DNA from: Pseudomonadota bacterium
Lineage (GTDB): Bacteria > Pseudomonadota > Gammaproteobacteria > Burkholderiales > Gallionellaceae
Reading direction: 5' to 3'
Assembly (NCBI GenBank): GCA_021783855.1
Contig: JAJXTL010000001.1
Coordinates: 1 to 64,000, forward strand
DNA: 64,000 nt
Every line of letters begins with the position of its first letter. The stretch's first letter is position 1. A model generated the notes under the pieces. That model was not told where the DNA came from. It saw only the letters and a list, made by a program, of their open reading frames with translations, and made no database searches. Below are positions 1-64,000 of the stretch, in pieces. The position numbers and the translations under genes were made by a program.

Positions 1-6
1 TTTTTC

Positions 7-1182
7 TTATAATGCGAACTCCTCTTCATCTTTTTTGTGCAAAAAAAGCCGTTGGTCTAAATCACTAATTGACATCCCGGCATTGAGCTGATCTATTCGC
101 GACTGATCTAGATCATCCAACAAAACCAAATATTTTGGAAATGCCAGTTTGTTATGACGCAGCGCCCATGCTAAATCATACTTGCCTACATGACCCGCTG
201 AACCACCAAAAAAAGCCAGCACGTCTTTATTGTCCTCACGAAACGGCGTTGCCGTCAGGCCGATCAATAATTTAGGATGGAAATGCTCGACGACTGTGGC
301 ATAAGTTCTGGCAGGGGTGTGATGGGCTTCGTCAACCACTATCACGTCAAAAGCTTCCTTTTCCAGCGTGGCGATTTTGCTAAAGAGCGTATCGAAACTG
401 CCAAACACAAAATCGGTTTGCTCTGGGTCTGCACCACCAAAACAGGCCGAAAATGAATAAGTGCCAATGCCCATAACGTTTTTGAAGGCGGTAACCGATT
501 GCAACAGTATTTCGACTTGATGCGCCAAGAACAGTACACGCTTAACTTTTCCCTGTTGCAATATCTGCTTTAGCAAATGGGCAACGGTATAGGTTTTCCC
601 CAACCCTGTTGCCATTTCGATTAACAAACGATTATGCCCTGAGTTAAAGCGCGTCAAGCTATCTTGAATAACAGTTTCCTGGTATGTTCTGGGCTGAATT
701 TGCCGACCGATTTCTGAATGTTTTTCAATCCACAAGTTCTGCAAACCGTCACGGTCAAGTAGCTCAACTCCAAGCCTTAATGCTCGTACTTTCACCTCAG
801 AAGTAAAATAAGAATTGGTCACTAAAATCATGTTGACGACATTAGCGAGTCTTGCGCCTGTGACCAATTGATTTAGTGCGCTTACGTCAACAGTTATCCC
901 GGCTTGTCTTTGCTTGACTTCAATCGCAAAGCTGCGTTTGTTTTTATAGGCAAAAATATCAACGCCACCATCACCATGCTGAAATTCCTGCCCAACCTTG
1001 GTAATAATGGCATCGTTCCAGCCAGCAGCTACAAAAACATCACGGACGAAAATCTCAAAATCGGAAGGAGTTAGTTGATCTACCAGCTTGAACTCTGATA
1101 AAGCAATTTTGTACGGTGGCTGATGAACACGATTAGCGCTTACATGATGTTTGCCACCACTTTGTTTTTTGCGTGCTCTCAT
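7..1182 (-). CDS. Mrr-like endonuclease / SF2 helicase, apparently truncated
   Basis: 391 residues. An N-terminal Mrr-type restriction endonuclease domain (about 38-150) shows the PD-(D/E)xK elements GVDIF (D75) and EVK (E88, K90). A superfamily II helicase first lobe follows, with Walker A ATGLGKT (191-197), DEAH (284-287) and motif III TATPFR (310-315). The frame ends soon after, at the sequence DLDQRLFLHKKDEEEFAL, where family members normally continue into a second RecA lobe with motifs IV-VI. That lobe is absent before the stop and only six bases of the window remain. It may be a frameshifted or truncated gene or the first half of a split one. The ATG has an AGGAA ribosome site 11 bases upstream. 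Probable role: defence or DNA-processing translocase-nuclease (inference). Confidence 0.75.
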   Translation of the reverse strand: MRARKKQSGGKHHVSANRVHQPPYKIALSEFKLVDQLTPSDFEIFVRDVFVAAGWNDAIITKVGQEFQHGDGGVDIFAYKNKRSFAIEVKQRQAGITVDVSALNQLVTGARLANVVNMILVTNSYFTSEVKVRALRLGVELLDRDGLQNLWIEKHSEIGRQIQPRTYQETVIQDSLTRFNSGHNRLLIEMATGLGKTYTVAHLLKQILQQGKVKRVLFLAHQVEILLQSVTAFKNVMGIGTYSFSACFGGADPEQTDFVFGSFDTLFSKIATLEKEAFDVIVVDEAHHTPARTYATVVEHFHPKLLIGLTATPFREDNKDVLAFFGGSAGHVGKYDLAWALRHNKLAFPKYLVLLDDLDQSRIDQLNAGMSISDLDQRLFLHKKDEEEFAL

Positions 1183-1360
1183 GATTTCAATGCTTCCTAA
1201 GAATGGATGCTGTGCTGTTATGCTATTGCGTTGTAACTCTCGAAATTTATAGCATTAAATCAAGAGCAGAAACAGAGCGCAAGTGTGCCATAAAGCATAA
1301 AAAATAGGGATAGAATCTCAAATAAACTTACTTTGTCAATAGTCGGAAGCCTTTCGCTTA

Positions 1361-2500
1361 TTAACGCGGACGGCGGCGCGTCACGGCGGCGTTGAACTCC
1401 TGCCCTCTTAAAATGGCAATTTGCTGCAAAATCGGCGTCGTGACCGGCTCCAGCTTCTGGCGCATCAGGGTGCCGCTGGCCGTGCTGTGCGACAGAATCG
1501 GCGCGGCGACGCTGCTGTTCATGCAGGACAAAATCAGCATCGCGCGCACTTCCGCTGCGTATTCCGGCAGTTTCTCCAGAAACCGCCCTGCAACTGACGC
1601 CGTATCCCGGCAATGAACCTCCGCGTTTGCCATGATTTCCTCCAACGTATTCCCGGCGCACGGATACGACAGGGATGAAAAGTAGGCGGCCTGTGCATTG
1701 AGCAGCGTGTACGCCACATCTCTGTCCGCCGGATAACGCACCATCGCCTCAACCGTCTGAAGAAATGCCTGCCCTCTGGCCGACAAGACTCGCTCAAGCT
1801 GTACCGCATAAGGATGATCCGTCAGCTTGGCCAATTTCGGAATCAACGCGTTCCAGTCCTCGCGCGGCTCAACTTCAACCGGCAAGTTATCCGGCATGCA
1901 TTCGAGAAATCCGACATGATAGGCATTATCGACAGCCCCCCGGTTCCACAGCTTCTGGAGCACTTCGTCATCGATCAGCGGCAGTACCAGCCTGACCGTG
2001 TCGATGATGGTATGGGGGCTGTTTTCAAAGGGCAGGTATTCGACCAGATAGGCTGCCAGCACTTTGCCCATTTTCCCCTGAACCACGCATTCGCGCTCCA
2101 GCATGCGGCGTGCATTGTCAGCCACCGGCATCGCCCACCAGGCGCGCCGCGCCAGTTCATCTGTCAAGCCGTTTGAATAAGCTACCGATACCACCGCTTC
2201 GACTTCGCCCAGCAGCAACAGGCAATCTAGCCCCTTGTCGCGCGCCTGTCCCATGCGCGTCCAGCCGTGCAGATAGACCGGATAACCGCCCGGAGAACCC
2301 GTGGCTTTACCCGCCAGCATTTCGCGCACCCGGCGCAAATACTGTTCGGGGCGCCCGGTCGGATGCAGCTTGATCGATGCCTCGCCGCGAGCAGACAAAC
2401 CATGAACCACCATGGCTGCTTCATCGATGCGCACGGCCTGAATTTCTCCCGCCATCATCACATTGAGGCGCAACTCATCTTCCGGTGCCAGTTCCGACAT
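1361..2500 (-). CDS. DsrS-like conserved protein
   Basis: 379 residues, soluble, no signal peptide or membrane segment. I see no catalytic motif. From memory it matches proteins annotated 'sulfur reduction protein DsrS', named after the dsr locus of purple sulfur bacteria; the conserved stretches GSPGGYPVYLHGWTRMGQ and RRAWWAMP are typical of that family. No other dsr gene is in the window, so the name gives no function here. It is the last gene of a three-gene leftward operon (MoxR ATPase, VWA protein, this gene) with gaps of 3 and 10 bases, so it probably works with the ATPase/VWA pair. Confidence 0.6.
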   Translation of the reverse strand: MSELAPEDELRLNVMMAGEIQAVRIDEAAMVVHGLSARGEASIKLHPTGRPEQYLRRVREMLAGKATGSPGGYPVYLHGWTRMGQARDKGLDCLLLLGEVEAVVSVAYSNGLTDELARRAWWAMPVADNARRMLERECVVQGKMGKVLAAYLVEYLPFENSPHTIIDTVRLVLPLIDDEVLQKLWNRGAVDNAYHVGFLECMPDNLPVEVEPREDWNALIPKLAKLTDHPYAVQLERVLSARGQAFLQTVEAMVRYPADRDVAYTLLNAQAAYFSSLSYPCAGNTLEEIMANAEVHCRDTASVAGRFLEKLPEYAAEVRAMLILSCMNSSVAAPILSHSTASGTLMRQKLEPVTTPILQQIAILRGQEFNAAVTRRRPR

Positions 2501-2510
2501 AATCCTGCCC

Positions 2511-3692
2511 TTAATTCAGTTGGACGCGCTGCCCCCAGGGCACGGCAGCCTTGCCCTTGACCAGCCATAGTACGGGAAAGACAGGTTCACGCTGCGGGAA
2601 CTCTCCCAGCGCATCTGTAAAATACAGCAACAGATCGGGCTCACGTCCCTGGTGCGCAACCCACTCGAAAACAGGCCTGAAATCGGTACCGCCGCCGCCG
2701 GCAATTGCCTCGGGCAATCTGAACTCGTCCCACGGCTCGAACAACCAGGGGCCTTCTTTAACAAGCTGGCTGTCGCAGGCATGCAGCACGATGCGCGCGC
2801 GCAACTGCCCTTTTATTGCATTAATTTCGCTCATGAACTCATCGATTTCCTGCGCCGCAATCGAACCGCTGGTATCCAGAACCACCATGATATCGGCCTG
2901 TGCACTGCGTAACGAGGGCAAGATCATGTCGCCTTCCCGTCTTGAGGGGCGCATATAGCTGTAATCATCGCGCGCGTACTGCGTGAGATAGCGGGCGAGC
3001 AGCAGCCGCCACGGCAGCTTGGGCTGCATCAGCTCCCCGACCATACGCCCCAGAATGCCCCCCAGCTTGCCCGCCTGTTGCGCCTGTTGCGCCGCTCCTG
3101 CCAGACGCTGCTGCCATTGCGCCGCAAGAGACTCCTCTTCGCTCGCGGTCAATGGTTGCGGCTTCGGCGCGCCCTCATTCTTCCCCTGATCGTCCGGCTT
3201 TTGTCCTCGCTCGGATTCTTTCTTTTGCTCACCGCTGCCGTCGCCCTCATGCTGCGGCTGCTCTTCAGGTTCGTCGCTGTTGTTTTCGTCGATACAGGGG
3301 TAAATTTCCTCCGCCGTCATACTTTCAAAACTCTCCAGCACCACCGTACCGGGCGGCGGGAGCAGTCCGTCTTTGACCAGCAGCGGATTGATCGCGTGAT
3401 CGCAGGCAATCTCCCAGCGGAAGCGGTTGCGGTGCTGACGTCGCGCAAAATGGGAAAGCGCGCAGTGCAGCGCCTGATTCGCCAGCACGAACTGCGCCTG
3501 CTCCATGCTCAAAGCATCGATGTATTCCGGATTGTAGTAAAAATGGCGCGCATCGCTGTATGTGGTCTGACACCACGCAGGATCAGCCGCAACCATCGAC
3601 AGGCGCAACGCCAGCGCTCCCAGAAACGGCTTGTCCAGAATCAGCCGGGTTCTTGCTGCCGCCAGCTTGATTTCGATGTCATGAAGGTCCAT
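2511..3692 (-). CDS. DUF2201 metallopeptidase-like / VWA-like protein
   Basis: 393 residues. The N-terminal part (about 1-130) resembles the DUF2201 putative metallopeptidase domain, although a clean HExxH is not seen (HCALSH is at the expected place). A low-complexity, acidic and Glu/Gln/Lys-rich linker (about 130-190) follows. The C-terminal VWA-like domain (about 265-390) has a metal-ion-dependent adhesion site: DTSGS, then GGGGTDF, then TDALGEF. Proteins of this type pair with MoxR AAA+ ATPases, and here the MoxR gene is immediately upstream with a 3-base gap. Cytoplasmic, role unknown; probably an adaptor that presents a substrate to the ATPase. Confidence 0.8.
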   Translation of the reverse strand: MDLHDIEIKLAAARTRLILDKPFLGALALRLSMVAADPAWCQTTYSDARHFYYNPEYIDALSMEQAQFVLANQALHCALSHFARRQHRNRFRWEIACDHAINPLLVKDGLLPPPGTVVLESFESMTAEEIYPCIDENNSDEPEEQPQHEGDGSGEQKKESERGQKPDDQGKNEGAPKPQPLTASEEESLAAQWQQRLAGAAQQAQQAGKLGGILGRMVGELMQPKLPWRLLLARYLTQYARDDYSYMRPSRREGDMILPSLRSAQADIMVVLDTSGSIAAQEIDEFMSEINAIKGQLRARIVLHACDSQLVKEGPWLFEPWDEFRLPEAIAGGGGTDFRPVFEWVAHQGREPDLLLYFTDALGEFPQREPVFPVLWLVKGKAAVPWGQRVQLN

Positions 3693-3695
3693 ATC

Positions 3696-4742
3696 CTATC
3701 GCTGATACAACATCACATCGGCCACCGCATTCGCCCATGTAGAAAACTGCGGCACGGCAAACAGTTGCGAACCAATCGCGCGATGCATGTCGGACACCAG
3801 CATCACCCCCATTTCGCGCAACGGGAAGCGGCTGGCGTAATCCAGAATATGCCCGTGAATTTCACGCGCATTGCTGCTGCCACGGACTTTGGCCGCACGC
3901 CCGACCAGCGCCGAGGCGACCGCATATTGCAGATCAACTTCGCGCGGCACATCCACCTGTTCGCCTCTCAGGATAGCGTCCAGATCAGGCATGCGATCCA
4001 GATTTTCAACGAAGGCATTGAGTTCCAGGCCGGCCGCAGGGCCGACGCAGGCTTGCAAGGTCGCCAGCATCAATTCCGGGGAATCACCGAATTTTTGCAG
4101 CGCGCGGTGGGCAAATTCCCAGGAACGCGGACTGGGAAAGGCAACCGGATTGTGCGCGGGATCAAAATCGAACAGACGTTCCGGACGGAAGCGCAAAAAA
4201 CCGATCAGGCGTTCATCGATATTATTGCCGTAGGCCCAGGCAACCCAGTCGTCGAGATTGGCCTCGATCTCGAAATGGGAAAAGCGGTTGGCCAAGGGTG
4301 CAGGCATGGTGTAAGTGACGCCCCGGTCGCCCTGGCGGTTGCCGGCGGCGAAGATCGCCCAGCCCGCCGGGACTTCGTACGCGCCCAGACGCCGGTCGAG
4401 TATCAGCTGGTAGGCGGCGGCCGAAACACTGGGCGGGGCGGAAGTGATTTCATCCAGAAACAAAACGCCCTCAGGGCCATGGCGCTCACTATCCGGCAGC
4501 ATGGACGGAATGGCCCATTCGACGCGATTGTCGATTCTGAAGGGGATGCCGCGCAAATCGGAGGGTTCCATCTGCGACAGGCGTATGTCTATCATCGGCG
4601 CATCGTGGCGGGTTGCAACCTCGGCGATGATCTGGGATTTTCCCACGCCGGGCGGCCCCCATAACATGACAGGTGTATGGTGCCCTTCACGGGCACTGAT
4701 AAATTCTCGATCGAGTACGGCCTGAAGTTGTGCCGGGCGCAT
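3696..4742 (-). CDS. MoxR-family AAA+ ATPase
   Basis: 348 residues from the ATG at 4742, chosen because GGAG lies five bases upstream; a GTG two codons earlier is also in frame. Walker A is GPPGVGKS (about 30-37), Walker B is LFLDEIT (about 95-101), and a sensor-1-like AAGNRQGD follows. MoxR ATPases act as chaperone-like machines that insert cofactors or remodel complexes, usually with a VWA partner. The next two genes (VWA protein, DsrS-like protein) form the operon. A 528-codon open frame on the other strand is a shadow of this GC-rich gene. Confidence 0.88.
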   Translation of the reverse strand: MRPAQLQAVLDREFISAREGHHTPVMLWGPPGVGKSQIIAEVATRHDAPMIDIRLSQMEPSDLRGIPFRIDNRVEWAIPSMLPDSERHGPEGVLFLDEITSAPPSVSAAAYQLILDRRLGAYEVPAGWAIFAAGNRQGDRGVTYTMPAPLANRFSHFEIEANLDDWVAWAYGNNIDERLIGFLRFRPERLFDFDPAHNPVAFPSPRSWEFAHRALQKFGDSPELMLATLQACVGPAAGLELNAFVENLDRMPDLDAILRGEQVDVPREVDLQYAVASALVGRAAKVRGSSNAREIHGHILDYASRFPLREMGVMLVSDMHRAIGSQLFAVPQFSTWANAVADVMLYQR

Positions 4743-4807
4743 GGTCACTCCATTGGTTTAGACCGAATATTATCATATTGTAATACTCAGGCTTGGATAA
4801 TCCTCCT

Positions 4808-4953
4808 AACGGGCATGATAAATTTGTTACGCCTGTTCCCTCACCACAATCCTCTGGTGAAACAACTAGCCAATCGACTAAGCCAGCAAGCGGGCAAGTC
4901 GCTGGTTATCCCTCAAGCGGAAGAGGAAGCGAACGAATCGCTGCGCGAGTTTC
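4808..4953 (+). repeat. Dispersed intergenic repeat, copy A
   Basis: Between the moxR start and the plsY end. It starts with AACGGGCATG, then CCCTCACC, CTGGTGAAACAACTAGCCA, AAGTCGCTGGTTATC and ends near AATCGCTGCGCGA. The same ordered blocks occur at 12960-13165 (direct) and 42117-42270 (inverted). No reading frame is conserved among the copies. Confidence 0.7.
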
Positions 4954-4969
4954 TGGTTACTTGCCTTGT

Positions 4970-5578
4970 TTACTGGCTGGCTTTCCTGCCGATACGGCTC
5001 TCCCTGCCGGCCAGCAGATTTTGAATATTGCTTTTGTGCCGCCAGATCAGCAGCACGGACATGATTACGGTCGCCAGTACCCACTCGCGCGGCAAACCCA
5101 GCAGCATCGCATAGATCGGCGCACAGACAGCCGCCATCAATGCCGCGAGTGACGACAGGCGAAACACCAGCGCGACAGCCAGCCAGGTCGCAAGCGCTGC
5201 CAGCCCAAGCCATGCATTCAGCGCCAGCAGCACGCCCAATGCCGTCGCCACGCCCTTGCCGCCCTTGAGTTTCAGAAAGACAGGAAACAGGTGGCCCAGG
5301 AATACCGCCAGAAACACCAGCGCAATCAGCAAGACACCCTGTGCGTCGGGTGTGGCGAAGTGCATCGCCAGCGCCACCGCCACCCAGCCTTTCGCCGCAT
5401 CACCCAGCAAGGTCAGGGCCGCCGCCGCTTTCTTGCCGCTGCGCAACACATTGGTCGCACCCGGATTGCCCGAGCCGTAAGTGCGCGGGTCGGCGATGCC
5501 GAATGCACGACTGGTTACCACCGCAAAGGAAATCGAACCCAACAGATAGGCTGCAACAACAAAAACCAGAGTCAACAT
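4970..5578 (-). CDS. plsY: Glycerol-3-phosphate acyltransferase PlsY
   Basis: 202 residues, an inner-membrane protein with about five hydrophobic segments. PlsY transfers the acyl group of acyl-phosphate to glycerol-3-phosphate, making lysophosphatidate, the first step of phospholipid synthesis. The diagnostic loops are present: [12 protein letters not shown] near residue 36 and [11 protein letters not shown] near residue 107. The length is normal. The gene is divergent from folB, a common arrangement in betaproteobacteria. The C-terminal tail runs up to the dispersed repeat, and the stop lies just outside it. Confidence 0.95.
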
Positions 5579-5699
5579 CGGGAATACCTTAAAATGCGCG
5601 AATAGCGGATTTTACTTGAATGCGAAAGATCCGCCAAAACAAACCATCGAATTAATCCGTTTGTGTTATTAAAGCATGAGCGGCACAAGGGCCATCGGC

Positions 5700-6056
5700 A
5701 TGGACATCATTTTTATACGCGAACTCAAAGTCACCACACTGATCGGCATTTACGAGCGTGAAAAGCACGTGCCGCAAACGCTGCAACTCGATCTTGAAAT
5801 CGCGCTGCCCAACAGCCGCGCCTGTTATAGCGACGACATCAATGACGCGCTGGATTACGCAAACGTTGCGCAGCATATCCAGACGGTATTGAGCGAAGGG
5901 CATTTTTCGTTGCTGGAAACGCTGGCCGAGCACATCGCGCAAATCATCCTCAAGGACTTCGACGCGCCCTGGGTCAAGGTGAGCGTCGCCAAACTGCAGG
6001 CGATACGCAACTGCAGGATGGTGGGCATATGCATCGAACGCGGTCAGGTAAAATGA
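5700..6056 (+). CDS. folB: Dihydroneopterin aldolase
   Basis: 118 residues from the ATG at 5700 (MDIIFIREL), which has AAGG about ten bases upstream. An in-frame ATG at 5676 adds eight unconserved residues and has no ribosome site. FolB splits 7,8-dihydroneopterin to 6-hydroxymethyl-dihydropterin in folate synthesis. The glutamate in YEREKHVPQ and the lysine in VSVAKLQAIR fit the active-site positions of the family. The stop overlaps the next start (ATGA), so it is translationally coupled to the following unknown gene. Confidence 0.93.
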   Translation: MDIIFIRELKVTTLIGIYEREKHVPQTLQLDLEIALPNSRACYSDDINDALDYANVAQHIQTVLSEGHFSLLETLAEHIAQIILKDFDAPWVKVSVAKLQAIRNCRMVGICIERGQVK

Positions 6057-6751
6057 CGGCGACAGACAAAATCGGACGGCAAATTATGACCTTATCTTTT
6101 TCATCACAACCGGGCCCGAGGGAGCGTCAACTGCAACGCAAGTTGAATAACCCCTTGTTCAGTGCCGCTACGATCACACAAGCAGCTATTCAGGCTGCAC
6201 AGCAGCAGGACCGGCTTGCCATGCAACAATTCATGGAGCAGTTTCGCGATTTGGTTCAGCGTGTGGTCAGCCTGGATCAAAATGTTGAAAGCGATGTTAT
6301 CCTGCTGTTAAAAGCGCAACTGGAGCATCAGTATGCGGTGTGTACGGGTCTTCCCGGCCAGACTGGTGCGATACGGGATGCGATCAAAAAACTGCTCAAT
6401 GCAATCAGCTCTACGTTACGCACCGCATCAAAAGATGATTCCGATGCACTGGAAAAATTAAGCACCGACGAGGCGCACACGATGCTCCATCTTCAACTGT
6501 GCGATCATCTGATCGTATCTGACATCCTCAACCCGGATGAAGTAATACGCGACGACGAACAAATACCCACGCTGTTAAACGAGCCGGAAGGCGCGCTGCA
6601 GGCAGCGATGGCATTGTTTCCGCCGGAGCGTATCAAGGCTTTGATTGACGAGGGTAAGATTTTGCTGAAAAAAGTTGAAGCAGAAGGACACAGCCTGCCC
6701 GTTGCCTGGCAACGACTTGCACAAATGGAAAGCTGGTTGCAGGAAGAATAA
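6053..6751 (+). CDS. Conserved hypothetical protein coupled to folB
   Basis: 232 residues, starting inside the folB stop (ATGA overlap); an alternative in-frame ATG is at 6086. I do not recognise a family. It is soluble, acidic and probably mostly helical, with Gln/Ala-rich stretches near the N-terminus and no signal peptide, membrane segment or metal motif. Composition matches the neighbouring housekeeping genes. The overlap suggests co-expression with folB, but nothing in the sequence points to a folate function. Confidence 0.7.
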   Translation: MTATDKIGRQIMTLSFSSQPGPRERQLQRKLNNPLFSAATITQAAIQAAQQQDRLAMQQFMEQFRDLVQRVVSLDQNVESDVILLLKAQLEHQYAVCTGLPGQTGAIRDAIKKLLNAISSTLRTASKDDSDALEKLSTDEAHTMLHLQLCDHLIVSDILNPDEVIRDDEQIPTLLNEPEGALQAAMALFPPERIKALIDEGKILLKKVEAEGHSLPVAWQRLAQMESWLQEE

Positions 6752-7010
6752 ACAGAAGGGCAATCGCGCGAACCGTACTTTCTTTACCCGCATGAAACAA
6801 GAGGTGATAGAGTTCGCACAGCTTGAATACCCGCGCTATGCAGCACATCATGACTGTTTCAAGTTTCAATTGAGGTGTGCTAAAAATACGCTGATGATTG
6901 ATATGCAATAAAATTCATCTTTCTAAAATCATTTAGCCACCTGTCCGGCGAAAATTTCAAGTTGTTTTTTGGTGTCTACATCGGGTTAGCGCTTCTCTTG
7001 GAAATTCAGC

Positions 7011-7499
7011 ATGGAAAATAATATTGATAAGTTTAACTACTACGTAGGATGTGTCTTCGCAGTCTTACAGAACGGTTTTCCTTGCCGAATAAGATTGAAT
7101 TTCGTTGAGATCATTGGCTGTGAAGAATGTTCTGAGACCATCTCCAGCAGTGGTAGCTGGACAGGCCTTTACCTTGTCAATGGCGAAGTTCAAGATATGA
7201 CGAAGGAACTAGAGTTTGTTTACGAAACAGTGAACTGGCTCTATGAAACCGGCTATCTAACTGGCTCTATCGGAGTAACGCAACTCGGCAAAAACGCTTT
7301 CGTCACATTAAGCCCCAAAGCCCTTGAAATACTGAAGGTAATTCCATCATCAATTGATGCAAGCGAAAAAGGAAAATCAATTGGACAAGAACTTTCAGAG
7401 GCATTTAACTCTGCTGCCAAAGAGCAAGTCGCAGATGTCGCAAGCAAAGCACTTTCCTATTTATTCAAGATCGGTTGGGGAGCGCTGTCTGGGCCTTAG
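7011..7499 (+). CDS. Cassette-borne hypothetical protein
   Basis: 162 residues, unrecognised. It is soluble and more AT-rich than its neighbours, as expected for a captured cassette gene. A region near residues 68-110 (TKELEFVYETVNWLYETGYL followed by LGKNAFVTLSPKALEIL) looks like a winged-helix fold in which 'LT.KG' type C-terminal helices are common. The C-terminal 35 residues form an Ala/Ser-rich amphipathic helix. The start lies 19 bases after the cassette boundary and the stop codon overlaps the attC R'' box. Confidence 0.7.
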   Translation: MENNIDKFNYYVGCVFAVLQNGFPCRIRLNFVEIIGCEECSETISSSGSWTGLYLVNGEVQDMTKELEFVYETVNWLYETGYLTGSIGVTQLGKNAFVTLSPKALEILKVIPSSIDASEKGKSIGQELSEAFNSAAKEQVADVASKALSYLFKIGWGALSGP

Positions 7500-7558
7500 C
7501 GCTAACCCAACATTTCGAGCGGGACGGCGCAAAATCGCGTCGCCCCTCAATTTGAACG
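7499..7558 (+). other. attC recombination site of the cassette
   Basis: R'' box GCGCTAAC at 7499-7506, then CCAACATTTCGAG, an imperfect stem (CGGGACGGCGC / GCGTCGCCCC with AAAAT between), then CTCAATTTGAAC at the L' position. Joined to the cassette start TTAGCGC it gives a complete attC whose R'' and R' pair perfectly. In the linear sequence R' is missing: after AACG comes TGTGCGCC. Confidence 0.65.
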
Positions 7559-7640
7559 TGTGCGCCGGGCATGGCGCGTTACTTCATCGGTGCAAGTCCT
7601 GGGGCCAGGTTTTGCCGCAACCATAGGTGCGTCTTACCCC
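7558..7640 (+). mobile_element. Possible 5' remnant of a group II intron
   Basis: Directly after AAC of attC the sequence reads GTGTG, which fits the GUGYG 5' end of group II introns. It continues with a GCGCC/GGCGC hairpin enclosing GGGCAT and then GGTGCAAGTCC, an arrangement common at the start of bacterial group II introns. No domain V, 3' end or reverse transcriptase follows, so at most the first part of domain I is left. Class C group II introns are known to insert into attC sites. The stretch 7640-7860 holds nothing else I recognise. Confidence 0.4.
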
Positions 7641-7871
7641 GCTTCGCAGAGCCGAAGATCAGAAGATGGAACACCAGTAAAAGTGCGCAGCCCGTTAATT
7701 TTGCGCTGAGGCTGTAAAAAAATTAATAATTAATTTACTTACAAATCAATTTTGTTGTCAGTCTGTTTCACGTCGTTTTATCTAGCACTCACTCCCCCGC
7801 TGTCCTGCCCCCCTTGTTGTAAACCCGGATTCGGGATTGTTCAGGCTGAGGTCTGCGTGCAAAAATATAAT

Positions 7872-7904
7872 TGCCTTGACAATTAGTGCCCAGGCATTTA
7901 TTTT
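7872..7904 (+). promoter_or_regulatory. Predicted promoter and operator of the efflux operon
   Basis: TTGACA at 7876-7881 and TATTTT at 7899-7904 are separated by 17 bases. An inverted repeat, TGCCT at 7872-7876 and AGGCA at 7892-7896, overlaps the promoter, a plausible site for the MarR-type product of the first gene. Confidence 0.45.
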
Positions 7905-7938
7905 TACGCATCTGCCGATGTCCTAAATTAAGGTTCCT

Positions 7939-8418
7939 ATGATGAGCAACAGCCAGCATGTTTTTTATAGCGAGGAAAGTTACACGCCCGAGGAGTCGGT
8001 TGGTTACCTGATGCGCGGTGCTTGGCAGGCGCTGCTGAAAAATATCGATGCCGAGATGCAGACGCTGGATTTGACCGGCATGCAGTGGGGGCCTCTGTTG
8101 TTGATCGCAAAAGGCTCGTGCCATACGGTGGCGGGTTGCGCGCGCGCAAGTTACAGCGACAGCGGTGCGATGACGCGCATGCTGGACAGGCTGGAGAGCA
8201 AGGGTTTGTTGTGCCGTGTTCGCAGCGAGGAGGACAGACGAGTGGTTAATCTTGAGTTAACCAGGGCGGGGCAAGACATCTCCAAACAGATTCCGGCTCA
8301 TCTGGTAAAGGTGCTGAACAAGCATTTGCAGGGTTTTAGCAAGGCGGAGTTCGATCTGTTCAAAAATATGCTGAGACGCTTTACTGAAAACGGCAACCCT
8401 CCTCCGGAGGCGGCATGA
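7939..8418 (+). CDS. MarR-family transcriptional regulator
   Basis: 159 residues; ATG at 7939 (or 7942) after AAGG. A winged helix-turn-helix at about 60-115 ends in the wing signature SEEDRRVVNLELT. It heads a four-gene operon: its stop overlaps the start of the outer-membrane factor gene by four bases. The EmrR-like position suggests it represses this efflux operon and is released by a small aromatic ligand (inference from the family). Confidence 0.9.
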   Translation: MMSNSQHVFYSEESYTPEESVGYLMRGAWQALLKNIDAEMQTLDLTGMQWGPLLLIAKGSCHTVAGCARASYSDSGAMTRMLDRLESKGLLCRVRSEEDRRVVNLELTRAGQDISKQIPAHLVKVLNKHLQGFSKAEFDLFKNMLRRFTENGNPPPEAA

Positions 8419-9872
8419 GCGTAGCGCAATGGATGCTCAGGCTGAGTCTTGCCGGCGCGTTGCTGTTGTCGGGTTGCGCAAATTTTTCCGGAATAGCAAC
8501 TCAGTCGACCATGATGGTGCCGCATACGCTGAACGACACGCGTCAGCCCGATACGACGGTCTTTCCGCAGCAGTATTGGTGGAAAAGATTTGCTGACAGC
8601 AGGCTGGATGCCTTGATTTCACAGGCGATAGCAAAAAATCACAGCTTAAAAGTCGTGCAAAGCCGCATCGCTGGCGCACAGGCACTCGAAGAGGCAACCG
8701 ACAGTGCGCGTTATCCGCAGGTAAGTGCCGGCGTACAATCGACGCGCGAACACTTGAGCGCGAACGGTTATTTTCCGCCCCCGCTGGGCGGCAGCCAGAT
8801 AACGATGAGCTCGGCCAGCATTTCCGGGCAGTGGCAGATCGACTGGTTCGGCAAACAACGGGCGGCACTCAACGCGGCGATCGGGCAGACGCGCGCAGCG
8901 CAGGCCGATATGCAAGCCGCGCAGGTGGTACTGGCGGCTTCCGTCGCCTCGCAATATTTCACTCTGGCGCGCTTGCAGGAGCAGCAGCAGATCAGGCAGG
9001 CGTTGCTGCAACAAAGCGAACATAATGCCCGTCTGATTAATCAACGTGTGGCGGCCGGGCTCGATACCACATTGGTGCAGCGTCAAACACAGGCCCAGAC
9101 GCCTCAAATACGACGTGATTTGGCGGCATTGACCGAGCAGGTCGCAATATCCAGACATGCACTGGCCGTGTTGATAGGCGCGGAACCAGGTGAGACCGAT
9201 CAATTGGCGGCACGCCTGCCGTCCGACATGCTGGCTGATGTACCCGAACAGCTCCCGGCTGAATTGCTGGGCCATCGCGCGGATGTGGCAGCTGCGCGCT
9301 GGCGGGTGGAGAGCGAATTGCAGAGTGCCAGAGAAGCACGTGCCGCCTTCTATCCCAATCTCAATCTCACCGCATTCGCAGGTTTCGAGGCTATCGGCCT
9401 GTCGCAATGGTTCCGTACGGACAGCCGCACCATGGGAGTCGGGCCTGCCATCAGTTTGCCAATTTTTAATGCGGGACAATTGCGCGCCCAGTTGAAGGGA
9501 CGCACGGTACAAGTCGATGCAGCCATAGAAACGTATAACGCGACCGTGTTGAATGCGCTGCGGGAAGTGGCCGACAAACTGGCGTCCCGGCAGGCGCTGC
9601 AAACGCAATTGCAGGAACAAAAGAGCGTGATGATGCAACTGGACGCGGCCTGTGAGCTGGCAAAAGCAAGGTATCAGAGTGGACTCACAAATTACTTAAC
9701 CGTGCTGGGTGCGGAAAATGCACAGTTGCTGCAACAAAGCATCCTGATTGATTTGCAGGCGCGCGCATTCGATGTGGATGTGGGGCTGATGCTGGCCTTG
9801 GGTGGCGGCTATGTCTCATCCGCCATACCTGTGTCAAAATCCCTGGCAAAAGAAAGTTCTCAAAATGAGTGA
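8415..9872 (+). CDS. Outer-membrane efflux lipoprotein, NodT/OprM family
   Basis: 485 residues with a lipoprotein signal peptide (hydrophobic core LAGALLL and lipobox LSGC, Cys about residue 21). Two TolC-type outer-membrane efflux repeats follow, the second beginning with the conserved AREARAAFYPNLNLTA. It forms the outer channel of a tripartite pump. It starts inside the marR stop, and its own stop overlaps the adaptor start. Length and layout are normal for the NodT subfamily. Confidence 0.93.
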   Translation: MSVAQWMLRLSLAGALLLSGCANFSGIATQSTMMVPHTLNDTRQPDTTVFPQQYWWKRFADSRLDALISQAIAKNHSLKVVQSRIAGAQALEEATDSARYPQVSAGVQSTREHLSANGYFPPPLGGSQITMSSASISGQWQIDWFGKQRAALNAAIGQTRAAQADMQAAQVVLAASVASQYFTLARLQEQQQIRQALLQQSEHNARLINQRVAAGLDTTLVQRQTQAQTPQIRRDLAALTEQVAISRHALAVLIGAEPGETDQLAARLPSDMLADVPEQLPAELLGHRADVAAARWRVESELQSAREARAAFYPNLNLTAFAGFEAIGLSQWFRTDSRTMGVGPAISLPIFNAGQLRAQLKGRTVQVDAAIETYNATVLNALREVADKLASRQALQTQLQEQKSVMMQLDAACELAKARYQSGLTNYLTVLGAENAQLLQQSILIDLQARAFDVDVGLMLALGGGYVSSAIPVSKSLAKESSQNE

Positions 9873-11097
9873 ACAAACACCCGGCAGTACCTTGGTTGCA
9901 AACGGCAATCCGGTTAAGCGCAAGAAGTGGATGCTGGCGCTGGTGGTCGTCTTCGCGGTGGCGGCTATCGTCTACGCTGTATATTGGTATGTGAATAGCC
10001 GTCATTCGGAATACAGCGACGATGCCTATGTCGCCGCCAATATCGTGCAGATTACGCCGCAAGTTGCAGGTACGGTCGTGGCGATTGCGGTGAACGAAAC
10101 GGATTTTGTGCGCGCAGGTGAAGTGCTGGTAAAACTCGACAACAGCAATGCGGAGGTGGCTTTGCAGGAGGCACAGGCGCAGCTTGCACAAACGGTGCGG
10201 GAGGTGCGCACGCTTTATTCGGCCAACAGCAGCCTGACTGCAACGCTGGCGCAGCATCGCGCGGAGCTTGATCAGGCGCAAACGGATATGCGCAATGCAC
10301 AAGCGGATTTTTCGCGCCGACAACCTTTAGTCGCAACGGGTGCGGTGTCCGGCGAAGATATGCAACATGCGCAAACGGCCCTCGAATCGGCGCGCAGCCA
10401 TGTCGCGGCATTGACTGCGGCATTGAATACGGCTCAGCAACAATTACTGGGCAATGAGGCGCTGACTTCCGGTGTCACCGCACGTCATCATCCGCGTGTG
10501 CTGGCGGCAGCGGTCAGGGTAAGGCTCGCCTATCTCGATTTGCAACGAGGTGCAATACTGGCGCCGGTGGACGGCTATGTTGGCCGTCGTAATGTGCAAC
10601 TGGGGCAGCGTGTGGCAATCGGTGCACCGCTGATGACGATTATTCCGCTCAGGCAGATCTGGGTGGATGCCAATTACAAGGAAGTACAGTTGCGTCGCAT
10701 CCGGATTGGACAGCGCGTGGCATTGACGGCCGACGTATATGGCAGCAAGGTGGATTATCATGGCCGCGTTGCAGGCATAGGCTCGGGCACAGGGGCCGCA
10801 TTTGCGCTGCTGCCGGCGCAAAATGCGACCGGCAACTGGATTAAAGTGGTGCAGCGCGTGCCGGTGCGAATCGCCCTCGATGCCAAAGAGGTTGCGGAGC
10901 ATCCGCTGCGCGTCGGCATGTCCATGGAGGCGACCGTGGATCTGTCATCAAAGGGCGGATCGGTGCTGGCCGATGCCTCATTACACCGCGATGCGGCGCA
11001 AACGGAAGTCTACGCCGGCGCGGAACATGCAGCCGACGCACTGATAGACAAAATTATTGCCGACAACATCGGCGATCAGTCAGCCCCACGCCGCTGA
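9865..11097 (+). CDS. emrA: EmrA-type periplasmic adaptor (HlyD family)
   Basis: 410 residues from ATG 9865, which overlaps the previous stop (ATGAGTGA). One N-terminal membrane anchor (about 22-40, LALVVVFAVAAIVYAVYWY) is followed by the lipoyl half, a long helical hairpin (about 95-200) and the barrel with APVDGYVGRRNVQLGQRV and IWVDANYKEVQL, hallmarks of EmrA-like adaptors. It bridges the DHA2 transporter and the outer-membrane channel. Confidence 0.92.
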   Translation: MSEQTPGSTLVANGNPVKRKKWMLALVVVFAVAAIVYAVYWYVNSRHSEYSDDAYVAANIVQITPQVAGTVVAIAVNETDFVRAGEVLVKLDNSNAEVALQEAQAQLAQTVREVRTLYSANSSLTATLAQHRAELDQAQTDMRNAQADFSRRQPLVATGAVSGEDMQHAQTALESARSHVAALTAALNTAQQQLLGNEALTSGVTARHHPRVLAAAVRVRLAYLDLQRGAILAPVDGYVGRRNVQLGQRVAIGAPLMTIIPLRQIWVDANYKEVQLRRIRIGQRVALTADVYGSKVDYHGRVAGIGSGTGAAFALLPAQNATGNWIKVVQRVPVRIALDAKEVAEHPLRVGMSMEATVDLSSKGGSVLADASLHRDAAQTEVYAGAEHAADALIDKIIADNIGDQSAPRR

Positions 11098-11104
11098 TGC
11101 GCTG

Positions 11105-12658
11105 ATGGCTGATCCCACCCCAACCGCGCCACTGCCGCCGATGAGCGGCGCCACGCTGGTACTGGCCAGTATGGCATTGGCGCTGGCGACATTCATGAAC
11201 GTGCTGGACGTATCGATTGCGAACGTCTCGATTCCGGCGCTGTCGGGCGATCTGGGCGTAAGTCTCAGCCAGGGTACCTGGGTGATCACCTCATTTGCCG
11301 TAGCCAACGCGATAGCGGTTCCACTGACCGGGTTTTTGACCCAGCGATTTGGTGCGGTACGGGTGTTCGTGTCCAGCATTCTGCTGTTTGTCATGGCGTC
11401 CTTTTTGTGCGGCATGTCCAGCAGTATTGGCATGCTCATCCTGTTCCGTGTGATACAGGGTGCGGTGGCAGGGCCCATGATTCCCCTGTCGCAGTCATTG
11501 CTGCTCTCCAGTTATCCCAAGGCAAAAGCAGGCCTGGCGCTGACCATCTGGTCGATGACCACGCTGGTGGCACCCGTGGTAGGCCCACTGCTGGGCGGCT
11601 GGATTACCGATAATATCTCCTGGCCGTGGATTTTCTACATCAACATTCCGATCGGTTTGTTCGCCGCCGGCATAACCTGGACGCTGTACCGCAAGCGGGA
11701 AACGCCGACACGGCGGGTTCCGATAGACTATGTCGGCCTGGGTTTGCTCATTGTCTGGGTGGGGTCGCTGCAGGTCATGCTGGATAAGGGTAACGAGCTG
11801 GACTGGTTTAATTCCACCCAGATCGTCGTGCTGGCCGTTGTGGCAACGGTGGCATTCTGTTTCTTTCTGGTGTGGGAGCTGACCGACGCACATCCGGTGG
11901 TTGATCTGGGCTTGTTCAGGCTGCGTAGTTTCTGGTCCGGCACGCTGGCCTTGTCGATCGGTTATGGCGTGTTTTTTGGTAATGTCGTGCTCTTGCCGCT
12001 GTGGTTGCAACAGGATATGGGATATACCGCGACTCTGGCCGGCGCGGTGCTGGCGCCGGTAGGCCTGCTGGCGATCCTGCTGTCGCCGCTGGTGGGTAAA
12101 AATATCGCGAAATTCGACCCGCGTTTATTTTCGACCCTGGCTTTCACCGTATTTGCAGTTATTTTGTGGATGCGTTCGCAGTTTACATCGCAGACCGACT
12201 TTGTCACCATCATGATACCGTCGCTGATTCAAGGCATTGCGATGGCGGCATTTTTCGTGCCGTTGATGACGCTGATTTTTTCCGGACTATCGCATGACAA
12301 GATTCCGGCGGCTTCGGGCTTGTCGAATTTCGCGCGCATCATGGCGGGTGGATTCGGTGCATCTATTTACACCAGCACATGGGAAAATCGAACCAGTGCG
12401 CATCACGCCGTCCTTGCGGAGCATATCAATTATGCAAATCCGGTCAGTCAGTCTGTCATCAGAATGCTCACCGGCGCAGGCATGAGCGATCAACAGGCGT
12501 TGAGCTTCGTGAATAATCTGGTTAACCAACAGGCGGCGACACTGGCGGTGAATGATCTTGCCTGGCTTTCGTCGATGCTGTTCATCGCGCTGATCGGTTT
12601 CATCTGGCTGATTCACCCGCTTAATCCATCTTCACCGTCGACTAAAAAACAGCCTTGA
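11105..12658 (+). CDS. emrB: EmrB-type MFS drug exporter (DHA2, 14 TM)
   Basis: 517 residues from ATG 11105, eight bases after emrA. An in-frame start at 11057 would overlap emrA by 41 bases and adds no conserved sequence. Motif A-like LTQRFGAVRVF and motif C-like GPLLGGWITDNISWPWIFYIN are present, with about 14 hydrophobic segments. A proton-driven inner-membrane exporter of hydrophobic compounds that works with the two preceding gene products. Confidence 0.93.
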   Translation: MADPTPTAPLPPMSGATLVLASMALALATFMNVLDVSIANVSIPALSGDLGVSLSQGTWVITSFAVANAIAVPLTGFLTQRFGAVRVFVSSILLFVMASFLCGMSSSIGMLILFRVIQGAVAGPMIPLSQSLLLSSYPKAKAGLALTIWSMTTLVAPVVGPLLGGWITDNISWPWIFYINIPIGLFAAGITWTLYRKRETPTRRVPIDYVGLGLLIVWVGSLQVMLDKGNELDWFNSTQIVVLAVVATVAFCFFLVWELTDAHPVVDLGLFRLRSFWSGTLALSIGYGVFFGNVVLLPLWLQQDMGYTATLAGAVLAPVGLLAILLSPLVGKNIAKFDPRLFSTLAFTVFAVILWMRSQFTSQTDFVTIMIPSLIQGIAMAAFFVPLMTLIFSGLSHDKIPAASGLSNFARIMAGGFGASIYTSTWENRTSAHHAVLAEHINYANPVSQSVIRMLTGAGMSDQQALSFVNNLVNQQAATLAVNDLAWLSSMLFIALIGFIWLIHPLNPSSPSTKKQP

Positions 12659-12736
12659 TAGTTATGTGGTAGACGAGAAAAACGGGTATCCGGCCGAAAA
12701 AGTTACCCGTACCTTCGGTCAACTCAAACGATAGTA

Positions 12737-12958
12737 TTACGCCAGAAATCGCGTCACAGCCGCGGCATCGAACGGCCAGCCGAGTTCAGCGCCGCAGTCC
12801 ACTCGCCTCAACACCGGGATGCGCATGCCATATTTTTCAAGCAATCCATCGTTATCAGCGATGTCGATATGCCCGGCACGAACGCCGACCCGCTGAAGTA
12901 CAGCCTTGGCCTCATCGCACAGATGGCAGCCTGTCGTGCCGTACAGTTCGATTTGCAT
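12737..12958 (-). CDS. Glutaredoxin-family protein (DUF836-like)
   Basis: 73 residues from the ATG at 12958 (MQIELYGTTGCHLC). The CHLC pair at 11-14 is the redox site and RIPVL supplies the cis-proline region. The reading frame stays open upstream to 13150, but that part is read-through of dispersed repeat copy B and is not protein. A small cytosolic thiol-disulfide protein, convergent with the efflux operon. Confidence 0.85.
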   Translation of the reverse strand: MQIELYGTTGCHLCDEAKAVLQRVGVRAGHIDIADNDGLLEKYGMRIPVLRRVDCGAELGWPFDAAAVTRFLA

Positions 12959-12959
12959 T

Positions 12960-13165
12960 AACGGGCATGGCAAGAAGCAGCCACCCAAATAATTGAACTT
13001 GCCATGCCCGCTTCCCTCACCCAAACCCCGCTTCGCGCCCCACGGTTGGCTTTGCACAGCCAGCCGACTCATGCGGCGGAAAGCATGCTTTCCGAAATCC
13101 CGTATTCGTCCCGAAGGGGAGAGCGTAGCGAGGGGGGCGAAGCCGGACAAACAAATCGCTACGCG
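12960..13165 (+). repeat. Dispersed intergenic repeat, copy B
   Basis: Contains a 12-base perfect inverted repeat (GGGCATGGCAAG near 12963-12974 and CTTGCCATGCCC near 13000-13011), then CCCTCACCC, GGGGAGAGCGTAGCGAGGGG and GGCGAAGCCGGACAAAC, ending at ATCGCTACGCGA. The last blocks are nearly identical to the inverted copy at 42117-42270. Confidence 0.75.
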
Positions 13166-13174
13166 AATTTCACA

Positions 13175-13837
13175 TCAACGCAAACTGATGATGCGCCAGC
13201 CTTGTAGTTCGGCATGCGCACGCAGCGTTGCATCGGGATTCACTGCGACCGGCTGTTTCACCTTGCACAGCAGAGGCAAGTCGTTCAGCGAATCACTGTA
13301 AAAGGTACTGTCGTCAAAACTGTCCAGCGTCCAGCCTCGTTCAGCAAGCCAGTTATCAAGCTTTGTGATTTTCCCTTCGCGAAAGCATGGAACATCGGCA
13401 ACACGCCCGGTAAACTCGCCATCTTTATGTTCCGGCTCGGTGGCAATCAGATGCTCGACGCCGAATTCGCGGGCGATGGGTGCCGTGACAAAACTGTTGG
13501 TGGCAGTGATGATCGCGCACACATCCCCTGCATCGCGATGTTGTTGCACCAGATCACGCGCAGCCTGTGTGATCATGGGCATGATGCTTTCATTCATGAA
13601 TTGCTGATGCCACTCATCCAGCACTCTTCGGGAATGGCGCGACAGGGGTTTTAACTGAAAATCCAGAAACTCGTGGATATCCAGCGTGCCCGCCTTGTAC
13701 TGCTCATAAAAGGCAAGATTCTTCACCTCAAACAGTTCGCGATCGACGATACCGATACGGATTAAAAATTGCGACCACTCGAAATCGCTGTCGCCGTTGA
13801 GCAGGGTGTTATCAAGATCAAATAAGGCTAAATTCAT
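13175..13837 (-). CDS. HAD-IB family phosphatase (SerB-like)
   Basis: 220 residues. The catalytic DxDxT is FDLDNTLL at 6-13; motif II is ITATNSF and motif III/IV is FYSDSLNDLPLL. HAD-IB enzymes include phosphoserine phosphatases, and proteins of this length next to hda are common in betaproteobacteria, but the substrate is not proven. It follows hda on the same strand with a 60-base gap. Confidence 0.88.
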   Translation of the reverse strand: MNLALFDLDNTLLNGDSDFEWSQFLIRIGIVDRELFEVKNLAFYEQYKAGTLDIHEFLDFQLKPLSRHSRRVLDEWHQQFMNESIMPMITQAARDLVQQHRDAGDVCAIITATNSFVTAPIAREFGVEHLIATEPEHKDGEFTGRVADVPCFREGKITKLDNWLAERGWTLDSFDDSTFYSDSLNDLPLLCKVKQPVAVNPDATLRAHAELQGWRIISLR

Positions 13838-13897
13838 TTTCGTTCCATTTCATATGAGGGCAGCACCCGAATGACTCCGTCAGGGGTGGCGGGAAAA

Positions 13898-14587
13898 CTA
13901 GGCCAAAGGCTGACGTTTCGAGGAACGGTCATCCAGTTGGTTAAAAATAACTTCCTTGAGCAGGGGTACAGACGGCGCGCGATGCAGGCGCAGCGAATGT
14001 TCATCCAGCGCATCGAGCACTGCCAGCAGGCTGGGCAAATCGCGCCGTCCGTGGCGCAGCAGATAATGCGTGACTTCAGGCGCAAGGGCAAAGCCCCGCA
14101 TCTTTGCATGTTGCTCCAGCGCCAGCGCCTTCTCGGCTTCACTGAGTCCGTGCACCTGATACACCAGCCCCCAGCCCAGACGGGTGCGCAAGTCGGGGCG
14201 CAAATCAAGATGCAGCGGCGACTGCTCGCCGCTCATCAGCAATATGCCGCCCTTCTCGCGTATCTGATTGTAGAGATTGAACAGTTCGATCTGCGCGGCC
14301 TCATCCAACAAGTCGACATCATCTACCGCCACGACATCGGCCAGTTGCGGCACGGCAGCTTGCGCATAGACCGCGTCTTGACGGGAGTTTTGAGCCGCAC
14401 TCACTGAGGCTTGCAGCAGATGGCTTTTGCCGCTGCCAGATGCGCCCCACAGATAAATGCATCGCTCATGGCTGTCGCCCGACAAAGCCTGATGCAATAC
14501 CGAGAACAACTCCTGATTGGTGCCGGCCACAAAATTCTCGAAAGTCGGCCACCAGTCAGGGGTGATGTCGAGCAGCAGCTGATCCAT
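13898..14587 (-). CDS. hda: DnaA regulatory inactivator Hda
   Basis: 229 residues, a DnaA-like AAA+ protein without the DNA-binding domain. The P-loop is WGASGSGKSHLLQ (about 49-61), the Walker B-like VAVDDVDLL is near 91-99, and the arginine-finger region is LRTRLGWGLVYQV. The N-terminal QLLLDI fits the clamp-binding motif by which Hda docks on the beta sliding clamp to stimulate DnaA-ATP hydrolysis after initiation. It overlaps the stop of the upstream permease gene by one base. Confidence 0.92.
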   Translation of the reverse strand: MDQLLLDITPDWWPTFENFVAGTNQELFSVLHQALSGDSHERCIYLWGASGSGKSHLLQASVSAAQNSRQDAVYAQAAVPQLADVVAVDDVDLLDEAAQIELFNLYNQIREKGGILLMSGEQSPLHLDLRPDLRTRLGWGLVYQVHGLSEAEKALALEQHAKMRGFALAPEVTHYLLRHGRRDLPSLLAVLDALDEHSLRLHRAPSVPLLKEVIFNQLDDRSSKRQPLA

Positions 14588-15642
14588 TATTTGTTATACA
14601 TGTGGCTGGATAAATACCAGATTTTACCGCGACGCAGCCCCACCAGCAGAATGGCGGACAGCGGTAAGGCCAGCAGAATTCCGAAAAATCCGAACAGTTC
14701 GCCAAAGGCGAGCAAGGCAAAAATGACTGCCAGCGGATGCAGGCCGATGCGCTCACCGACCAGCCAGGGGGTCACCAGCGTACCTTCGAGCATCTGGCCT
14801 GCACCAAACACCGCCCACACCCACAGCACGCTGGTAAATTCGGTAAATTGCATCACTGCTGCGAGTGTCGCCAGCAGCAGGCCGGTAATCATGCCCAGAT
14901 AGGGAATAAACACCAGCATCCCCGCGACGATCCCTATGGGTAAGGCAAACTCAAGACCCGCCAGCCATAACGCCACGCTGTAGAACAGGCTCATCAGCAG
15001 CATTACCGAAATCTGCCCGCGCAGAAACTCGGCCAGTACGCGATCCACTTCGCTGCCCACTTCATGCACCTTGCCGTGCCAATGGCGGGGAATCAGCGCA
15101 TCCAGTTTTTTCGCCATCGCGTCCCAGTCACGCAACATATAAAACATTGCCACCGGGATCAACACCAGGTTAATGAAAACGCCCAGAATGGCGCCACTGC
15201 TGCTGGAAAGCCAGGGCAATAATTTTTCGGCAACCCCGCCCGCACTCTGCCAGTGGCTCACCAGCAGATTTTTCACCGCCGTGCTGTCCCACTGCAAGTC
15301 TGTCCCGAACCATTGTTGCAGTTTCGGCAGTAATTTTACATGCGCCGCTTCAATAAAGTCCGGCAGACGCGTGACAAACAGGCTGATTTCCTTCTCAAGC
15401 AGCGGCAGCATGATCAACAGCAGGCCGGCGAACAGCAGCAGCATGGCCAGCATCACCAGCACGACTGCCAGTGTGCGAGGCAGTTTCAGGGCGCACAGCC
15501 GCCGCACCAGCGGATTGCAGATAAAGGCGAGTATCGCCGCCGCCACAAACGGCGTCAGTATTGGACTGAGCAAATAGAGCAGCAGCAGGGCCAGCGCAAC
15601 GAACAGCGACCACTGCAAGGCGGCAAAACGGGATGAAGTCAT
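14587..15642 (-). CDS. AI-2E family transporter (PerM-like)
   Basis: 351 residues with about eight membrane segments and the family's long central loop (about 75-200). It is an inner-membrane permease whose substrate cannot be told from sequence. It is first in a three-gene leftward run with hda and the HAD phosphatase. The 237 bases upstream, up to moaA, contain only AT-rich promoter-like DNA and a weak CCTGAA / TTCAGG inverted repeat. Confidence 0.9.
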   Translation of the reverse strand: MTSSRFAALQWSLFVALALLLLYLLSPILTPFVAAAILAFICNPLVRRLCALKLPRTLAVVLVMLAMLLLFAGLLLIMLPLLEKEISLFVTRLPDFIEAAHVKLLPKLQQWFGTDLQWDSTAVKNLLVSHWQSAGGVAEKLLPWLSSSSGAILGVFINLVLIPVAMFYMLRDWDAMAKKLDALIPRHWHGKVHEVGSEVDRVLAEFLRGQISVMLLMSLFYSVALWLAGLEFALPIGIVAGMLVFIPYLGMITGLLLATLAAVMQFTEFTSVLWVWAVFGAGQMLEGTLVTPWLVGERIGLHPLAVIFALLAFGELFGFFGILLALPLSAILLVGLRRGKIWYLSSHMYNK

Positions 15643-15879
15643 TCGGGCGTACTTACAGAATAATTGCGTGCATTTTATCCTGAATTAAAGTGCTGGGCGA
15701 TTAACTGAACAATAGTTCAGGATTTTAGGGGAAATTTCTCATCGAAAGGGACATGATGCCTTGTCCAGTCCGGTGCGATTGTTTGACCTTTGCATCGCTT
15801 ATTCGGCTTAACAGCCTGCGTGAGGTAGAATATCAGCTATTGGTGATAAACCCGGCTCATCCATTTACTAATCGAAAGA

Positions 15880-16995
15880 ATGTACCCCGTGTCAGCAAGC
15901 CCGAAAATCATCCCGATCAGCTTTGCAAAGACCCGCAGCCGCGCACCGGTCATCGCTCGCAACCCGGGAGAACTTCTCAGCGACCGCATGCAGCGGCCAC
16001 TGCGCGATTTACGCATTTCAGTCACCGACCGCTGCAATCTGCGCTGCACTTATTGCATGCCCAGGGAAATTTTCGGCAAGAACCACGTTTTTTTGCCCCG
16101 CAACGACTTGCTCAGTTTTGAGGAAATCGCCCGCGTCGCAGCTTCCTTCGTGCGTTTGGGGGTAGGCAAGATCAGGCTGACCGGCGGCGAGCCCTTGTTG
16201 AGACGCGGCATCGAACAGCTCGTCGAAAAACTATCCCAACTGCGCACCCCGGACGGCGATGCTATTGAGATCGCCATGACCACCAATGGCGTGCTGCTGC
16301 CGGCCAAGGCGCATGCTTTAAAGAATGCCGGTTTGTCGCGCATCACCGTCAGTCTGGACGCACTCGATGAAGCCATTTTCCAGCGCATGAGCGATTCAAA
16401 AGCTACAGTCAAATCGGTGCTGGACGGAATAGACGCGGCTCAACGGGCAGGACTTTCCCCGATCAAGGTCAACATGGTGGTCAAGCGCGGCGTGAACGAC
16501 GGCGAAATCATGCCGATGGCCGAATATTTTCGCAACACCGGTGTCATTCTGCGCTTTATCGAATACATGGATGTCGGCAGCACCAACGGCTGGGTGATGG
16601 ATGAAGTGGTTCCCGCACAGGAAGTGGTGGACATGATATCAACGCGTTATCCCTTGTTGCCGGTGAATGCCAACTGCAGGGGTGAGGTCGCCAGTCGCTG
16701 GGTTTATGCGGATGGCGCAGGCGAGATAGGCCAGATTGCATCGGTCACACAGGTGTTTTGCCACGAATGCACGCGCATACGCCTGTCCACCGACGGCAAG
16801 CTATACACCTGTCTGTTTGCCGAACAGTCCGACACCGACCTCAGACATTTACTGCGTCATGGCGGCAGCGATGAAGAGATGATTGATGCCATCGTCAGCT
16901 GCTGGCAGGAGCGCCGCGACCGGTATTCGCAGGTTCGCCATGAAGTCACGGAACTGCCGCGCAACAAGATTGAAATGTCGTATATAGGCGGATAA
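15880..16995 (+). CDS. moaA: GTP 3',8-cyclase MoaA
   Basis: 371 residues. Radical SAM enzyme of the first step of molybdenum cofactor synthesis. The N-terminal cluster motif is CNLRCTYC with DLRISVTDR just before it. The C-terminal 4Fe-4S cysteines lie in [11 protein letters not shown] and YTCLF, and the chain ends in the conserved Gly-Gly. The first 45 residues before LRDLRISV are variable; an internal ATG at 15988 is an alternative start. No other moa gene is in the window. Confidence 0.95.
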
Positions 16996-17032
16996 GTAAC
17001 TATCCATTAGCGCACGGGCGAAGTTAAATTGC

Positions 17033-17176
17033 ATGGATGTTAATGATACGGGCAAGCGTTTCATTGACGCCTGGAAGCAAGTGGCAAATGGCCGGCATGT
17101 GGAGGAACGTCACCTGACTTTTTCAGCATGGATGCCATCATGGCAAACTTGTCACAGTATCGTCTGGAAAACCTGA
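17033..17176 (+). pseudogene. Remnant of an HTH antitoxin-like gene
   Basis: A short frame whose first 33 residues (DTGKRFIDAWKQVANG, then HLTFSAW) match, from memory, the N-terminus of small DNA-binding antitoxin-type proteins that continue with LTPKRLELLR. Here the similarity stops at about 17131 and unrelated sequence leads to a stop. The helix-turn-helix part is missing. It overlaps the 3' end of the convergent exonuclease gene, so it is a decayed fragment. Confidence 0.5.
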
Positions 17177-17791
17177 AGCGCCCATGACGGGCAAATCTTT
17201 GCGGGGCAGGTTCAGTGCCTCCAGTACTTTAAGCGCTGCATAGGCATCGTTTGCCGCGTAGAGCATTTGTTGCGGTGTGAGCTGAGGCTGCGACCAGTTG
17301 GAGGTGGTCACATGCCTTGCCTTGGCAAAGCGCTGATTGAAGATCAAACCCACTGCCGCCCGGACGCCCATTTCCTTGTGGTAGCCATCCATACTGAACA
17401 GCGTATTGAGATCGACAACCGCGTTGAAATGCACGCCCAGTTTGGCAAAGATATGCTTGCGATCCGACTTGAGACCGAAGCCCACCTTGATGAGCGCATC
17501 CGATTGCAGCAACTCGACCAGAAACGGATGCCCTTCAGTCCGATGCAGCTGAAACAGATAAGCCTTATCGTGCAGCGCAAACTGCACGACGTGCGGCCCT
17601 TCACTGACATCGCCCGTGACAAACGTCGGTTTGGATTCAGTATCGAAACCGACGATGCCCGCTGCCTTGATCTCGGCAGCGGCGGAGGCAAATTCTTCAC
17701 GGCTTTTCGGTACATGGATGCGATCCAGCGCAAGGCCGGCGAATGGTTGCAGCAGGGCGATTTCAGCCTTGGTCGGGGCGACTTTTTTCAT
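17138..17791 (-). CDS. 3'-5' exonuclease, RNase D / DEDDy type
   Basis: 217 residues. The DEDDy exonuclease residues are visible: FDTES (about 49-53), VVDLNTLF in the middle and YAANDAYAAL near the end, where Tyr and Asp complete the site. It lacks the HRDC domains of full RNase D, so it is the short single-domain form. It lies 31 bases from the 3' end of the RlmN-like gene. Substrate (RNA or DNA ends) is not known. Confidence 0.88.
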   Translation of the reverse strand: MKKVAPTKAEIALLQPFAGLALDRIHVPKSREEFASAAAEIKAAGIVGFDTESKPTFVTGDVSEGPHVVQFALHDKAYLFQLHRTEGHPFLVELLQSDALIKVGFGLKSDRKHIFAKLGVHFNAVVDLNTLFSMDGYHKEMGVRAAVGLIFNQRFAKARHVTTSNWSQPQLTPQQMLYAANDAYAALKVLEALNLPRKDLPVMGASGFPDDTVTSLP

Positions 17792-17822
17792 ATAGTGAGA
17801 TATGTGATTTGAATTGAGCGGC

Positions 17823-18941
17823 TCATGCTTGCATTACCCGCGCCCGCAACTGCCCGCACGCACCTTCGATTTCCTGTCCTGCCGAGTCGCGCACCCGGGC
17901 CAGGATGCCATGCCGCTTGAGAGTTTGCACCATGGCCGCAGTTCGTTCGGCTGAGGGGCGGCGATACGCCAGGCCATCCACTGCGTTGAAGGGGATGAAG
18001 TTCATCACGGCGTATTTACCGGCCAGTAGTTGGGCTATGCGTTCCAGCTCAGCATCGCTGTCGTTGATGCCCTCGATCAGCGTCCATTGATATTGAACCG
18101 GATAAGAGGTGGCGCGCGCATACACCTCACACCGTTCCACCAGTTCTTCGATTGCGATCTGCGGCGCATGAGGCAGCAATCTGGCGCGCAGCAGAGCATC
18201 GGTAGTGTGCAATGACAAGGCGAGCGCCGGTTTGATCGCGCGAATTAACTTGGACTCCGTTCGTGGTGAGCCTGTCGAACCATGAACGGAATCTCGGCCT
18301 TCGACTAACTCAGGCCGAACGGAATTTGAGAGCCCGTCCATCAGACGCTCGAACACCCGCAAATCCCCCACCGTAGATAACACCAGATTCTTGTGGCCGA
18401 TGTTGCCCTGTGTGCCGAGCAGTTCAATTGCGTCCAGCACGTTGTCGAGATTATGGGCCGGTTCGCCCATGCCCATGAAGACCACCTTGTGAACTTCACG
18501 GCGTTTGCGGGCGAGCACCACCTGCGCAACGATCTCGGCGCTGCCTAACTGGCGCAGCAAACCGTTGCGGCCACTCATGCAAAACACACACCCGACGGCG
18601 CAACCTACCTGCGTCGATATGCACAGGCCACCGCGCGGCAGCAGCACGCTTTCCACCATCTGGCCGTCAGCCAGTTCCACCAGCAACCGCGCGACGCCAA
18701 CACCTGCCGGATGTTCACTGCGAAGGCGCGCCAATCCATTCAACTCCGCCTCGATGACGGGCAACTCGCGGCGGATTGCCAGCGGAAAAAAATTGTCAGC
18801 CGGGCTGTTTTTTCTGTCATATGAAGCAATCTGGCTCCAGCCGCGCAGCAGACGATCTTCGTGACACGGCTTGGCGCCGAGACTGCGCAGTCGCTGGAGA
18901 AGATGAGATATGCGCATCGGGGAATAAGAATCGGGAATCAT
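17823..18941 (-). CDS. RlmN/Cfr-like radical SAM RNA methyltransferase with palindromic insert
   Basis: 372 residues; an in-frame ATG at 18917 is an alternative start. The radical SAM motif is CAVGCVFC (114-121), followed by FMGMGEPAHN, LVLSTVGDL and ALSLHTTD, as in RlmN-type methyltransferases that modify C2 of adenine in rRNA/tRNA. It is a divergent paralogue, not the canonical rlmN. Residues about 202-235 (including SVRPELVEGRDSVHGSTG) have no counterpart in the family and are encoded by a palindromic repeat at 18253-18325. The frame is intact, so a functional protein is possible. A truncated second copy of the 5' end lies at 21961-22194. Confidence 0.82.
   Translation of the reverse strand: MIPDSYSPMRISHLLQRLRSLGAKPCHEDRLLRGWSQIASYDRKNSPADNFFPLAIRRELPVIEAELNGLARLRSEHPAGVGVARLLVELADGQMVESVLLPRGGLCISTQVGCAVGCVFCMSGRNGLLRQLGSAEIVAQVVLARKRREVHKVVFMGMGEPAHNLDNVLDAIELLGTQGNIGHKNLVLSTVGDLRVFERLMDGLSNSVRPELVEGRDSVHGSTGSPRTESKLIRAIKPALALSLHTTDALLRARLLPHAPQIAIEELVERCEVYARATSYPVQYQWTLIEGINDSDAELERIAQLLAGKYAVMNFIPFNAVDGLAYRRPSAERTAAMVQTLKRHGILARVRDSAGQEIEGACGQLRARVMQA
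18253..18325. repeat. Palindromic repeat inserted in frame in the RlmN-like gene
   Basis: The arms CCGTTCGTGGT and ACCATGAACGG enclose GAGCCTGTCGA (18257-18289). A second stem with CTCGGCCTT and AGGCCGAACGG follows. A further copy of the first half is intergenic at 21621-21660. The element keeps the coding frame open. Confidence 0.8.
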
Positions 18942-18956
18942 GTTTGAGTTTATTTA

Positions 18957-19232
18957 CTAATACACCACATCATGATCGCCCACATTCACGGGAATGATCT
19001 CTTCATCCTGGATCAACAGCTCCAGTGTGATGCGGTAGGAAAGATTGATGGAAACCGAGTGCAGCCCTTGCAGTCTGCCGCTCAAGGCGTGCAAACGCAG
19101 CGAGGGGTGATGCGGATTCATTTCCAGCAGCTGTAAAGCTTTGAGGTATTGCTTTTCCAGCTCCGGATGACGTTTGAGAAAACGCGCGGCGCGTTTTTCA
19201 TATTGCGCGGTGAACAGGAGCTGGAAGGTCAT
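18957..19232 (-). CDS. RelE/ParE-family toxin
   Basis: 91 residues with the RelE fold pattern: an N-terminal strand FQLLFTAQY, paired helices (FLKRHPELEKQYLKAL), then the strands YRITLELL and IIPVNVGDHDVVY, the last being the classic 'GDHDEVY' ending of the YafQ/RelE group. Probably a ribosome-associated mRNA interferase. It overlaps the upstream Phd-type antitoxin gene by four bases, so the two form one operon. Confidence 0.85.
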   Translation of the reverse strand: MTFQLLFTAQYEKRAARFLKRHPELEKQYLKALQLLEMNPHHPSLRLHALSGRLQGLHSVSINLSYRITLELLIQDEEIIPVNVGDHDVVY

Positions 19233-19489
19233 GCGGCGGATTTTTTCACACGCTTGACATGCGCCGCTGCCGAATCCTTCACAAAGCGTCCCGCCGCCAC
19301 ATCAGCATGCGTTTCGGCCAGTGCTGCTTCAAGTTCGCATTCGCGCAGGTAGTGATATTGCGCAATATCCATCACCACGAAGCGATCCTTGCCGCGCACC
19401 GAAACAATCGCTTCCGGGCTGTCCGCCAGCACTGCTTCGATGGCGGCTATCCCTCTGGTTTTCAGGTCATTGGCGGTCAGGTTGGCCAT
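19229..19489 (-). CDS. Phd/YefM-like antitoxin
   Basis: 86 residues. The N-terminal domain (DLKTRGIAAIEAVL ... VSVRGKDRFVVMDIAQYHYL) is Phd/YefM-like and would bind DNA; the basic, Ala-rich tail would wrap the toxin. It precedes the RelE-like toxin and the start of the toxin overlaps its stop. The pair is probably autoregulated. Confidence 0.82.
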   Translation of the reverse strand: MANLTANDLKTRGIAAIEAVLADSPEAIVSVRGKDRFVVMDIAQYHYLRECELEAALAETHADVAAGRFVKDSAAAHVKRVKKSAA

Positions 19490-19611
19490 GATGTGCTTCC
19501 TTGTGGAATTGTTTAAAGTGCGTCAGATGGTATGTCAAATAGTGCGATTGATCAATCGCTGCCATGCATTATTTTTTAAGGTCGCAAGATCAAACGGGCC
19601 AGCTTTTCAGT

Positions 19612-19956
19612 TTATGAGATTTTCGGCGTCAACGCACTGCCCTGGAAGACGACCCCTTCCCAGCCTGACTTCATGAAGGTGCGGATGTTCTGGTGGTCGG
19701 TGCCTTGCGGAGTTTTTAGCACATCGTCGCGGTAATAAGCGCCGAAACAATACAGGGTCTGCTGCACTGTCAGGTTGTGTAACTTTGCGAAGGAGAAGAC
19801 CTTGCATGAACCGCTGTTCTGCCCCGCTTCGTTTTGCAGTTCACCGTTGCTAAATGCGGCAGGAGTAAAGTCGTAATGCGCATCGATCAGTGCGATGGTG
19901 TCGCTGAACGCGATGCTCTCGGGCGAAGTTTCAAGCTTTTGCAGAAATTGTTTCAT
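19612..19956 (-). CDS. HopJ type III effector-like protein
   Basis: 114 residues from the ATG at 19956 (MKQFLQKLE). The family stretches IDAHYDFTPAAFSNGELQNE, CKVFSFA and CFGAYYRDDV are present. Despite the name, HopJ-like proteins are widespread in free-living proteobacteria without type III secretion, and no secretion gene is nearby; a cytosolic role is more likely. The frame continues upstream to 20082 but without conserved residues. Confidence 0.85.
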   Translation of the reverse strand: MKQFLQKLETSPESIAFSDTIALIDAHYDFTPAAFSNGELQNEAGQNSGSCKVFSFAKLHNLTVQQTLYCFGAYYRDDVLKTPQGTDHQNIRTFMKSGWEGVVFQGSALTPKIS

Positions 19957-20103
19957 AGGCGATAACCGGATGACAGGTAAATTAGCAGTATACCGCGTCT
20001 CATATCGCGCAGAGAAATCACAGCAGCATCGCAGCCGTTTGACCGTGTTAAACTCGTCACACAATGAATTCAAACTCGCCAACCTACACAGGCAATCTCA
20101 CCC

Positions 20104-20790
20104 ATGAACGAACTTGAGGAAATCCGGCAACTGCTGGAAAGCGCCGCCGGCGCGATTGAAACGCGTTGTATTCAGCGCGGTCAGCAATCCGACAGCCCGA
20201 TGCAAACAGCAGCGGCGCTGCGCACACTGCTTCTAGCCTTCGACGAGATCGATGACGGCCAGACATGTGACGATGAACTGGCTGAGCAGGCACTGCTGCT
20301 TGCCGCAGAACTCGCCGACTGGTCCGTGCGTCTGGAATTACCGCACGCCAAATCCGATCTCGAAAGCATTGCAGTGGGCATTGCGCTGTGGGTGGCGCGC
20401 CATGACGGCGAGATCCGCGAACTGGAAACAGTCGTCAACGGTTTTGCGGCCAGCGCCAACACCACGTCATCGGATGAGGCATTGCGCGCGCTGTTTCATG
20501 CGATGAAGGCCGTTCTGGAACATGCATCACCCGCCATTCAGGCAGACCTGGATCAATCCAATCCAGGCCGCCCCTGGCGCGTGTTGAATTTCAATTTCGC
20601 GATCGTCGCGACCCGCACCCAGGATGAACCACTGATGCGCAATGCATTCGATGCGCTTTCCCGGAATCTGCCGCATGACGCGCCGGGATTTTTCGAGGAG
20701 GGCTTGAAGCAATCCGACAAGCCGGTGTATGGCCCCGTGGTCAAAAGCCTGATGCAGGAATATTTCTCGCGCTGGGCCGTGAGGCACTAA
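20104..20790 (+). CDS. Conserved hypothetical protein
   Basis: 228 residues, soluble, acidic, predicted mostly helical. I do not recognise the family. The C-terminal half contains RPWRVLNFNFAIVATRTQDE and ends in KSLMQEYFSRWAVRH. The last 45 bases recur at 21501-21545, on the other side of the next toxin-antitoxin pair, so the 3' end has been duplicated. Divergent from the hopJ-like gene with about 150 bases between. Confidence 0.75.
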   Translation: MNELEEIRQLLESAAGAIETRCIQRGQQSDSPMQTAAALRTLLLAFDEIDDGQTCDDELAEQALLLAAELADWSVRLELPHAKSDLESIAVGIALWVARHDGEIRELETVVNGFAASANTTSSDEALRALFHAMKAVLEHASPAIQADLDQSNPGRPWRVLNFNFAIVATRTQDEPLMRNAFDALSRNLPHDAPGFFEEGLKQSDKPVYGPVVKSLMQEYFSRWAVRH

Positions 20791-20857
20791 AAATCTCGTG
20801 AGCCAATCCGGGATGAGATGCTGCGATGCCGGCTTCATGGATACCCAAAAATTCCGC

Positions 20858-20885
20858 TTGCAAAAACTTATAATTTACTTATACT
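20858..20885 (+). promoter_or_regulatory. Predicted promoter of the second TA pair
   Basis: TTGCAA at 20858-20863 and TATACT at 20880-20885 are spaced 16 bases apart, which would start transcription close to the ATG at 20892 (a leaderless or very short leader). A TATAAT at 20869-20874 is an alternative -10. Confidence 0.4.
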
Positions 20886-20891
20886 TTTGGC

Positions 20892-21155
20892 ATGAACACC
20901 ATCGATTGGTCAGCCAAAGCAGTTAGGCAGCTTCGCAAGATTGCGGACAAGCGTAAACGGCAAGGGATCTATGCCGAGGTGCAGCAACTTTCGCACTGGC
21001 CGGATTGCCCCGGTGACATCAAACGCCTGCAGGGGCGCAACGATTACCGGCTCCGTATTGGCGACCATCGGGTGATATTTGAGATTGACCAGAACGGCAC
21101 CTCGATTATCGTCACCATCATGCAAGTGGAGAAACGAAATGAACGCACCTACTAA
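20892..21155 (+). CDS. RelE-family toxin (HigB-like order)
   Basis: 87 residues: RQLRKIADKRKRQGIYAEV, then IKRLQGRNDYRLRIGDHRV, a typical RelE/ParE core with Arg-rich active face. The toxin gene comes first and overlaps the antitoxin start by 17 bases, the order seen in HigBA-type modules. It sits between two copies of a 45-base sequence (20746-20790 and 21501-21545). Confidence 0.87.
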   Translation: MNTIDWSAKAVRQLRKIADKRKRQGIYAEVQQLSHWPDCPGDIKRLQGRNDYRLRIGDHRVIFEIDQNGTSIIVTIMQVEKRNERTY

Positions 21156-21468
21156 CATCCAGATTCTGAAAGATGCGAAGGGCAAACCCGCTTTTGCCGT
21201 GATTCCCTATGCGGAATACCTGAGTCTGTCCAAACTGCACGCCTCGACTGTCCCCAATGCAGTGGTCAACAACGTCATCAACAAGGACATGACGCCAATC
21301 CGTGCATGGCGCGAACATCTCGGTCTTACCCAGACAGAAATCGCTCGCCGTCTCGGCATTTCGCAAAGCGCTTACGCACAGCAGGAAGCGAAAGAGACGG
21401 TAAGGAAATCCACCCGCGAAAAAATCGCCAATGCGTTGGGGATAGCGCCGGAGCAACTGGCGATTTGA
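21139..21468 (+). CDS. Xre-type antitoxin with Phd-like N-terminus
   Basis: 109 residues from ATG 21139. The N-terminal third (KGKPAFAVIPYAEYLSL) resembles the core of Phd/YefM or DUF-type antitoxins that read 'G.P.AVI...YL.L'. The C-terminal half is a cro/C1-type helix-turn-helix (LGLTQTEIARRLGISQSAYA). The protein would neutralise the upstream toxin and repress the promoter. Confidence 0.85.
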   Translation: MNAPTNIQILKDAKGKPAFAVIPYAEYLSLSKLHASTVPNAVVNNVINKDMTPIRAWREHLGLTQTEIARRLGISQSAYAQQEAKETVRKSTREKIANALGIAPEQLAI

Positions 21469-21500
21469 GATTGGTTTTTTGAAAGCAAATTTCGTGAAGA

Positions 21501-21545
21501 AGCCTGATGCAGGAATATTTTTCGCAATGGGCCGTGCGGCACTAA
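21501..21545 (+). repeat. Duplicated 3' end of the gene at 20104-20790
   Basis: 45 bases match 20746-20790 at 41 positions, including the stop codon (reading KSLMQEYF-QWAVRH like the parent). With the parent copy it flanks the toxin-antitoxin pair as a direct repeat. Confidence 0.85.
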
Positions 21546-21620
21546 CGAAATGCCGAACAAGTAACCCGTTTGCTCTGAATCCTTCGATGAAATTTAGGGC
21601 CTTGACGAGTGGAATGATTT

Positions 21621-21660
21621 AATCCGTTCGTGGTGAGCCTGTCGAACCATGATCGGATTA
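21621..21660. repeat. Palindromic repeat, second copy of the RlmN insert family
   Basis: AATCCG and CGGATT arms around TTCGTGGTGAGCCTGTCGAA; 30 of the central bases equal those at 18258-18287. Intergenic here. Confidence 0.8.
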
Positions 21661-21674
21661 ACTCAGCTGTTCCC

Positions 21675-21875
21675 TTACTTCCTGAACATCCAAAAAACGA
21701 ATGACAGCAGCAGGGAAATAATAATACTGGTCGTGACCGGGAAGAAGAAAGTAAAGTTTTTGCACCTGATGTAGATGTCGCCGGGCAAATGCCCCAAGCC
21801 CAGCTTGCTCAGCCACGGCCAGGCAGCCCCGAGCAGGATGCAGATGATGCCAACTGAGCCGCTATAGTCTGAATA
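21675..21875 (-). pseudogene. DUF2905 family remnant without a start codon
   Basis: Reading the minus strand back from the TAA at 21675 gives AAWPWLSKLGLGHLPGDIYI, then FFFPVTTSIIISLLLSFVFW and MFRK. This matches small two-helix inner-membrane DUF2905 proteins over almost their full length (about 66 residues). No ATG, GTG or TTG lies in frame before the stop at 21876-21878, and the first residues of the family are missing. It is either a 5'-truncated pseudogene or uses a non-standard start. Confidence 0.65.
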
Positions 21876-21960
21876 TCATAACAGAGCGGTCAGGGTGGGT
21901 GAAAACCCCCAGCCACTTCTGGCAGTGCAGAAAAAAGAGTAGCGTTCCTTTTTTCCCTTT

Positions 21961-22194
21961 TTATTCTCCGCTGTGCAGGCGCGCAAAATTATTCAACTCC
22001 GCTTCAATGGCGGGCAACTCATTGCGGATTGCCACTGAAAAGAAACTGTCTGCCGGACTGTGCGCCCTGTCGTACGAGCAGACCTGACTCCAGCCGCGCA
22101 GCAGACAATCTTCGTGGCACGGCTTGGCGCCAAGAGCGCGCAGGCGTTGGCGAAGCTGTGCGATACGCATCGGGGAGTGAGAATCGGAAATCAA
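21961..22194 (-). pseudogene. Truncated second copy of the RlmN-like gene
   Basis: From ATG 22170 the product (LRALGAKPCHEDCLLRGWSQ, then YDRAHSPADSFF, then ELPAIEAELN) copies residues 9-75 of the RlmN-like protein at 17823-18941 with roughly three residues in four identical, then ends at LHSGE and a stop. The matching DNA extends upstream of the ATG (GATTTCCGATTCTCACTCCC). Radical SAM and all later parts are gone. Confidence 0.85.
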
Positions 22195-22237
22195 AGTGTG
22201 GTCGCAAATAATTGCAGAGCCTGATTGATTTCTTACA

Positions 22238-23188
22238 TCACGTTGCGTACGGCCCAAGGAATCGTTCACCATTAAAGTGAATCAAGTGCGATGGCGCATC
22301 GGCCACCCACACTTCCGTTTCCCAAGCGATTTCGCCCAGATACCGGCTCATGAAGGAGCGGTTCGGGAACGCGGTCACATAGACCAGCCCGGCTTTTGAT
22401 CCTGCGAACAACTTGGTCAGCTCGGCGTGTCGCTTGCCATCGACGGGGCCATGACTGGTGACGGATTCGATCAGTAGTAACCAATTCTTTTCGACGAAGT
22501 GCAGCACCACATCAGGCATCTTGCCATGTGTATCCACTTTGACGCCCAACTCAGCCAACAAGACCGCATCGAAATAACCCCACTTGTCGCCCGTATCGCC
22601 AGCGTAGACCAGCACACTGCCCGGCGCGAAACGCGGGCCGAAGTCTTCCACGATGGCACGAATCAGCTCGCTGTGTTCGCCGGGGCTGAGGGTGATTACC
22701 TTGCCAGGCGCAATCTGCATGGGGATACGGTTTTGCTCGCGCTCCATCGCGTATTTTGCTGCCAGCGTCTGACTCTGTGATAAATAGGTCGTCAGGTTGT
22801 CGTGCCACTTCCTGTTGCCGAAGCTACGCAGCAGCGTCAGCACAGCGGGTGCGACCTGATATACGGCCTTCGGGCTGTTCACCGGACGATCCGGTTTGTC
22901 GGGGTTATACGTTGCAATCCCGGCATCAACGAACTGGTGCATCGTTTGCCGCCGGAATGTCTCGCGCGTATTTGGCGCATACTCTTTGCCATAGTGCTCA
23001 CGCGACCAGTCCATGATCGGCGTGATGCCGATAAGTGGATTTTCAGCCTGAACCCACTTCTTACCGGGGGTGAGATTGAGCAAAGCCAGCAGGGAAAGCG
23101 CAGATCGTTCGTTGTGTTGTGCGCGTGGCAACCCAAGGGAAATGAGAATTTGGTGCGCCGCTTCGAGGTGGTTATTTTTCTTTGTCAT
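22238..23188 (-). CDS. BsuBI/PstI-type restriction endonuclease
   Basis: 316 residues. The N-terminal part (1-120) is a helical wing; the C-terminal part shows a PD-(D/E)xK-like series with MPDVVLHF, then IESVTSHGPV, and the family block LTKLFAGSKAGLVYVTAFP. PstI and BsuBI cut CTGCAG, so this enzyme may share that target (inference). The start overlaps the methyltransferase stop by four bases: methylase first, endonuclease second. Confidence 0.9.
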   Translation of the reverse strand: MTKKNNHLEAAHQILISLGLPRAQHNERSALSLLALLNLTPGKKWVQAENPLIGITPIMDWSREHYGKEYAPNTRETFRRQTMHQFVDAGIATYNPDKPDRPVNSPKAVYQVAPAVLTLLRSFGNRKWHDNLTTYLSQSQTLAAKYAMEREQNRIPMQIAPGKVITLSPGEHSELIRAIVEDFGPRFAPGSVLVYAGDTGDKWGYFDAVLLAELGVKVDTHGKMPDVVLHFVEKNWLLLIESVTSHGPVDGKRHAELTKLFAGSKAGLVYVTAFPNRSFMSRYLGEIAWETEVWVADAPSHLIHFNGERFLGPYAT

Positions 23189-24660
23189 GCGGATAGCTTG
23201 TCGAGTTGTTCATCAATCATGCTTTGTGTCGGCTCAAAGCTGCGCATTGCCCACTCGCCCAGTTTAATCAGTGCGTCACGGTTCGGATATTTCATCATTT
23301 TGAGGTCGGTCGCATTAACCTGGGTGTGCCCGCTTGAACGGCGGAAGTTTTCATCCACGCCGGTTGTGTTGAGGTACACGCCTAAGCCGCGCGCCAGCGC
23401 TTCCGGCAAGCCATGCTTGTTTTCGTGGTACACATTCAGGTGGTTTTCCAAACCCAGCATTTTGGCATCGGAAAAGCTATCTGGTTGAACAACGCTTGCC
23501 ACGATGCGGCGTTTTTCTTCCTTCGATGAAAAACGCCGAACCACGCAATAGTAGCCATTCGGATAAAGCCATTTTTCCGTTTCGGCGTTACACAAGATTG
23601 CGTTGGGCTTCTTGATGTCCGGTTTAGGCCATTCGATGTTTTGTCCGGTAAAGTGCGCGGGGTACAGGAGGGGGACAGTGCCCGCTTCGGGCATTGCGCG
23701 CAGATGCTCTTTCAGCCGAAAATCGACAACCGGCCCGGTCGATACCTTGATGCCAATATCCTCTAACGAACAGTGAATCGCACTTGAAAGTTCGATGGCA
23801 TTGCGCTCAACGGAAGTCGGCACATGGATGAAACGCTCGGTATCATCGGGGAACACGATACGGTTGAACGGATGCGTATTTGTTGCGAGATCGGCGAAGC
23901 TGTCATCGGTCGATGTGGTCACCGTCACCTCGCCTTGCTGCCCACCACGTTCAAGCAACAGGATGATATTTTCTTGCAGCACATCATCATCCTTGAAAGC
24001 CTTGTTGCGCGAGTCGAACAAGTGCATGTGCCGGATTGCGGCGCGCTCCAGCACGAAGTCGCGGAAAGGCCGGTAATACGGCCCGTTACAAAAGCTGCGC
24101 GGGATGATTGCAACAATTTGACCGCCCTGCGACATCATCGCCAGTGCCAGGGCAACGAAAGCGGAATAGAGATTTACTGTTTCAATCTCCGCCTGTCGAA
24201 GTAGAAGGCGGTGGCGGGAGTAGCTGCTGATTTTTTTATAGGGCGGATTCAGGATCGCGTGAGTGTACCCTTTGCCAGAACCAAATTGAATTTGATTGAC
24301 GGCCTGTTCGATAAAATCTCCGCCCAGTATTTCATAATCCATCGGCAGCATGTTCTTGTAACTGGACAGCGCGTTATTTAATTCTTTGTGGATAAGGCTA
24401 TCCAACTCAAAGGCAGTTACTTCAATCTTCTTGAAGTTCAGATCGCCATCGACGCAGCGCTCAAGAAAAGCGCTTGAAAGCGAGCCGATACCTGCGCCTG
24501 CATCAAGCAAGCGACAATCCAGGTTGTCTTTAACAACAAACAAACCGGCCATGAACTGAGCCGTTCTTGCAGGCGTCAGGAATTGCCCGAGTTGCGATTT
24601 TCGTTTCGCCTCGGTGTTCCTTGATACCCTCAATCGGGTTTGTTCAACTACTGCAAGCAA
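23185..24660 (-). CDS. Adenine-N6 DNA methyltransferase of the BsuBI/PstI type
   Basis: 491 residues. Start is TTG at 24660 with AGGAG seven bases upstream. After LGQFLTPARTAQFMAGLF comes SAM motif I LLDAGAGIGSLSSAF and motif IV NPPY, an Eco57I-class N6-adenine methyltransferase. A long target-recognition half follows. It should protect the host against the neighbouring nuclease by methylating the adenine of the shared site. Confidence 0.92.
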   Translation of the reverse strand: MLAVVEQTRLRVSRNTEAKRKSQLGQFLTPARTAQFMAGLFVVKDNLDCRLLDAGAGIGSLSSAFLERCVDGDLNFKKIEVTAFELDSLIHKELNNALSSYKNMLPMDYEILGGDFIEQAVNQIQFGSGKGYTHAILNPPYKKISSYSRHRLLLRQAEIETVNLYSAFVALALAMMSQGGQIVAIIPRSFCNGPYYRPFRDFVLERAAIRHMHLFDSRNKAFKDDDVLQENIILLLERGGQQGEVTVTTSTDDSFADLATNTHPFNRIVFPDDTERFIHVPTSVERNAIELSSAIHCSLEDIGIKVSTGPVVDFRLKEHLRAMPEAGTVPLLYPAHFTGQNIEWPKPDIKKPNAILCNAETEKWLYPNGYYCVVRRFSSKEEKRRIVASVVQPDSFSDAKMLGLENHLNVYHENKHGLPEALARGLGVYLNTTGVDENFRRSSGHTQVNATDLKMMKYPNRDALIKLGEWAMRSFEPTQSMIDEQLDKLSA

Positions 24661-24870
24661 AATACTTCTCCTGAATGGGTAAAACTCGAATTATTTTTCT
24701 GTTGCCAGTATACCGCCCCTCGCCCTTTTAATCCTTCATTCTTAAACAGTTTTTTGCTGGGCTGGCTTTGCAGTCGCACCGGCGGTGTTTGGGAATTAGC
24801 TTCGCCAAACCGGAAAGAATATTATTGATTTGGCATGACCGTGTCTGGCTCAATATCTGGCTGAGAAATT

Positions 24871-25158
24871 TCAGGCGGGTTCAAGCTCAATCCTGAACTT
24901 CTTTCCCAGCACGGATGCCGCACTGGACAGGGTAGTGAGGGTCAGGCTCGTATCCGTCGCATCGAGCAGACGGTTGAGCGCGGCACGACTGGTGTGCATT
25001 TTTTTGGCCATCGCGGTTTTGGTAAGGTTCTGCGCCTTCATTTCCTGATCGATTTGCCAGGCGATCACGCGCTTGACGGCCACTGCCGTTGCTTCGTCCA
25101 GCATGGCTTCTTCACTCAGAAAATCATCGAAGCTGCTGCCGATATTTTTTAATTTCAT
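24871..25158 (-). CDS. Xre-type antitoxin (HigA-like)
   Basis: 95 residues from ATG 25158. Helix-turn-helix at about 45-75 (LTKTAMAKKMHTSRAALNRL). The start codon overlaps the toxin stop (ATGA-type TAATG overlap), so toxin and antitoxin are coupled, toxin first. The frame continues upstream within the toxin gene but is not conserved. Confidence 0.87.
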   Translation of the reverse strand: MKLKNIGSSFDDFLSEEAMLDEATAVAVKRVIAWQIDQEMKAQNLTKTAMAKKMHTSRAALNRLLDATDTSLTLTTLSSAASVLGKKFRIELEPA

Positions 25159-25487
25159 TACTCGTTCCTCATTCTGTCTGTTGCCAGTTTCAGATCCTGC
25201 TTCGGTGTAGTCTGGGATTTTTTGATGAAGCCGTGCAGCAAAACGATCGTACCGTTTGAGATCGTAAACAGCACGCGCGCAATGCGATTCTCCAGATGAA
25301 TACGCACCTCCCAAAGGTCTTTGTCCCTTTTGCGTACCAGCGGCATACCCAGCGGCCAGCCGAACTGCACAGTCTTGATATCTTCACCTATCGTTTTCCG
25401 GTCGATTGCAGGCAACTCACGTAACCAGTCACGCACAGGCTCTGTGCCACCGTCCGTCCTGAAGAATCTGACTTCGTGCTTGTCCAT
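25158..25487 (-). CDS. HigB-like toxin (phage Gp49-like family)
   Basis: 109 residues. The RelE-like Gp49 pattern is clear: EPVRDWLRELPAIDRK, GWPLGMPLVRK, LWEVRIHLENRIARVLFTI and VLLHGFIKKSQTTP. This group cleaves mRNA on the ribosome. It is the first gene of the TA operon; its partner is the Xre protein just downstream. Confidence 0.88.
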   Translation of the reverse strand: MDKHEVRFFRTDGGTEPVRDWLRELPAIDRKTIGEDIKTVQFGWPLGMPLVRKRDKDLWEVRIHLENRIARVLFTISNGTIVLLHGFIKKSQTTPKQDLKLATDRMRNE

Positions 25488-25499
25488 TTGCGGAATGTA

Positions 25500-25939
25500 T
25501 CAATAATGGTACGAATTGACAAGCTTCTTATTGTGAATGCATTTCGTGGTCAGGCTTTGCAGCTTCCCCCTGTGCGCCGCCGAGTAGCGCAGGCCGACCA
25601 AGGGGTGTCGGCAATGAACTGGTCGAATTCGGATTAAATTCGCCCGCGCCAATATGCGCAATTCGTCATTGGAAACGGTATAAATGATCGAGTATGGGAA
25701 GCGTGGCATGACGAACTTGCGCTTGTTATTTCGCCACAGTGAACCCGGCAGCGCACGTTCGGCCGCCGGAAGTTGCAACATTTCCGCTTCTAGGAGCCTG
25801 TCGGAATTGTCTTGTAACTCATTGATTATATTAATGTTCGTATAAATTAAGCAAATATTTAATTGTTAAAAATCAATAGGTTGCATAGAATAAAAATTGA
25901 AGTCCGACAGTCTGCTAGAACTTCAAGCCGGGTAGCCAT
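25500..25939 (-). pseudogene. Broken antitoxin-ParE toxin locus with a MITE insertion
   Basis: A strong ribosome site (GGAGGAGA, 25941-25948) precedes ATG 25939 and codons MATRLEVL. A 121-base element (25794-25914) follows. Removing it and one CTAG copy restores MATRLEVLEAEMLQLPAAER, the start of TIGR02574-type 'addiction module component' antitoxins. The frame then jumps directly to SLWRNNKRKFVMPRFPYSII and NDELRILA, the C-terminal half of a ParE/RelE toxin. So the antitoxin's C-terminus and the toxin's N-terminus were lost by deletion, and the toxin's last residues are also altered. Confidence 0.75.
25794..25914. mobile_element. 121-bp MITE with CTAG target duplication
   Basis: Terminal inverted repeats of 15 bases (GAGCCTGTCGGAATT and, reversed, CAGACTGTCGGACTT; 12 of 15 equal) border an AT-rich core with no coding capacity. 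CTAG at 25790-25793 and 25915-25918 is a 4-base target duplication of the YTAR kind known for IS5-group elements. Excision in silico restores an antitoxin reading frame. Confidence 0.75.
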
Positions 25940-26229
25940 ATCTCCTCCATAAATCGCTATGAATTACTCAACCTGGGTACTGCTTATCCTGTTTCTTTCG
26001 TACGGCTTGCGCGCAAACTCGGTCAGGGCAATTATAAGGGGAACAAAAAGCAGCAAACTACGGATAGGTAAATAACATTTTTACTGAGCCGCTTTATTTT
26101 ATCGCGCTGCGTAAGCTGGCAAATCTGAATTTTTACGGCATACTGGCAAGCTGTTGAAATCAGCCGCCTGCTGAACCATATTGCTCTGCGCAACTGGAAG
26201 AAGGCAATGGAAGGCGCTTAACGGAATTT
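25940..26229. other. Intergenic stretch with no recognised feature
   Basis: 290 bases upstream of the thioredoxin-HEAT gene. Apart from the ribosome site of the broken antitoxin at its left end I see no gene, repeat or clear promoter. Confidence 0.5.
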
Positions 26230-26892
26230 ATGACGATGACACGACACACGCCGCCCGATGCACTGCTCTTTATTGCCCCCGGCTGCCCGCACTGCCCCGC
26301 CGTTTTGCAAGGACTGAGCGATCTGGTAAAAGAATCGCTGATCGGGAAAATGACGGTAGTGAATGTTGCCGTGCATCCCGAACTCGCGGAGAAACAGGGC
26401 GTGCGTGCCGCCCCCTGGCTGCGTCTGGGCCCGTTTACCCTCACCGGCGCACACAGCCCAGTCGAGTTGCGTCTGTGGGCAGAGCAGGCGGGCAGCGAGG
26501 AAGGCGCGGCGCACTATGTCGAGCATTTGTTAAAGCAGGGCGGCTACAAACAGGCCGCTGTCTTTATCACTGAGGATACGCATCGCTTAAAATCGCTGCT
26601 CGCCATCATCGCCAATCCCGGAGCCAGTCTCGACGTACGTCTTGGCGTGAGCGCGCTGCTGGAATCTTATGCCGACATGCCGGAATTACGCGAGCTGCTG
26701 CCCCGGTTGGCCGATCTCACCCGCCATGCCGACCATCGCGTGCGCGCCGACGCATGCTATCTGCTGGGCTTGACAGGCAGTATCGCTGCGCGCAGCCATG
26801 TTGAAGCCTGTCTCAACGATGTTCATCAGGAAGTGCGGGAAATAGCTGCAGAAGCATGGGCGGAACTGGATAGCGCGAAAACGAGGGGCTGA
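26230..26892 (+). CDS. Thioredoxin-like plus HEAT-repeat protein
   Basis: 220 residues. Residues 10-90 form a thioredoxin/glutaredoxin-3-like domain with CPHC at 19-22 and a cis-proline candidate in GVRAAPWL. Residues about 110-215 contain HEAT-like helical pairs (LADLTRHADHRVRADACYLL, then HQEVREIAAEAWAEL). No signal peptide, so cytosolic. The fusion suggests a redox module on a protein-binding scaffold; partner unknown. Convergent with the MATE gene. Confidence 0.75.
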   Translation: MTMTRHTPPDALLFIAPGCPHCPAVLQGLSDLVKESLIGKMTVVNVAVHPELAEKQGVRAAPWLRLGPFTLTGAHSPVELRLWAEQAGSEEGAAHYVEHLLKQGGYKQAAVFITEDTHRLKSLLAIIANPGASLDVRLGVSALLESYADMPELRELLPRLADLTRHADHRVRADACYLLGLTGSIAARSHVEACLNDVHQEVREIAAEAWAELDSAKTRG

Positions 26893-26918
26893 CACGTTTA
26901 CTGTGAGGGGCAGCCAGG

Positions 26919-28256
26919 TCAGTTGCTCGCCCTGCTGACTGCATTCAGGTATAGCGCAACCAGCCCTGCCACCAGCCAGAGACTTCCGATTGCGGCGATC
27001 CAGAAGCCTGGGGCACCGCGCGCCGGGCCTAAGGTGTCGGTCAGCCCGAGCAGGAAGCCGCCGCCCAGTCCCAGTCCCCACAGCAGGGTGGCATAGAGCA
27101 GCATCGGCACCACCGATTTTTTGTATCCGCGCAGCGCATTCACCGCCACCGCCTGCAGTCCGTCGCCCAGATGATACAAAGCGACCAGCATGATCAAGGG
27201 TATCGCCGCCTTTTGTACGGCGATATCCGTGGTATACAGGGCGGCAATGTATGGCGCACCGAACCAGAAGATCAGGCTGACGACGGCCGCAATACCCATG
27301 CCGAGGCGGATGCCTGCCCAGCAGGTGTGGCGGGCGTACTCGCGCTGCCCGGCGCCGATGCCCTGGCCCACCAGCACCGACGTTGCATTGCCCAGTGCAA
27401 GCGGAACCATGAATGCCAGTGCCGCGAGGTTGGCCGCGATCTGGTGGGCGCCCGAAACAACAGGCCCCAGGCGCGCAATGAACAGCGCCATGAAGGTGAA
27501 GGCAGTCACATCTGCGATAAACGTGAGACCGATAGGAATACCCAGTTTCAGGAACGCCCGGATTTCTTTGGCATCCGGCGCGGCAAACCGCCGGCGCAGC
27601 TGGAACTGCAGGTAATTCCGATTTTGCAGGCACCAGCCCCAGGCTAAGAATGCCATCAGCCAGGCATCCACTGCGGTGGCGACTGCGCAGCCCGGTCCGC
27701 CCATTTTTGGCGCACCCAGCAGGCCATACATGAACAGGGCGTTTAAAGGTACCTTGATGGTCAGCGAGAGCAGATTGAAAAACATCACCGGGCCCGGGCG
27801 ACCGATGCCGGTGGAAAGACCAAAGAATATACGCAAGGCGAAGACGGCAGGCACGCCCCAGGCGGATGCGGCGAGATAGGCGCGCACCTTGATTTCGACG
27901 ACGGGCTGCAAGTGCGAGATGGCAATCAAAGGGCCGGGGAAGCGCAGCAGCAGGGTCGCCACCAGCGCCAGCACCAGCGATATCCACACGCTCTGATGAA
28001 TTTCCCGCCCGACGTCCGCCGGCCTGCCTGCCCCGTAAAGGTGGGCGATGACGGGCGGCAGTGCTAACAGCACGCTGATCAGCGACATCAGCACGGTGGC
28101 GGTGATCGCTGCGGCAATGCCGACCGAGGCAAGGTCGATGGCAGACAGCCTGCCTGCCATCGCGGTGTCGATGACGGCGTTTGCCATAAAGGCAAGCTGC
28201 GCGATCAGAACCGGCCAGGCCAGATGGATCAGTTGTGAGGTGGAAGAGCGTTTCAT
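26919..28256 (-). CDS. MATE-family multidrug exporter
   Basis: 445 residues with 12 predicted membrane segments in two halves, the normal MATE length. Conserved pieces include the N-terminal LAWPVLIAQLAFMANAVIDT and the second-half GIPIGLTFIADV. A Na+ or H+ driven exporter of cationic compounds in the inner membrane; substrate unknown. Monocistronic; the other-frame 433-codon read-through is a shadow. Confidence 0.92.
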   Translation of the reverse strand: MKRSSTSQLIHLAWPVLIAQLAFMANAVIDTAMAGRLSAIDLASVGIAAAITATVLMSLISVLLALPPVIAHLYGAGRPADVGREIHQSVWISLVLALVATLLLRFPGPLIAISHLQPVVEIKVRAYLAASAWGVPAVFALRIFFGLSTGIGRPGPVMFFNLLSLTIKVPLNALFMYGLLGAPKMGGPGCAVATAVDAWLMAFLAWGWCLQNRNYLQFQLRRRFAAPDAKEIRAFLKLGIPIGLTFIADVTAFTFMALFIARLGPVVSGAHQIAANLAALAFMVPLALGNATSVLVGQGIGAGQREYARHTCWAGIRLGMGIAAVVSLIFWFGAPYIAALYTTDIAVQKAAIPLIMLVALYHLGDGLQAVAVNALRGYKKSVVPMLLYATLLWGLGLGGGFLLGLTDTLGPARGAPGFWIAAIGSLWLVAGLVALYLNAVSRASN

Positions 28257-28493
28257 GGCTTTATTGAAGGAACAGTTTTATGCGCAACATGTTTTTAGCT
28301 GCGACATTGGTGCGGCCAGATAATCGGGTTATGCTGGAGAGTCTATTATCTTTTTAGTGATAGCGTGAGAGTTTGATAATCCGCGCCACGATCTGCGAAT
28401 AACAAACCACGTACAGTGACTAAAACATATAAAAACTTGTGCTGATGTACAATATCCTGCAATAGAAAATCACATAAACGGGAGGGTGGGTCC

Positions 28494-29408
28494 ATGGAAC
28501 AGTACCAGGCGAGCGGAGAGCTTTCTCGTGCCGACTCACCTGCCATGATACAGTCGATCATCAACGCCCTTCCAATACCGATTTTTGTCAAAGATTCAAA
28601 GGGAATCTATGTGTATTGCAACATTCCGTTTGAAAAATACGTGGGTAAAAGAATCGACGAAATCGTAGGGCACGGTGTATACGAACTCTGGGATTACGAA
28701 CTTGCAAAAGTCTACCATGCAGCGGATAACAGGCTTTTTGGTGCAGGTGGCGAAGAGCAGTATGAGGCGAGAGTTAAATATGCGGACGGCACGATACACG
28801 ACGTAATGTTTCACAAAGCTGTTTTTCCCTTCTTGAATGAAAACTACATGGCCGGCGCGATTCTGGACATCACTGACAGAAAAGCTTCTGAAAGAGAGCT
28901 TGAGCGTATCGCGTTGACCGACACACTGACGGGCGCAGCAAGCCGCTACCATCTATACGCCGCGCTCGATGATGCCTGCAGGAAGGCTGCACGCCAGCAT
29001 TCCATGATCGCCGTGATGAGCATCGATCTGGATGGGTTTAAGCAAGTGAATGACACCTACGGCCATCCCGCAGGAGATGAGGTGCTGGTGAAAGTTGCCG
29101 GACTTATCAGAGATGCAATCCGCGAATCAGACATGCTGGCTAGGCTGGGCGGAGACGAATTCATAGTCCTGTTCGATGAACTGGAAACAAAAGATTCGGT
29201 TTTCTGCCTGGCGGACTCCATATTGCAGCAGTTTTCCAAAGAGATGGAGCTGCAGGAAAACAAGGTCATGCTTGGCGCCAGCATCGGCATTGCCTTCTAT
29301 CCGGACCACGGGGTGAGTCCGCACGATCTCCTCAAAAACGCCGATCTTGCGCTTTACGAATCGAAGCGGACCGGGAAGGGATGTTTCAGCTCGCTGACCA
29401 TGATGTGA
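28494..29408 (+). CDS. PAS-GGDEF diguanylate cyclase
   Basis: 304 residues. A PAS domain (about 20-135, with ALPIPIFVKDSKGIYVYCN) leads into a GGDEF domain (about 142-300). The active-site motif GGDEF is intact, and RESD five residues before it matches the RxxD inhibitory site, so the enzyme should make c-di-GMP and be product-inhibited. No membrane segment: a cytosolic sensor, PAS ligand unknown. The upstream 237 bases are AT-rich with TACAAT at 28448-28453 as a possible -10; a GGGAGG ribosome site precedes the ATG. Confidence 0.92.
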   Translation: MEQYQASGELSRADSPAMIQSIINALPIPIFVKDSKGIYVYCNIPFEKYVGKRIDEIVGHGVYELWDYELAKVYHAADNRLFGAGGEEQYEARVKYADGTIHDVMFHKAVFPFLNENYMAGAILDITDRKASERELERIALTDTLTGAASRYHLYAALDDACRKAARQHSMIAVMSIDLDGFKQVNDTYGHPAGDEVLVKVAGLIRDAIRESDMLARLGGDEFIVLFDELETKDSVFCLADSILQQFSKEMELQENKVMLGASIGIAFYPDHGVSPHDLLKNADLALYESKRTGKGCFSSLTMM

Positions 29409-29514
29409 TGGCGTTATTCATGATCTGCAGTAGCCGCATTCAGAAGCCTGCTCTGCCAACAGGAAAGAATATTATTTTTATCATGCCCATGCCGGACTCA
29501 CCGCTCTTCTATCA

Positions 29515-30177
29515 ATGAAAATCAATTCGGATTTGTCACAGCGCGTCGTAATTCAGCCATCCACCTTGCCGTGGATAACATCGCCTTCTGCCGGTGTTCA
29601 GTATCGCGTACTTGAATGTGGTGATGATGATAGGTCGCGCGCCACCTCGATTATCCAATACTCGCCCGGCGCAAGCCTGAACAGCATCTGCGAGTTCGGC
29701 GAGGAGATTGTGGTTCTCGACGGGGTGCTGAGCGATGCATCCGTCAAGTACAGCAAGGGTGACTATATCAAGTCGCCGCCCGGTTCGTCGCATGCGTATG
29801 AATCGGAATCGGGCTGCCTGTTGTTCGTCAAACGGCAGCATCTTGAAATTGAAGACGATCAGTGCATGCTGGTACACACCGCGAGTCACCCCTGGTATCA
29901 GGGACTGGTGGATGGCCTCTCGGTGATGCCGCTGTCGGAATTCGGCACGCAACACACGGCGCTGGTGCGCTGGGCGCCGGGCACCCGGTTCAACGCGCAC
30001 CGCCACTATGGCGGCGAAGAAATCTATGTGCTGGACGGCGTGTTCGAAGATGAGTTCGGCGCGTACCCCGCCGGCACCTGGATGCGCAGCCCGCACCTGA
30101 GCGCTCACTGCCCTTACAGTCTGGCGGGTTGCACGATACTGGTAAAAACCGGGCACTTGCTGCCCATGCAGCGGTAA
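29515..30177 (+). CDS. Bicupin, ChrR cupin-like protein
   Basis: 220 residues with two cupin domains (about 25-105 and 125-215). The second has the metal-site pattern FNAHRHYGGEEIYVLDG and HLSAHCPYS. In the first the histidines are replaced (LNSICEFGEEIVVLDG), so that domain probably does not bind metal. Similar domains occur in ChrR anti-sigma factors, but the N-terminal anti-sigma zinc part is absent and no ECF sigma gene is adjacent. Role unknown. Confidence 0.8.
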   Translation: MKINSDLSQRVVIQPSTLPWITSPSAGVQYRVLECGDDDRSRATSIIQYSPGASLNSICEFGEEIVVLDGVLSDASVKYSKGDYIKSPPGSSHAYESESGCLLFVKRQHLEIEDDQCMLVHTASHPWYQGLVDGLSVMPLSEFGTQHTALVRWAPGTRFNAHRHYGGEEIYVLDGVFEDEFGAYPAGTWMRSPHLSAHCPYSLAGCTILVKTGHLLPMQR

Positions 30178-30216
30178 GCCGGCATAAACCGCCCCGCATC
30201 ACTTCAGACCGACTGA

Positions 30217-31335
30217 CTATGTTTTGAATGGGCTCCGTTCATTCAGCGCATCGACATACTCGGCAACGGCGCCCGCTTCCTGCCTTAAAAAATCCTCCAC
30301 CGCCTCGGCAAACTGCGGATGCGCGAGCCAATGTGCCGAGCGCGTGGTCACCGGCAGAAAACCGCGCGCCAGCTTGTGCTCGCCCTGCGCGCCGCCCTCG
30401 AAAGTCCTGATGTTGTGCGCGATGCAATATTCGATCGCCTGATAGTAGCAGGTCTCGAAATGCAGCCCCGAATGAAACTCGAAGGTTCCCCATGAACGCC
30501 CGTACATCGCATCATTGGTGATGTAGTTCAGCGCACTCGCGATCGGCACCCCGTCCCGCGTGGCGATCACCAGCAAGGCGTGTTGCGGCATCGCGCGACC
30601 GAAGCGCTGGAAAAAATCCTCGTTCAACTGGTGGGGCGAATTGTGCAACTGCAGGGTATGCAAATAACAGGAGGCAAAAAAGGCCCACTGTTCCTGGGTG
30701 GCATGCGTGACGCACTGCAATTCGATGCCCGCATCCTGCACCCGCCGCCGTTCCTGCCTGATACGCTTGCGCTTATCACGGCTCAATGTTGCCAGAAATT
30801 CGTCAAAATCCCGATAACCCGCATTCTGCCAGTGAAACTGCACATCCTGACGCAACATCATCCCCTGTTCCTGCGCAAGCCGGGTATCGGCTTCGTTGAG
30901 GAACAAACCATGCAGCGAGGAGACGCCGGTATCCTTGGCATAATCCAGCGCAGCATTCAGCAGCAGATGCCGGACTTCCTCCGATCCGGCCAGCAGGCGC
31001 TGCCCGCTCACCGGCGTAAACGGCACCGTGCAGACCAGCTTGGGGTAATAACGCAGGCCGTGCCGCCGGTAGGCATCGGCCCACGCAAAATCAAACACAT
31101 GCTCGCCATAAGAGTTCATCTTCAGGTACAGCGGCATCGCACCCGCCAGCTTGTCGTCCTGCCACACCGTGATGAATTGCGCGCGCCAGCCAAACTGCGG
31201 GGTCGCGCAACCGCTTTCCTGCAGCGCATAAAAGAAGGCATGCGAGAGCAGCGGATCGCCTTTTGCCAGCGCATCCCAGTCCGCAGCGCTGATGTCCGCC
31301 AGATTTTCGATGATTTTGAGTGTGTACTGATCCAT
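30217..31335 (-). CDS. DUF482 (GNAT/FemAB-like) acyltransferase
   Basis: 372 residues from ATG 31335. Matches the 'peptidogalycan biosynthesis/recognition' DUF482 family: SHAFFYALQESGCATPQFGW near 30, SRDKRKRIRQERRRV in the middle and HSGLHFETCYYQAIEYCI, then GAQGEHKLARGF near the end. A GNAT-like fold is expected; the substrate is not established. The frame runs upstream to 31611 over the uvrA start region without conserved residues. Divergent from uvrA. Confidence 0.85.
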   Translation of the reverse strand: MDQYTLKIIENLADISAADWDALAKGDPLLSHAFFYALQESGCATPQFGWRAQFITVWQDDKLAGAMPLYLKMNSYGEHVFDFAWADAYRRHGLRYYPKLVCTVPFTPVSGQRLLAGSEEVRHLLLNAALDYAKDTGVSSLHGLFLNEADTRLAQEQGMMLRQDVQFHWQNAGYRDFDEFLATLSRDKRKRIRQERRRVQDAGIELQCVTHATQEQWAFFASCYLHTLQLHNSPHQLNEDFFQRFGRAMPQHALLVIATRDGVPIASALNYITNDAMYGRSWGTFEFHSGLHFETCYYQAIEYCIAHNIRTFEGGAQGEHKLARGFLPVTTRSAHWLAHPQFAEAVEDFLRQEAGAVAEYVDALNERSPFKT

Positions 31336-31480
31336 GCGGCTATTGTAGTGGGAGTGCCGGCAAAATGCGCGGCGATTGCGGCAGGATTTCAGCGCAGGCC
31401 GGAACATATCGGGGTTGGCAGCTTGGGAAAGTGCATCAAATCGCGTATATTGACGGGTCGTATTTAATCGGTTGTCCAGC

Positions 31481-34296
<2,816 letters not shown>

Positions 34297-34306
<10 letters not shown>

Positions 34307-34707
34307 GCCGCGACATCGCCATACCCGACAGCGAGATCGAATTGAATGCGATACGCGCACAGGGTGCGGGCGGGCAAAACGTCAACAAAGTCTCGACCGC
34401 CATCCATTTGCGTTTCGACATCAAGGCCTCGTCGTTGCCGGAGGAGTACAAGGAAAAGCTGCTGCATCTGGCTGACCGGCGCATTTCAAGTGACGGCGTG
34501 ATCGTCATCAAGGCGCAGCGCTATCGCAGTCAGGAAAAGAACCGGGAAGACGCGCTGGCACGCCTGCAAATCCTGATCGCCAGCGCCGGGTTTTCGCCGA
34601 AAAAACGCACGCCTACCAAACCTACCGGAAGCTCAAAGAAAAAGCGTCTGGAAGGTAAAACGCGGCGCGGCGAAATAAAGATTTTACGCGGCAGAGTCGC
34701 CGAGTAG
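34297..34707 (+). CDS. arfB: Alternative ribosome-rescue factor ArfB (peptidyl-tRNA hydrolase)
   Basis: 136 residues. The release-factor GGQ motif is in [16 protein letters not shown] (about 25-40), and the strongly basic C-terminal tail ([16 protein letters not shown] ... KTRRGE) is the part that enters the empty mRNA channel of stalled ribosomes. It hydrolyses peptidyl-tRNA on non-stop complexes. Translationally coupled to uvrA. Confidence 0.94.
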
Positions 34708-34737
34708 CTGCTCAGTCACGCCTTCCGTGGAGGTCAG

Positions 34738-34760
34738 CAGCATTGTATTGCAACATGCTG
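34738..34760. terminator. Possible bidirectional terminator between arfB and cysB
   Basis: CAGCAT and ATGCTG arms around 11 bases between the convergent arfB and cysB-like genes. The stem is short and the T-run is weak. Confidence 0.3.
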
Positions 34761-34763
34761 ATT

Positions 34764-35708
34764 TCATGATGATTTATCCGGCAAGCTGGATAGATGCATC
34801 GCTCGCGTTACGACCTCGTGAGTCAGGTGCGGGGCGAACAGTTCGATAAAGTCGTAAGTAAAGCCTCGCAGATATTCGTTCTTGCGTATCGCAATCCGCG
34901 TGGTGCTGGGCTTGAACAGATGCGCGGCTTCGATCATGCGCAGATGTTTGTCGCGTTCAGGAATAAAGGACATCTGTGCCAGGATGCCTATTCCCAGACC
35001 CAGCTCCACATAAGTCTTGATGACGTCTGCATCGATCGCGGTAAGGGCAATGTTCGGGGTTATTCCCGCCTGCTGGAAGGCTTCATTGATCTTGCCGCGC
35101 CCGGTAAAGGCGAAGTCATAGGTGATGATGGGGTATTGCGCGAGTGTCGCCAGCGTGAGCGTCTTCTCTTTGAGCAGCGGGTGACGCGGCGGGGTAACGA
35201 CGCAATGATTCCATTCGTAGCAGGGCAGCGTGACCAGTCCGTCGTAGAGCGCCAGGCTTTCGGTGGCGATGCACAGATCGGCATCGCCGCTCAGCACCTG
35301 CTCGGCAATCTGCGTCGGGCTGCCCTGGTGCAAGCCCAGTTTTACCTTCGGGTATCTTTCCATGAACTGCTTGACCACCGGCGGCAGGGCATAGCGCGCC
35401 TGAGTGTGAGTGGTGGCGATGGTCAGGTGTCCGCTGTCCTGCGCGCTAAACTCTTGTCCGACCTGCTTGAGGTTATCCATGTCGTGCAACATGCGCTGTG
35501 CGATGGACAGCACGACTATTCCCGGTTCGGTGATGGCGACGATGCGTTTGCCGTTGCGCACGAAAATCTCGATCCCCAGTTCTTCTTCCAGTTGCTTGAT
35601 CTGTTTGCTGATGCCGGGTTGCGAAGTAAACAGCGTCTCAGCCGCGCCTGAAATTTTCAGTCCCTGACGCACGATCTCGTTGAGATAACGCAGTTGTTGC
35701 AGGTTCAT
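34764..35708 (-). CDS. cysB: CysB-type LysR regulator
   Basis: 314 residues. The N-terminal helix-turn-helix (ISGAAETLFTSQPGISKQIK) and the following EEELGIEIFVRNGKR are typical of the CysB/Cbl branch. The effector domain keeps the 'TTHTQARYALPPV' block that binds the inducer/anion. It is divergent from the tauE-like gene that leads the sulfate-assimilation cluster, with a 106-base AT-rich gap in which CysB would be expected to bind. Predicted activator of the cys genes under sulfur limitation. Confidence 0.93.
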   Translation of the reverse strand: MNLQQLRYLNEIVRQGLKISGAAETLFTSQPGISKQIKQLEEELGIEIFVRNGKRIVAITEPGIVVLSIAQRMLHDMDNLKQVGQEFSAQDSGHLTIATTHTQARYALPPVVKQFMERYPKVKLGLHQGSPTQIAEQVLSGDADLCIATESLALYDGLVTLPCYEWNHCVVTPPRHPLLKEKTLTLATLAQYPIITYDFAFTGRGKINEAFQQAGITPNIALTAIDADVIKTYVELGLGIGILAQMSFIPERDKHLRMIEAAHLFKPSTTRIAIRKNEYLRGFTYDFIELFAPHLTHEVVTRAMHLSSLPDKSS

Positions 35709-35814
35709 GTCCGATCCTTAATCGCTATTAGTTATAAGATATTAACATGAAAGTATTTTGTTGCATAAGGTGCGCCAGCTAGAATGCGTTTCATGGATTT
35801 CTGGAGTGGCCGGC

Positions 35815-36600
35815 ATGAACTGGATATACACCTTATCCGGCCTGATGGTCGGTTTGATTGTCGGCGTGACGGGGGTGGGCGGCGGGTCGCTGATGACGCC
35901 CTTGCTGGTGCTGCTGTTTGGCGTGTCGCCCGCGACGGCGGTAGGTACCGACTTGCTGTACGCCTCATTGACCAAGACAGTCGGGGCGTGGGTGCATAGC
36001 TGGCGAGGCACGGTGGGCTGGCGGGTTGTCGGGCTGCTGGCATTGGGTAGTCTGCCGGCATCGGTGGTGACGATTGTATTGCTGAAGTATCTGACGCTGG
36101 ATGCGAAGACGTTGCGTACGCTGGTGACCGGTGTGTTGAGTGTGGCGCTGTTGCTCACCGCCGTAGCTTTGTTGTTGAAAGACTGGATACACAAGATCGC
36201 ACGTCGCGATGACGGTACGGTTTATGAGTTGCATCATCGCTATCTGACGGGTGCGACCATAGCCACGGGTGTGGCGGTTGGGGCGCTGGTGACGATTTCG
36301 TCTGTGGGTGCCGGGGTGCTGGGTACAGTCGCATTGCTGTTTTTGTATCCGCGGATGTCGACAGCCAAGGTTGTCGGAACCGATATCGTTCATGCCGTGC
36401 CGCTGACCGCAATCGCGGGGATGGGACATCTGGCATTGGGAACGGTTGATTTTGTTTTGCTGGGCAGTCTGCTGTTGGGGTCGTTGCCGGGAATTTATAT
36501 CGGCAGTCATTTGAGCGCGAAGATTCCGGAAAAGGTGTTGCGTCCGCTGCTGGCGACGATGTTGTTGATTATCGGTCTGAAGATGTTGTTTTATAAATAA
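35815..36600 (+). CDS. TSUP (TauE/SafE) family permease
   Basis: 261 residues from ATG 35815, with about eight membrane helices. The two family signatures are GVTGVGGGSLMTPLLVLLFG near the N-terminus and the second-half TISSVGAGVLGTVALLFLYP. TSUP proteins move sulfite, sulfonates or related anions. Leading a cysteine-biosynthesis cluster, it may export toxic sulfite or import sulfate (inference). Nine bases precede the next gene. Confidence 0.9.
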   Translation: MNWIYTLSGLMVGLIVGVTGVGGGSLMTPLLVLLFGVSPATAVGTDLLYASLTKTVGAWVHSWRGTVGWRVVGLLALGSLPASVVTIVLLKYLTLDAKTLRTLVTGVLSVALLLTAVALLLKDWIHKIARRDDGTVYELHHRYLTGATIATGVAVGALVTISSVGAGVLGTVALLFLYPRMSTAKVVGTDIVHAVPLTAIAGMGHLALGTVDFVLLGSLLLGSLPGIYIGSHLSAKIPEKVLRPLLATMLLIIGLKMLFYK

Positions 36601-36609
36601 GGAATATTC

Positions 36610-36831
36610 ATGAGTGCAAATAAACCCAATCAACCCAAACAGGTCAGCTGGTTCAACGGATGCGGCGGGCGTATCGGTGTCGTCGTCGGACAACAGGGCG
36701 AGCATGCCTATATCGGCGCAGCGTTGCGCCATGACGAAGATGCGGATGTGGCGCATATTCTGGCGCACGGCGCGAAATTTCCATTGGAGGCCGCACTGCT
36801 GTTGCCTGTCTCCAGGCACTATCCCGTTTAA
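36610..36831 (+). CDS. Small unknown protein in the cys cluster
   Basis: 73 residues. AAGGA eight bases before ATG 36610. No family recognised. The features are WFNGCGGRIGVVVGQQ, then EHAYIGAALRHDEDADVAHI, then HGAKFPLEAALLLPVS: soluble, one cysteine, no membrane segment. Its tight placement between the TSUP gene and cysI, and its own ribosome site, make it a real gene. It may assist sulfite reductase or electron supply, but nothing in the sequence proves that. Confidence 0.7.
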   Translation: MSANKPNQPKQVSWFNGCGGRIGVVVGQQGEHAYIGAALRHDEDADVAHILAHGAKFPLEAALLLPVSRHYPV

Positions 36832-36841
36832 GGAAAATCAA

Positions 36842-38587
36842 ATGTATCGTTACGATCAATATGATCACAGAATAGTCGCAGAAAGGGTTGCTCAGTTTCG
36901 CGATCAGGTGAGCCGTCGTCTGTCCGGTGAGTTGAAGGAAGAAGAGTTCCGCGTTCTGCGTCTGCAGAACGGGCTGTACATGCAGATACACGCCTATATG
37001 CTGCGCATAGCGATACCGTATGGACTGATGAATGCGACGCAGATGCGCATGTTCGCGCATATCGCCCGCAAATACGATCGCGATTATGGTCACTTCACGA
37101 CGCGTCAGAATGTACAGTTCAACTGGATCAGGCTGCAGGATGCACCTGAAATTTTGAATGAATTGGCCACCGTCGAAATGCACGCGATTCAGACCTCCGG
37201 GAGTTGCATACGCTCGGTAACATCCGATGAGTTCGCCGGTGTGGCGCAGGATGAAATCGTCGATCCGCGCCCCTATGCCGAGATATTGCGCCAGTGGAGC
37301 GCCTTGCATCCCGAATTTGCGCTATTGCCGCGCAAATTCAAGTTCGCGATTACCGGCGCCGTGAACGACCGCGCGGCGACAGCCGTGCATGACATCGGTC
37401 TTACGGTGGTCAAAAACGCGCAGGGCGAAATCGGTTTTCGCGTGTTGGTAGGCGGCGGGCTTGGCCGTACCCCGGTTATCGGCACCGAGATCAGCGATTT
37501 TGTGCCCTGGCAGCACATCATCACTTACGTCGAATCCATCGTGCGGGTGTACAACCAGTATGGGCGTCGTGACAATCTGTACAAGGCGCGCATCAAAATT
37601 CTGGTGAAGGCGCTGGGCATCGCGGAATTCAGGCGCGAGGTTGAAGCCGACTGGCAGTTTACCAAAGGCGGCGCCGGCACGATCACCGTCGAGGAATTGA
37701 ACCGCGTTTCAGCTTACTTCGCTGCGCCGGCGTATCAGGAATTGCCCGCCAGTGATGCCCATGTGGATGCATTGGCCCGCGACAACAAGGCTTTTGCGAA
37801 CTGGATGCAGCGCAACGTCAAGCCGCATAAGGTGCAAGGTTATGCTTCCGTGGTGCTGTCGTTGAAGCGGACGGGTGTCGCACCGGGCGATGTGACGGCT
37901 GAGCAGATGGATGCAATCGCCCAATTGGCTGAGCGCTTCAGCTTTGGTGAATTGCGTGTGACGCATATGCAGAATCTGGTGCTGGCGGATGTCAAACAGT
38001 CCGATCTGGCAGAGCTCTGGCTGGAGGCAAAAGCGCTGGGATTTGCCACGCCGAATATCGGTTTGCTGAGCGACATTATCAGCTGCCCGGGGGGGGATTT
38101 TTGCTCACTGGCCAATGCGCGTTCGATTCCACTGGCAAAGGTGGTTGCCGAATGCTTCGACGATATCGATTTTCTGCACGACATCGGCGAGATTGAGCTG
38201 AATATTTCCGGTTGCGTGAATGCGTGTGCGCATCATCATATCGGCCATATTGGTATTTTAGGTGTGGATAAGGACGGGCACGAGTGGTATCAGGTGTCGA
38301 TCGGCGGTTCGCAGGGGAATGCCAGTTCAATCGGCAAAATCATCGGGCACTCCTTTACCTTCGGGCAAATTCCGGAAGTAGTGGCGCGTTTGCTGCAAGT
38401 GTATGTCAATGAGCGATACGACGACGAGCGATTCATCGATACCGTCCGCCGCGTAGGTTTCAAGCCATTTAAGACTTACGTTTATGCAACGCCGATAGAG
38501 GATGACAAGGTATGGTCGGGTACGGAATACGAGTTGCTGAAAACAGGTGTGCCCTATGACACGCCCTATTACTCACCGAGGTTTTAA
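36842..38587 (+). CDS. cysI: Sulfite reductase hemoprotein, beta-subunit type
   Basis: 581 residues from ATG 36842 with AAGGAAAA upstream; an open frame reaching back to 36614 overlaps the small gene and is not coding. Duplicated nitrite/sulfite reductase ferredoxin-like and 4Fe-4S/siroheme domains. The cluster cysteines are in CPGGDFC (about 420) and SGCVNAC (about 461), and the siroheme-contact FTTRQNVQFNW is near 83. It reduces sulfite to sulfide with six electrons. No cysJ flavoprotein is adjacent, so the electron donor (ferredoxin or another reductase) is not encoded here. Confidence 0.93.
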   Translation: MYRYDQYDHRIVAERVAQFRDQVSRRLSGELKEEEFRVLRLQNGLYMQIHAYMLRIAIPYGLMNATQMRMFAHIARKYDRDYGHFTTRQNVQFNWIRLQDAPEILNELATVEMHAIQTSGSCIRSVTSDEFAGVAQDEIVDPRPYAEILRQWSALHPEFALLPRKFKFAITGAVNDRAATAVHDIGLTVVKNAQGEIGFRVLVGGGLGRTPVIGTEISDFVPWQHIITYVESIVRVYNQYGRRDNLYKARIKILVKALGIAEFRREVEADWQFTKGGAGTITVEELNRVSAYFAAPAYQELPASDAHVDALARDNKAFANWMQRNVKPHKVQGYASVVLSLKRTGVAPGDVTAEQMDAIAQLAERFSFGELRVTHMQNLVLADVKQSDLAELWLEAKALGFATPNIGLLSDIISCPGGDFCSLANARSIPLAKVVAECFDDIDFLHDIGEIELNISGCVNACAHHHIGHIGILGVDKDGHEWYQVSIGGSQGNASSIGKIIGHSFTFGQIPEVVARLLQVYVNERYDDERFIDTVRRVGFKPFKTYVYATPIEDDKVWSGTEYELLKTGVPYDTPYYSPRF

Positions 38588-38588
38588 T

Positions 38589-39107
38589 ATGTTGATTATT
38601 AGAAATAAAGCGATAGTTGAAGACGACTGGACTGTGCTGCGCCTTGCCGGGAACGATACGCCGCAAAGCGTTGTGGTTCTGCCGGGTAAAGTCATTGTGC
38701 CGCTTAAAGTGTGGCTGGCGCAACGCGATGCACTGAAAGATCGCACCGATCTGGGCGTGTGGTTTGAGAGTTCGGACAGGCCGGAAGCCTTGCAGCAGGA
38801 TATCGCAAGGTTTGGCGTGATTGCGGTTGATTTTCCGAAGTTCGCGGACGGACGCGGCTTTACCATTGCCTATCTGTTGCGCGAGCGGCTGGGCTATAAG
38901 GGAGAACTGCGAGCGATCGGCGATGTGTTGCGCGATCAGATGTTTTACATGCAGCGTGTCGGTTTCGATGCTTTCGCGCCGCGGACAGATAAGGATATCA
39001 ATCAGGCTCTCAAAGGGCTGAGCGATTTTTCAGTTACTTATCAGGCATCGAACGATGACAAGTTGCCGTTGTTTCGCCGCGTGAACAGAGGAGTAGCAAA
39101 TGGATGA
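38589..39107 (+). CDS. DUF934 family protein
   Basis: 172 residues from ATG 38589, directly after cysI. DUF934 proteins are nearly always found next to cysI/cysH in proteobacteria and are sometimes called oxidoreductases without proof. Conserved pieces are VVLPGKVIVPL, IAVDFPKFADGRGFTIAYLL and YKGELRAIGDVLRDQ. No cofactor motif is obvious. It overlaps cysH by eight bases. Confidence 0.88.
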   Translation: MLIIRNKAIVEDDWTVLRLAGNDTPQSVVVLPGKVIVPLKVWLAQRDALKDRTDLGVWFESSDRPEALQQDIARFGVIAVDFPKFADGRGFTIAYLLRERLGYKGELRAIGDVLRDQMFYMQRVGFDAFAPRTDKDINQALKGLSDFSVTYQASNDDKLPLFRRVNRGVANG

Positions 39108-39819
39108 GCTGGATAACAAAGTCGAACAGGTGAAAGCACTGTTGGCGGCAGCGGTGCGCGATTTTCCGCAGATAGCTTTTGCCAGCAGTCTGGGCGCGGA
39201 AGATATGGTGTTGACCGATCTGATCGATAAATACAGGTTGAATATCGAAATATTCAGCCTGGATACCGGGCGGCTGCCTCAGGAGACTTACGAACTGATG
39301 CAGGCGGTATCGGAGCGTTACAGCACGCCGCTGAAAGTGTATTTTCCAGACAAGGCCGGTGTTGAGAGCTTTGTTGCGAAAAACGGTGTGAACGGGTTTT
39401 ACGGCAGCGTGGATGCGCGTAAAGCCTGCTGCTTTGTGCGCAAAGTCGAGCCATTGCGCCGTGCGTTGAGCGGCAAGGGGGCGTGGGTGACCGGTTTGCG
39501 TCGCGACCAGGCCGTCACGCGCGGAAATCTGGAAGTTTCATCGTTCGATGCCGACTTCGGCTTGCAGAAATATAACCCGCTGCTGGACTGGTCGCATAAG
39601 GATGTGTGGGCTTACATCAGGCATAACGATGTTCCCTACAACAAGCTGCATGACGAGTTTTATCCCAGTCTGGGCTGCGCGCCCTGCACGCGTTCGGTGA
39701 CGCCGGGGGAAGATATACGCGCAGGACGCTGGTGGTGGGAAAACCCCGACGGTAAAGAGTGCGGATTGCACGTCAGTTCCTCACAGAAAGTAGCACATGG
39801 GGCCGGGGTTTCGGCGTAG
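39100..39819 (+). CDS. cysH: Adenylyl-sulfate / phosphoadenylyl-sulfate reductase
   Basis: 239 residues. The PP-loop-like nucleotide site is FASSLGAEDMVLTD, and GLRRDQAVTR binds the sulfate adenylate. Four cysteines, the CC of ACCFVRK and CAPC, should hold a 4Fe-4S cluster, which marks the APS-reducing branch; the catalytic cysteine is in KECGLH near the end. No cysC is in this cluster, consistent with use of APS directly. Product: sulfite for CysI. Confidence 0.94.
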   Translation: MDELDNKVEQVKALLAAAVRDFPQIAFASSLGAEDMVLTDLIDKYRLNIEIFSLDTGRLPQETYELMQAVSERYSTPLKVYFPDKAGVESFVAKNGVNGFYGSVDARKACCFVRKVEPLRRALSGKGAWVTGLRRDQAVTRGNLEVSSFDADFGLQKYNPLLDWSHKDVWAYIRHNDVPYNKLHDEFYPSLGCAPCTRSVTPGEDIRAGRWWWENPDGKECGLHVSSSQKVAHGAGVSA

Positions 39820-39955
39820 ATGTGGCAGGCAGGGTGCGGAAATCGATATTCAAAGATCATGGCAGGTGGGGCTTGATGAAACGGACTAAGCAATCACAGA
39901 AACGATGGCAAAGCCACTACTTATCAGCCCGACAACTTAAAGAAAGCAGGATAAT

Positions 39956-40861
39956 ATGAGCAATCACATTTTTACCCATCTGGATGCGCTGGAGTCCGAA
40001 TCCATCCACATCATGCGCGAGGTCGCGGCGGAGTGCAAAAATCCCGCGCTGCTGTTCTCCGGCGGCAAGGATTCCATTGTGATGCTGCGTCTGGCAGAGA
40101 AGGCGTTTCGCCCCGGCAAGTTTCCGTTCCCGCTGGTGCATATCGACACCGAGCATAATTTTCCGGAAGTGATCGCTACCCGCGATAAACTGGCTGCGGA
40201 CCTGGGGGAGCGGCTGATTGTGCGTTCGCTGGAAGACTCCATCAAACGCGGCACCATCGTGATTGTAAATCCCGATCTGCCGCGCAATCCGTACCAGTCG
40301 GTCACGCTGCTGGAGACCATCGCCGAATTCGGTTTCGATGCCTGCATGGGCGGCGCCCGCCGCGACGAAGAAAAGGCGCGTGCCAAGGAACGCATCTTCT
40401 CGTTCCGCGACGAGTTCGGTCAGTGGGACCCGAAGAATCAGCGTCCCGAGTTGTGGGATATCTACAACACGCGGGTGCATCCGGGTGAAAACATCCGCGT
40501 GTTCCCGATTTCCAACTGGACAGAGCTGGATATCTGGCAATATATCGGCCGCGAGAATCTGCATATTCCGAGCATTTATTATGCGCACGAGCGGGAAGTG
40601 ATCCGCCGTGGCGGTTCGGTGATCCCGGTATCTGATCTGGTACAGCCTAAGCCGGGTGAAAAGGTGGAATGGCTCTCGGTGCGTTTTCGCACGGTGGGGG
40701 ACGTGACCTGTACCGCTCCGGTGGAATCGAACGCGAGCAGTGTAGACGAGATCATCGCAGAGACGGCAACTACGCGCATCACCGAACGCGGCGCGACCCG
40801 CATGGACGATCAGACCTCCGATGCTTCGATGGAATTGCGCAAAAAGGAAGGCTACTTTTAA
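39956..40861 (+). CDS. cysD: Sulfate adenylyltransferase subunit 2
   Basis: 301 residues. The PP-loop SGGKDSIVML near residue 37 and the CysD blocks GAARRDEEKARAKERIFSFR (with one residue change), NVRVFPISNWTELDIW-like NIRVFPISNWTELDIWQYI and RRKEGYF-like ending KKEGYF are all present. With CysN it makes adenylyl sulfate from sulfate and ATP. A 136-base gap after cysH holds no clear gene; the strand and order indicate one cluster. Confidence 0.96.
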   Translation: MSNHIFTHLDALESESIHIMREVAAECKNPALLFSGGKDSIVMLRLAEKAFRPGKFPFPLVHIDTEHNFPEVIATRDKLAADLGERLIVRSLEDSIKRGTIVIVNPDLPRNPYQSVTLLETIAEFGFDACMGGARRDEEKARAKERIFSFRDEFGQWDPKNQRPELWDIYNTRVHPGENIRVFPISNWTELDIWQYIGRENLHIPSIYYAHEREVIRRGGSVIPVSDLVQPKPGEKVEWLSVRFRTVGDVTCTAPVESNASSVDEIIAETATTRITERGATRMDDQTSDASMELRKKEGYF

Positions 40862-40862
40862 T

Positions 40863-42113
40863 ATGAATAATACGACACAACTACTACGCTTTATCACCGC
40901 AGGCAGCGTGGACGACGGCAAGAGCACGCTGATCGGACGCCTGTTGCATGACTCCAAGTCGATCTTCGAGGATCAGTTTTCGGCGATTGCCAGAACCAGC
41001 GAAAAGCGCGGCATGGCTGCCGTTGATCTGTCCTTGCTGACAGACGGCTTGCAGGCCGAGCGCGAGCAGGGCATCACCATCGACGTGGCTTACCGCTATT
41101 TTGCGACGCCTAAACGCAAATTCATTATCGGCGACACGCCGGGGCATGAGCAATACACGCGCAACATGGTGACGGCAGCGTCCACCGCCAATCTGGTAGT
41201 GATACTCGTCGATGCGCGCCGTGGCGTGCTGGTGCAGACGCGCCGCCATACCTATCTGGCCAGCCTGGTCGGCATACCGCATATCGTGCTGGCAGTCAAC
41301 AAGATGGATATGGTGGACTATTCCGAGGCACGTTACAGCGAAATTTGCGCCGAGTATCTCGCCTTCGCTGCCCTGCTGGGTTTGCAAGATGTGACCTGCG
41401 TACCCTTGTCCGCGCTGGCAGGCGACATGTTGGTGGATAGAGGCGACAATCTCGACTGGTATCTGGGGCCTACCCTGATGGAGCTGCTGGAGAATGTCGA
41501 GATCGATCACGATGTGAACACCACCGATTTTCGCTATCCCGTGCAATGGGTGTGCCGCCCGCAAACCGAAGAACATCACGATTTCAGAGGCTTCATGGGG
41601 CGTATCGAAGCGGGTGAGGTGTCGGTGGGCGATGAGATCACCGTGTTGCCGTCGGGGCGGACGTCACGCGTCAGGGAAATTATCACCTATGACGGCAACC
41701 TGAAAACGGCCTATGCGCCGCAATCCATTGCGATTCGACTGGCCGACGAGATCGATATTTCACGCGGCGACATGTTCGTCAAGGCTGATTTTCTGCCGAC
41801 GGTGACGAAGGAGTTTGCAGCGATGCTGTGCTGGTTGTCCGATACGCCGCTGGACAAGAGCCGTAAATATCTTGTCAAGCACACCACGAGAACCGCAAAA
41901 TGCCTGTTTGCCAGCATCGACTACCGCGTGGATGTCAACACGCTGGAACAGCACGCCAACCCTGTCGTTAACATGAACGACATTGTTCACGTAAAACTGA
42001 AAGTGCAGCAACCGCTGGTGGTGGATGGCTACAAACGCAACCGCGCCAGCGGCAGCTTTATCGTGATCGACGAGGCAACCAACAACACCGTGGCGGCGGG
42101 CATGATTGCCTGA
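40863..42113 (+). CDS. cysN: Sulfate adenylyltransferase subunit 1 (GTPase)
   Basis: 416 residues from ATG 40863. An EF-Tu-like GTPase: G1 GSVDDGKST, G3 DTPGHEQYTRNM, G4 NKMD, with beta-barrel domains behind. GTP hydrolysis drives CysD. There is no C-terminal APS kinase fusion, in line with an APS-reductase pathway. It starts one base after the cysD stop. Confidence 0.96.
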   Translation: MNNTTQLLRFITAGSVDDGKSTLIGRLLHDSKSIFEDQFSAIARTSEKRGMAAVDLSLLTDGLQAEREQGITIDVAYRYFATPKRKFIIGDTPGHEQYTRNMVTAASTANLVVILVDARRGVLVQTRRHTYLASLVGIPHIVLAVNKMDMVDYSEARYSEICAEYLAFAALLGLQDVTCVPLSALAGDMLVDRGDNLDWYLGPTLMELLENVEIDHDVNTTDFRYPVQWVCRPQTEEHHDFRGFMGRIEAGEVSVGDEITVLPSGRTSRVREIITYDGNLKTAYAPQSIAIRLADEIDISRGDMFVKADFLPTVTKEFAAMLCWLSDTPLDKSRKYLVKHTTRTAKCLFASIDYRVDVNTLEQHANPVVNMNDIVHVKLKVQQPLVVDGYKRNRASGSFIVIDEATNNTVAAGMIA

Positions 42114-42116
42114 ATT

Positions 42117-42270
42117 GAAAATCGCGTAAGCGTTCGTCTGTCCGGCTTCGCCCCCCTCGCTACGCTCTCCCCTCCGGGAGATAACCAGCGACTTGGGCAT
42201 CGTTTTCTGATGCCTTAGTCGAATGGCTAGTTGTTTCACCAGGGTTTGGGTGAGGGAGGGCAAAGTGAGG
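42117..42270 (-). repeat. Dispersed intergenic repeat, copy C (inverted)
   Basis: Read on the minus strand it gives CCCTCACCCAAACCCTGGTG, AACAACTAGCCATTCGACTA, AAGTCGCTGGTTATC, GGGGAGAGCGTAGCGAGGGG and GGCGAAGCCGGAC, the same ordered blocks as copies A and B. It lies between cysN and the pseudouridine synthase gene, whose stop it follows. Confidence 0.75.
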
Positions 42271-42290
42271 GTTCAGACAGGGTAATCGCG

Positions 42291-43022
42291 TCAGAATTGT
42301 TCGTTCTCACCCAGATAGCGCCACTGTCCGGCAGGCAGCAGGCCCAGTTTTACCTTGCCGATGCGGATGCGTTTCAAACCGGTGACGGAGAGGCCCACCA
42401 GTTCGCACATGCGGCGTATCTGGCGTTTCTTGCCTTCACGCAGCACGAAGCGTAGCTGGTCTTCGTTCTGCCAGGAAACCTTGGCGGGTTTCAGGTATTC
42501 GCCGTCCAGCTTCAGTCCCTGACAGAGCAGCGCAAGGCCTGAGGATTCCAGCTTGCCCTGCACGCGCACCAGATACTCCTTGTCCACGGTGGAGTCTTCG
42601 CCGATCAGTCGTTTGGCAATGCGCCCATCCTGCGTCAATACCAGCAAGCCCTGCGAGTCGATATCCAGACGTCCGGCAGGCGCCAGGCCTAAATGCTGGC
42701 TGCGATGAAACTTGATCGGCGAGGGGTCTTCCGCCCAGTGGGTGGTCTCATCGAACAGGGCGGATGCCGGTTTGTAGCCGTGCTCGGCCTGTCCTGACAC
42801 GTAACCGACCGGCTTGTTCATCAGGATGGTGACGCGCTGTTGCTGGACGATCGTCGCGGCGGTGCGCAGGGTGATCTGCTGGTTGGGATAAACCTTGGTG
42901 CCCAGCAGGCTGACGGTTTCGCCATCGACATCGACCCAGCCTTTTTCGATATACGTGTCGGCTTCGCGGCGTGAGCACAGGCCCAGTTCGGACATGCGTT
43001 TGGAGAGGCGTACTTTTTCCAT
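42291..43022 (-). CDS. rluF: RluF-like 23S rRNA pseudouridine synthase
   Basis: 243 residues. An N-terminal S4 RNA-binding domain (RLSKRMSELGLCSRREAD) is followed by the RsuA/RluB/E/F catalytic domain with the nucleophile aspartate in AGRLDIDSQGLLVLT. MNKPVGYVSGQ and GKKRQIRRMCELVG fit RluF best among the group, but RluB/RluE specificity cannot be excluded. It isomerises a uridine in 23S rRNA. Confidence 0.88.
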   Translation of the reverse strand: MEKVRLSKRMSELGLCSRREADTYIEKGWVDVDGETVSLLGTKVYPNQQITLRTAATIVQQQRVTILMNKPVGYVSGQAEHGYKPASALFDETTHWAEDPSPIKFHRSQHLGLAPAGRLDIDSQGLLVLTQDGRIAKRLIGEDSTVDKEYLVRVQGKLESSGLALLCQGLKLDGEYLKPAKVSWQNEDQLRFVLREGKKRQIRRMCELVGLSVTGLKRIRIGKVKLGLLPAGQWRYLGENEQF

Positions 43023-43271
43023 ATGAATTTATTGCGGCAATTGTGTCAAGGCGCGATTTAAGCACAAAGCAGCCTGCACGGCGAAATTAAATGCAAAATA
43101 CGGCACAAATCCTCCCGAATTATGCAGAAATTCTAAACCGGTGTTGACTTCAAGATGCCTTTGCGAGTCAGCAGATGCCGGCGTTGCCCCGCACCTTCAA
43201 CCGAACTGCATCCACTGATTTGCGTTACTGCGTCTGCTTTCATCGGTGCTCATCATTCATTGCGTCAAATC

Positions 43272-43289
43272 TGTCTCTTCCGAGAGACA
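43272..43289. promoter_or_regulatory. GlrR-type upstream activating site 1
   Basis: An exact TGTC-N10-GACA, at the centre of an 8-base perfect hairpin (CTGTCTCT / AGAGACAG, 43271-43290). The enterobacterial response regulator GlrR binds TGTC-N10-GACA. The site lies about 180 bases upstream of the opgH sigma-54 promoter, a normal distance for an enhancer. Confidence 0.55.
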
Positions 43290-43350
43290 GTCATAAATAC
43301 CTTATTTTTCATAATGTTAACAGCATTGACCGCATATTTTTGCAATGGGG

Positions 43351-43368
43351 TGTCGCCGTCAGGCAACA
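43351..43368. promoter_or_regulatory. GlrR-type upstream activating site 2 (one mismatch)
   Basis: TGTC-N10-AACA, one base off TGTC-N10-GACA, inside an inverted repeat (GGTGT-GCC / GGC-ACACC, 43349-43370). It is 79 bases downstream of site 1 and about 100 bases upstream of the sigma-54 promoter. Confidence 0.45.
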
Positions 43369-43465
43369 CCTTGCCGCGACCTGGAGTGCTCGCCAACGAA
43401 TTTTTCCGTTTAAACATAACTAAAAAATATTATTAATCAATTAGATAAATACTATAACGCTGTTC

Positions 43466-43480
43466 TGGCCTGATACTTGC
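43466..43480 (+). promoter_or_regulatory. Sigma-54 promoter of opgH
   Basis: TGGCCTGATACTTGC matches TGGC-N7-TTGC with the required GG to GC spacing. Predicted start near 43492, 19 bases before the opgH ATG. An AT-rich stretch with AATCAA at 43435-43440 just upstream resembles an IHF site, as is usual for enhancer-dependent promoters. The rest of the 488-base gap (43023-43510) shows no gene. Confidence 0.65.
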
Positions 43481-43510
43481 TTCAGTGGCGGCAGAACATC
43501 ACTACATACC

Positions 43511-45412
43511 ATGGACATGAACCGACAAGACACCCTGACCGTAACCCGGTCCACGAAGACTGCGCCTCCCATCCATCGCGGCAGCATGTCGCCACGTCCC
43601 TGGACTGGCTTCTGGCGCGGCCTTTGGCGGGCACTGTTTAGCAGAGCTGTTTTAAATCAGGGAGCAGATTATCCTCTTCCCTCCTGGAAAGGGGCTGCTT
43701 CTGTGCGTCGAATGGCCTTGACGACGCTCGTAGTCGCCAGTGCTGCCGTCGCCGCCTGCCTCCTTTACCGCACTGAGACAGTCGGCAGCGCACACCCGGT
43801 TCTGCATTTCATTCAGCTGGGGCTGTTTGCTTTGCTGTTGGGTTGGGTGACGGCGGGTTTTGTGACCGCGCTGATGGGATTATGGGTGCTGTGGCGCCCT
43901 GACCCGCATGCACTGTCTCTCGATGTGGCTCGTCGCCAGGCTTTGAGTCACGATGCACGTACGGCCATCATCATGCCGATCTGCAATGAGCCTGTCGCCT
44001 CTGTGTTTGCGGGATTGCGCGCGACCTGCGAATCCCTGGCGGACAGCGAGGGGGCCGGGCTATTCGATGTATATGTTCTGTCCGACACCTACGACCCCGT
44101 CTTGCGCGTCCAGGAGCTGAACGCCTGGTCTGCCCTGCAAGACCATCTGGGTGATCGTTGCCGTCTATACTACCGGCTGCGCGAGCGCCGCACCCGCCGC
44201 AAGGCAGGGAATGTGGCGGATTTCTGCCGCCGCTGGGGACGTAATTATCGCTACATGGTGGTGCTCGATGCGGACAGCGTGATGACTGGGGAGACCATCA
44301 CCATGCTGGTTCGCATGATGGAAGCGTACCCGAAAGCGGGTATCATCCAGACCGCGCCTCGTGCCTGCGGCGTGCAGACCTTGCATGCCCGAGCCCAGCA
44401 GTTTGCCGGACGGGTGGTGGGACGTTTGTTCACTGCCGGTATGATGTATTGGCAATTGGGTGAATCCCATTATTGGGGGCATAACGCCATCATCCGCATC
44501 GAACCATTCATGAAGCATTGCGCACTGGCCAAGTTACCCGGTTGCGGCGGGCTTTCGGGTGAAATCCTGTCGCACGATTTCGTGGAAGCGGCGCTGATGC
44601 GCCGTGCCGGTTATTACACCTGGCTCACCACTGATCTGGAAGGCAGTTACGAGCAGCAACCATCCAACCTGATGGAAGAACTCCAGCGCGACCGCCGCTG
44701 GTGTCAAGGCAATCTGATGAACTTTCGTCTCATCACCGAGCCGGGTTTCCAGCCCGTTCATCGGGCCATGTTGTTCACGGGCGCCATGGCTTACGTTTCG
44801 GCTCCGTTGTGGCTGGGCTTTCTTCTGGTCAGTTTAAGTTTGCGGCTGCTGGAACCCCACACGGGATCGACAGGACTTTTTGCATATCTGGCAATATCGC
44901 CCCAGTTGGAATGGTTGTGGGGGCTAACCCTGACTCTGTTGTTTTTGCCGCGCGTGCTGGCGGTAGCCGCAATTCTGCTTCGTGGAGAACAGGCGACTTA
45001 TGGCGGCAGTGCGGCATTGATCAAAAGCTCCATCCTGGAAGCCATTTTGTCCGCTTTGCAGGCGCCTATCCGCATGATGGCTCATACGCTGTTCGTGGTC
45101 ACGGCGCTGACCGGACTGAATCTGGAATGGAAGTCTCCTATGCGTGAAGCACACTCTGTTTTATGGCGCGATGCGCTACTCCGGTTTGTGCCCATCATGA
45201 TCACTGTTGCCTTGGGTCTGACGGCGACATTTCAAATGCATCACGATGCGGTATGGTGGCTGCTGCCCGTAGGCTTGCCCCTGCTACTGGCGGCCCCTCT
45301 GACGGTGTTGACCAGCGAATCCCGTTGGGGACTATCATTGCGTCGTCGTTTGTGGCTGCTCACGCCGGAAGAGCGCACGACTCCAGTCGTCCTGCTACGT
45401 GCTTGGGCATGA
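43511..45412 (+). CDS. opgH: Glucans biosynthesis glucosyltransferase OpgH
   Basis: 633 residues, an inner-membrane GT2 enzyme that polymerises glucose from UDP-glucose into osmoregulated periplasmic glucans. Two N-terminal membrane segments (about 68-90 and 100-125), then the catalytic domain: TAIIMPICNEP, VVLDADSVM (DxD), SHDFVEAALMRRAGY and QRDRRWCQGNLMN (QxxRW), then about five to six more membrane segments. It is some 200 residues shorter than E. coli OpgH, lacking most of the N- and C-terminal extensions. A second ATG lies two codons in. It precedes the opgG/D-type gene, the reverse of the E. coli opgGH order. Confidence 0.93.
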   Translation: MDMNRQDTLTVTRSTKTAPPIHRGSMSPRPWTGFWRGLWRALFSRAVLNQGADYPLPSWKGAASVRRMALTTLVVASAAVAACLLYRTETVGSAHPVLHFIQLGLFALLLGWVTAGFVTALMGLWVLWRPDPHALSLDVARRQALSHDARTAIIMPICNEPVASVFAGLRATCESLADSEGAGLFDVYVLSDTYDPVLRVQELNAWSALQDHLGDRCRLYYRLRERRTRRKAGNVADFCRRWGRNYRYMVVLDADSVMTGETITMLVRMMEAYPKAGIIQTAPRACGVQTLHARAQQFAGRVVGRLFTAGMMYWQLGESHYWGHNAIIRIEPFMKHCALAKLPGCGGLSGEILSHDFVEAALMRRAGYYTWLTTDLEGSYEQQPSNLMEELQRDRRWCQGNLMNFRLITEPGFQPVHRAMLFTGAMAYVSAPLWLGFLLVSLSLRLLEPHTGSTGLFAYLAISPQLEWLWGLTLTLLFLPRVLAVAAILLRGEQATYGGSAALIKSSILEAILSALQAPIRMMAHTLFVVTALTGLNLEWKSPMREAHSVLWRDALLRFVPIMITVALGLTATFQMHHDAVWWLLPVGLPLLLAAPLTVLTSESRWGLSLRRRLWLLTPEERTTPVVLLRAWA

Positions 45413-45473
45413 TAGGCTTTTGCTTATGCCCTGAAGCGCGGCTTTCTTTCAAATAAAAAGCAAGGTTTTACTC

Positions 45474-47081
45474 ATGTCTGAACTCAATCGTCGCCAATTC
45501 CTTGGCTTGCTGGCCACGGCCGCTGCCTCGGCAGCCTTGCCCTGGTCTGATGCCATGGCGGCTGACACAGGATTGGCACTGGGTATTGCAACTGCTTTTT
45601 CCTGGGAGGGATTGATAACGGAAGCCCGTCATCTGGCAAGGCAAGCCTATCGACCCGCATCTCAACCCAGTGCCGGCGTGCTCGAACAAATCGACTGGGA
45701 GGCACACGGGAAAATTCGCTTCAAGCCGGAGGATGCACTGTTCTCCGGCGGGCCGGGACAGTATCCCATTGCATTCTTTCATCCGGGACGCTTTTTTCAG
45801 TCTCCGGTACAGATGTACCGACTTGATAGTTTTTCTGATACAACACAAGATCAGTTTATCGCGCGCGAAATTTTATATGACAAACGCCATTTCAAAATGC
45901 CTGCCGACAGCCCCGCTCAACGCCTGGGGGCAGAGACTGGATATGCGGGCTTTCGCATTCAGGAAAGTCGGTCCGGCGACCAGTCCAGGCTGGATTGGCA
46001 GCATAACGACTGGGCCGCATTTCTGGGTGCATCCTATTTTCGCGCCATTGGCGACGAATACCAGTACGGCCTTTCGGCACGGGGCATTGCCATCAACACG
46101 GTAGAGCAGAATGCGCCCGAAGAATTTCCCGCCTTCACCCGATTCTATTTCGATCCCCCCCAGGAAGGTTCCGACACGATGACCGTTTACGCCCTGCTGG
46201 ATGGCCCCAGTATTGCCGGCGCCTACCGCTTTGCCATGACGCGAGAGGCAGGCGTCGTGATGGACATCGAGGCTAACCTGTTTGTGCGCAAGAATATTGC
46301 CCGCTTCGGCATTGCGCCGGCCACGTCGATGTACTGGTTCTCGGAAAAGGACAAGGCTTTTCAGATTGACTGGCGGCCTGAGGTGCATGATTCGGATGGA
46401 CTGGCTATGTGGACAGGTGCCGATGAACATATCTGGCGCCCCCTCATTGCCTCCAGGGAGATGATCAACGTTTCGGCTTTTGCTGACAACAACCCGCGCG
46501 GATTCGGCCTGATGCAGCGCGAACGCCATTTCGACGAGTATCTGGACGCTGTCCATTATGAACGCCGCCCCAGCCTGTGGATTGAACCGCTGGAAGGCTG
46601 GGGCGAGGGTTCGGTGCAGTTGGTCGAACTGCTCACGGAAGAAGAGCTCTACGACAACGTGGTCGCGATGTGGGTGCCGCTTGAAAAAGCCCGTGCGGGT
46701 AACAGCTATCGCTTGCGCTACCGCCTGCACTGGCGAGCGGATGAACCTTTTAAAATCAGTCTGGCGCGCTGTGTGGCGACTCGTATCGGGCGCGGCGGCG
46801 AGCCGGCAAAGCGCCCCCCCGGCGCGCATAAATTCGTGGTGGAATTCAAAGGAGGCGCACTCGATCAGCTTCCGTCGGGCACGATACCCGAAGCGGTGTT
46901 GACAGCTACGGGTGGCAGGATCTCGAACGTGATGACCGAAGCGGTTCCCGACGGCAAACCCGGACACTGGCGCGCCTTTTTTGATTTGGCTGCGCAGGAC
47001 ACCGTTGAAATCCGCCTTTTTCTTAAGGCGGTTTCGCAAACGCTAACCGAAACCTGGCTCTACCAGTTTCATCCTGCCTGA
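45474..47081 (+). CDS. Periplasmic glucan biosynthesis protein, OpgG/OpgD family
   Basis: 535 residues. The N-terminus is a twin-arginine signal (NRRQFLGLLATAAASAALP, cleavage after DAMA), which is the OpgD feature; OpgG proteins use Sec signals. The mature part is the all-beta OpgG/D fold with SRSGDQSRLDW, YFRAIGDEYQYGLSARGIAI, FYFDPPQEGSDTM and PLIASREMINVSAF. It acts on the nascent glucan in the periplasm with OpgH, the gene just upstream (61-base gap). Confidence 0.92.
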   Translation: MSELNRRQFLGLLATAAASAALPWSDAMAADTGLALGIATAFSWEGLITEARHLARQAYRPASQPSAGVLEQIDWEAHGKIRFKPEDALFSGGPGQYPIAFFHPGRFFQSPVQMYRLDSFSDTTQDQFIAREILYDKRHFKMPADSPAQRLGAETGYAGFRIQESRSGDQSRLDWQHNDWAAFLGASYFRAIGDEYQYGLSARGIAINTVEQNAPEEFPAFTRFYFDPPQEGSDTMTVYALLDGPSIAGAYRFAMTREAGVVMDIEANLFVRKNIARFGIAPATSMYWFSEKDKAFQIDWRPEVHDSDGLAMWTGADEHIWRPLIASREMINVSAFADNNPRGFGLMQRERHFDEYLDAVHYERRPSLWIEPLEGWGEGSVQLVELLTEEELYDNVVAMWVPLEKARAGNSYRLRYRLHWRADEPFKISLARCVATRIGRGGEPAKRPPGAHKFVVEFKGGALDQLPSGTIPEAVLTATGGRISNVMTEAVPDGKPGHWRAFFDLAAQDTVEIRLFLKAVSQTLTETWLYQFHPA

Positions 47082-47283
47082 ATTCAATGCGGTTTGATGT
47101 GAGGTTCCGTGGGCAGGCTGATTAATCGAAATCTTGATATCTGAACGGGCTGAACGTGAAAACATCTTTGAATTACGTATGAGTTAAAGGTATTAAAAAA
47201 ACGACAGCATAGCTGCGAGGTTTTATCCCATCCCGATTGGGCATCATGCAGACTGCATGAATTACTATATTTTTGGAGTATGA

Positions 47284-48096
47284 ATGAGAGTTGGAATCAT
47301 TGGTTTCGGTAAAACAGGGAGGGCTGTCGCTTCGGTATTGCTGGAGTCTAAAAAGACCAATCTGCAATGGGTGGTTCGTCAGTCGAGATTGCTTGAACAC
47401 CGTTCTGTTCCCGAGTTCCTGGGGCTTGCATCAGACGAACCGGGCTTGATTTATACAAAGGACGAATTTACTGCCTCTGAATTACTCGAACGGTATCCTG
47501 TTGATGCGATTGTTGATTTCTCCTCAGAAACGGGGTTGGACTACTACGGTGCAGAGGCCGCAAAACGGGGCATTATCATCGTCAGTGCCGTATCACAATA
47601 TTCTGACGAGAAAATTGGGTTGATTCACCAACTCGCACAGCATACATGTGTACTGCATTCGCCCAATATTACTCTGGGCATTAATTTTCTTCTCATCGCT
47701 GCCAAGATACTCAAGAACATTGCACCTTATGCTGATATTGAGGTAATTGAGGAGCATTTTAAGGCTAAGTCTGAGATATCAGGTACGGCCAATATCATTG
47801 CGCGTGAGCTGAATCTGCCTGAAGAAAGCATTAAGTCAGTGAGGGCTGGCGGCATAATCGGGGTGCATGAAATTTTGTTTGGTTTTCCTTACCAGACAGT
47901 GCGTCTCAAGCATGAGTCCATTACCCGCGAAGCCTTTGGGAATGGCATTTTGTTTTCGTTGGGAAATTTACAAGGAAAACCGAAGGGGATGTACAGCATG
48001 GAAGATTTGCTGCTGCCTTATTTTAAACTGAAAGAACCTGAGCCGGAAATTATCACGGCCAGGAAAAAGCCGTGGTGGCAATTTTGGCTCAAGTAA
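47284..48096 (+). CDS. DapB-like dehydrogenase, probably not the lysine enzyme
   Basis: 270 residues. N-terminal Rossmann motif GIIGFGKTGRAV and the C-terminal DapB catalytic-domain layout (VIEEHFKAKSEISGTAN, then GGIIGVHEILFGFP). True DapB has HHxxKxDAPSGTA; here the second histidine is Phe and DAPSGTA is SEISGTA. That suggests a different substrate. A Trp-rich basic tail (KKPWWQFWLK) follows. A GGAG ribosome site precedes ATG 47284. It lies between the glucan genes and the glr-type locus. Confidence 0.75.
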   Translation: MRVGIIGFGKTGRAVASVLLESKKTNLQWVVRQSRLLEHRSVPEFLGLASDEPGLIYTKDEFTASELLERYPVDAIVDFSSETGLDYYGAEAAKRGIIIVSAVSQYSDEKIGLIHQLAQHTCVLHSPNITLGINFLLIAAKILKNIAPYADIEVIEEHFKAKSEISGTANIIARELNLPEESIKSVRAGGIIGVHEILFGFPYQTVRLKHESITREAFGNGILFSLGNLQGKPKGMYSMEDLLLPYFKLKEPEPEIITARKKPWWQFWLK

Positions 48097-48218
48097 CAGG
48101 GAAGTATTATTAACTATGCCGATGTTCAGGAGGCCATTTCCTGCTGGCCATCAACGTGCAGAAAGTTAAATTTTTTTCTTGAGTTGTGGTTATTTTTATG
48201 TCTCTGAATGGCAACGCT

Positions 48219-49598
48219 TTACGTCGGCAAGTTTTGGGATTGTCTGATCAACGAAGGATCGAGCTGGTGTTTTTGCAGTAACTTGTAAAATTCAGTACGG
48301 TTTCTCTTTGATAGTTTTGCCGCCTGAGTGACGTTTCCTTCCGTGATTTTGAGAATGCGGATTAAATAATCTCGTTCAAAACGTTTTTTTGCCTCCTCAA
48401 GCGAAACCAGCATTCCTTCTTCCTGATGAATGGTATGTTGAACCAGCACCGACGAGATCAGCGGTGTCGTACACAGGACTACGCTTTGTTCGACGACATT
48501 CAGAAGTTGCCTGACATTGCCTGGCCATGGCGCCTTGATCAGGGTTTCCATTGCTTCCAGAGAAAACCCATTGATTTTCCGGTTATATTTTTCGGAAAGA
48601 ATCGATAGAAAATACATGGCCAGTAGCGGAATATCTTCTCTGCGCTGGGACAGCGGGGGCATTGCCAGTTCTACGACGTTGAGGCGGTAATAGATGTCCT
48701 CACGGAAGTTGCCCGCTGCAATTTCCGCTTTCAGATCGCGGTGGGTCGCAGAGATGATACGCACATCAAGAGGTATGATTTGCGTGGAACCGACGGGGGT
48801 CACCTGCCTTTCCTGGAGCACGCGCAACAGTTTGCTTTGCAGCGTAAGGGGCATATCGCCAATTTCATCCAGAAAGATAGTGCCGCCTATCGCCGACTGA
48901 AACAATCCCTTGTGATCGCGGACGGCGCCCGTGAATGCTCCTTTGGCATGTCCGAAGAGTTCAGATTCAAGCAGCTGTTCGGGAATGGCGGCACAGTTGA
49001 TGGCTACAAATTGGCGCTGAGATCGCTGACTTGCATTGTGTATGGCGCGTGCAAGCAACTCCTTGCCGGTTCCGCTGTCACCCCGGATCAGCACGCTCGC
49101 ATCTCCTTCAGCCACCAGCTTGGCCTTGCTCAAAACATCTTCCATTGCGCCGCTTTGGGTAACGATGTTTGCGCGCCAGTTGTCGGTTCCCGAGGGCGCG
49201 GCAGCAGACGAAAACTGGAGCGCTCTTGCGATATGGTCCAGCAGCACCCCGCTGTCGAACGGTTTGGTCAAATAACCGAACAGGCCGCGCTGCGTGGCAC
49301 TGACGGCATCCGGGATGGTGCCGTGTGCGGTCAGCATGATGACGGGGAGTGCGGGAAAGTTTTTATGTATATGCTCAAACAGAGCCATTCCGTCCATGCC
49401 ATGCATGCGCATATCGGTTATTACGAGCTGGGGTCTTCTCATCTCCATGGATTTGATCGCAGCATCGGCACTGTCTGCCGATTCGACCTCGAATCCTGCG
49501 GAGACAAGCCGCATGGACAGCAGCTGTAACAAGTCTGCATCATCGTCTACGATCAATATTCTATGGGGAGGTGAAGTTGTTCGTGGCGACGCGTTCAT
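48219..49598 (-). CDS. glrR: Sigma-54-dependent response regulator, GlrR/QseF type
   Basis: 459 residues. Receiver domain (about 12-125) with phospho-Asp in LVITDMRMHGMDG; AAA+ activator domain (about 148-385) with Walker A GDSGTGKE and the sigma-54 contact loop GAFTGA; C-terminal Fis-type helix-turn-helix (about 415-450, GNVTQAAKLSKRNRTEFYKL). It is last in an operon after a kinase and a small lipoprotein, the same order as glrK-qseG-glrR. Overlaps the lipoprotein gene by four bases. Candidate target: the opgH promoter. Confidence 0.9.
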   Translation of the reverse strand: MNASPRTTSPPHRILIVDDDADLLQLLSMRLVSAGFEVESADSADAAIKSMEMRRPQLVITDMRMHGMDGMALFEHIHKNFPALPVIMLTAHGTIPDAVSATQRGLFGYLTKPFDSGVLLDHIARALQFSSAAAPSGTDNWRANIVTQSGAMEDVLSKAKLVAEGDASVLIRGDSGTGKELLARAIHNASQRSQRQFVAINCAAIPEQLLESELFGHAKGAFTGAVRDHKGLFQSAIGGTIFLDEIGDMPLTLQSKLLRVLQERQVTPVGSTQIIPLDVRIISATHRDLKAEIAAGNFREDIYYRLNVVELAMPPLSQRREDIPLLAMYFLSILSEKYNRKINGFSLEAMETLIKAPWPGNVRQLLNVVEQSVVLCTTPLISSVLVQHTIHQEEGMLVSLEEAKKRFERDYLIRILKITEGNVTQAAKLSKRNRTEFYKLLQKHQLDPSLIRQSQNLPT

Positions 49599-50143
49599 GG
49601 CTGGTCTCGGTGAGTCTGATTAATTTCAAAGTCCTTGATGGCGTCGATTTTTCCCTGAAGAGATTTGGCATGGGCCTTTTCAGTTGCGAGTGCTTTTGCA
49701 AGATCGCTCAATGCCTCGTCTGTTTGTTCCTGCCTGGCAAGCAGCATACCCAGCAGGAGGGCAAATTCATGCAGATCGGATGGAGAGGCTGTGGTGCTGT
49801 CGGGCAAGGTTTTCAGAAGATCGATTGCCGCTGCGGTGTCGTGGAAAGGATTGTTGGGCAAGGTCAGCAGTATCGCCAATTTGATGCGATCACGGTTGCT
49901 TCCGGTTGTCGAGAAGTTCAGGCTGATAGTATTGTATTCACGGGCGATGTCAGGCGCGGGTAGCCCGCGAAGGAGAGAATAGTATCGTATGACTTCATTG
50001 AGTCTGAGGTCGGTATCCGGGGGTGGAGGGCAGGAAACGACATCCGGAACAGGCTGGTGAGCGGTCACGCTGGCACATCCGGCAAGCGTGGTCGTCACCG
50101 CGAGCGCACTCAGTATCAGGATTATCCGAATCTTGCTCTTCAT
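49595..50143 (-). CDS. QseG-like lipoprotein
   Basis: 182 residues with a lipoprotein signal (LSALAVTTTLAGC). The mature part contains CPPPPDTDLRLNEVIRYYSL and a C-terminal helical region with repeated Ala/Lys/Glu. In enterobacteria QseG sits between the kinase and regulator genes and activates the kinase GlrK from the periplasmic side of the envelope; position and signal fit that role. Sequence similarity itself is modest, so the assignment rests on context. Overlaps both neighbours by four bases. Confidence 0.75.
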   Translation of the reverse strand: MKSKIRIILILSALAVTTTLAGCASVTAHQPVPDVVSCPPPPDTDLRLNEVIRYYSLLRGLPAPDIAREYNTISLNFSTTGSNRDRIKLAILLTLPNNPFHDTAAAIDLLKTLPDSTTASPSDLHEFALLLGMLLARQEQTDEALSDLAKALATEKAHAKSLQGKIDAIKDFEINQTHRDQP

Positions 50144-51615
50144 TCTGTAGCCGTGATGTGATTCAGCGGAAAGATTACCCGGAAGCAGGTGCCTTCGTGA
50201 TGTTCAGTCAACTCGATCGTTCCGCCGTGTGCCAAAGTGTATTCGCGAGCTATCGATAAACCGAGTCCTGTTCCTCTGATGTGAGATTGAGGTGCCTTAC
50301 GCCCCTGATAAAAAGCCTCGAAAATTTTTCCCTTGTCCAGAGTATCTATACCCGGGCCGAAATCAACTACATCCAGTCTTACGGTATTATCGACGACCGC
50401 CGCCTGGATTTTGATGAGCCCGCCAAAGGGTGAATATTTGATCGCATTGGATAGAAGGTTGTCCACAATAATTTTGAGTTTTTGTTCGTCACACTCCATC
50501 GATAAATCAGGACACAGCAGCTCGATTTCCAGCGATTTATTCGTTATGGACAGATACTGGTCGCGTACGACCATCTCAAGAACCATCTTGAGCGCAACCG
50601 TCTGTTTCAGGAGCGCAACTTTTTCGTGCTGAATTGCGCTGAAGTTTAACAGGTCTTCGATCCTTTTCTGCAACTGAATGCTGTTGGTGAGAAGTATTCC
50701 GGCTATTTTGTCCTGCTTGACGGTGAGCTTCCCGGCAATGCCTTCCGAGAGAAGATTCGCTCCTTCCCGGATCGAGGTGAGCGGGGTCTTGAGTTCGTGA
50801 GAAACATGCTGAAGGAACGTGGATTTTTGATCCTCGATTTCCAGCAGGCGCAGGCGCATCCAGTTCAGCCTGTCCCCCAGCTGTTGCAAATCCTGAGGTC
50901 CGTCTATCCTGATGGAATTCGACAGATTTCCATTTCCCATGGATCGGATCGCCTCATCAATTTGCCGGATGGGTCTGGTAATCAATATGGAGAATCCGAA
51001 AGCCAGAAAGATCACAAAGGGTATCAGTCCGGCCAGCAGCCAGACGATATTTCTGTTTGCCTGATCAGCCATCCCCTGCATCGCTGCCACTTCCCGTTCA
51101 ATTGGCGCATCGCCATGGTTGAGAAAGGCTTGAGTCGATTCCATCAGAGGAGAGAAGTCTATATGCCATTGGCCCGTTTTTTTCTGAGACTGAGAGATTT
51201 TCGTCACATCGCGAAAAATTGCCGATTCGGCAGAGTCTATAACTTGCAAAAGCTGGCTTTGCCTGGAAGTGAGCGGGAGTGTATAAAGATTTTGCAGGGT
51301 GTCTCTGAACTTTTCGTGGCTTTGGTAATAATTTTTTAACAAAGAGCTGTCTGCCAGAATAGACGACAGTTTTACGCTGTGTTCCATCGTTGCCGCATGC
51401 TCAATCAAGGTGCGGCTAAAATGTGCGATCCGCTCCGCCTTGTAGACTACCTGTCGGTTTTGTTTTGAAAGCTGGTTAATGGATGCTGCGCTGTATACGA
51501 GCGAAAGGATCAACGGCAGGGAGGCCAGCAGAAAACCGGCTAAAATCAGTCCGGAAAAAGATTTTGGGTGCCACCCCAACAGTTTTTTGAAGGAGGCGGT
51601 GAGTTTATTGCTCAT
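50140..51615 (-). CDS. glrK: GlrK-like membrane sensor histidine kinase
   Basis: 491 residues from ATG 51615 (MSNKLTASF); the frame is open to 51663. A membrane segment near 22-43, a periplasmic helical sensor region with SLLKNYYQSHEKFRDTL, a second membrane segment near 195-215 and HAMP. The H-box is VSHELKTPLTSIREG, the N-box NLLSNAIKYSP, the G-boxes DFGPGID and GTGLGLSIAREY. It phosphorylates the GlrR-type regulator. All motifs are intact. Confidence 0.9.
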   Translation of the reverse strand: MSNKLTASFKKLLGWHPKSFSGLILAGFLLASLPLILSLVYSAASINQLSKQNRQVVYKAERIAHFSRTLIEHAATMEHSVKLSSILADSSLLKNYYQSHEKFRDTLQNLYTLPLTSRQSQLLQVIDSAESAIFRDVTKISQSQKKTGQWHIDFSPLMESTQAFLNHGDAPIEREVAAMQGMADQANRNIVWLLAGLIPFVIFLAFGFSILITRPIRQIDEAIRSMGNGNLSNSIRIDGPQDLQQLGDRLNWMRLRLLEIEDQKSTFLQHVSHELKTPLTSIREGANLLSEGIAGKLTVKQDKIAGILLTNSIQLQKRIEDLLNFSAIQHEKVALLKQTVALKMVLEMVVRDQYLSITNKSLEIELLCPDLSMECDEQKLKIIVDNLLSNAIKYSPFGGLIKIQAAVVDNTVRLDVVDFGPGIDTLDKGKIFEAFYQGRKAPQSHIRGTGLGLSIAREYTLAHGGTIELTEHHEGTCFRVIFPLNHITATE

Positions 51616-51808
51616 TGCGATGGGTGTGCTAATCGGTTGTGGCGCATGTCGTGAAAACGGCAATAAATTCGCAGACGGTTGCTGATCTTACCACTTCCGA
51701 AATGGCTGATAACAGAAAATCATGAATGAAGGACATATCCCGGGTGGTAATTTGCAACCCGTCAATACCATCGGTGCCGCGCTACGTTGATACACCCGCA
51801 GATAAAGT

Positions 51809-52330
51809 TCAGCGGGTGAACAGTGCAGTATTGCCGTGCTCGATGGCCTGTTCGACTTCCTCCTTGGTCAGAGGACCTTCGTGCTTGCCGGCCAGTTTTC
51901 CGTCCGGCGTGTACAGGAAACTGGTAGGCAGACCTGCCATGCCGCCGAAGTCGCTGGCAGTATCTTCGTTGCCGAGCACGATCGGATAGGAAAGCGCCTG
52001 GCTTTGAACCATCTCCAGGACCTCCGTGCGGGTCTTGTACATCACCGCCACGCCGATCACCTGCACATCCTTGTGCTGTTTCTGCAACGAGATGAGTTCA
52101 GGCATTTCCTGGATGCACGAGGGACACCAGGGCGCCCAGAAATTGACCAGTACCCATTTTCCATGAAGTCCCGACAAGTTGTAGCGCACACCTTCCTTGT
52201 CTTTTAGCGACCATTCACCGGCCCAGGCAGGCGAACCTGTCAGGAATGCAAACATGAATGCCGCGAACAACGCCCTTCTGTACAAAATGGCGCTGTTACG
52301 TGTTGGATTTGCGGTTTTGTTCGTCATCAT
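51809..52330 (-). CDS. TlpA-family periplasmic thioredoxin
   Basis: 173 residues. N-terminal signal/anchor (RALFAAFMFAFLTGSPAWA), then a thioredoxin fold with NFWAPWCPSCIQEMPEL (CPSC redox pair) and cis-proline GLPTSFLYTPDG. A periplasmic disulfide reductant or resA-like maturation factor. It follows the outer-membrane protein gene by 12 bases on the same strand. The pair may act together on the cysteine-rich N-terminus of that protein (inference). Confidence 0.88.
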   Translation of the reverse strand: MMTNKTANPTRNSAILYRRALFAAFMFAFLTGSPAWAGEWSLKDKEGVRYNLSGLHGKWVLVNFWAPWCPSCIQEMPELISLQKQHKDVQVIGVAVMYKTRTEVLEMVQSQALSYPIVLGNEDTASDFGGMAGLPTSFLYTPDGKLAGKHEGPLTKEEVEQAIEHGNTALFTR

Positions 52331-52342
52331 TCGGGAATGATA

Positions 52343-53377
52343 CTAGAAAGTCTGGTGCACGCCCAGAGTCGCGGTGTATTTCGGCACAAGTTGCAGTGAG
52401 CCGACATTCTGGTAGACGGGTAACTGGATGAATCCGTAGACCGACATGCCGCTACCGACACGCACCGACACGCCGGGCGCCAGGTAAGCCAGTGTGCCGC
52501 TACTCACCGGTGCGCCGGTCAACGCGTCGACCGGAACGCCGGTTCCCTGATCGGCAGTACGACGGACAATGTTAAGTTGCAGCATGGGAGTGAACTTGGC
52601 GCCGAATCCGGCATGGCGGATGCCTGTGTTTAACGAGTAGGTGTCGCCGGGACGGTAGGTTCCGCTCGGTTCGTCCGCCAGGGGGGAAATAGCGTGTTGC
52701 GCAGTGCCCTGAACGAACCAGCCGAGGCTGCTGATCAGACCGGAAGTAAATGCACCCAGGATAATGTCGGTTGAGCCGGTGCCAAGTTGCAGACCTGAAT
52801 CCAGTGGAGTACCGGCGCCGGCCCCCTCATTGAAGTTGGCGTTGGTGCCCCCGGTTGGCAGCTTGATTCCTGCAATCAGGCCGGTGGTATTGTCTGCAGA
52901 AAATCCGTTATAGCGACCGATGACACGCAGGTCACCTATGCCGCCGCCGGAAGAGGTCGTGTAGTTTGCACCGTAATCGGCGCCGCCGTTGTTGGTGACG
53001 CCATTGGTTGCGTGCGTTCTATCCAGGTAGGGCACCTGGACACTGACTCCCCAGGCGTCACTGTTGTAGTTGACTGCGGCGGTGACGGTTTGTGTCTTTG
53101 TGGAGGTCTCTATTTCCTGACCGTTGGCGTACAAGGTGTTGATCAATGCGGCAGAGGGTTTGCTGTTGCCGTATATCATGTTGTTCTGGTCGATGGTGGT
53201 GTAGGACAGGTCGGCGGAGAAGCCGGGCGCAGTGCTGACACCCTGGCTACCCCAGTCCGTGGAGAGCGTGCAGCCGCAGGAAGCGCAGGCAAACGCTTCG
53301 CTGCCGCCGACAAAAAAGGTGAGAGTCAGGGTGATATTGAGTAAGGTCCGTGTCTGCAATTGTTTGGTGTGACGCAT
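52343..53377 (-). CDS. Outer-membrane beta-barrel protein with CASCGC N-terminus
   Basis: 344 residues. Sec signal peptide ending near SEAFA, then CASCGCTL at the mature N-terminus, then alternating short strands and Gly/Asn-rich turns with a C-terminal Phe (LGVHQTF), typical of porin-like barrels. Function unknown; similar proteins are loosely annotated as transporters of the phenol-degradation MetA type. GGGAG ribosome site before the ATG. First gene of an operon with the TlpA-like thioredoxin. Confidence 0.75.
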   Translation of the reverse strand: MRHTKQLQTRTLLNITLTLTFFVGGSEAFACASCGCTLSTDWGSQGVSTAPGFSADLSYTTIDQNNMIYGNSKPSAALINTLYANGQEIETSTKTQTVTAAVNYNSDAWGVSVQVPYLDRTHATNGVTNNGGADYGANYTTSSGGGIGDLRVIGRYNGFSADNTTGLIAGIKLPTGGTNANFNEGAGAGTPLDSGLQLGTGSTDIILGAFTSGLISSLGWFVQGTAQHAISPLADEPSGTYRPGDTYSLNTGIRHAGFGAKFTPMLQLNIVRRTADQGTGVPVDALTGAPVSSGTLAYLAPGVSVRVGSGMSVYGFIQLPVYQNVGSLQLVPKYTATLGVHQTF

Positions 53378-53543
53378 TGATGCTCCCTGTGATTTGTTAT
53401 TGATATATTCGTTTTAAATTTTATATGAAAGACAGCCTTGCGCTATGCGGCATATTGTCGCAGGCCGGATTGATGAGCGGATGAATGGCATTCGGGGCGC
53501 CGAATCGGTTATGCTGCGCGGGTTTTGCAACGCAGGATTGTTT

Positions 53544-55049
53544 ATGAGTTTATGGAATAACGGACTGGCCTTGCTGGCAGGCGCGCTCTGTGTGTTTGGC
53601 TTCGCGCCATTCGGCGTTTACCCGGCGCCAATTCTGGCGCTGGCGGTGTTGTTCGCCCTGTGGGGCAGCGCCGGCACTACGCGAGCGGCAGCGGGCCTGG
53701 GTTTTTCATTTGGTCTTGGTCTGTTTGTAGCCGGGATAAACTGGATTTATGTCGCATTGCACGATTTCGGCGGCATGCCGGTCTGGCTGGCAGGGCCCGC
53801 CACGCTGCTGTTTGCGGCGTTTCTTGCGCTGTTCCCGGCGCTGGCGGGCTATATTCAGGCGCGTATGGCGGACACGCCGCCAGCGATACGCATGGCGCTG
53901 GTGATGCCGGCTTGTTGGGTGCTGATCGAATGGCTGCGCGGCATGATCTTCACCGGTTTTCCGTGGCTGACGCTGGGTTATGCGCACAGCGGCAGTCCGC
54001 TGGCAGGTTATGCGCCTCTGCTCGGCGCGTATGGCGTGTCGCTGGTGGCGGCGGTATGCGCGGGTCTTCTGGCGGTATTATGGCGCGAACGGCGGAACCA
54101 GCGTGGGCAACTCGCCCTGGCGGCGTTCGTTGTTTTGTGGGTGGCGGGTTCGCTGCTGCGCGGTGTTGCCTGGACTCATCCACAGGGTTCGCCCTTCACC
54201 GTGTCGCTGCTGCAGGGCAATATCGGTCAGGACACCAAGTTCAAGGAAGAGTCGCTGAATGACACGCTGGACACCTATCGGCGGCTGGTGATGCAAAATC
54301 CGGCAAAACTCACCGTACTGCCGGAAACCGCGTTGCCGATGATGGAGGACGAGGTGCCGCAAAGTTTGATTGATGAGTTGCGCGACAATGCCAGACAGAA
54401 CGGCGGCGATGTGTTGATCGGTGTATTCGAGCGAGATAGGGGCGGCTACTACAACAGCGTGTTTACCCTGGGGGTTTCGGAAAATGCCTTTGTTGCGGCA
54501 CAGCATTACCGCAAGCACCATCTGGTGATATTCGGCGAGTATATCCCGTTGCGTCCGGTGTTCGGCTGGCTGATCAACGAGGTGCTGCATATCCCGATGG
54601 GCGATCTGGCGCGCGGCGATTTAAGACAGGCGCCGCTCGTCGTCGCCGGGCAGCGCGTGGCGGTGGACATCTGCTATGAGGACGTGTTCGGCGAGGAAAT
54701 CATCAGTGCGTTGCCGCAGGCGAGCTTGCTGGTGAACATGACCAACGATGCCTGGTACGGGGATTCCAATGCCGCCGCACAGCATAATCAGATGTCGCAA
54801 CTGCGCGCGCTGGAAACGGGTCGCATGATGCTGCGCGCCACCAATACCGGCGTGACTTCCATCATCGGGGTGAACGGAAAGATATTGCAGCAGCTGCCGC
54901 AGCACCGCCAGGGCGTGCTGCAAGGCATGGCGCAGGGCTATGACGGCAGTACGCCTTATGTCATGTGGGGAAATGCGGCGGTGCTATCGCTGATTGCGCT
55001 GATGCTGGCCGGTTCCTTGTGGCTGGGCCGCAAGCCATCAAGAAGGTAA
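53544..55049 (+). CDS. lnt: Apolipoprotein N-acyltransferase
   Basis: 501 residues from ATG 53544 (AGGA eight bases before); an open frame back to 53445 is not conserved. Six to eight membrane segments in the N-terminal half, then a carbon-nitrogen hydrolase domain with the triad E in VLPETALP, K in YRKHHLVIFGEY and C in DICYEDVFG. It adds the third acyl chain to lipoproteins in the inner membrane. In many betaproteobacteria lnt follows corC; here its left neighbour is divergent and unrelated. Confidence 0.95.
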   Translation: MSLWNNGLALLAGALCVFGFAPFGVYPAPILALAVLFALWGSAGTTRAAAGLGFSFGLGLFVAGINWIYVALHDFGGMPVWLAGPATLLFAAFLALFPALAGYIQARMADTPPAIRMALVMPACWVLIEWLRGMIFTGFPWLTLGYAHSGSPLAGYAPLLGAYGVSLVAAVCAGLLAVLWRERRNQRGQLALAAFVVLWVAGSLLRGVAWTHPQGSPFTVSLLQGNIGQDTKFKEESLNDTLDTYRRLVMQNPAKLTVLPETALPMMEDEVPQSLIDELRDNARQNGGDVLIGVFERDRGGYYNSVFTLGVSENAFVAAQHYRKHHLVIFGEYIPLRPVFGWLINEVLHIPMGDLARGDLRQAPLVVAGQRVAVDICYEDVFGEEIISALPQASLLVNMTNDAWYGDSNAAAQHNQMSQLRALETGRMMLRATNTGVTSIIGVNGKILQQLPQHRQGVLQGMAQGYDGSTPYVMWGNAAVLSLIALMLAGSLWLGRKPSRR

Positions 55050-55107
55050 ATGACGCGGCCACTCGCGGTCGATTCCGGCGAGTGGATTTTAAATGCGTAA
55101 ACTTTTC

Positions 55108-55530
55108 TTAGTACTCGGCTTCCTTGACCTGTGGCAGGCCTTCGGATTCCCAGCGGGTATAGCCGCCGGCAAGATTCAGCACGTCCTTGAAACCCATCAT
55201 CTGCAATACGGCGGCAGCCATTGCCGAACGACCGCTGGTTGCGCAATAGACGACGATCTGCTGGTCGCGTGCGCCGGACAGGGGAGGGTAATGTTTCGGG
55301 TAACCGGTGTCGGCGGCCGCTTCGATGATGCCGCGCGGCACCAGATGTGCGCTGCTGATATGACCGTGTTCGAATTCGGCTGACTCACGCACGTCAACCA
55401 GCACGAAGTTTTCTTTGGCGTCCAGTTTGGCTTTGAGTTCGGCTGGTGTGATTTCCTTGACGCAGGATTTGGCGGCCTTGACAAAGTCCATCAGGCCGAC
55501 AGGCTGTTCGGGTTTGAAAGTGTTATACAT
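55108..55530 (-). CDS. Rhodanese-domain protein
   Basis: 140 residues, one rhodanese domain. The active-site loop is VYCATSGRSA with catalytic cysteine, preceded by FVLVDVRESAEFEHGHISSA. A lead segment of about 25 residues has an extra cysteine (AAKSCVKEI). Cytosolic sulfur-transfer protein, monocistronic, convergent with lnt. Confidence 0.9.
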   Translation of the reverse strand: MYNTFKPEQPVGLMDFVKAAKSCVKEITPAELKAKLDAKENFVLVDVRESAEFEHGHISSAHLVPRGIIEAAADTGYPKHYPPLSGARDQQIVVYCATSGRSAMAAAVLQMMGFKDVLNLAGGYTRWESEGLPQVKEAEY

Positions 55531-55822
55531 GTTCTCTCCTTAAGTGTTGATCAAATGATTCATGGTTCGCCCGGTATTGTAATGGTTAAGGGCGTAAAAT
55601 AATCCTGCTATTCAGTGTGGGTTTCTGGCGCGGCCTTGAATCTGATCGGGTCAACTGTTGTCATTGCCGAGACCTCCCCTCGAACGAAGTTATAAAAACA
55701 GTATGCTATATGCGCATCGTGTCGTGAAGCAGATGAAAGATCAAGTTTAAAGTTGATTGTAATGTCGGCATTCTCTATTACGTCATAAAATATTCCCATT
55801 GGAATAATCGGAAAATAACGTA

Positions 55823-56116
55823 ATGACACCATCACCAAGCGCTGACTGGGTGTGTTATCTGCTGCGCTGCGCTGATGATACGCTGTATTGCGGCATCACC
55901 AACGATCTGGAAAAACGTCTTGCCGCGCACAACGCCGGTATTGCGGCGAAATACACCCGTGCGCGCGGCCCGGTGGAGCTGGTGTTCACGGAGTCCTGTA
56001 CGGACAGGTCTGATGCATCGAAACGCGAGATGGCGATCAAGAATCTGACGCGCACCGACAAACTGGTGCTGATCGAATCGGCATTGTCGTTCCCGCGTAA
56101 GCGGGAAACCAGATAA
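55823..56116 (+). CDS. GIY-YIG nuclease-domain protein (UPF0213-like)
   Basis: 97 residues. The GIY-YIG core is VCYLLRCADDTLYCGITNDL with the following LEKRLAAHN and KYTRARGPVELVF, as in YhbQ-type small proteins. The last residues FPRKRETR and the stop codon come from a palindromic repeat (56085-56111), so the native C-terminus was replaced or extended. The 292 bases upstream show no gene. Confidence 0.88.
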   Translation: MTPSPSADWVCYLLRCADDTLYCGITNDLEKRLAAHNAGIAAKYTRARGPVELVFTESCTDRSDASKREMAIKNLTRTDKLVLIESALSFPRKRETR

Positions 56117-56153
56117 ATAAATGTAATGGATTCCCGCCTTCGCGGGAATGACG
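56085..56153. repeat. Inverted pair of TTCCCGCG-type palindromic repeats
   Basis: Copy 1 at 56085-56111 (TTCCCGCGTAAGCGGGAA) and copy 2, inverted, at 56127-56153 (TTCCCGCCTTCGCGGGAA), separated by 15 bases, so the pair can form one long hairpin after the GIY-YIG stop. A third copy is inside mod at 60158-60200. Confidence 0.85.
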
Positions 56154-56154
56154 A

Positions 56155-56274
56155 ATAAACCAGCGTTTTACAGGGCTGCCGGATCTAAGTAAACGCTGAT
56201 TTATGGTCATTTCGAGCAAAGCGATAAATCTAACAACTTGATTTATAAAGATTTCTCTATGCGCTCGGAATGAC
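56155..56274. repeat. Two further palindromic elements in tandem
   Basis: At 56155-56203 the arms AAACCAGCGTTTTAC and GTAAACGCTGATTT form a stem. At 56206-56274 the arms GTCATTTCGAGC and GCTCGGAATGAC (one mismatch) enclose an AT-rich core; this kind of element is common in proteobacterial intergenic DNA. Together with the previous pair they fill the gap before the TRAP genes. Confidence 0.7.
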
Positions 56275-56313
56275 AAAGGAGGGCGGTTTCAAGCACCAAG
56301 TGCTATCCTGATT

Positions 56314-57603
56314 CTATTTGTAGAGCAGGTGGGGCAGCCAGGTGGAAATGGCGGGAACATAAGTGATCAGTCCGAGATAGACCAGCATTACGCCCACCCA
56401 CGGCAAGGTCGCGATCGACACCTCGGTTAGCCCCTCCTTTGCCAGATGGCTCGCGACAAACAGATTTAGCCCCACCGGCGGATGGATCATGCCGATTTCC
56501 ATGTTGACCACCATGATGATGCCCAGATGTATCGGGTCGATTCCCATGGTTCTGGCGATCGGCAGAAACAGCGGTGCCAGAATCAGCACGATGGAGGTCG
56601 GCTCCATGAACTGTCCTGCGGCGAGCAGGGCAAAATTCACCATCAGCAGAAACATCCAGGGTTGCAGGTTTTGTGCGATTACCCACTGCGACATACTTTG
56701 CGGGATTTGTTCCGAGGTCATCAGGAACGAGAATAGGATCGCGTTGGTGATGATGTAGAGCAGCATCGCGCTGGTGTTGGCGGCACTCAGCAGCGTTTTG
56801 GGTACCTGCCGCCATGAGAGATCGCCGTAGAAGAACTTGGCCGCGACGAAGGCGTATACGGCAGCGACGGCCGCTGCTTCCGTGGGGGTGAACAGTCCGC
56901 CATAGATGCCGCCTATCACCAGTACCACCATGAATATTCCGCCCCATGCGTCCCTGAATGAATGCCAGAATTCGGCGGCTGTCGGTTTGGGCGCGGTCGG
57001 GAAATTTTTTCGTTTGGCCTGCACGAATACCAGCGCCATCATGATGACGGCGAGCAAAATTCCCGGCACGATGCCTGCGATGAACAGCTTGCCCGCGCTC
57101 TCTGAGGTGGCCACCGCGTAAATGATCATCACAATGGAGGGCGGAATCAATATGCCAAGCGAGCCTGAGGAGGTGATTACGCCGACGGAAAAGCGCTTGG
57201 GGTAACCTGCCTTGATCATGGCAGGCAGCATCACCGAACCGATCGCCATCACGGTAGCGGGGCTGGAGCCGGAGATGGTGGCGAAGAAGGCGCAGGCCAG
57301 CACCGCCGCCATTGCCATGCCTCCCGGCATCCAGCCGACCAGATTGCCGGCAAAACGCACGATGCGGGAGGCGATTTTGCCGTCGATCAGGAACTGGCCG
57401 GACAGCACGAAAAACGGCACGGCCATGATCGAAAAGCTCTCAAGCCCGGTGAACAGACGCTGCGAGATGATGTTCACTGTCTCAAAGGAAAATGAGGAAA
57501 AGGCCAGCAGATAAATCAACACGGTAGTGCCGAGCGCGATGGAAATCGGCGTGCTGGTGAGCAGCAGCACCAGCAGGATGGAGAGGATCAGGATGGCGGT
57601 CAT
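56314..57603 (-). CDS. dctM: TRAP transporter large permease, DctM
   Basis: 429 residues from ATG 57603; upstream frame to 57738 overlaps dctQ and is not coding. About 12 membrane segments, with SGSSPATVMAIGSVMLPAMI and PPSIVMIIYAV, the typical DctM stretches. The ion-coupled channel subunit of a tripartite C4-dicarboxylate or similar organic-acid importer. Overlaps the dctQ stop by four bases. Confidence 0.94.
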   Translation of the reverse strand: MTAILILSILLVLLLTSTPISIALGTTVLIYLLAFSSFSFETVNIISQRLFTGLESFSIMAVPFFVLSGQFLIDGKIASRIVRFAGNLVGWMPGGMAMAAVLACAFFATISGSSPATVMAIGSVMLPAMIKAGYPKRFSVGVITSSGSLGILIPPSIVMIIYAVATSESAGKLFIAGIVPGILLAVIMMALVFVQAKRKNFPTAPKPTAAEFWHSFRDAWGGIFMVVLVIGGIYGGLFTPTEAAAVAAVYAFVAAKFFYGDLSWRQVPKTLLSAANTSAMLLYIITNAILFSFLMTSEQIPQSMSQWVIAQNLQPWMFLLMVNFALLAAGQFMEPTSIVLILAPLFLPIARTMGIDPIHLGIIMVVNMEIGMIHPPVGLNLFVASHLAKEGLTEVSIATLPWVGVMLVYLGLITYVPAISTWLPHLLYK

Positions 57604-58112
57604 GTGGCTGCCTCGTCGATATGTCCGCCGAAGCTGTGGGCGGGCAAGGCACCGTGTTTGATGAAACCTGCCAGCACTTGTCCGAAGCGGTAGCACATCA
57701 GGCCTGAGCCGAAGGGAATCGCCAGGTAGACGATCCACATCGGCATTTCCATGTCAGGCGAAACTTGTCCTGTGCCGTAAATGAAGATCACCCAGCGTGC
57801 ACCGAAAAAAGCGATAGAGCCGGTGAAGATCATGCCCAGCGACAAGGCCGTGATAATCATCATACGGCGTATCGACGGGCGCACCCAGTTGACCAGAAAG
57901 TCCACGCCGATGTGGATGCCGGTGCGCACGCCGTAAGCCGCGCCGAATTTGGCCATCCAGATGAACAGATAAATGGTGAGTTCCTGGGCCCAGTCTATGC
58001 CGACTCCCGTGGTATAGCGCATCACCACGGCGGTGAAGGTGATCAGCGTGGCGGCAGCCATGAAGCTGGCAATCAGGAATTCCTCGAAGTGATTCAGCAA
58101 GCGATTGATCAT
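57600..58112 (-). CDS. dctQ: TRAP transporter small permease, DctQ
   Basis: 170 residues from ATG 58112 (GGAAA eight bases upstream); an ATG at 58130 adds six residues. Four membrane helices with the DctQ pattern FEEFLIASFMAAATLITF, VDWAQE-like GIDWAQELTIYLFIWMAKFG and GVRTGIHIGVDF. It connects to DctM in the membrane. Confidence 0.92.
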   Translation of the reverse strand: MINRLLNHFEEFLIASFMAAATLITFTAVVMRYTTGVGIDWAQELTIYLFIWMAKFGAAYGVRTGIHIGVDFLVNWVRPSIRRMMIITALSLGMIFTGSIAFFGARWVIFIYGTGQVSPDMEMPMWIVYLAIPFGSGLMCYRFGQVLAGFIKHGALPAHSFGGHIDEAAT

Positions 58113-58138
58113 TGCAATTTCCGTCCACATCAGTAGTG

Positions 58139-58191
58139 GCGTGATTTGTCACGCCCTTGCTTGCAACAAGTAAGGGGGCGATAAATCACGC
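58139..58191. promoter_or_regulatory. Intercistronic hairpin between dctP and dctQ
   Basis: Perfect 9-base outer arms GCGTGATTT and AAATCACGC, plus inner CCCTT / AAGGG, overlapping the dctP stop. Such hairpins commonly let the binding-protein message accumulate above the permease message by stabilising its 3' end or causing partial termination. Confidence 0.6.
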
Positions 58192-59241
58192 ACCTGCTTG
58201 TTGTTTTTTCTTCGCGGCCTGGGGGGCAGGTTTGGCGGTCTGCTCACGTGCGACCTGCGCGGCAGTCGCATTGGCACTCTGGATCAAATCGGCGCCGATC
58301 ACGGATTCAAATTCCTTCTGCAAGGGTTGCAAGGTTTTCTGCCATTCTGCACGTTCCGCCGGGGTCAATTGATAGACGGTAGTGGTCCTGGCGGCGATAA
58401 CTTTAGCCAGTGCATTATCGTTGTCCTGTTGCGCGATGTCGCGCTCATAGGCGGTGGCTTCTCTCATGGCTTGCGTGAGTTCGCTGCGTACATCGGCAGG
58501 CAGTCCGTCCCAGAATTTTTTGTTTACAATCACCGCATAACCCAGATAGCCGTGGTTGGACAGGGTCATGTGCTTTTGTACTTCATTCATTTTCTGGGTA
58601 TAGAAATTGGATACCGGATTCTCCGTGCCATCCACCACGCCCTGTTGCAAGGCGGTGTACACCTCGCTGAACGCCATTACCTGCGGGTTGGCGCCGAGCG
58701 CCTTCATTTGTGCGCTCAATACCTTGGAGGATTGAATGCGCATCTTCAGGCCGGAAAAGTCGGCTACCGTATGCATGGGCTTGTTGGAGCTCATCTGCTT
58801 GAAGCCGTTGTCCCAGAAGGTCAGGCCGGTTACGCCTTTGGTCTCCAGTTTGGCGAACAGCTTTTTGCCCACCTCGCCGTCCATCACGCGGTGCAGGGCT
58901 ACCTGATCGGGAAACAGAAAGGGCAGGTCAAATAATTCAAATTCACGCGCGCCCATCGGGCCGAACTTGGATAATGAGGGAGCCAGCATCTGCACCGCGC
59001 CGCTTTGCAACGCTTCGATTTCTTCGCGATCCTTGTAGAGTTGGCTGTTGGGGTAGACTTCGACCTTCACTTTTCCATGGGTCAGTTTTTCGGCGAGCAG
59101 CTTGAAGCGTTCTGCAGCTTGTCCCTTGGGTGTGTCAGGGGCGACTACATGGCTGAATTTGATGATGATTTCACCTGCGGCATTGGCTGCCCCGCAAAAC
59201 CCCAAGGCCAGTGCAAACATCATTGCAACATGTAGTTTCAT
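58186..59241 (-). CDS. dctP: TRAP substrate-binding protein, DctP
   Basis: 351 residues. Sec signal (MFALALGFCGAANAAGE), then DctP family features: FSHVVAPDTPKGQAAERFK, EVYPNSQLYKDREEIEALQS, GLKMRIQSSKV with the arginine that binds the ligand carboxylate, and EVYTALQQGVVDGTENP. The tail is Lys/Ala/Gln-rich (KPAPQAAKKKQQAGA), longer than usual. It captures organic acids in the periplasm. Confidence 0.93.
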   Translation of the reverse strand: MKLHVAMMFALALGFCGAANAAGEIIIKFSHVVAPDTPKGQAAERFKLLAEKLTHGKVKVEVYPNSQLYKDREEIEALQSGAVQMLAPSLSKFGPMGAREFELFDLPFLFPDQVALHRVMDGEVGKKLFAKLETKGVTGLTFWDNGFKQMSSNKPMHTVADFSGLKMRIQSSKVLSAQMKALGANPQVMAFSEVYTALQQGVVDGTENPVSNFYTQKMNEVQKHMTLSNHGYLGYAVIVNKKFWDGLPADVRSELTQAMREATAYERDIAQQDNDNALAKVIAARTTTVYQLTPAERAEWQKTLQPLQKEFESVIGADLIQSANATAAQVAREQTAKPAPQAAKKKQQAGA

Positions 59242-59429
59242 GATTATCTCTCCCGAGTGAATTATTTTCAGCGACAGCTGTCGTGAACGGGAATATACGA
59301 GTGTTGCTGCCGGAGCGCCAGCCTGATAAACAAAAATTGAAAAAATAATTATATCGGTGCATCTGGTTCTGCTCGTTGAATAGTCGGTTTCAATCCTAAT
59401 GTCAGCGGAAAGATAGACAAATGCAAAAG

Positions 59430-59473
59430 GCTGGTAACGCTACTGAGTAAATTTACTCAGTAGCGTTACCAGC
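59430..59473. promoter_or_regulatory. Perfect 44-bp palindrome 3' of the XRE gene
   Basis: Each half is 22 bases with no spacer (GCTGGTAACGCTACTGAGTA... meeting its complement at AAA/TTT). The half GGTAACGCTACTGAGT equals the XRE promoter half GGTTACGTTACTGAGT at 14 of 16 positions. It could be a terminator-like stem, but the shared sequence suggests a third binding site of the regulator. Confidence 0.6.
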
Positions 59474-59482
59474 TATGAAAAT

Positions 59483-59884
59483 TCATTTTTCTGTCGGAAA
59501 TGCCTTGGCGAATGCCTGAATTACCTCGCGCACCACCTTGCGTTGCGGGGCAGGAAGGCTAAGAAACGCCTCAAACACTTCGCGCTCCTGATAGCCGATG
59601 CCTTCGTCCCAGCGGGCATGATCCGATTTTATCGCTTGCTTGATTTCCAGGCCGAAGGTCAATTCTTCTGGTGGTACGCGTAACCATTTCGCTAAGGCCA
59701 AAATTTTGTCGTGGCGTGGAATAGACTGACCCTTCAGCCACTTGTTTACCCCGTGCAACGTAACTCCCTTGCCGTAATATCGTTGATTGAACTCTCGCTC
59801 TAACACAGCGGCCTCTGGTCTATAGCCCGCCTTCTCTATAGCACTACGTAACCGTTCGGCAAATTTCTGTTGTGGGGTTTTCAT
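59483..59884 (-). CDS. XRE-type regulator of the type III R-M locus
   Basis: 133 residues. A phage-repressor-like helix-turn-helix region at about 25-75 (GKGVTLHGVNKWLKGQSIPR), followed by a helical C-terminal part (EREVFEAFLSLPAPQRKVVR). Divergent from mod with a 99-base gap that holds two palindromes. By analogy with controller proteins of type II systems it may repress its own gene and mod; that is inference. It ends ten bases from the 44-bp palindrome. Confidence 0.8.
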   Translation of the reverse strand: MKTPQQKFAERLRSAIEKAGYRPEAAVLEREFNQRYYGKGVTLHGVNKWLKGQSIPRHDKILALAKWLRVPPEELTFGLEIKQAIKSDHARWDEGIGYQEREVFEAFLSLPAPQRKVVREVIQAFAKAFPTEK

Positions 59885-59886
59885 GC

Positions 59887-59923
59887 GGTTACGTTACTGA
59901 GTTGCAATGCAAGCAACGTAACC
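59887..59923. promoter_or_regulatory. Operator palindrome O1 at the XRE start
   Basis: Perfect 9-base arms GGTTACGTT and AACGTAACC, with inner TTGC / GCAA. It begins two bases upstream of the XRE start codon. Confidence 0.65.
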
Positions 59924-59952
59924 AACATTAAAGTTCAGCCATGAGATAGACT

Positions 59953-59979
59953 ATTAGTTACGCAAATTACGTAACTAAT
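59953..59979. promoter_or_regulatory. Operator palindrome O2 at the mod start
   Basis: Perfect 10-base arms ATTAGTTACG and CGTAACTAAT around seven bases, ending four bases before the mod ATG. It shares GTTACG / CGTAAC with O1. It covers the place of the mod ribosome site, so bound protein would block transcription or translation. Confidence 0.65.
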
Positions 59980-59983
59980 CACG

Positions 59984-61954
59984 ATGTCCAAAAGCCTGCT
60001 GGAACAACTCCCCGAAATTGTAGCCAATGGTCGTAAAGAAGCGGAACGCATACTGGAAAGTCTGGAGAGCCGCCACCGCGTCAGTTTGCAGACCCGCGAG
60101 ATGGTGTTTCCCGCTAAGGACGTAGCGCAACAAGATTTGCTGCACCAATCGGTAGGTCGTCATTCCCGCGCAGGCGGGAATCCAGCAATTGAAAATGACG
60201 GTGAATGGAACAACCGCCTGATCTACGGCGATAACCTGCTGGCGATGGCGGCATTGCTTGCAGGCGATGAACATACGCCTTCGTTACGCGGCAAGGTGGA
60301 TTTGATCTACATCGACCCGCCGTTCGATTCCAAGGCTGATTACCGCACCAAAGTCACGCTGCCCGGCGTGGAGCTGGAGCAAAAGCCCACCGTCATCGAG
60401 CAATTCGCTTACTCCGACACCTGGGCGGACGGCACGGCGTCCTATCTGGCGATGATCGCTCCGCGTCTGGTGCTGATGCGCGAATTGCTGTCCGATAGCG
60501 GTTCAATTTACGTGCATCTGGACTGGCACGTTGGACATTACGTGAAGATCGTACTGGATGAGGTCTTTGGGAAAGATAATTTCCGAAATGAAATTATTTG
60601 GCATTACGGACAACGTACTGAACCACGAGAAAAGCAATTCGATAGAAAACATGACACGCTATTCTGCTTTGCTAAGTCCGAAAAAGCGCGGTTGTATGTC
60701 AATACAGAAACATGGACGCGAGAGGAATTTATTGAGCATCGCCATGATGTGATGCTCGATGAAAATGGTCAGGAATATATACTCACGGACGGAGGAAAGG
60801 GGCGTGAAAGATATCGTCGATATGTTAAGGACGTAATTGCACGGGGCAAACCACTTGATAGCGTTTGGGACATACAGATATTAAATTCTTCAGCTAAAGA
60901 GCGTGTTGGCTATGGAACCCAAAAACCCGAAAAACTTCTCGACCGCATCATCCGCGCATCCTGTCCTGAAAACGGACTAATTGCCGACTTCTTCGGCGGT
61001 TCAGGCACAACCGCTGCCGTGGCGGAAAAGCTGGGTCGCCGTTGGATTACCAGCGATTTGGGCAAGCCCGCCTGCATGGTAATGCGCAAGCGGCTGATCG
61101 ACAACAATGCCCAGCCGTTTCTGTATCAGGCCATCGGCGATTATCAGGTAGAAAGCGCGAAAACTACGCTGGGGCGCAAGTTCCGCGTGGGTGATCTGTC
61201 GCAAATCGTGTTGCAACTCTACGGCGCGCTGCCGCTGTCGCCGGAAGATAACCCGAACCGCAATCTGGGTCGTATCCCGGAAGGTAAGACGCTGGTGCTG
61301 GTGGATTCGCCCGCCAAGATGACGGGTCTTGCCACGCTGAAGAAGGCGATTGCGTTGCGCGATACCTTGCTGGGCGGATGGGACAAGGTGCTGGTGCTGG
61401 GCTGGAATTTCGACTCCGGCATCGGACATGACCTGCAAGCCTTGAACGATAACCAACTGGAAGTGCTGGTGATTCCGCCCGACTTGCTGGACAGGTTGAA
61501 GAAGAAAGGCGCTCTGGAGAAACTGCGCAAGGAAATCCGCTTTTCCACGCTGCAATATCTGACGGTGAAACCCATGACGCGCTCCCTCACCCCTAGCCCC
61601 TCACCCGAAGGGCGAGGGGAAGAAACGCTGACCGTGGAGCTGGGCAATTATGTGTTGCTGTCGCCTGATGCCATCAATCTGGATGAAGCCAACCGCGTCA
61701 AGCTGCAACAGGTCATCAACCACGAGCCGCTGGCGTTGATCGAGTATTGGGCGATTGACCCAGATTTCGACGGTGTGACCTTCCGATCGTTATGGCAAGA
61801 CTATCGCGGCAATACCGCAAACGATGAGGATGCCTTGCGTTGCGTAACCCGCGCTACGCTCAGCGTACCTGGACTATCCGGTATGCGTCGCGTGTGTGTG
61901 CGGGCGGTGGATGTGTTCGGCTTTGAATCTGAAGTGATGCAGGAGGTAGCATGA
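59984..61954 (+). CDS. mod: Type III restriction-modification methyltransferase Mod
   Basis: 656 residues, a beta-class N6-adenine methyltransferase. Order: DPPF near 109 (LIYIDPPFDSKADYRT), then a variable target-recognition part (about 195-310, AT-rich relative to the flanks), then the SAM motif DFFGGSGTT near 333. Residues 59-72 (HSRAGGNPAIEND) and about 534-546 (LTPSPSPEGRGEE) are encoded by two different palindromic repeats and break otherwise conserved context, yet the frame stays open. The stop overlaps the res start (ATGA) with AGGAGG just before. Works with Res; also methylates alone to protect the host. Confidence 0.92.
   Translation: MSKSLLEQLPEIVANGRKEAERILESLESRHRVSLQTREMVFPAKDVAQQDLLHQSVGRHSRAGGNPAIENDGEWNNRLIYGDNLLAMAALLAGDEHTPSLRGKVDLIYIDPPFDSKADYRTKVTLPGVELEQKPTVIEQFAYSDTWADGTASYLAMIAPRLVLMRELLSDSGSIYVHLDWHVGHYVKIVLDEVFGKDNFRNEIIWHYGQRTEPREKQFDRKHDTLFCFAKSEKARLYVNTETWTREEFIEHRHDVMLDENGQEYILTDGGKGRERYRRYVKDVIARGKPLDSVWDIQILNSSAKERVGYGTQKPEKLLDRIIRASCPENGLIADFFGGSGTTAAVAEKLGRRWITSDLGKPACMVMRKRLIDNNAQPFLYQAIGDYQVESAKTTLGRKFRVGDLSQIVLQLYGALPLSPEDNPNRNLGRIPEGKTLVLVDSPAKMTGLATLKKAIALRDTLLGGWDKVLVLGWNFDSGIGHDLQALNDNQLEVLVIPPDLLDRLKKKGALEKLRKEIRFSTLQYLTVKPMTRSLTPSPSPEGRGEETLTVELGNYVLLSPDAINLDEANRVKLQQVINHEPLALIEYWAIDPDFDGVTFRSLWQDYRGNTANDEDALRCVTRATLSVPGLSGMRRVCVRAVDVFGFESEVMQEVA
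60158..60200. repeat. Palindromic repeat inserted in frame near the mod N-terminus
   Basis: Outer arms CGTCATT and AATGACG, inner TTCCCGCGCAGGCGGGAA; same family as 56085-56153. Encodes HSRAGGNPAIEND within Mod. Confidence 0.85.
61583..61620. repeat. Palindromic repeat inserted in frame in the mod C-terminal part
   Basis: CCCCTCACCC and GGGCGAGGGG arms around GAA, preceded by CCCTCACCCCTAG. Encodes LTPSPSPEGRGEE, a well-known translation of this repeat type when it lies inside genes. Different family from the one at 60158. Confidence 0.85.
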
Positions 61955-64000
61955 AAAACTCATATCTGCCGCTGGCAGTCGGGCTGACCGCCAAAACAAA
62001 TGCGGTGTGTATCGGCCTTGAAGACGGCGTAGCTGACCTTCTCGATCTGGTCAGTCCGACCACGGCGGAATTGTTGAAGTGGTGGTTTCAGGCGGATTAC
62101 TGCGCGATGCGCGGTTTCAATTTTCACGAGGGGCAGCGGCAGGCAATTCTGAATGTAATTTATGCGCATGAGGTGCTGGGTGTGACCAGTTTGCGCGGGC
62201 TTTACGAGCAGGTGGCCTCCGATGAATTGCTGGAAGGCGGGCGTTTGCTGGAGGTAGATCAGGCCAAGCATCGCCACCCGAAATACTGTTTCAAGATGGC
62301 GACTGGCACGGGCAAGACCTGGGTACTGCAAGCCTTGCTGGTCTGGCAGTTGTTGAACAAACTCACTGAACCCGGCGACAAACGCTTTACCAAAAACTTT
62401 CTACTGGTGGTGCCAGGCTTGATTGTGTATGACCGGTTGCTGGATGCATTTTGCGGCAAACTGAAAGACGGCGAGCGTGATTTCGCCACTTCTGACATCA
62501 CGCAATATGCCGAGTTGTTTATTCCGGAATTGCACCGTGAGACGGTGTTCCGCTTTGTGCAGTCGAATGTGTGCGACAAGGAAAATATCGGCAGCAAGGC
62601 CACCAGCGGCGGGATGATCGCGATTACCAACTGGCACTTGTTGGCGGAAGCAGGTGAGGAAATGGTTGATGACAACGAGTTCGATGCGCCGGGCGCGGAT
62701 ATTGACCCGATTAAAGTGCTGAATGCTTTGTTGCCGTTGACGCCGGGACGGGCAACGGGCAACGCGCTAGATATTCTGGACCGGCGTTTTGCGCGCGGCA
62801 GCGTGCTGGATTTTCTCGCTGGCTTGCCGGATTTGATGGTGGTCAACGATGAGGCGCATCATATTCACGAGTTGAAAAAGGAAGGCGAGCAAACCGAGGT
62901 GGAATGGCAGAAGAGCTTGAGCCGTATCGCCGAAAGCAAAGGGACAAGGTTTTTGCAACTGGACTTTTCCGCTACGCCGTACAACCAGATAGGCACCGGC
63001 GCGAAAACCCGTAAGGCCTATTTTCCGCATATCGCAGTGGATTTTGACCTGAAAACTGCCATGCGGCTGGGGCTAGTGAAGTCCTTGGTGCTGGATAAAC
63101 GCAAGGAAATCGGCGCATTGCCGCTGGAATTCAAGGCGGAACGCGATGCGGCGGGTAATCCGATGTTGGCGGAAGGTCAGCGCGTGATGCTGCGCGCCGG
63201 ATTGTCCAAGCTCAAGAAGCTGGAAGCGGATTTTGCGCAAATCGCGCCGCACCGTTATCCGAAAATGATGGTGGTTTGCGAAGACACCACCGTGTCGCCG
63301 CTAGTCGTGCAGTTTCTGATGGATGAAGGTTTGAGTGCAGACGAGGTGATGGCGATAGACAGCAGCAAAAAAGGCGAGCTGAAACCGGACGAATGGGCGA
63401 AAGTGCGCGAGCGGCTGTTCGATGTGGACAGGCACAAAACGCCGCGTGTGCTGGTCAGCGTGCTGATGCTGCGCGAAGGTTTCGACGTATCCAATATCTG
63501 CGTCATCGTGCCGTTGCGCACCACCGGCGCGCAAATTTTGCTGGAACAGACCATCGGGCGCGGCTTGCGGCTGATGTGGCGCGATGACGAGTACACCGAC
63601 ATCAAGCAGGAAAACCGCGAACGCATCCGTAACGGGCAGGAGCCGCAAAGCATGATTGATGTGCTGTCGGTGATTGAGCATCCCGCCTTTCAGTCTTTTT
63701 ACGATGATCTGATGCAGGAAGGCTTGGCCGGAACAACAGAGGGCGAGGGAACGGGCAGTAGTATCGGCGACTTGATTTCGGTAGGACTGGTGGAGGGCTA
63801 CAAGGAATATGACTTCGCCATTCCATTCATCTTGAGCGAAGACGACGAAGAGCTGACTGTGTTGAATGTGGATGTAGAAAAAATCGCCGGATTCAGCAGC
63901 TACACACAACAACAGCTCAAAGCCATGCTGGGCAAGGGCGATGTGTTCGCCTCGCATGACGTGCAATCCGGCACGCGCTTCGGCGATTATCGGGTTCAAG
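61951..64000 (+). CDS. res: Type III restriction enzyme, Res helicase subunit (partial)
   Basis: 683 codons are visible and the gene continues past the window. ATG 61951 overlaps the mod stop; AGGAGG is five bases upstream. Superfamily II motor: Walker A MATGTGKTW (about 116), DEAH box NDEAHH (about 297), motif III FSATPYN (about 337), motif VI QTIGRGLRL (about 533). The C-terminal PD-(D/E)xK nuclease domain of Res should lie beyond the edge. It translocates or slides on DNA and cuts when two unmethylated sites are met. No frameshift in the visible part. Confidence 0.93.
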   Translation, partial: MKNSYLPLAVGLTAKTNAVCIGLEDGVADLLDLVSPTTAELLKWWFQADYCAMRGFNFHEGQRQAILNVIYAHEVLGVTSLRGLYEQVASDELLEGGRLLEVDQAKHRHPKYCFKMATGTGKTWVLQALLVWQLLNKLTEPGDKRFTKNFLLVVPGLIVYDRLLDAFCGKLKDGERDFATSDITQYAELFIPELHRETVFRFVQSNVCDKENIGSKATSGGMIAITNWHLLAEAGEEMVDDNEFDAPGADIDPIKVLNALLPLTPGRATGNALDILDRRFARGSVLDFLAGLPDLMVVNDEAHHIHELKKEGEQTEVEWQKSLSRIAESKGTRFLQLDFSATPYNQIGTGAKTRKAYFPHIAVDFDLKTAMRLGLVKSLVLDKRKEIGALPLEFKAERDAAGNPMLAEGQRVMLRAGLSKLKKLEADFAQIAPHRYPKMMVVCEDTTVSPLVVQFLMDEGLSADEVMAIDSSKKGELKPDEWAKVRERLFDVDRHKTPRVLVSVLMLREGFDVSNICVIVPLRTTGAQILLEQTIGRGLRLMWRDDEYTDIKQENRERIRNGQEPQSMIDVLSVIEHPAFQSFYDDLMQEGLAGTTEGEGTGSSIGDLISVGLVEGYKEYDFAIPFILSEDDEELTVLNVDVEKIAGFSSYTQQQLKAMLGKGDVFASHDVQSGTRFGDYRVQ

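Follow-up and report, generated by a model that had tools for sequence, protein, structure and literature searches.

A conserved, probably GlrR-dependent sigma-54 promoter before the glucan synthase gene opgH in Gallionella-like bacteria and Comamonadaceae

The opgH locus and its upstream elements

The window, by which we mean the whole 64-kb stretch of DNA analysed, carries opgH with a set of putative regulatory elements before it, an opgG-type gene behind it and, on the opposite strand, the genes of a GlrK/GlrR-like two-component system. The features are as follows.

43272..43289, no strand assigned: UAS1, GlrR-type palindrome TGTCTCTTCCGAGAGACA, read directly from the sequence and kept in relatives
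43307..43319, plus strand: IHF-like box 1, TTTCATAATGTTA, between UAS1 and UAS2, placed by alignment
43351..43368, no strand assigned: UAS2, GlrR-type palindrome TGTCGCCGTCAGGCAACA, read directly from the sequence and kept in relatives
43435..43447, plus strand: IHF-like box 2, AATCAATTAGATA, one mismatch, 31 bp upstream of the -24 box
43466..43481, plus strand: sigma-54 promoter TGGCCTGATACTTGCT, exact -24/-12 spacing
43511..45412, plus strand: opgH, glucan glucosyltransferase of 633 aa, short class (NCBIfam NF003960)
45474..47081, plus strand: opgG/opgD-type periplasmic glucan protein gene (Pfam MdoG, 584.5 bits)
48219..49598, minus strand: glrR-type sigma-54 response regulator gene, the proposed activator (best NCBIfam match GlrR)
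49595..50143, minus strand: gene for a small protein with a lipobox, standing where qseG would be expected (by position; lipobox read by eye)
50140..51663, minus strand: glrK-type histidine kinase gene with HAMP, HisKA and HATPase domains (Pfam and operon position; true start uncertain)

The OpgH assignment is firm at the family level (910.2 bits against the NF003960 cut-off of 829), and opgG probably shares the opgH transcript. The closest OpgH relatives come from a MAG called Proteobacteria bacterium (L001; 96% identity), from Candidatus Gallionella acididurans (L015; 92% over 522 residues) and from two MAGs called Gallionella sp. (L003 and L006; 87% each); judged by these proteins, the window is Gallionella-like. 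A DapB-like gene (47284-48096; 93.6 against the DapB cut-off of 122) lies between opgG and glrR, a gene 97% identical to it also follows opgG in L015, and a ResA-like gene adjoins glrK.

The first-pass annotation had described a GlrR-type activator, a kinase and a QseG-like lipoprotein 5 kb downstream of the promoter. The positions hold, as does GlrR as the best family of the regulator; by contrast, the regulator scores below the GlrR cut-off, and the protein encoded at 49595-50143 gave no match to the QseG/YfhG family, its likeness to QseG being one of lipobox and position.

The two palindromes and the promoter were confirmed base for base. UAS1 is an exact TGTC-N10-GACA enclosed by CTGTCTCT/AGAGACAG; UAS2, starting 79 bp further on, reads TGTC-N10-AACA and is enclosed by GGTGTCGCC/GGCAACACC, its single mismatch still conforming to TGT-N12-ACA. 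Both lie inside inverted repeats, as had been proposed, that of UAS2 with one mismatch. The region thereby has the at least two UAS (TGTC-N10-GACA or TGT-N12-ACA) and the downstream -24/-12 sigma-54 promoter expected of a GlrR-dependent promoter. The intervening boxes were scored against WATCARNNNNTTR, which we take to be the IHF consensus: box 1 has two mismatches, a better-scoring match existing in the same interval, and for box 2 an equally good match is reported at 35 bp from the -24 box. Transcription would be expected to start at about 43491-43493, and the opgH ATG stands at 43511. A sigma-70-like match lies further upstream on the minus strand (43147-43119; one found, 0.9 expected). We found no catalogued RNA families or tRNAs in the window, and the sites can therefore not be ascribed to a catalogued RNA of the glmY kind.

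The combination, not its parts, exceeds chance

Taken singly, the elements lie within chance: UAS matches with at most one mismatch number 26 in the window against 21.5 expected, that at 43272 being the only exact one, and strict sigma-54 matches number 1 against 2.8 expected. The full combination is beyond chance. We defined a strict triple arrangement, with limits chosen after the sites had been seen, as two sites, each no more than one mismatch away from TGTC-N10-GACA and 55-90 bp from one another, with a promoter 40-120 bp beyond. It occurs at one place only on either strand of the 64-kb window, and in 19 of 20 opgH upstream regions (the window, L103 and 18 loci in the range L001-L021), against 0 of 500 dinucleotide shuffles for each region; Comamonadaceae were left out of this sample, the promoter there lying further upstream or before opgG. 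The one miss, L020, has a degenerate second site. A scan of both strands of 17 loci (270,524 bases) placed the arrangement before opgH in 16 and yielded one extra copy, in L008. Within 8275-9477 of that locus, this second UAS1-UAS2-sigma-54 promoter set precedes a 62-aa ORF that, by eye, resembles a truncated OpgH start, and the ORF after it resembles, also by eye, an MscS-type channel gene.

Alignment of the upstream regions of relatives, which the first-pass annotation had set as a check, largely favours the proposal: the two UAS, the promoter and an IHF-like box in each interval stand as conserved islands in sequence that is otherwise diverged and poorly alignable. IHF-like matches lie 16-18 bp after UAS1 in relatives, with an exact one in L010, and in 14 of 19 regions the interval between UAS2 and the promoter has its best match at 30-32 bp from the -24 box. 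The best match carries on average 1.3 mismatches in the first interval and 1.1 in the second, where mononucleotide shuffles gave 2.1 and 2.0.

Conservation before opgH in two groups

For a wider test we built a matrix from 34 sites upstream of opgH and their reverse complements (maximum score 25.6) and counted a locus as positive when a site scoring at least 13, one being enough, accompanied a sigma-54 promoter before opgH or opgG-opgH. The sample comprised 99 distinct short-class OpgH loci, repeats counted once, of which 96 had at least 230 bp of upstream DNA; L003, L015 and L018 had too little and were left out. Site and promoter occur together in 93 of the 96 loci and in none of 1117 control windows of the same loci, counts that are not independent events because the loci are related to one another. 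All 22 loci of a closer group, most of which supplied matrix sites, are positive, as are 71 of 74 in a distant group, mainly Comamonadaceae, that supplied none. Loci with two sites above the threshold number 20 of 22 in the closer group and 34 of 71 among the positive distant ones, and in every closer-group locus the -24 box lies 25-64 bp upstream of the opgH match. Among the misses, L068 has a promoter and two site-like palindromes with scores below threshold, L036 offers only 273 bp of upstream DNA, and before opgH of L050 (Caldimonas tepidiphila) neither site nor promoter was found. Taken together, a sigma-54 promoter of the glmY type, probably dependent on GlrR, is conserved before opgH in two groups of the order.

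In L024 and similar Variovorax-type loci the promoter stands about 300 bp before opgH and is followed by what looks, by eye, like a small reading frame of about 66 aa; a search of these loci with the window OpgG found no OpgG match.

Pattern searches free of a protein anchor were less discriminating. A one-site pattern matched in 56 of 150 genomes across the order, and its reversed control was also positive in some; by eye most matches looked like background, and we therefore turned to protein-anchored loci. In 10 relatives a two-site scan yielded 13 places, namely seven opgH/opgG promoters, two before a gene for a small exported protein (G002, G005) and four taken as background, and its pattern missed the opgH promoter in G002, G007 and G008; since the reversed control gave 17 places against these 13, the number alone is uninformative. 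In L189 and L194 (1435-1582) a GlrR-type site pair and a sigma-54 promoter precede a gene for a small Ala/Lys-rich exported protein, adjacent to a ResA-like gene.

The linked regulator is GlrR-type

The window regulator scores 608.5 bits against the NCBIfam GlrR equivalog cut-off of 763, with GlrR the best family by about 190 bits; on sequence it is GlrR-type, not a certified GlrR. It has the receiver, sigma-54 interaction and Fis-type HTH domains of such a regulator (HTH_8 at 19.4 against a gathering score of 22). Identity to E. coli GlrR is 55%, against 39-44% to NtrC, ZraR and AtoC, and the difference widens in the DNA-binding part (50% against 23-30%). There the helix core NRTEFYKLL, in what is presumably the GlrR recognition helix, is common to the window protein and E. 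coli GlrR and absent from NtrC, ZraR and AtoC; Comamonadaceae GlrR proteins read NRTEFYRLL. In the tree a branch with 100/100 support likewise set E. coli GlrR, together with 53 GlrR-type proteins that include the window's, apart from NtrC, ZraR and AtoC; these three proteins made up the outgroup, and the tree carried long-branch warnings, with E. coli GlrR itself a long branch. The sigma-54 gene rpoN scores above cut-off in seven of eight genomes examined, G006 having no full match.

The enterobacterial background on which the first-pass annotation drew, TGTC-N10-GACA as the GlrR site and glmY as a sigma-54 target, agrees with published accounts. GlrR is given the site TGTC(N)10GACA (PMC4987338), glmY is described as controlled by GlrR, IHF and sigma-54 (PMC6075780, PMC8745638), and QseF (GlrR), with IHF, as binding three TGT-N12-ACA sites at glmY and acting also at rpoE (PMC6075780). 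Applied to E. coli K-12 glmY, the opgH-derived matrix found two of the three TGTC-N10-GACA sites, at 24.0 and 21.9 of 25.6, one of them letter-identical to a training site (L011 UAS2), and missed the third, at 8.4.

Linkage and co-occurrence of glrR and opgH

In 83 of the 99 loci glrR lies on the same piece of DNA as opgH, and where more than 5 kb before and more than 7 kb after the opgH start are available it lies near opgH in 66 of 70, in several orders and orientations. The other four (L012, L016, L202 and L219) keep the promoter before opgH with glrR elsewhere in the genome (699-823 bits); L219 has one site only, and AGGC replaces TGGC in its promoter.

Co-variation of glrR with the sites, proposed earlier as a check, proved suggestive rather than clean. 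Eight of 11 genomes searched encode a GlrR orthologue (579-829 bits), and G407 (that of L050, 5.5 Mb) has neither a GlrR match nor a site before its short-class opgH; against this, the small 1.6-Mb assembly G412 (L010) has the promoter site and no GlrR match, and G324 (L020) yielded only a GlrR fragment of 318 bits. OpgH proteins outside the short class made up 16 of 24 OpgH matches, and we examined 15 such loci in 14 genomes. In five of these genomes (G017, G022, G069, G106 and G154) neither GlrR, at E <= 1e-100, nor a site plus promoter was found, G017 showing one site-like match without a promoter. The long class mostly lacks such a promoter despite GlrR in the genome: candidates appear in two of nine genomes, a set that includes G122 (partial GlrR match) and G108 (about 0.8 kb of readable upstream DNA). 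The candidate in G021 is good and stands 55 bp upstream of opgG; that of G015 is weaker and precedes an ORF the size of opgG.

GlrR-linked promoters across the order

Across the order we obtained 71 GlrR matches and examined 59 loci at a looser matrix limit (site at least 9). A site and sigma-54 promoter lie directly after glrR in 39 of the 59, six of which also have a match elsewhere or have it only elsewhere. The gene behind this promoter is opgH or opgG in four loci (L140, L153, L155 and L158); ten other next genes that we scanned encode a glycine zipper 2TM protein (L119), two BON plus EF-hand proteins (L129, L149), one BON protein (L132) and six products without a match. In L135, L139 and L141 short proteins beginning MKRFDT are encoded right behind the GlrR-type promoter that follows glrR, and that of L135 has no Pfam match. 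On the GlrR tree the opgH-linked proteins form two groups, requiring two changes, with L102 labelled as linked although its glrR and opgH sit on different contigs; a single gain may also be considered.

Interpretation

We think it highly likely, from these sequences, that 43272-43481 acts as a glmY-type sigma-54 promoter under activation by GlrR, driving opgH and probably opgG. The conserved combination, the linkage of glrR, the recovery of glmY sites by the matrix and the helix match lead us to propose that GlrK/GlrR very probably activates opgGH via sigma-54, a known promoter type on a new target. The control of glucan synthesis by GlrK/GlrR through sigma-54, as first suggested for this locus, gains further support from the four loci that retain the promoter away from glrR. 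Phosphorylated GlrR, whose gene lies 5 kb downstream together with those of its kinase and the QseG-like lipoprotein, would occupy UAS1 and UAS2, with IHF bending the stretch that separates these sites from the promoter. Through its AAA+ domain GlrR would next open the sigma-54 polymerase bound at TGGCCTGATACTTGCT, so that periplasmic glucan synthesis would be switched on while the envelope sensor is active. By analogy with E. coli, the whole would constitute an envelope-stress circuit. What the sequences show directly is the set of elements with its geometry and conservation, the linkage to glrR, a co-occurrence that is partial and the helix common to both GlrR proteins; phosphorylation of GlrR, its binding to the sites, bending by IHF, activation and the signal are inferred.

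Three other accounts were weighed. The sites and promoter might be real and serve a different sigma-54 activator, of the NtrC, ZraR, AtoC or PrsR type: several such activators exist in relatives, the window GlrR falls below its cut-off, and G412 has the promoter with no GlrR match. We consider this unlikely, given that a matrix trained before opgH fits the E. coli glmY sites, that glrR accompanies opgH in 66 of 70 loci, that the helix core is as in E. coli GlrR and unlike the three activators compared (NtrC, ZraR and AtoC), and that G407 lacks both GlrR and site. Less likely again is that the sites belong to glrR, through autoregulation or hitchhiking, with opgH a bystander. The promoters found directly after glrR in 39 of 59 loci, whichever gene comes next, speak for such an arrangement; the window promoter, however, points into opgH and is separated from glrR by 5 kb, four relatives keep it at opgH with glrR elsewhere, and the short distance of the -24 box from opgH holds in 22 of 22 closer-group loci.

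A last account, with the palindromes as terminators or repeat elements and the promoter as a chance match, is barely credible. It accords with single elements being within chance in the window; against it, no terminator-like site was found in 43030-43530, the combination is missing from shuffles and control windows, and the three elements are conserved with fixed geometry in relatives, an outcome that contradicts this account. GlrR activation of opgH remains our preferred reading.

A broader one, which we advance tentatively and regard as possible rather than probable, is that GlrK/GlrR is an envelope or osmotic homeostasis system, usually with one glmY-type promoter near its own genes, the driven gene being swapped between lineages: genes for glycine-zipper, BON and EF-hand proteins in several members of the order, glmY in enterobacteria, and opgH/opgG in two separate GlrR groups. 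In the opgH/opgG groups GlrK would sense a state of the periplasm that glucans put right, closing a feedback loop.

Relation to published work

Few regulators acting directly on periplasmic glucan synthesis have, to our knowledge, been described. We found no literature on opgH together with sigma 54, and none on such a promoter, by title and opening of the abstract, among papers combining osmoregulated periplasmic glucans with RpoN. Among the matches listed, glr and opg/mdo terms never occur together, one search containing no QseF and another no opgGH or mdoGH; GlrR combined with betaproteobacteria gave no match. In two sigma-54 surveys (PMC12316311, PMC8657755), a term search met no glucan, opgH, mdoH, GlrR or QseF. 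The view that a GlrK/GlrR-glucan circuit had not been described is consistent with the matches listed, drawn from a search that mostly excluded subscription papers.

GlrK/GlrR has been described chiefly in enterobacteria, where its targets are glmY and rpoE (PMC6075780). With a conserved promoter of the GlrR type at opgGH of Gallionella-like bacteria and Comamonadaceae, the system would acquire a non-enterobacterial physiological target, and culturable organisms would become available for tests; such wiring would also suggest that this two-component system changes its neighbouring target in the course of evolution.

Comparison with known systems

E. coli K-12 opgGH comprises the same glucan synthesis genes, but with opgG before opgH, and its piece of DNA has no GlrR-type site at a matrix score of at least 9. 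The nearer counterpart in regulatory layout is glmY. Both have TGTC-N10-GACA palindromes before a sigma-54 promoter, with a gap of 89 bp in glmY and 97 bp in the window; both show a candidate IHF-type box in each interval, with 31 bp between the second box and the -24 box, the matches to the IHF consensus being exact in both glmY intervals; and both lie near glrK-qseG-glrR. They differ in target, a small RNA in one and a glucan synthase gene in the other, in UAS spacing (63 bp in glmY, 79 bp in the window), in the third UAS of glmY, and in its first IHF-type box, whose strand and distance both differ from those of the opgH boxes. In addition, glmY has an overlapping sigma-70 promoter, according to PMC6075780, whereas none was found over the window sigma-54 promoter. 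The E. coli rpoE sigma-54 promoter, activated by QseF/GlrR, differs in that its target is a sigma factor; by its description in PMC6075780, it has in common that an envelope homeostasis gene is placed under GlrR and sigma-54.
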